A program made the translations under genes and the position numbers. From Betaproteobacteria bacterium (GTDB taxonomy: Bacteria > Pseudomonadota > Gammaproteobacteria > Burkholderiales > SG8-41), in assembly GCA_025356695.1 (NCBI GenBank), contig JANXSE010000231.1, positions 1-14,346 on the forward strand: a stretch of DNA of 14,346 bases, given 5' to 3'. Below the pieces are notes generated by a model. It did no database searches. It saw only the letters and a list, made by a program, of their open reading frames with translations, and had not been told where the DNA came from. Below are positions 1 to 14,346 of the stretch, in pieces (position 1 is the stretch's first letter; the number at the start of each line of letters is the position of its first letter).

Positions 1-334
1 CGATGTGCATGCCGGCGATGCCGGTGCGCTCGAGTTCTTTGACCGAGCGCATCACGTGCAGGGGCTCGCCGAAACCGGTACCGGCATCGACGAACACCGG
101 AATCTTCACCGCCGAGGTGACGTAATGACAAAGCGTCGCCAACTCGGTCAGCGTCATCAGCGGTTCGCTAATCGCCGTGCCGACGCCGGCCTGATAGCCG
201 CCGATGTGCACGCACTCGACGCCCATCGATTCGCACACGCGCGCCGACAGCGGATCCCAGATGCCCAGCGCCTGGATATAGCCCGGCTTGACAAGCAATT
301 GGCGGAAACGGGCGGGACCATTCAACTGACTCAT
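1..334 (-). CDS. Isocitrate lyase/PEP mutase-family protein, N-terminal part (cut by window edge)
   Basis: Reading the minus strand from an ATG at 334 gives 111 codons running off the left edge with no stop. A good Shine-Dalgarno (AGGAG, 7 bases before the ATG) fixes the start. The translation matches the beginning of the ICL/PEP mutase superfamily: an early WDPLSAR segment (26-32), a VHIGGYQAG stretch (42-50), then VFVDAGTGFGEP (80-91) and GIAGMHI (105-111), where the family usually continues with Glu-Asp. These enzymes are TIM-barrel, Mg-dependent C-C or C-P lyases/mutases acting on 2-oxo or hydroxy di/tricarboxylates (methylisocitrate lyase, oxaloacetate decarboxylase, PEP mutase). The usual D-x-D metal motif appears as D83-A-G85, so the second Asp is missing, as I recall for some proteobacterial members. 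It lies 51 bases downstream of a Bug receptor gene and is probably co-transcribed with it. The family is well supported; the substrate is unknown. Confidence 0.8.
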   Translation of the reverse strand, partial: MSQLNGPARFRQLLVKPGYIQALGIWDPLSARVCESMGVECVHIGGYQAGVGTAISEPLMTLTELATLCHYVTSAVKIPVFVDAGTGFGEPLHVMRSVKELERTGIAGMHI

Positions 335-385
335 CTTGCTTCTCCTTTGGATTTTATTGCCGCGACCTTGGTGCGTGATGCGGGT

Positions 386-1342
386 TCATTCAACCTTGAT
401 ACCTGAATCCTTGATGACTTTGTCCCATTTCGCGTGCTCGGTCTTGATGAAGGCCGTGAACTGCTCGGGCGAACTGCTCAATGACAATTCATCGCCGAGC
501 TGGGTCAATCTAGCTTTCATATCGGATGTTTGCATCGCCTTGACGATCTCACTGTGCATACGCGCGACGATCTCGCGCGGCGTCGCCGCCGGCGCCACCA
601 TCGCAATGAACAAACCGGCTTCGTATCCGGGCAGCGTCTCGCTGATCGCCGGCACCCCGGGCAGCAGCGCCGAGCGTTTCGGGCTCGACACGCCGAGCGC
701 GCGCAGGCGGTTCGTGTTGATATAAGGCAGCATCGGTCCGATCGCGCCGAAAAACAGCTGCACCTGGCCGCCAACGGTGTCGATCAGCGCCGGCGCGTTA
801 CCTTTGTAGGGAATGGCGTTGGTGCGGATGCCGGCGCGGCGGTTGAATAATTCGGTGGCAAGATCGCCGACCGAGGCAGTACCGGCGGAGGCGTAATTGA
901 TTTCGCCGGGCCGCGCTTTCGCCAGCGCGATAAATTCCCTGACATTTTTCGACGGCAGCGACGGATGCACCACCATCAGTTGCGGCAGCCATGCCAGCTG
1001 GCTGACGCCGGTGAAATCGCGCAAGGGATCATAGGGCACGCGCGACAACAGCGACGCCGTCAGAAAGGTGCTCGCCATCATGAGGAAGGTGTAACCGTCT
1101 GCCGGCGCCCTGGCGACATATTCGGTGCCGACCACACTGTTGACACCGGGCCGGTTTTCGACAATCACCTGCTGACCGAGCGACTCAGTCAACTTCTGCG
1201 CCATCGAACGCGTGACGATATCGAGATTGCCGCCGGCGGCGAGCGGAATGATCAAACGCACCGGCTTGAGCGGATAACCCTGCGCGACCGCCGCGCCTGC
1301 CGTGACCGCACATACTGCCAGCGCTGCGACTATCCGCCTCAC
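386..1342 (-). CDS. Bug/TctC-family tripartite tricarboxylate transporter substrate-binding protein
   Basis: This is a periplasmic receptor of the Bug family, which usually binds carboxylated organic solutes. I chose the GTG at 1342 because it opens directly onto a signal peptide (VRRIVAALAV core, cleavage after AVA, residues 18-20) and gives 318 residues, the usual Bug length. The open frame extends back to 1465 with non-signal-like sequence, and another GTG lies at 1363. An AGGAG lies about 11 bases upstream of the chosen start, which is rather far. Family marks: the ligand loop PLAAGGNLD with D41, a QQVIVENRPG stretch, VVHPSLPSKN, KARPGEINYASAG and IPYKGNAPALIDTVGGQVQ, with a C-terminal GIKVE. 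It is followed by the lyase-family gene at 334, which suggests the receptor and lyase serve the same solute. No membrane transporter subunit is adjacent. The ligand cannot be predicted. Confidence 0.9.
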   Translation of the reverse strand: MRRIVAALAVCAVTAGAAVAQGYPLKPVRLIIPLAAGGNLDIVTRSMAQKLTESLGQQVIVENRPGVNSVVGTEYVARAPADGYTFLMMASTFLTASLLSRVPYDPLRDFTGVSQLAWLPQLMVVHPSLPSKNVREFIALAKARPGEINYASAGTASVGDLATELFNRRAGIRTNAIPYKGNAPALIDTVGGQVQLFFGAIGPMLPYINTNRLRALGVSSPKRSALLPGVPAISETLPGYEAGLFIAMVAPAATPREIVARMHSEIVKAMQTSDMKARLTQLGDELSLSSSPEQFTAFIKTEHAKWDKVIKDSGIKVE

Positions 1343-1450
1343 GAAATATTCCGCTCCTCGCACGTTGGTCGAGTGATTTTTTTGCACTAACACATCGTCA
1401 CCGCACCGGACGGCGCAATGAATGCGGATTCGAACCGGGCAGCATCGCGT

Positions 1451-1479
1451 TTGACATTCAAGCATCGCTTATTCATCAT
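1451..1479 (+). promoter_or_regulatory. Candidate sigma70 promoter for the MmgE/PrpD operon
   Basis: A perfect TTGACA (1451-1456) is followed after 17 bases by CATCAT (1474-1479, 4 of 6 matches to TATAAT). It would start transcription near 1486 in the divergent gap 1343-1573. The same gap has TATAAC on the plus strand (1515-1520), which overlaps a perfect TATAAT on the minus strand (1518-1513). Neither of these has a convincing -35. Several AT-rich boxes in a GC-rich background suggest divergent promoters here, but which is used is not decidable by eye. Confidence 0.35.
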
Positions 1480-1573
1480 CGCGCTTGCAGTCATCGAGTG
1501 TGCCGCCGGACAATTATAACCGCTACACCGCGCTGCCCGCGATAGTCGCAACCCGTCTGCCCAAGGAAATCCG

Positions 1574-2917
1574 GTGAGAAGAATTACGCGCGAACTTGCG
1601 CGCTACGTGCATACCTCGCGCTTCGACGCCTTGCCGCCGGCGGTGCGCCGCGAAGGCGTGCGTGCCTTCGTCAACTGGGTCGGCTGCGCGGCGGGCGGCT
1701 CGCGCGAGGACAACGTCGCGCACCTTGTGGCGGTGCTTGCCGAGTACAACGGCGCGCGCGACAGCAGCGTGGTCGGTTACCACGACAAGCTCGACATGTT
1801 GAACGCCGCCTTCATCAATGCGATGAGTTCGGCCGCACTGGCCTTCAATGACACGCACTACGCCACCGTCGCGCATCCGACCAGTCCGGTGGCGGCGGCG
1901 CTGCTGGCACTCGCCGAACGTCAGCCGATGAGCGGTGTGGATTTTCTGCATGCCCTGGTCCTCGGCATCGAAATCCAGTGCCGAATCGGCAACATTCTTT
2001 TCAGCAAACCCGCCGAATGCAATATCGGCCTGTCGATGGCCGGACTCGTCGGCGGCATCGGCGCGGCCGTTGCCACAGCAAAAGCGATGGGCCTCAATGA
2101 AACCGGTATCGCCACCGCGCTCGGCCACGCTGCCAATCAAGCCGGCGGCCTGCGCGAATCGCACACCACCATGGGCAGCCAGTTCACGCCAGGCCACACC
2201 GCGCGCTGCGGCCTGATGTCAACGCTGCTGGCGGCGCGCGGCTTCACCTGTGCCGACACCATGCTCGAAGGCGAAAAGGGTTTCGGTGTGTCGTTTGCCT
2301 CGAATCCGAATATGGAAGCGGCGGTGGAGGGCCTCGGCAAAACATTCGAAATCGCCACACTCGCCTACAAACCCTATCCCTGCGGCTTCGTTGTCCATCC
2401 GACTATCGATACCTGCGTCGATCTGGCGCGCGACAACGCGTTTAATCCCGAAGACATCGCACGCGTCGAATTAACCGTGAGCGCGCTTGCCGCGCAACTC
2501 GCCGACCGGCCGGAACTGACTGACCGCAACCAAACGCTAGTCAGCCTGCAACACTGGGCGGCGGCAACGTTGATCTGCAAGAGCGCGGGTCTCGCACAAA
2601 TGGACAACGCGATCGTACACGATCCGGCCGTCGCAAGGCTCCGGCGCAAAGTCAGCGTTACGGTCGCTGCCGCTTTCGGCACTGAAGCGGCAGCGACGCG
2701 TATCGTGCTGAAGAACGGTCAGACGTTCGACGCGCGCGTCGAGCATTGCCGCGGCAGCATCGGTCGCCCGCTGACCGACGACGAGCTCACGGAAAAAACC
2801 CGCGGCCAATGCCGGCTGGTGTTCGCCGAAGAACAGATCGAACATTTGATCGATGAAGCTTGGCGCATTGAACAATGCGGCGCGGTCGGCACCTACGTCG
2901 CCAAGCTTGCAACCTGA
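1574..2917 (+). CDS. MmgE/PrpD-family protein (2-methylcitrate dehydratase-like)
   Basis: A 447-residue protein with the full length of the MmgE/PrpD family, whose members include 2-methylcitrate dehydratase, cis-aconitate decarboxylase and iminodisuccinate epimerase. These are metal-free enzymes acting on polycarboxylates. Visible signatures: NDTHYATVAHPTSPVAAA (H101 in the HPTSP motif), FTPGHTARCG (H208), LEGEKGFGVSFA, and YKPYPCGFVVHP (265-276), where the Lys/Tyr region is close to the known active site. The GTG start is supported by AAGGA six bases upstream (1563-1567); no signal peptide, so cytoplasmic. It leads an operon: the next ATG is 3 bases after its TGA. The partner reductase and lactonase suggest a catabolic route other than the methylcitrate cycle, since no prpB/prpC neighbours are seen. 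Precise activity is unassigned. Confidence 0.9.
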   Translation: MRRITRELARYVHTSRFDALPPAVRREGVRAFVNWVGCAAGGSREDNVAHLVAVLAEYNGARDSSVVGYHDKLDMLNAAFINAMSSAALAFNDTHYATVAHPTSPVAAALLALAERQPMSGVDFLHALVLGIEIQCRIGNILFSKPAECNIGLSMAGLVGGIGAAVATAKAMGLNETGIATALGHAANQAGGLRESHTTMGSQFTPGHTARCGLMSTLLAARGFTCADTMLEGEKGFGVSFASNPNMEAAVEGLGKTFEIATLAYKPYPCGFVVHPTIDTCVDLARDNAFNPEDIARVELTVSALAAQLADRPELTDRNQTLVSLQHWAAATLICKSAGLAQMDNAIVHDPAVARLRRKVSVTVAAAFGTEAAATRIVLKNGQTFDARVEHCRGSIGRPLTDDELTEKTRGQCRLVFAEEQIEHLIDEAWRIEQCGAVGTYVAKLAT

Positions 2918-2920
2918 GCA

Positions 2921-3976
2921 ATGGCTGCAACGAACACCGCCGTCATCGCCGGCGCCTCCGGTCTGATCGGGCGCCGTATCGCCGATCAACTGCTCGCCGA
3001 CGGCGGCTGGAACGTCATCGGACTCGCGCGCCGCGCACAAACCCGACCCGGCATGCAATGGATAGCCGTCGATCTCGCCGACAAGACCGACGTCGAAAAG
3101 AAACTAAACGGCATTGCGGCGACGCATATCTTCTATGCCGCGCGTTACGATCATCCGGTCGAAGGCAAAACCGAAGATATCGACACCAACAGCAGCATGC
3201 TTGCCAATCTCGTCGTGACCATCGAAGCGACAGGCAAACTTGAACACGTACATGCGCTGCACGGCAGCAAGTGGTACGGGCATCAACTCGGGCCCGTAAA
3301 ACTGCCGCTCGAAGAAGACCTCAGCGCGCGTTCACCCAACGACAATTATTATTTCGTGCAGGACGCGTTCCTGCGCGAACAGAGCAAGGGTAAATCATGG
3401 TCGTGGTCAACTTCGCGCCCGCACGCCTTCTGCGATCCGTCGGTTGATCTGCCGCGCTCGGCGGGGCTGGTCATCGCGGTGTATGCCGAAGTGCAACGCG
3501 AACTCGGCCTGCCGCTGGATTTTCCCGGCAATGCCAAAGGCTATCAGGCGCATACCCAGTTCACCGATCTCGGCCTGCTCGCGCGTTCGATCGCTTGGAT
3601 GGCGACCGAGCCGTGCTGCCGCAATCAGGCCTTCAACGTAGTCAACGGCGACAACCCGCGCTGGTGCGAACTGTGGTGCAGCTTCACCGGCTGGTTCGAT
3701 ATGAAAGAAGGCGAACCGCGCGCGATTAAACTCGCCGATTACATGGTCGACAAGGGTGCGGTATGGGATGCGGTGGTAAAAAAGCACGGCTTGCGCGCCC
3801 CGCCGCTCGACAAAATCGCGCTGTGGGCCTACGGCGATTATCAGTTCCGCCCCGACTGGGATATTTTTTCGTCGATGCAAAAAGCGCGTGCGCTTGGTTT
3901 CAACGAAAGCGTCGATTCAACCAAAATGTTCACGCGGCAGTTCGAGAACTATCGCCTGCAAAAAATAATTCCCTGA
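2921..3976 (+). CDS. PRISE-like short-chain dehydrogenase/reductase
   Basis: A 351-residue extended SDR. The N-terminus carries a Rossmann dinucleotide-binding loop, GASGLIG (residues 11-17). Later come HGSKWYGHQLGP (K117) and NYYFVQD (142-148). These resemble the G-x-K-x-Y-G...GP and N-F-Y-Y-x-x-E-D motifs of the PRISE group (progesterone 5-beta-reductase/iridoid synthase-like). PRISE enzymes use the Tyr of the latter motif and the Lys of the former for NADPH-dependent reduction of enone C=C bonds. The C-terminal half (WCELWCSFTGWFDM and following) fits the substrate lobe of that group. It is translationally linked to the upstream MmgE/PrpD gene (3-base gap) and followed after 10 bases by the SMP-30 gene. 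I infer 1,4-enone or carbonyl reduction in a catabolic pathway; the substrate is unknown. Ordinary NAD(P)-dependent epimerase is the alternative. Confidence 0.82.
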   Translation: MAATNTAVIAGASGLIGRRIADQLLADGGWNVIGLARRAQTRPGMQWIAVDLADKTDVEKKLNGIAATHIFYAARYDHPVEGKTEDIDTNSSMLANLVVTIEATGKLEHVHALHGSKWYGHQLGPVKLPLEEDLSARSPNDNYYFVQDAFLREQSKGKSWSWSTSRPHAFCDPSVDLPRSAGLVIAVYAEVQRELGLPLDFPGNAKGYQAHTQFTDLGLLARSIAWMATEPCCRNQAFNVVNGDNPRWCELWCSFTGWFDMKEGEPRAIKLADYMVDKGAVWDAVVKKHGLRAPPLDKIALWAYGDYQFRPDWDIFSSMQKARALGFNESVDSTKMFTRQFENYRLQKIIP

Positions 3977-3986
3977 GGAGATCGTA

Positions 3987-4898
3987 ATGTTCGCACCGCC
4001 CGCCATTATCCAGACCGAAGTCTTCGCCCGCGTACCCGACAAACTGCATTGCAGCCGGCACTCCGAATGGGTGGCGGCGCGCCAGTACGGCAAGCTCGGC
4101 TCCTTCCTCGAAGGCCCGTCGTTCGACCGTGACGGCAATCTCTATTGCACCGACATTCCGTACGGCCGCATTTTCCGCGTCTCACCGAAAGGCGAATTCG
4201 AAGTGGTCGCCGAATACGACGGCGAACCGAACGGTCTGAAGATACACAAGGACGGCCGCATTTTTATCGCCGATCATCGCAAGGGCCTGCTGCTCTGCGA
4301 CCCCGCAAGCGGCAAAGTCACGCCGATACTCGAATCCGCGCATTCCGAGGGTTTTCGCGGCCTTAATGACATGATCTTCGCGAAAAACGGTGACCTGTAT
4401 TTCACCGACCAGGGCCAGACCGGTTTGCAGGACCCGACCGGCCGCGTTTACCGCCTGCGCGCCGACGGCACGCTGAACTGCTTGATGCGCAATATCCCCA
4501 GCCCCAACGGCATCGTGCTCGACAAAGACGAACGCAACCTGTTCGTCAACGTCACACGCGCCAACGCCGTGTGGCGCGTGCCGCTGCTCGCCTCGGGCGA
4601 CGTCACCAAGGTAGGTGTCTTTCTGCAACTCTCCGGCGGCACCGGCGGCCCCGACGGCCTCGCACTCGACGAATCCGGCGGCCTCAGCGTTGCCCATGCC
4701 GGCTTCGGCTGCGTGTGGATCTTCGACAAACTTGGCGAACCGCTCTACCGCGTAAAATCCTGCGCCGGCCACGCCACCACCAACATAGCCTACGGCGGCG
4801 CCGACCGCAAAACGCTCTACGTCACCGAATCGTCGTCAGGGCAGATTTTGATGGCCAAAGTGCCGGTGACGGGCAGCGTTTTATATTCACATCAATAG
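3987..4898 (+). CDS. SMP-30/gluconolactonase-like hydrolase
   Basis: A 303-residue six-bladed beta-propeller of the SMP-30/gluconolactonase/LRE type. The four metal-ligand positions of the family are present: E42 in EGPSF, N127 in GLND, N174 in SPNG and D223 in GPDG. Repeated blades of the D-x-x-G-N/D-L-Y type are evident (DRDGNLYCTD, AKNGDLYFTD, DKDERNLFVN). Family members hydrolyse sugar or other lactones with a divalent metal, and some hydrolyse organophosphate esters. The ATG is preceded by GAGGAG and lies 10 bases after the SDR stop; no signal peptide is seen. As the last gene of the PrpD-SDR-SMP30 operon it probably opens a lactone produced or consumed by its partners (inference). No clear terminator follows. 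Confidence 0.88.
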   Translation: MFAPPAIIQTEVFARVPDKLHCSRHSEWVAARQYGKLGSFLEGPSFDRDGNLYCTDIPYGRIFRVSPKGEFEVVAEYDGEPNGLKIHKDGRIFIADHRKGLLLCDPASGKVTPILESAHSEGFRGLNDMIFAKNGDLYFTDQGQTGLQDPTGRVYRLRADGTLNCLMRNIPSPNGIVLDKDERNLFVNVTRANAVWRVPLLASGDVTKVGVFLQLSGGTGGPDGLALDESGGLSVAHAGFGCVWIFDKLGEPLYRVKSCAGHATTNIAYGGADRKTLYVTESSSGQILMAKVPVTGSVLYSHQ

Positions 4899-5024
4899 AC
4901 GACGCAGCCAAGCGGTATGCATGCGCTACCCCGGAATACGCTGCGCTCCTTCCTGGCTACATTTTGGTTATGGACAATCTAACGAATAGCGGACGGATCG
5001 GGGTATCGGCCATTGGAGCCAGGA

Positions 5025-5050
5025 TGTAAGGAATCGCCGCCACCCCCGAC
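5025..5050 (+). promoter_or_regulatory. Possible ECF-sigma promoter for the MxKDx-repeat gene
   Basis: TGTAAG (5025-5030), 16 bases, then CGAC (5047-5050). This resembles the GTAAC-type -35 and CGA-type -10 of some ECF sigma factors that control MxKDx/DoxX/DUF692 loci. It would give a leader of about 90 bases carrying the palindromes at 5068-5119. There are no good sigma70 boxes nearby. The call rests on a loose motif match and could be chance. Confidence 0.28.
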
Positions 5051-5067
5051 TACTCCTCGTCCGGTGC

Positions 5068-5119
5068 CATGCGTACGCATGTGCCGGCCGCAGTGCACTG
5101 TGCGGGTGTTAACGCCCGC
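5068..5119. repeat. Cluster of three palindromes in the leader of the MxKDx gene
   Basis: Three dyads sit back to back. A perfect 14-bp palindrome lies at 5068-5081 (CATGCGTACGCATG) and a perfect 10-bp one at 5091-5100 (CAGTGCACTG). An 18-bp one lies at 5102-5119, centred on GTTAAC, with a single G:T mismatch. They could be operator sites or mRNA structure just upstream of the ribosome-binding site. Confidence 0.6.
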
Positions 5120-5148
5120 CGATTTCAACCTTTCGAGAGGATTTTCCA

Positions 5149-5364
5149 ATGAAGAAGCTGATTACCATGGTGTTTGCCGGCTGTATGGCTGTTTCGATGT
5201 CGGGCGCATTCGCTGCAGACAGCATGAAAAAAGACGAGATGATGAAGAAAGACGACATGAAGAAGGACAGCATGGCCAAGGACGGCATGATGAAGAAGGA
5301 TGAAATGAAAAAAGACAGCATGGCCAAAGACGGCATGATGAAAAAAGACGACATGAAGAAGTAG
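5149..5364 (+). CDS. Pentapeptide MxKDx-repeat exported protein
   Basis: A 71-residue protein. Residues 1-22 are a classic signal peptide (MKKLITMVFAG start, AFA|AD cleavage). The mature part is almost entirely M, K and D in MKKDx / MAKDG / MMKKD units, which is the signature of the pentapeptide MxKDx repeat family of small periplasmic proteins. Function is unknown for the family; the alternating Met and charged residues suggest metal binding or stress-related roles (inference). The ATG is preceded by GAGAGG 8 bases upstream. It is monocistronic: a strong terminator starts 10 bases after the stop. The mature sequence consists of tandem 48-bp copies that differ almost only at silent third positions. 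Confidence 0.88.
   Translation: MKKLITMVFAGCMAVSMSGAFAADSMKKDEMMKKDDMKKDSMAKDGMMKKDEMKKDSMAKDGMMKKDDMKK
5257..5352 (+). repeat. Two tandem 48-bp coding repeats
   Basis: Units 5257-5304 and 5305-5352 each encode MKKDSMAKDGMMKKD plus E or D. They differ at 7 of 48 bases, all third positions, and only the final E/D is a coding change. A partial third copy (MKK) ends the gene, and shorter related units precede it. Confidence 0.9.
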
Positions 5365-5374
5365 CAGGCAGCAA

Positions 5375-5436
5375 GGCTGCGCCTTCCGCGGCGGTCAGCA
5401 GCCCGCCGCGGCCTCTCTCCGGGCGCAGCCGTTTTT
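5375..5436 (+). terminator. Strong intrinsic terminator after the MxKDx gene
   Basis: A nested hairpin: outer 9-bp perfect stem (5375-5383 with 5422-5430, GGCTGCGCC) and inner 9-bp perfect stem (5386-5394 with 5403-5411, CCGCGGCGG) around an 8-base loop. It is followed by G and five T (5432-5436). Confidence 0.85.
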
Positions 5437-5473
5437 CCCGACGCCCACCCGACGCACCACTCTGATCGCGCCG

Positions 5474-5482
5474 TGCCATAAT
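5474..5482 (+). promoter_or_regulatory. Extended -10 promoter candidate for the amidohydrolase gene
   Basis: TG-C-CATAAT (5474-5482) is an extended -10 with 5 of 6 matches to TATAAT. It lies after the terminator and 46 bases before the ATG at 5529. No good -35 is seen, as is usual for extended -10 promoters. Confidence 0.45.
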
Positions 5483-5528
5483 CTTTCCCCGCCCATCAGG
5501 GCACAGAACAAAATAACCGGGGGAGTCT

Positions 5529-6614
5529 ATGAGCACACGCAGAGAATTCATCAAGCAGGCGGCGAGCGCCGCCGGCGTCGTTTTCACCGGCTGTAACGTG
5601 CCGGGCTTTGCGCACGCGCAAGGCGCACGCCGGCAAACCATCATCAACGGCCGCCGCATCAAAACCATCGACATCCACGCGCACTGCGCGATCCCCGAAG
5701 CGATTGCGCTGACCGGGCGCGACCCGAAGTCCGTGCTGCCGCAATCGACGCGCGGTTCCGACGAAGCCATCATCGTCTTCGAGCAGCGCCTGCGCGCGAT
5801 GGACGCACAGGGCATCGACATGGAGGCGCTCAGCATTAATCCGTTCTGGTACGGTATGGAGCGCGACCTCGTCGGCAAAATCATCGAGGTGCAGAACGAA
5901 AAGCTCGCCGAACTGTGCGGCAAACATCCGGACCGTTTTGTCGCGTTCGCTTCACTCGCCCTGCAATACCCGGATCTGGCAGTGCAACAGCTGGTCGATG
6001 GCGTCAAAAAATACAATCTGCGCGGCGCGGCGATCGGCGGCAATGTCGCCGGGCTCGAATTCGCCAATGCGAAATTTCATCCGGTGTGGGCGAAGGCCGA
6101 AGAGCTCGGCGTGCTGCTGTTCATCCATCCTTCGAGCCCGGCGGAACTCGCCAACCGCTACAAAGGCAACGGCTGGCTGTCGAACGCGATCGGCAATCCG
6201 CTCGACACCACGATCGCGCTGTCGCACCTGATATTCGAAGGCACGCTGGATAAATTCCCCGGCCTCAAAATCTGTTCAGCGCACGGCGGCGGTTTCCTGC
6301 CCTCCTATGCGCCGCGTTCGGACCGTTCGTGCATGGTGTCGCCGGCGGGTTGCGATCCGAACATCAAGCTGAAGAAAAAACCGACCGAATACCTGCGCCA
6401 GATGTATTTCGACGCACTGGTGTTCACGCCGGAGGCGCTGCGCCACCTTGCGGCCGAAGTCGGCAGCAGCCAGCTCATGCTCGGCACCGACTATCCCTAT
6501 CCGTGGGAAGACAAGGGGGTCGAGCATATTCTCAATACGCCGGGTTTCAGCGACGACGAACGCATCGCCATGTTGAGCGGGACCGCGGCGAAGCTGCTCG
6601 GCATCAAAATCTAG
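5529..6614 (+). CDS. Tat-exported amidohydrolase (ACMSD/gamma-resorcylate decarboxylase-like)
   Basis: 361 residues. The N-terminus has a twin-arginine motif, TRREFIK (residues 3-9), a hydrophobic stretch and an AHA cleavage site (28-30). This indicates Tat export of a folded metalloprotein. The mature part is an amidohydrolase-2 TIM barrel: H50-A-H52 in DIHAHC, H200 in HPSSP, H252 in AHGGG and D321 in GTDYPYPWED, the metal and catalytic positions of the ACMSD-like group. These enzymes decarboxylate or hydrolyse aromatic or ring-cleavage acids. A GGGGGAG ribosome site precedes the ATG. It stands alone between two terminator-like hairpins. The cysteine at 22 (TGC) could hint at a lipoprotein, but the preceding Phe is a poor lipobox. 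Family secure; substrate unknown. Confidence 0.87.
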   Translation: MSTRREFIKQAASAAGVVFTGCNVPGFAHAQGARRQTIINGRRIKTIDIHAHCAIPEAIALTGRDPKSVLPQSTRGSDEAIIVFEQRLRAMDAQGIDMEALSINPFWYGMERDLVGKIIEVQNEKLAELCGKHPDRFVAFASLALQYPDLAVQQLVDGVKKYNLRGAAIGGNVAGLEFANAKFHPVWAKAEELGVLLFIHPSSPAELANRYKGNGWLSNAIGNPLDTTIALSHLIFEGTLDKFPGLKICSAHGGGFLPSYAPRSDRSCMVSPAGCDPNIKLKKKPTEYLRQMYFDALVFTPEALRHLAAEVGSSQLMLGTDYPYPWEDKGVEHILNTPGFSDDERIAMLSGTAAKLLGIKI

Positions 6615-6629
6615 CGGCTGCCGGCTGGC

Positions 6630-6654
6630 GCCGCCGGTGCGGAACACCGGCGGC
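6630..6654 (+). terminator. Hairpin after the amidohydrolase gene
   Basis: Perfect 10-bp stem (GCCGCCGGTG, 6630-6639, with 6645-6654) and a CGGAA loop, 16 bases past the stop codon. No T-run follows, so it may be a weak or Rho-assisted terminator or an mRNA 3' stabiliser. Confidence 0.5.
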
Positions 6655-6683
6655 TTGCCATTCCGCGCGCACTGCGCTAGCTT
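6655..6683 (+). promoter_or_regulatory. Candidate promoter for the Bug-flavoprotein-Bug operon
   Basis: TTGCCA (6655-6660, 5 of 6) with a 17-base spacer to TAGCTT (6678-6683, 3 of 6). A 7-bp dyad (GGCTGAC, 6710-6716 with 6720-6726) lies downstream in the leader and could be an operator or a small hairpin. The weak -10 limits confidence. Confidence 0.3.
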
Positions 6684-6759
6684 CTGTAAAAACAAGACCG
6701 GTAGCGACGGGCTGACTCGGTCAGCCGATAGATCGCACCGGCAAATCGACTGAGGAGTC

Positions 6760-7761
6760 ATGCCGTTGTTTCGTTTTACCGCCGCGGTAATTTGCGCAGC
6801 TGTCTGCCTGTTTGTGACAGACACGACGAACGCACAGGTCACCGCGCCGGCCGCATCGCCGCCCGCATCTCCGCCCGCATCTCCGCCCTATCCGTCAAAA
6901 CTGATCCGCATCGTCACCGCCGCAACCGGCAGCGCCAACGACTGGGGTTCGCGCGTGCTCGCGCAGGAATTGACCGCCAGTATGGGCCAGCAGGTGATCG
7001 TCGAAAATCGCGCCGGCCTCAGCATGGAGTACGTCGCCAAATCGCCGCCCGACGGCCACACCATCCTCGGCTACGGCAGCGCAGCGTGGCTCACCCAGTT
7101 TCTGCGCGACGGTGTGACCTGGGATGCGGCGCGCGACTATGCGCCGGTCACACTGGCGATGAGCGCGCCGAACATCCTGGTCGTGCATCCATCGCTGCCG
7201 GTGAAATCGATGCGCGAACTGATCACGCTGGCGAAAGCGCGGCCGGGTCAGTTGAATTACGCCGCCGGCACCATAGGTGCTGCACCGCATCTGGCGAGCG
7301 AACTGTTCAACGCGATGGCCGGCGTCAACATCGTGCGCATCGCCTACAAAGGCACCGGGCCATCGGTGATCGCGCTGATCGGCGGCGAAGTGCATATGAT
7401 GTTCGCCGGCACCGGTTCGATCAATCCGCATATCAAGACCGGCAAAGTGCGCGCGCTCGCCGTCACCAGCCTCAAACCGTCGGCGCTGGCGCCCGGCCTG
7501 CCGACCATCGACTCGATGCTGCCCGGCTACGAATCGACTTCTATGCTCGCGATCTTTGTGCCGGCGAAGACGCCGCCGGTGATCGTAGCCCGCCTGCAGC
7601 AGGAGATCGCGCGCGCGGTGCACAAGCCCGAGGTCAAGGAACTGCTGTTCAACGCCGGCGTCGACAGCAACGGAACTTCAACCGAGGACTTCGCGGCGTT
7701 CGTCAAAGCGGACACGCTGCGCATGGGCGAAGTCATCCGCAAAGCCGGCATTCGAGAATAA
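6760..7761 (+). CDS. Bug/TctC-family substrate-binding protein (first copy of the operon pair)
   Basis: 333 residues with an N-terminal signal peptide (LFRFTAAVICAAVCLFV core) followed by a proline-rich linker of three PPAS units. The ligand loop reads ATGSANDWGSR (D61) where most Bug proteins have GGxxD; the copy at 9271 shares this variant. Other family marks: QQVIVENRAG, VVHPSLPVKS, KARPGQLNYAAG, AYKGTGPSVIALIGGEV, and a C-terminal RKAGIRE. GAGGAG lies only 2 bases before the ATG at 6760; the TTG two codons later (6766) has better spacing and may be the real start. It is first in an operon with the flavoprotein 25 bases downstream, which suggests it captures the substrate that enzyme oxidises (inference). 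Confidence 0.9.
   Translation: MPLFRFTAAVICAAVCLFVTDTTNAQVTAPAASPPASPPASPPYPSKLIRIVTAATGSANDWGSRVLAQELTASMGQQVIVENRAGLSMEYVAKSPPDGHTILGYGSAAWLTQFLRDGVTWDAARDYAPVTLAMSAPNILVVHPSLPVKSMRELITLAKARPGQLNYAAGTIGAAPHLASELFNAMAGVNIVRIAYKGTGPSVIALIGGEVHMMFAGTGSINPHIKTGKVRALAVTSLKPSALAPGLPTIDSMLPGYESTSMLAIFVPAKTPPVIVARLQQEIARAVHKPEVKELLFNAGVDSNGTSTEDFAAFVKADTLRMGEVIRKAGIRE
6853..6888 (+). repeat. Three tandem 12-bp repeats encoding a Pro-rich linker
   Basis: Units GCATCGCCGCCC, GCATCTCCGCCC and GCATCTCCGCCC are adjacent and encode repeats of A-S-P-P between the signal peptide and the binding domain. The paralog at 9271 lacks them. A short tandem run of this type can change length by slippage. Confidence 0.85.
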
Positions 7762-7786
7762 CGTTTAACCCTAGAAGGAAAGCAAG

Positions 7787-9268
7787 ATGGCAGACCAGGA
7801 ACACCATTACGACGTGCTGATCGTCGGCGGCGGCAACGCCGCATGCTGCGCGGCGCACGCCGCGCTGGAAAAAACCTCCAGCGTCGCCATCATCGAGAAA
7901 TCGACGCTGCGCGACCGCGGCGGCAACAGCGCGATGACCGGCCACATCCGCTTCGTCTTCAACGGCATCGAAGACCTGCGCCCGCTGGTGCGCGGCATGT
8001 CGGATGACGAACTGCGCAAGCTGCTCGACTGCGGCCTGCCGCATCGCACCGAAGCCGAGGTGTGGGACGAACTCATGCGCGTCACCAACAACCAGAGCGA
8101 TCAGGAACTCTTGCAGGTGCACGTCACCGAATCGCTGAAGACCGTGCAGTGGCTGGCGAGCAAAGGCCACGACTGGGTGCCGGCGAGCATGACCAATGAC
8201 AACGTGCTGACCATGAACGGAGGCGGCGCCGGCCTGCAAAAACGCAACTTCGCGATTCTGGAAAAAGCCAAAGTCGCGTTTCACTACGAAACCGCCGCGG
8301 TCGAGTTGATTCAGAACCAACAGGGACGCGTGATCGGCGTCACGGCGCTGACGCCGCAGGGCTTTGCGAAGTTCTTTGCAAAATCGGTGGTACTGGCCTG
8401 CGGCAGCTTCGAAGCCAACGCCGAAATGCGCGCGCGCTACCTCGGCCCCGGCTGGGATATGGTGCATGTGCGCGGCGTGCCGTTCAACACCGGCGATGGA
8501 TTGAAGATGGCAATGGATATCGGCGCCATGCCGCACGGTAGCTGGAGCACCTGCCACGCTTCGCCGCAGGATATCGCGCTGCCGAAGTTCACCGTGCCGA
8601 GCGTGCATGTGCACGGCGACAGCCTGAACCGCTATATGTATCCGTACGGCATCATGGTCAATCAGAACGGCGAGCGCTTCATCGACGAAGTGTGGGAGAC
8701 GCGCGGGCGCACCTACGCGAGCATGGGCCGCGCAATTCTGTCGCAACCGGGCGGTGTCGCGTATCAGATTCTCGATGCCAAGATCCGCAAGATGGAGCTC
8801 TACACCTCGAACTATCGCAAAGCCACGCACGCCAAAGCCGACACGCTGGAAAAACTCGGCGAAGAACTCGGCATCAACGTGCCGAATTTCGTCAAGACCG
8901 TGCGCGAATTCAACGCCGCGGTGCTGCCCGGTAAATACGATCCCGACCGCCACAAACTCGACGGCAAGGGCACCCAGGGGATTTATCCGCCGAAATCGAA
9001 CTATGCGCTCGAAATCGACGAAGGTCCTTTCGAAGCGTGGCCGGTGCGTTGCGGTATCACCTTCGCTTTCGGCGGGCTCAAGATCGAGGCGAAAACCGGC
9101 CAGGTGCAGCACGTCGCCGGGCGACCGATCCCGGGGCTCTATGCGGCAGGCGAAATGGTCGGCGGTCTGTTCGTCGGCGGTTACGGCTCGGGCTCGGGCA
9201 TGATGTCGGGCGCGACCTTCGGGCGCGTTGCCGGCAACGCGTCGGGGCTGGCCGCGGTGCAGAGCTAA
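7787..9268 (+). CDS. FAD-dependent dehydrogenase, TcuA/fumarate-reductase flavoprotein-like
   Basis: 493 residues of the FAD-binding 2 family. Residues 10-17 (VLIVGGGN) form the dinucleotide-binding loop. R44-G-G-N-S48 is typical of tricarballylate dehydrogenase-type proteins. PFNTGDGLKMAMDIGA and the C-terminal GLYAAGEMVGG (about 450-459), then VGGYGSGSGMMSGATFGR, complete the FAD fold. Relatives oxidise tricarballylate, or reduce fumarate or 3-oxosteroid-type double bonds. Here there is no signal peptide, heme domain or iron-sulfur partner, so it is a cytoplasmic single-subunit enzyme. AAGGAAAG precedes the ATG. It sits between two paralogous Bug receptors (25 bases after one, 2 before the next), so a carboxylate taken up by them is the likely substrate. 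I do not use the name tcuA because TcuB/TcuC partners are absent. Confidence 0.88.
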   Translation: MADQEHHYDVLIVGGGNAACCAAHAALEKTSSVAIIEKSTLRDRGGNSAMTGHIRFVFNGIEDLRPLVRGMSDDELRKLLDCGLPHRTEAEVWDELMRVTNNQSDQELLQVHVTESLKTVQWLASKGHDWVPASMTNDNVLTMNGGGAGLQKRNFAILEKAKVAFHYETAAVELIQNQQGRVIGVTALTPQGFAKFFAKSVVLACGSFEANAEMRARYLGPGWDMVHVRGVPFNTGDGLKMAMDIGAMPHGSWSTCHASPQDIALPKFTVPSVHVHGDSLNRYMYPYGIMVNQNGERFIDEVWETRGRTYASMGRAILSQPGGVAYQILDAKIRKMELYTSNYRKATHAKADTLEKLGEELGINVPNFVKTVREFNAAVLPGKYDPDRHKLDGKGTQGIYPPKSNYALEIDEGPFEAWPVRCGITFAFGGLKIEAKTGQVQHVAGRPIPGLYAAGEMVGGLFVGGYGSGSGMMSGATFGRVAGNASGLAAVQS

Positions 9269-9270
9269 CC

Positions 9271-10215
9271 ATGCTGCGCGTTCGGATTTTTTTATTCGCG
9301 ATCGCCGCGTCGCTCGCCGCAGCGCCGGTGTTCGCGCAAAACTTCCCGAACAAAGTCATCCGTATCGTCACCGCTTCACCCGGCAGCACCAACGACTGGG
9401 GCGCCCGGTTGATCGCGCAGGAGATGACAAAAAGCATGGGCCAGCAGGTGATCGTCGAGAACCGCGGCGGGTTATCAGTCGAGTACACCGCGAAGTCGCC
9501 GGCCGACGGTTACACGCTGATGTTCTACGGCAACACCGTCTGGCTGCTGCCCTTCCTGCGTGAAAACGTCGGCTACGATCCGCTGCGCGACCTGGCGCCG
9601 GTCACACTGGCAATCATTTCACCGATCATCGTCGTCGTGCATCCTTCGGTACCGGTGCGCTCGATCAAAGAATTAATTGCGTTCGCCAAAGCCAGGCCGG
9701 GGCAGCTCAACTACGCTTCAGGCACGATAGGCGCCTCGCCGCATCTGGCCACAGAACTCTTCAAAGCGATGACACGCACCGACCTCGTACGCATTCCGTA
9801 CAAGGGCACCGGCCCGTCGGTGATCGCGCTGGTCGGCGGTGAAGCGCATCTGATGTTCACTGCACTCGGTTCGGTTGCAACGCACCTGAAAACCAGCCGC
9901 TTGCGCGCGCTGGCGGTGGCGACCTCCAAACCGTCGGCGCTGGCGCCTGAATTGCCGACTGTCGCCTCGACAGTGCCGGGCTATGAAGCGCTATCGATCA
10001 TCGGCATGTTCGCGCCGGCCAAAACGCCGACCGCCATCGTCAATCAGTTGCAGCAGGAAATCGCGCGCGGCATCAACCGCCCCGAGGTCAAGGAGTTGTT
10101 CACCAATGCCGGCGTCGAGGTCATCGCCAGCACGCCTGACGAATTTACCAACGTGATCAAATCCGAAATGTCACGCCTCGGCAAAGTCATCAAGGACGCC
10201 GGTATCCACGAATAA
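9271..10215 (+). CDS. Bug/TctC-family substrate-binding protein (second copy of the operon pair)
   Basis: 314 residues from the ATG at 9271, which opens on a signal peptide (LRVRIFLFAIAASLAA, cleavage after FAQ or VFA). The frame is open back to 9037, but that part overlaps the flavoprotein and is not signal-like. The ATG is 2 bases after the flavoprotein stop with no clear ribosome site, so translation is probably coupled. The protein aligns end to end with the Bug at 6760, sharing SMGQQVIVENR, KARPGQLNYA, YKGTGPSVIAL and KPSALAP and the unusual ligand loop SPGSTNDWGAR (D42). I estimate about 60% identity by eye. The two arose by duplication, and both may feed the intervening dehydrogenase with related ligands. 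Confidence 0.9.
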   Translation: MLRVRIFLFAIAASLAAAPVFAQNFPNKVIRIVTASPGSTNDWGARLIAQEMTKSMGQQVIVENRGGLSVEYTAKSPADGYTLMFYGNTVWLLPFLRENVGYDPLRDLAPVTLAIISPIIVVVHPSVPVRSIKELIAFAKARPGQLNYASGTIGASPHLATELFKAMTRTDLVRIPYKGTGPSVIALVGGEAHLMFTALGSVATHLKTSRLRALAVATSKPSALAPELPTVASTVPGYEALSIIGMFAPAKTPTAIVNQLQQEIARGINRPEVKELFTNAGVEVIASTPDEFTNVIKSEMSRLGKVIKDAGIHE

Positions 10216-10248
10216 CCGCGCGGCCGCACTTGCGGTGAACGGTTTTTT
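10214..10248 (+). terminator. Possible intrinsic terminator after the Bug-flavoprotein-Bug operon
   Basis: Outer AACCG (10214-10218) pairs with CGGTT (10240-10244), and inner CCGC/GCGG (10224-10227 with 10232-10235) encloses ACTT. The structure ends in six T (10243-10248). The stem is interrupted, so it is probably leaky. It overlaps the stop codon. Confidence 0.45.
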
Positions 10249-10284
10249 CGGGTTTGATGCCGGACTCGACACGAGGAATGCCCG

Positions 10285-11265
10285 ATGAAAACCACGAATA
10301 TTGTCTGCGCGTCATGCATTGCCGCGCTCGCCGCACCCGCCCTCGCACAGAAAACCGACGCGGCGGCAAATTTTCCCAGCCGCCCGATTCGCATCGTCGT
10401 CGGCTTCACGCCGGGCGGCCAGCCGGACATTTACGCGCGTTTCATTCAGGCCAAACTCGGCGAAGTACTGCATCAGCAGGTGGTGGTCGACAATCGCCCG
10501 GGTGCCGGCGGCATCATCGGCACGCAGATCGTCGTCGATGCGACACCCGACGGCCATACACTGCTCTCCGTTTCATCGGCGCATGTCACCTCACCCGCGG
10601 TGCGCGCGAAGATGCCCTACGACACGCTGAAGGATCTCGCCGGCATCACGCTGACGGCAAACGCGACCTATGTGCTGGCAGCGACGCCATCGCTCAACAT
10701 CAAAACGGTGCAGGAACTGATTGCATTGGCCAAAGCAAAACCGGGCCAGATCAATTTTTCCTCGGCAGGTTCGGGCAGCGGCACCCACTTCGCAGGTGAA
10801 ATGTTCAAGCAAAGCGCCGGCATCGATGTCGTGCACATTCCGTTCAAGGGGATACCCGAATCGCTCACCGATGTGATCAGCGGCCGCGTGCAGTTCACAA
10901 TGGCGCCGATTGCAAGCTCCGTCTCGCTGATCAAGGAAGGCCGTCTGCGCGCGCTCGGCGTCTCATCGAAAAAACGCTCGTCGCTATATCCGGAGTTGCC
11001 GACCATTGCCGAGCAGGGCATTACCGGTTTTGAGTGGGATTCCTGGGGCGGGCTATTGGCACCCGCGAAGACACCACGCGCCATCATCAACAAACTCAAC
11101 CGTGAAGTCGTGAAAATACTCGCCATGCCTGAGATCGTCGAAAAACTGCGCGCGCTCGGCGCCGAAGCAAACCCGACCACACCGGAAGAAATGGATGCCT
11201 ATGTCGCGCGCCAGCTGAAAACAGCAATGCAGCTGGCGAAAAAAGCCGGCGTCGAACCGCAATAG
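10285..11265 (+). CDS. Bug/TctC-family substrate-binding protein
   Basis: 326 residues. The signal peptide (MKTTNIVCASCIAALAAPA, cleavage near LAQ) is followed by a canonical Bug fold. The ligand loop GFTPGGQPDIYAR carries the usual GGxxD (D48), unlike the two upstream paralogs. Further marks: QQVVVDNRPGAGGIIGT, MPYDTLKDL, KAKPGQINFSSAGSGSGTHFAGEMFK, IPFKGIPESLTDVISGRVQF. The ATG has GAGGA 7 bases upstream. It follows the previous operon by 69 bases and a possible terminator, so it may have its own expression or depend on read-through. It converges on the minus-strand Bug gene with only 3 bases between stop codons. Divergence from the pair at 6760/9271 suggests a different ligand. Confidence 0.92.
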   Translation: MKTTNIVCASCIAALAAPALAQKTDAAANFPSRPIRIVVGFTPGGQPDIYARFIQAKLGEVLHQQVVVDNRPGAGGIIGTQIVVDATPDGHTLLSVSSAHVTSPAVRAKMPYDTLKDLAGITLTANATYVLAATPSLNIKTVQELIALAKAKPGQINFSSAGSGSGTHFAGEMFKQSAGIDVVHIPFKGIPESLTDVISGRVQFTMAPIASSVSLIKEGRLRALGVSSKKRSSLYPELPTIAEQGITGFEWDSWGGLLAPAKTPRAIINKLNREVVKILAMPEIVEKLRALGAEANPTTPEEMDAYVARQLKTAMQLAKKAGVEPQ

Positions 11266-11268
11266 TTT

Positions 11269-12222
11269 TTAATCGCCCTTGATGCCGGCCTCACGTATCA
11301 ACTTGCCCCACTTCACCATTTCGGCACCAATGAATGCCGTTGTCTCTTTTGGCGTCATCGTGCCGGCATCGAAGCCGCCATCGAACAAACGCGCTGCGAT
11401 ATCGGGCTGTTTGTAGACTGCGGCGAATTCCTTTTGTAGCTGCTCAACGATGCGCGCCGGTGTTTTCGCCGGCGCGAGCGCCGCAAACCAACCGTCAACG
11501 ATGTAGTCTTTTAATCCCGATTCGACGGCGGTCGGAATCTCCGGCGCAACCGGCGTGCGTTTGGCGCCGAGCACCGCAATCGCGCGCAGGCGGCCGCCTT
11601 TCACGAACGGCAAGGCCGCGCCCAGCGCCGTCGACAGCACCTGCACCTGCCCCGCCACCACCGCTGCGTTTGATGCGCCGGCGCCCTTGTACGGCACCGA
11701 AATCATTTCGACCGCGGCCATGCGCTTGAACAATTCCATGGCAAGGTGGCCGCTGGTGCCGATGCCCGAGGTACCATAAGCCAGCCCGCCGGATTTTGCT
11801 TTCGCCAGCGCAATCAATTCGCGCAGATTGTTGGCCGCCACCGCCGGATGCACCACCAGCACGTTGGGCTGCGAAGCAAGCACGGTGATGGCGGCAAAAT
11901 CCTGCGGTGTGCGGTACGGCAGCTTGTCGTAGAGAAACGGATTTGCCGCATAACCCAGCGCGACCACCAGCAGCGTATGGCCATCCGGATCGGACTTGGC
12001 GACGATTTCGCTGCCGATGATGCCGCCCGCGCCCGAACGATTGTCGATGACCAGCGGATGGCCCCAGCGTTCGGGCAGTTTCTGCGCCAGCAGGCGCGAC
12101 AGAATATCGAGCGCGCCGCCCGGTGTTGACGGCACGACGATGCGCACCGGGCGTTGCGGAAAGTCAGCGGCCTGCGCCGCCGCGCATACAGCAAGCAATA
12201 ACAACAAAACGGGTTTTTTCAC
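11269..12222 (-). CDS. Bug/TctC-family substrate-binding protein, divergent from the selenoprotein gene
   Basis: 317 residues from the GTG at 12222. That start has GGAGAA 6 bases upstream (12229-12234) and opens on a textbook signal peptide (VKKPVLLLLLAVCAAAQA, cleavage AQA|AD). The frame is open back to 12363, but those extra residues are not signal-like and would overlap the opposite gene's start. The ligand loop is VVPSTPGGALDILSR (D39). Other marks: DNRSGAGGIIGSEIV, LPYRTPQDFAAITVL, VVHPAVAANNL, KAKSGGLAYGTSGIGTSGHLAMELF, VPYKGAGASNAAVVAGQVQV, C-terminal EAGIKGD. It shares a 131-bp divergent promoter region with the selenoprotein gene, so the two may be co-regulated and functionally linked (inference). 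Confidence 0.92.
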   Translation of the reverse strand: MKKPVLLLLLAVCAAAQAADFPQRPVRIVVPSTPGGALDILSRLLAQKLPERWGHPLVIDNRSGAGGIIGSEIVAKSDPDGHTLLVVALGYAANPFLYDKLPYRTPQDFAAITVLASQPNVLVVHPAVAANNLRELIALAKAKSGGLAYGTSGIGTSGHLAMELFKRMAAVEMISVPYKGAGASNAAVVAGQVQVLSTALGAALPFVKGGRLRAIAVLGAKRTPVAPEIPTAVESGLKDYIVDGWFAALAPAKTPARIVEQLQKEFAAVYKQPDIAARLFDGGFDAGTMTPKETTAFIGAEMVKWGKLIREAGIKGD

Positions 12223-12256
12223 AGCGACTTCTCCGTTGATGACCGGTAGCGCCGGT

Positions 12257-12262
12257 ATTGTA
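12257..12262 (-). promoter_or_regulatory. Candidate -10 box for the minus-strand Bug gene
   Basis: TACAAT on the minus strand (5 of 6), 34 bases upstream of the GTG at 12222. No good -35 is visible. An ACCGG/CCGGT dyad with a 5-base spacer (12242-12256) lies immediately downstream and could be an operator or leader hairpin. Confidence 0.33.
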
Positions 12263-12289
12263 GCGCGCGCCTCGTAACAGATACGCCGG

Positions 12290-12318
12290 TTGCCCGTCGC
12301 CGCAAATTCGATTAAGTT
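12290..12318 (+). promoter_or_regulatory. Weak promoter candidate for the selenoprotein gene
   Basis: TTGCCC (12290-12295), a 17-base spacer and TAAGTT (12313-12318), 36 bases before the ATG at 12354. Both boxes are poor matches, but they lie in the only AT-rich part of the gap. Confidence 0.25.
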
Positions 12319-12353
12319 CGATCCATCCCGCATGCCGCACACCGGAGAAACAC

Positions 12354-13955
12354 ATGGCCGCAAACATCAACGTCTACGACCCGACCGCAGCCGCCGGCGA
12401 CGGCCCGCAACTCGCGCGCCGCACGCTGACGAGCCTCAAGGGCAAAACGGTCGGCTTTATCGACAACGCTAAACCGAACTTCAATTTTCTGGTTGAAGAC
12501 CTGAGCCGCGAATTGATGGAGAAACACGGTGTCAAGGCGGTGATCAAACAGCGCAAACGCGGCGCCTCGATACCCGCCGAAGAATCGATGATCCGGGAGA
12601 TCGCGGCGGCCTGCGACGTCGTCATCACCGGCTCCGGCGACTGAGGGGCCTGCACGTCGTGGAGTATCCACGACAATGCTGAAGTGACCAAACTAGGACC
12701 GCTCGCCGTCACCGTCTGTTCGAGCGCCTTCCTCAAACTCGGCCGCGCTCAGGCTGCGGCCTGCGATTTTCCCGATCTGCCGATCGCGGTGGTGCCGCAT
12801 CCGTTCAGCAACCGTTCGCGCGAACAGGTGCGCGAGCTCGCCGAAAAATGCGCCAACGACATCGTCCAACTGATCACCAGCGCCGGCGATACCGCTTCAA
12901 GCACGCGCACAACAAATGCAAAACGCGCGACAACCATCGAAGTCGCCAACGATCTCGCCGCCGTCAACGCGCTCTACATGCAAAAACGCTGGGGCGACGG
13001 CCTGCCGATCGTGCCGCCGACACCCGAGCGCGTGGACGCGATGCTGCGCGCCAACAAATGCAAAGCCGATGACGTCGTTGCGCGCGTAGCACCCGGTTTT
13101 GGCAGCGCCAGCGTCGAGCGCATCGCCATCAACGCGGTAATGGCAGGCTGCGAACCAGCGCATCTGCCGGTGCTGATTGCTGCAACCACAGCGGTCACCG
13201 GTCGCGAATTCAATCTCCAGGGCGTGCAAACCACCACCGATCCGGTCGCCGTCTGGCTGATCGTCAACGGCCCGGTGGCACAACAGCTCAATATGAACAG
13301 CGGCGCGAATTGCCTCGGCCAGGGCAACTGGGCCAACGCCACGCTAGGTCGCGCTTTGAGATTAATCCTGCAGAACATCGGCGGCGCCCTGCCCGGTGAA
13401 ATGGATCGCGCGACGCAAGGCCAACCCGGAAAGATCGCCTTCTGCTGCGCTGAAAACGAAAACGAAAATCCGTGGCAGCCGCTGCATGTCGAGCGCGGCT
13501 TCAAGCGCGAACAAAGCACCGTCACCGTGGTCGGCGCCGAAGGTACGATGAATATGCACAGCTATGGCAAAAACGCGGACGATATCCTGCGCGTGTTCGC
13601 CGACACCATGGCGCACGGGCCGAGCAACGAATACGTGCACGGCGGCGAGCCGTGGATCGTCTTGTCGCCCGAACACGCCGAGATCCTGCACGACGCCGGT
13701 TACAGCAAAGCCGACGTGCAGGCGAAATTATGGGAGCATTCGAAAATGAAAGCCGGCCGCATGACACCGGAGGACATGGGCCGCGCGCAGGCCTCGCGCA
13801 CAGCTGCATATGGCCCGATCGACGCCGACACACTGCTGACCATCGCACATACACCGAAAGACATCGCCATCATCGTCGCCGGCGGCCCCGGTGCGCATAC
13901 AGTTTACATTCCCTGCTTCGGCAATACGCGGTCGGTGACGCGTGCAATTGATTGA
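12354..13955 (+). CDS. UGSC-family selenoprotein with in-frame TGA (Sec97)
   Basis: One frame runs from the ATG at 12354 (GGAGA 5 bases upstream) to the TGA at 13953, 533 residues, if the TGA at 12642-12644 is read as selenocysteine. The first 96 residues and the part after the TGA form one UGSC domain: GFIDNAKPNFNFL (about 34-46), CDVVITGSGD (87-96), Sec97-G98-A99-C100-T-S-W-S-I-H-D, then LAVTVCSSAF. UGSC proteins carry Sec or Cys at this position in a U/C-G-S-C motif, presumably a redox centre paired with Cys100. From about residue 200 a second conserved region begins (RWGDGLPIVPPTPERV, 212-227; CC at 364-365; PCFGN near the end), commonly found with UGSC in long family members, as I recall. 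Its function is unknown. No signal peptide. It is divergent from a Bug gene and followed by two membrane-protein genes. Read conventionally, the second part has only a GTG (12684) with no ribosome site. Confidence 0.88.
12652..12679 (+). promoter_or_regulatory. Bacterial SECIS hairpin for Sec insertion
   Basis: A perfect 7-bp stem (GTCGTGG 12656-12662 with CCACGAC 12668-12674) closes a 5-base loop AGTAT whose second base is G. Below it, GCA (12652-12654) pairs with TGC (12677-12679) across a small 1x2 internal loop. The loop begins 18 bases after the TGA. This meets the usual bacterial SECIS description: a hairpin just downstream of the UGA, loop about 16-37 bases away, G in the first two loop positions. 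It would bind SelB during translation. It is also coding sequence (residues 99-109). Confidence 0.85.
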
Positions 13956-13981
13956 TCCTGCGCAAAAGCGGCGCGAAAAGC

Positions 13982-14206
13982 ATGCTTGAATTATTCGGTT
14001 TCACCACCGTCGCCGCCATGGTCACCATGTATGCACTAGAGGACCGCTCGCCGGGTTTTGTGTTCGGTTTCGCGGTGTCCTGCGCCGCTGCCTCGCTGTA
14101 TGCCGTCCTCATACAGTCGTGGCCGTTCGCTGCCGCTGAAGGCATCTGGGCAGTGATTGCCCTGCGGCGCTGGCTGCGCGTGCGCGCAAAACCGCCGGCT
14201 CGATAA
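13982..14206 (+). CDS. Small conserved membrane protein
   Basis: 74 residues from the ATG at 13982; the frame is open to a TTG at 13952, but that overlaps the selenoprotein stop and gives a charged non-membrane start. Three hydrophobic segments are visible (about 3-18, 26-44 and 47-60), with WPFAAAEGIWAVIALRRW near the C-terminus. This resembles small uncharacterised proteobacterial membrane proteins, and I do not recognise a named family. The ribosome site is weak (GAAAAG). It starts 26 bases after the selenoprotein gene and its TAA overlaps the next ATG (TAATG), so it belongs to the same operon. Function unknown. Confidence 0.7.
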   Translation: MLELFGFTTVAAMVTMYALEDRSPGFVFGFAVSCAAASLYAVLIQSWPFAAAEGIWAVIALRRWLRVRAKPPAR

Positions 14207-14346
14207 TGCGGACTAGAACCGTCGCGCTGGCGATTGTATTCATCTGGTTCCTTACCGGCGGCATCGGCCACTTCGTCGCGACGGACTATTTTTTAAAAAT
14301 TGTGCCGCCCGATCTGCCACTACGCCTTGAGGCGGTCTATATCAGC
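14206..14346 (+). CDS. DoxX-like membrane protein, N-terminal part (cut by window edge)
   Basis: 47 codons from an ATG at 14206 that overlaps the preceding TAA, open to the right edge. The sequence begins with a transmembrane segment (ALAIVFIWFLTGGIGHF, about 7-23), then ATDYFLKIVPPDLPL and EAVYIS. The G-I-G-H-F ... F-x-K-I-V-P-P-x-L-P ... Y-I-S pattern matches the start of DoxX-like four-helix membrane proteins. Members are linked to redox, for example thiosulfate:quinone oxidoreductase subunits and the mycobacterial membrane oxidoreductase complex. Placement behind a selenoprotein makes a redox partnership conceivable (inference). Confidence 0.75.
   Translation, partial: MRTRTVALAIVFIWFLTGGIGHFVATDYFLKIVPPDLPLRLEAVYIS

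Follow-up and report, generated by a model that had tools for sequence, protein, structure and literature searches.

A UGSC-family gene with an in-frame TGA in a betaproteobacterial contig, its fused partner domain and a remote resemblance to GrdB

Results

A single reading frame spans an internal TGA

The DNA analysed here, referred to as the window, is a stretch of 14,346 nucleotides from a Betaproteobacteria bacterium (contig JANXSE010000231.1). The features relevant to this report are as follows.

12354..13955, + strand: predicted complete selenoprotein gene, 533 codons plus a TGA stop, with selenocysteine (Sec) at codon 97
12344..12347, + strand: probable ribosome-binding site GGAG, 6 nt 5' of the ATG at 12354, judged by eye
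12372..12872, + strand: UGSC domain, a Pfam match; its AlphaFold2 model is a flavodoxin-like alpha/beta sandwich
12642..12644, + strand: in-frame TGA, very probably read as selenocysteine, U97 of a U-G-A-C motif
12656..12674, + strand: SECIS-like hairpin, stem 12656-12662 with 12668-12674, loop AGTAT at 12663-12667
12945..13943, + strand: C-terminal partner domain, fused here, with no Pfam family and no PDB sequence relative
11269..12363, - strand: TctC-type solute receptor, divergent and beside the selenoprotein gene; open reading frame as listed, the true start probably lying further in
10285..11265, + strand: TctC-type solute receptor
9262..10215, + strand: TctC-type solute receptor
7787..9268, + strand: FAD_binding_2 flavoprotein; synteny with the selenoprotein gene is seen in loci L001 and L002
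6760..7761, + strand: TctC-type solute receptor

When the TGA is taken as a residue, 12354-13955 translates into 533 residues followed by the final TGA stop. Codon 97 (12642-12644) is the sole other TGA in this span; its context is ITGSGD-U-GACTSWSIHD and there is no frameshift, as the first-pass annotation had noted in describing two parts joined in the same frame. Standard open reading frames at the locus are 96 aa (12354-12644) and 423 aa (GTG 12684-13955), the mis-split that had been predicted, and no ribosome site is visible by eye directly 5' of the GTG at 12684, in agreement with the earlier remark that the downstream part lacks one. None of the best 120 database matches to the window protein, its own predicted protein among them, has the Sec motif; their lengths run from 304 to 458 aa, and their coverage of the query reaches 80% at most. 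Comparison of the window gene with five relatives shows that third-position differences predominate on both sides of the TGA, with no indel columns among the first 100 relative to four of the five; the nine indel columns relative to the other, L005, correspond to codons trimmed from the L005 start in that comparison. TGA is the stop of the selenoprotein gene itself and tryptophan is encoded by TGG in the window genes; the genetic code is unaltered, because three further genes of the window also use TGA as an ordinary stop.

Both halves of the interrupted frame match the UGSC family on their own, which bears out the claim of similarity on either side of the TGA. The 96-aa half matches Pfam PF24696 with an E value of 8.6e-19 and NCBIfam NF041046 with 2.2e-11, a 436-aa half gives 5.4e-17 and 4.1e-15 respectively, and the two occupy adjacent parts of the models; joined, they reach 6.9e-45 and 1.3e-35 in a full-length match. 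The joined protein passes the PF24696 gathering cut-off (153.7 bits against 25, model positions 2-171 of 172) and misses the NF041046 equivalog cut-off by 2.4 bits; because its 122.6 bits fall below the required 125, it is filed under the Pfam UGSC family and not under NCBI's equivalog. The AlphaFold2 model of the domain (pLDDT 89.7) is a five-strand flavodoxin-like sandwich in which Sec lies between strand 89-93 and helix 98-113. There is no thioredoxin among the 50 VIA matches listed for this model, although absence from such a listing is not proof.

Most relatives have a SECIS-like hairpin 3' of the TGA

Bacterial SECIS-type hairpins lie just 3' of the UGA and have a G within the first two bases of the loop. 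The folding signal of the window hairpin taken alone is modest (z of -1.58). Of 109 distinct 48-mers that follow the TGA in its relatives, 106 have a stem of at least five pairs, with the loop starting 18-20 nt after the UGA in 99 of these 106 and a G among the first two loop bases in all of them; stems of at least six pairs occur in 104/109 real sequences versus 635/2180 shuffles. Against synonymous-codon shuffles, the 48 bases from the TGA in 109 distinct relatives have a mean z of -1.6, with 68% below -1, whereas control stretches from the same genes (n = 99) have a mean of -0.24, with 24% below -1; the Mann-Whitney p value of 7.6e-14 for this difference overstates the case, since related sequences are counted as independent.

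Many paralogues whose amino acids after Sec differ retain the stem; L018, for example, has GCCCGC/GCGGGC where the window has GTCGTGG/CCACGAC, and the 21-27 pair is G-C in 74 and C-G in 33 of the 109 distinct 48-mers. A count in a fixed register suits the main hairpin type (at least six of seven pairs in 85/109), and in other types the stem is shifted by about one base. Some distant paralogues (L066, L107, L108 and L124) show no folding gain over shuffles.

TGA or Cys occupies the same position in nearly all aligned homologs

A scan of one genome per species across 84,980 species yielded 62 loci (L001-L062) found with peptide patterns, four of the six patterns lying within the partner domain; loci L076-L127 were found with the UGSC model alone. 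Each of the 75 tblastn alignments spanning the site, that of the window itself included, has TGA there. A profile search of the window plus 127 loci, the 62 among them, gave 133 hits, three of which had scores of about zero and fell outside the alignment; the remaining 130 domain rows, which contain the genes of the 75 tblastn alignments, consist of 128 with TGA, one with Cys (L110, from genome G384) and one gap (L023, at an N-containing break). A further 34 rows from 28 loci and two genomes comprise 32 with TGA and two with a gap at this column.

Using the Cys locus L110 as query, the best 120 proteins listed all read CGLCT at the site and all combine UGSC with the partner domain in a single chain; in an alignment that includes 16 of these proteins, the Cys falls on codon 97. 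These 120 proteins are a single clade chosen for Cys and show that Cys versions exist, not how frequent they are. The TGA thus coincides with the Sec/Cys position of the family, as had been claimed from the window alone, and the proposed search for homologs with either residue recovers both, the Cys homologs running uninterrupted through the site. These Cys homologs (P0122-P0241) are longer, 600-700 aa in 110 of the 120 listed, and many of those aligned begin, by eye, with a signal-peptide-like stretch; judging by these N termini, they may be exported.

The U-x-x-C motif is almost invariant across UGSC homologs, exceptions being the paralogues L124 and L126, which read UGSST and UGTSA and lack the second Cys. 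Two distant, stop-less copies in genome G009, L180 (G009:C76) and L181 (G009:C80), carry Ala in place of Sec and lack the motif Cys, but their partner domain is intact; they are possible Sec-less offshoots of UGSC.

Most relatives encode the selenocysteine machinery

Among the 47 genomes that contain homologous loci, SelA scores over the cut-off in 46 (in the exception, G005, a contig begins with a SelA fragment), SelB in 46 (in G036 it is in pieces on two contigs) and tRNA-Sec in 45 (all but G016 and G025). SelD is over the cut-off in 48 of 52 genomes, the exceptions being G030, G034, G182 and G384. The nearest relatives, G001-G004, have selA, selB, selC and selD all over the cut-off, from which we infer that the source organism itself probably encodes all four. 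Most high-scoring SelD rows in the genomes of this search hold one TGA, and selenophosphate synthetase is probably also a selenoprotein in these organisms.

We also drew 369 genomes from the class of G001, with G001 as the centre of the draw. UGSC is present in six, five with TGA and one with Cys, and SelA is over the cut-off in 17; four of the five TGA genomes have SelA (G001, G138, G361 and G379), and the fifth, G182, a 2.0-Mb assembly, is without SelA over the cut-off. In G384, the genome with Cys, SelA gives no match and SelD none over the cut-off.

The partner domain and the neighbouring genes

Among 129 distinct UGSC copies, counted after removal of one duplicate, the partner domain is fused in 42 and encoded by a separate gene in 82, downstream in 49 and upstream in 33; it is thus paired with UGSC in 124, and the other five copies lie at contig or locus ends. 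The count is partly biased, as the patterns used for L001-L062 lie mostly (4/6) in the partner domain; in L076-L127, found with the UGSC model, the partner is unseen only in L077 and L098, both at contig ends, and in a later set (L148-L175) it is visible in 27 of 28 loci. Where UGSC is a separate gene, it ends about 80 codons after Sec. Residues conserved in the partner domain include D215, C266, R333, C364 and E367. Because the pairing, fused or neighbouring, is near-constant, we regard the window fusion as one arrangement of a two-part system.

The cluster of FAD protein, TctC genes and selenoprotein is conserved in L001 and L002. TctC receptors are numerous in these bacteria; within 2 kb of the selenoprotein gene their density is 0.29 genes per kb, and further out 0.13, 0.12 and 0.10. 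A TctC gene lies within 500 nt in 43/63 loci and none is in view in 13/63, an association that is not functional proof, as the loci were fetched by similarity to the window protein. Between positions 2 and 12363, the 14-kb window contains five TctC-type receptors as well as genes for MmgE/PrpD, PEP mutase, amidohydrolase, SMP-30 and FAD proteins, and this region looks like a carboxylic-acid breakdown cluster. A small open reading frame at 5149-5364 has a signal-peptide-like start and MKKDxM-type repeats.

UGSC copies are numerous in some uncultured Betaproteobacteria

The number of UGSC matches per genome ranges from 4 to 58 in 47 genomes, the richest of which were only partly scored in this count. 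When all 71 candidates in G009 (5.7 Mb) were scored there were 58 matches, 51 with exactly one TGA, three with a further TAA or TAG and four stop-less; all 60 candidates in G010 gave 40, of which 37 have exactly one TGA, one has a further TAA or TAG and two are stop-less. Some of these matches are partial, and the one-TGA counts do not place each TGA at the Sec codon; in copies that were fetched and are alignable at the site, the single TGA is the Sec codon. G009 and G010 are bins and may be chimeric, and SelA is found once in each. Nine of the loci (L003, L026, L030, L040, L041, L042, L048, L050 and L059) come from metagenome-assembled records titled Bordetella parapertussis; they resemble environmental Betaproteobacteria and the title is probably a mislabel.

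The UGSC domain remotely resembles the Sec core of GrdB

A UGSC profile compared with the Sec domains of three GrdB-type and eight GrdB-like (U-P-N-C) proteins aligns Sec on Sec with a probability of 95.5% (E value 1.4e-8); against four GrdB proteins alone the probability is 77.0% (E value 2.1e-5). One UGSC gene, G023:C114, is also recovered by a GrdB-model search at an E value of 8.8e-4. The window protein gives no match listed up to an E value of 10 with TIGR01917, TIGR01918 or PF07355, noting that HMMER filters discard most matches above 0.1. By these profile comparisons, the UGSC domain is remote kin of the GrdB Sec core. GrdA is found in three of the 52 genomes searched (G007, G009 and G015) and in none of G001-G004, and therefore most UGSC systems do not pass to GrdA.

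Sixteen loci (L132-L147) represent a second, GrdB-like selenoprotein family with the motif U-P-N-C-T-C (U-P-N-C-T-G in L144), and L128, L129 and L130 encode GrdB-type proteins with UGTSTRCG, in which Ser replaces the Cys of U-x-x-C.

Discussion

Taken together, the sequence comparisons make it very probable, bordering on certain, that 12354-13955 is one functional selenoprotein gene in which SelB and Sec-tRNA decode the UGA at 12642-12644 as Sec, directed by the hairpin at 12656-12674, so that the 533-residue product joins a UGSC selenodomain to a C-terminal partner domain. A lone stop that interrupts an open frame is what a pseudogene or a sequencing error usually looks like, a sense codon having mutated or been misread to TGA, but the identical TGA recurs in all 75 tblastn alignments, which come from many assemblies, one-TGA UGSC copies recur inside single genomes, and the differences flanking the TGA are rich in third positions on both sides; this explanation is refuted by the conserved TGA and its probability is negligible. 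Gene callers predict the split that would follow if a UGSC N-terminal part stopped at the TGA and a second protein began at GTG 12684, and all 120 of the best listed matches to the window protein are without the Sec motif. Two such genes are nonetheless highly improbable: the TGA is part of a conserved motif, inspection by eye shows no ribosome site at 12684, Cys homologs are continuous across the site, and separate UGSC genes end about 80 codons past Sec. If this lineage had reassigned TGA to one of the standard amino acids, the frame would likewise read through in the fetched relatives, yet reassignment is refuted by the normal use of TGA as a stop in four window genes, the selenoprotein gene among them, alongside TGG for tryptophan, and tRNA-Sec is over the cut-off in nearly all of the relatives' genomes; we give it practically no weight.

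The gene is a new member of an already known selenoprotein family. The selenoprotein reading is not itself new, because the UGSC family, including a fusion with an unknown domain, was described in 2008 (in part of PMC2398784); the first-pass description of a hidden selenoprotein therefore holds for the annotation of the window copy and not for the family. What is added here is the arrangement in two parts, the remote kinship with GrdB, a model with a flavodoxin-like fold, the large copy number and the frequent TctC-type neighbours. In those parts of the literature that were surveyed we found no report of the UGSC expansion, the two-gene arrangement or the GrdB link.

We put forward the function of UGSC, including a GrdB-like role, as a hypothesis, modelled on GrdB paralogues devoted to single acids (part of PMC10838667). 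The UGSC domain would act as the Sec core does in protein B of glycine/betaine/sarcosine reductase: the U97 selenol would attack the activated carbon adjoining a carboxylate, and the selenium adduct would be resolved by Cys100 of U-x-x-C or by cysteines of the partner domain. The partner domain would supply the substrate site, the acid would be brought in by the TctC-type receptors encoded beside the gene, and the numerous paralogues would apply one chemistry to different specific substrates. Taken whole, this scheme, in which a selenol attacks a carboxylic acid that has been imported, is a tentative proposal, with a likelihood somewhat short of even. The broader view that UGSC and its partner form a second, GrdA-independent lineage of GrdB type, giving uncultured Betaproteobacteria dozens of substrate-specific selenoenzymes for carboxylic-acid degradation, many with their own TctC-type receptors, is a possibility that we regard as doubtful at present.

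A different explanation accepts the selenoprotein and makes it an ordinary thiol-redox enzyme, a peroxidase or disulfide reductase with a U97-C100 selenenylsulfide. The near-invariance of U-x-x-C is consistent with this, a Trx-like fold was guessed in 2008 (part of PMC2398784), and UGSC is grouped with redox selenoproteins in portions of the literature (PMC2398784, PMC13188914). The AlphaFold2 model, however, is flavodoxin-like with no thioredoxin among the 50 VIA matches listed (which is not proof), the UGSC profile is akin to that of GrdB, L124 and L126 are without the second Cys, and the pairing with a partner domain and the transporter-receptor neighbours suit a metabolic enzyme better. 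We consider the thiol-redox explanation rather unlikely.

Because gene prediction truncates UGSC proteins at the UGA, and not one of the 120 best database matches retains the Sec motif, the active site of these proteins, the number of their copies and their partner are easily missed. The 58 matches in one genome compare with entries of 26 and 33 for UGSC, which we take as organisms and genes, in a 2016 survey table (part of PMC5029168), and the 51 one-TGA matches in G009 compare with at least 46 genes over all families in the largest bacterial selenogenome that we found in print (part of PMC12013277). If the GrdB-like chemistry is correct, carbon breakdown in uncultured Betaproteobacteria would owe much to selenium, and UGSC, which has had no known function since 2008, would become testable through its neighbours; if UGSC is a second GrdB-type lineage, these bacteria would have selenoproteomes among the largest known.

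Comparison with known systems

Within the UGSC family (PF24696/NF041046), the window protein is a strong whole-length match with Sec at the family position and a U-x-x-C motif; it differs in that its motif is UGAC, with A instead of S as third residue, and in having an attached second domain of about 335 residues. In the Global Ocean Sampling selenoproteome (part of PMC2398784), the UGSC/Unknown_1 fusion likewise combines a UGSC selenodomain with an uncharacterised conserved domain, and Unknown_1, going by its description, is likely to be the partner domain seen here.

GrdB (TIGR01917/TIGR01918, PF07355) shares a U-x-x-C-type motif and a profile match of Sec on Sec, and is known to occur in several substrate-specific copies per genome, with paralogues devoted to single acids, fluoroacetate among them (part of PMC10838667). 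In contrast to GrdB, the window protein matches no GrdB model, UGSC has another accompanying domain, and GrdA was not found in 49 of the 52 genomes of the UGSC search. FarB, the fluoroacetate reductase of Cloacibacillus, offers a parallel as a GrdB-type selenoprotein paralogue for one carboxylic acid encoded beside a transporter; it differs in being a genuine homologue of GrdB, from an anaerobe that possesses GrdA (part of PMC10838667), whereas UGSC is a remote relative.
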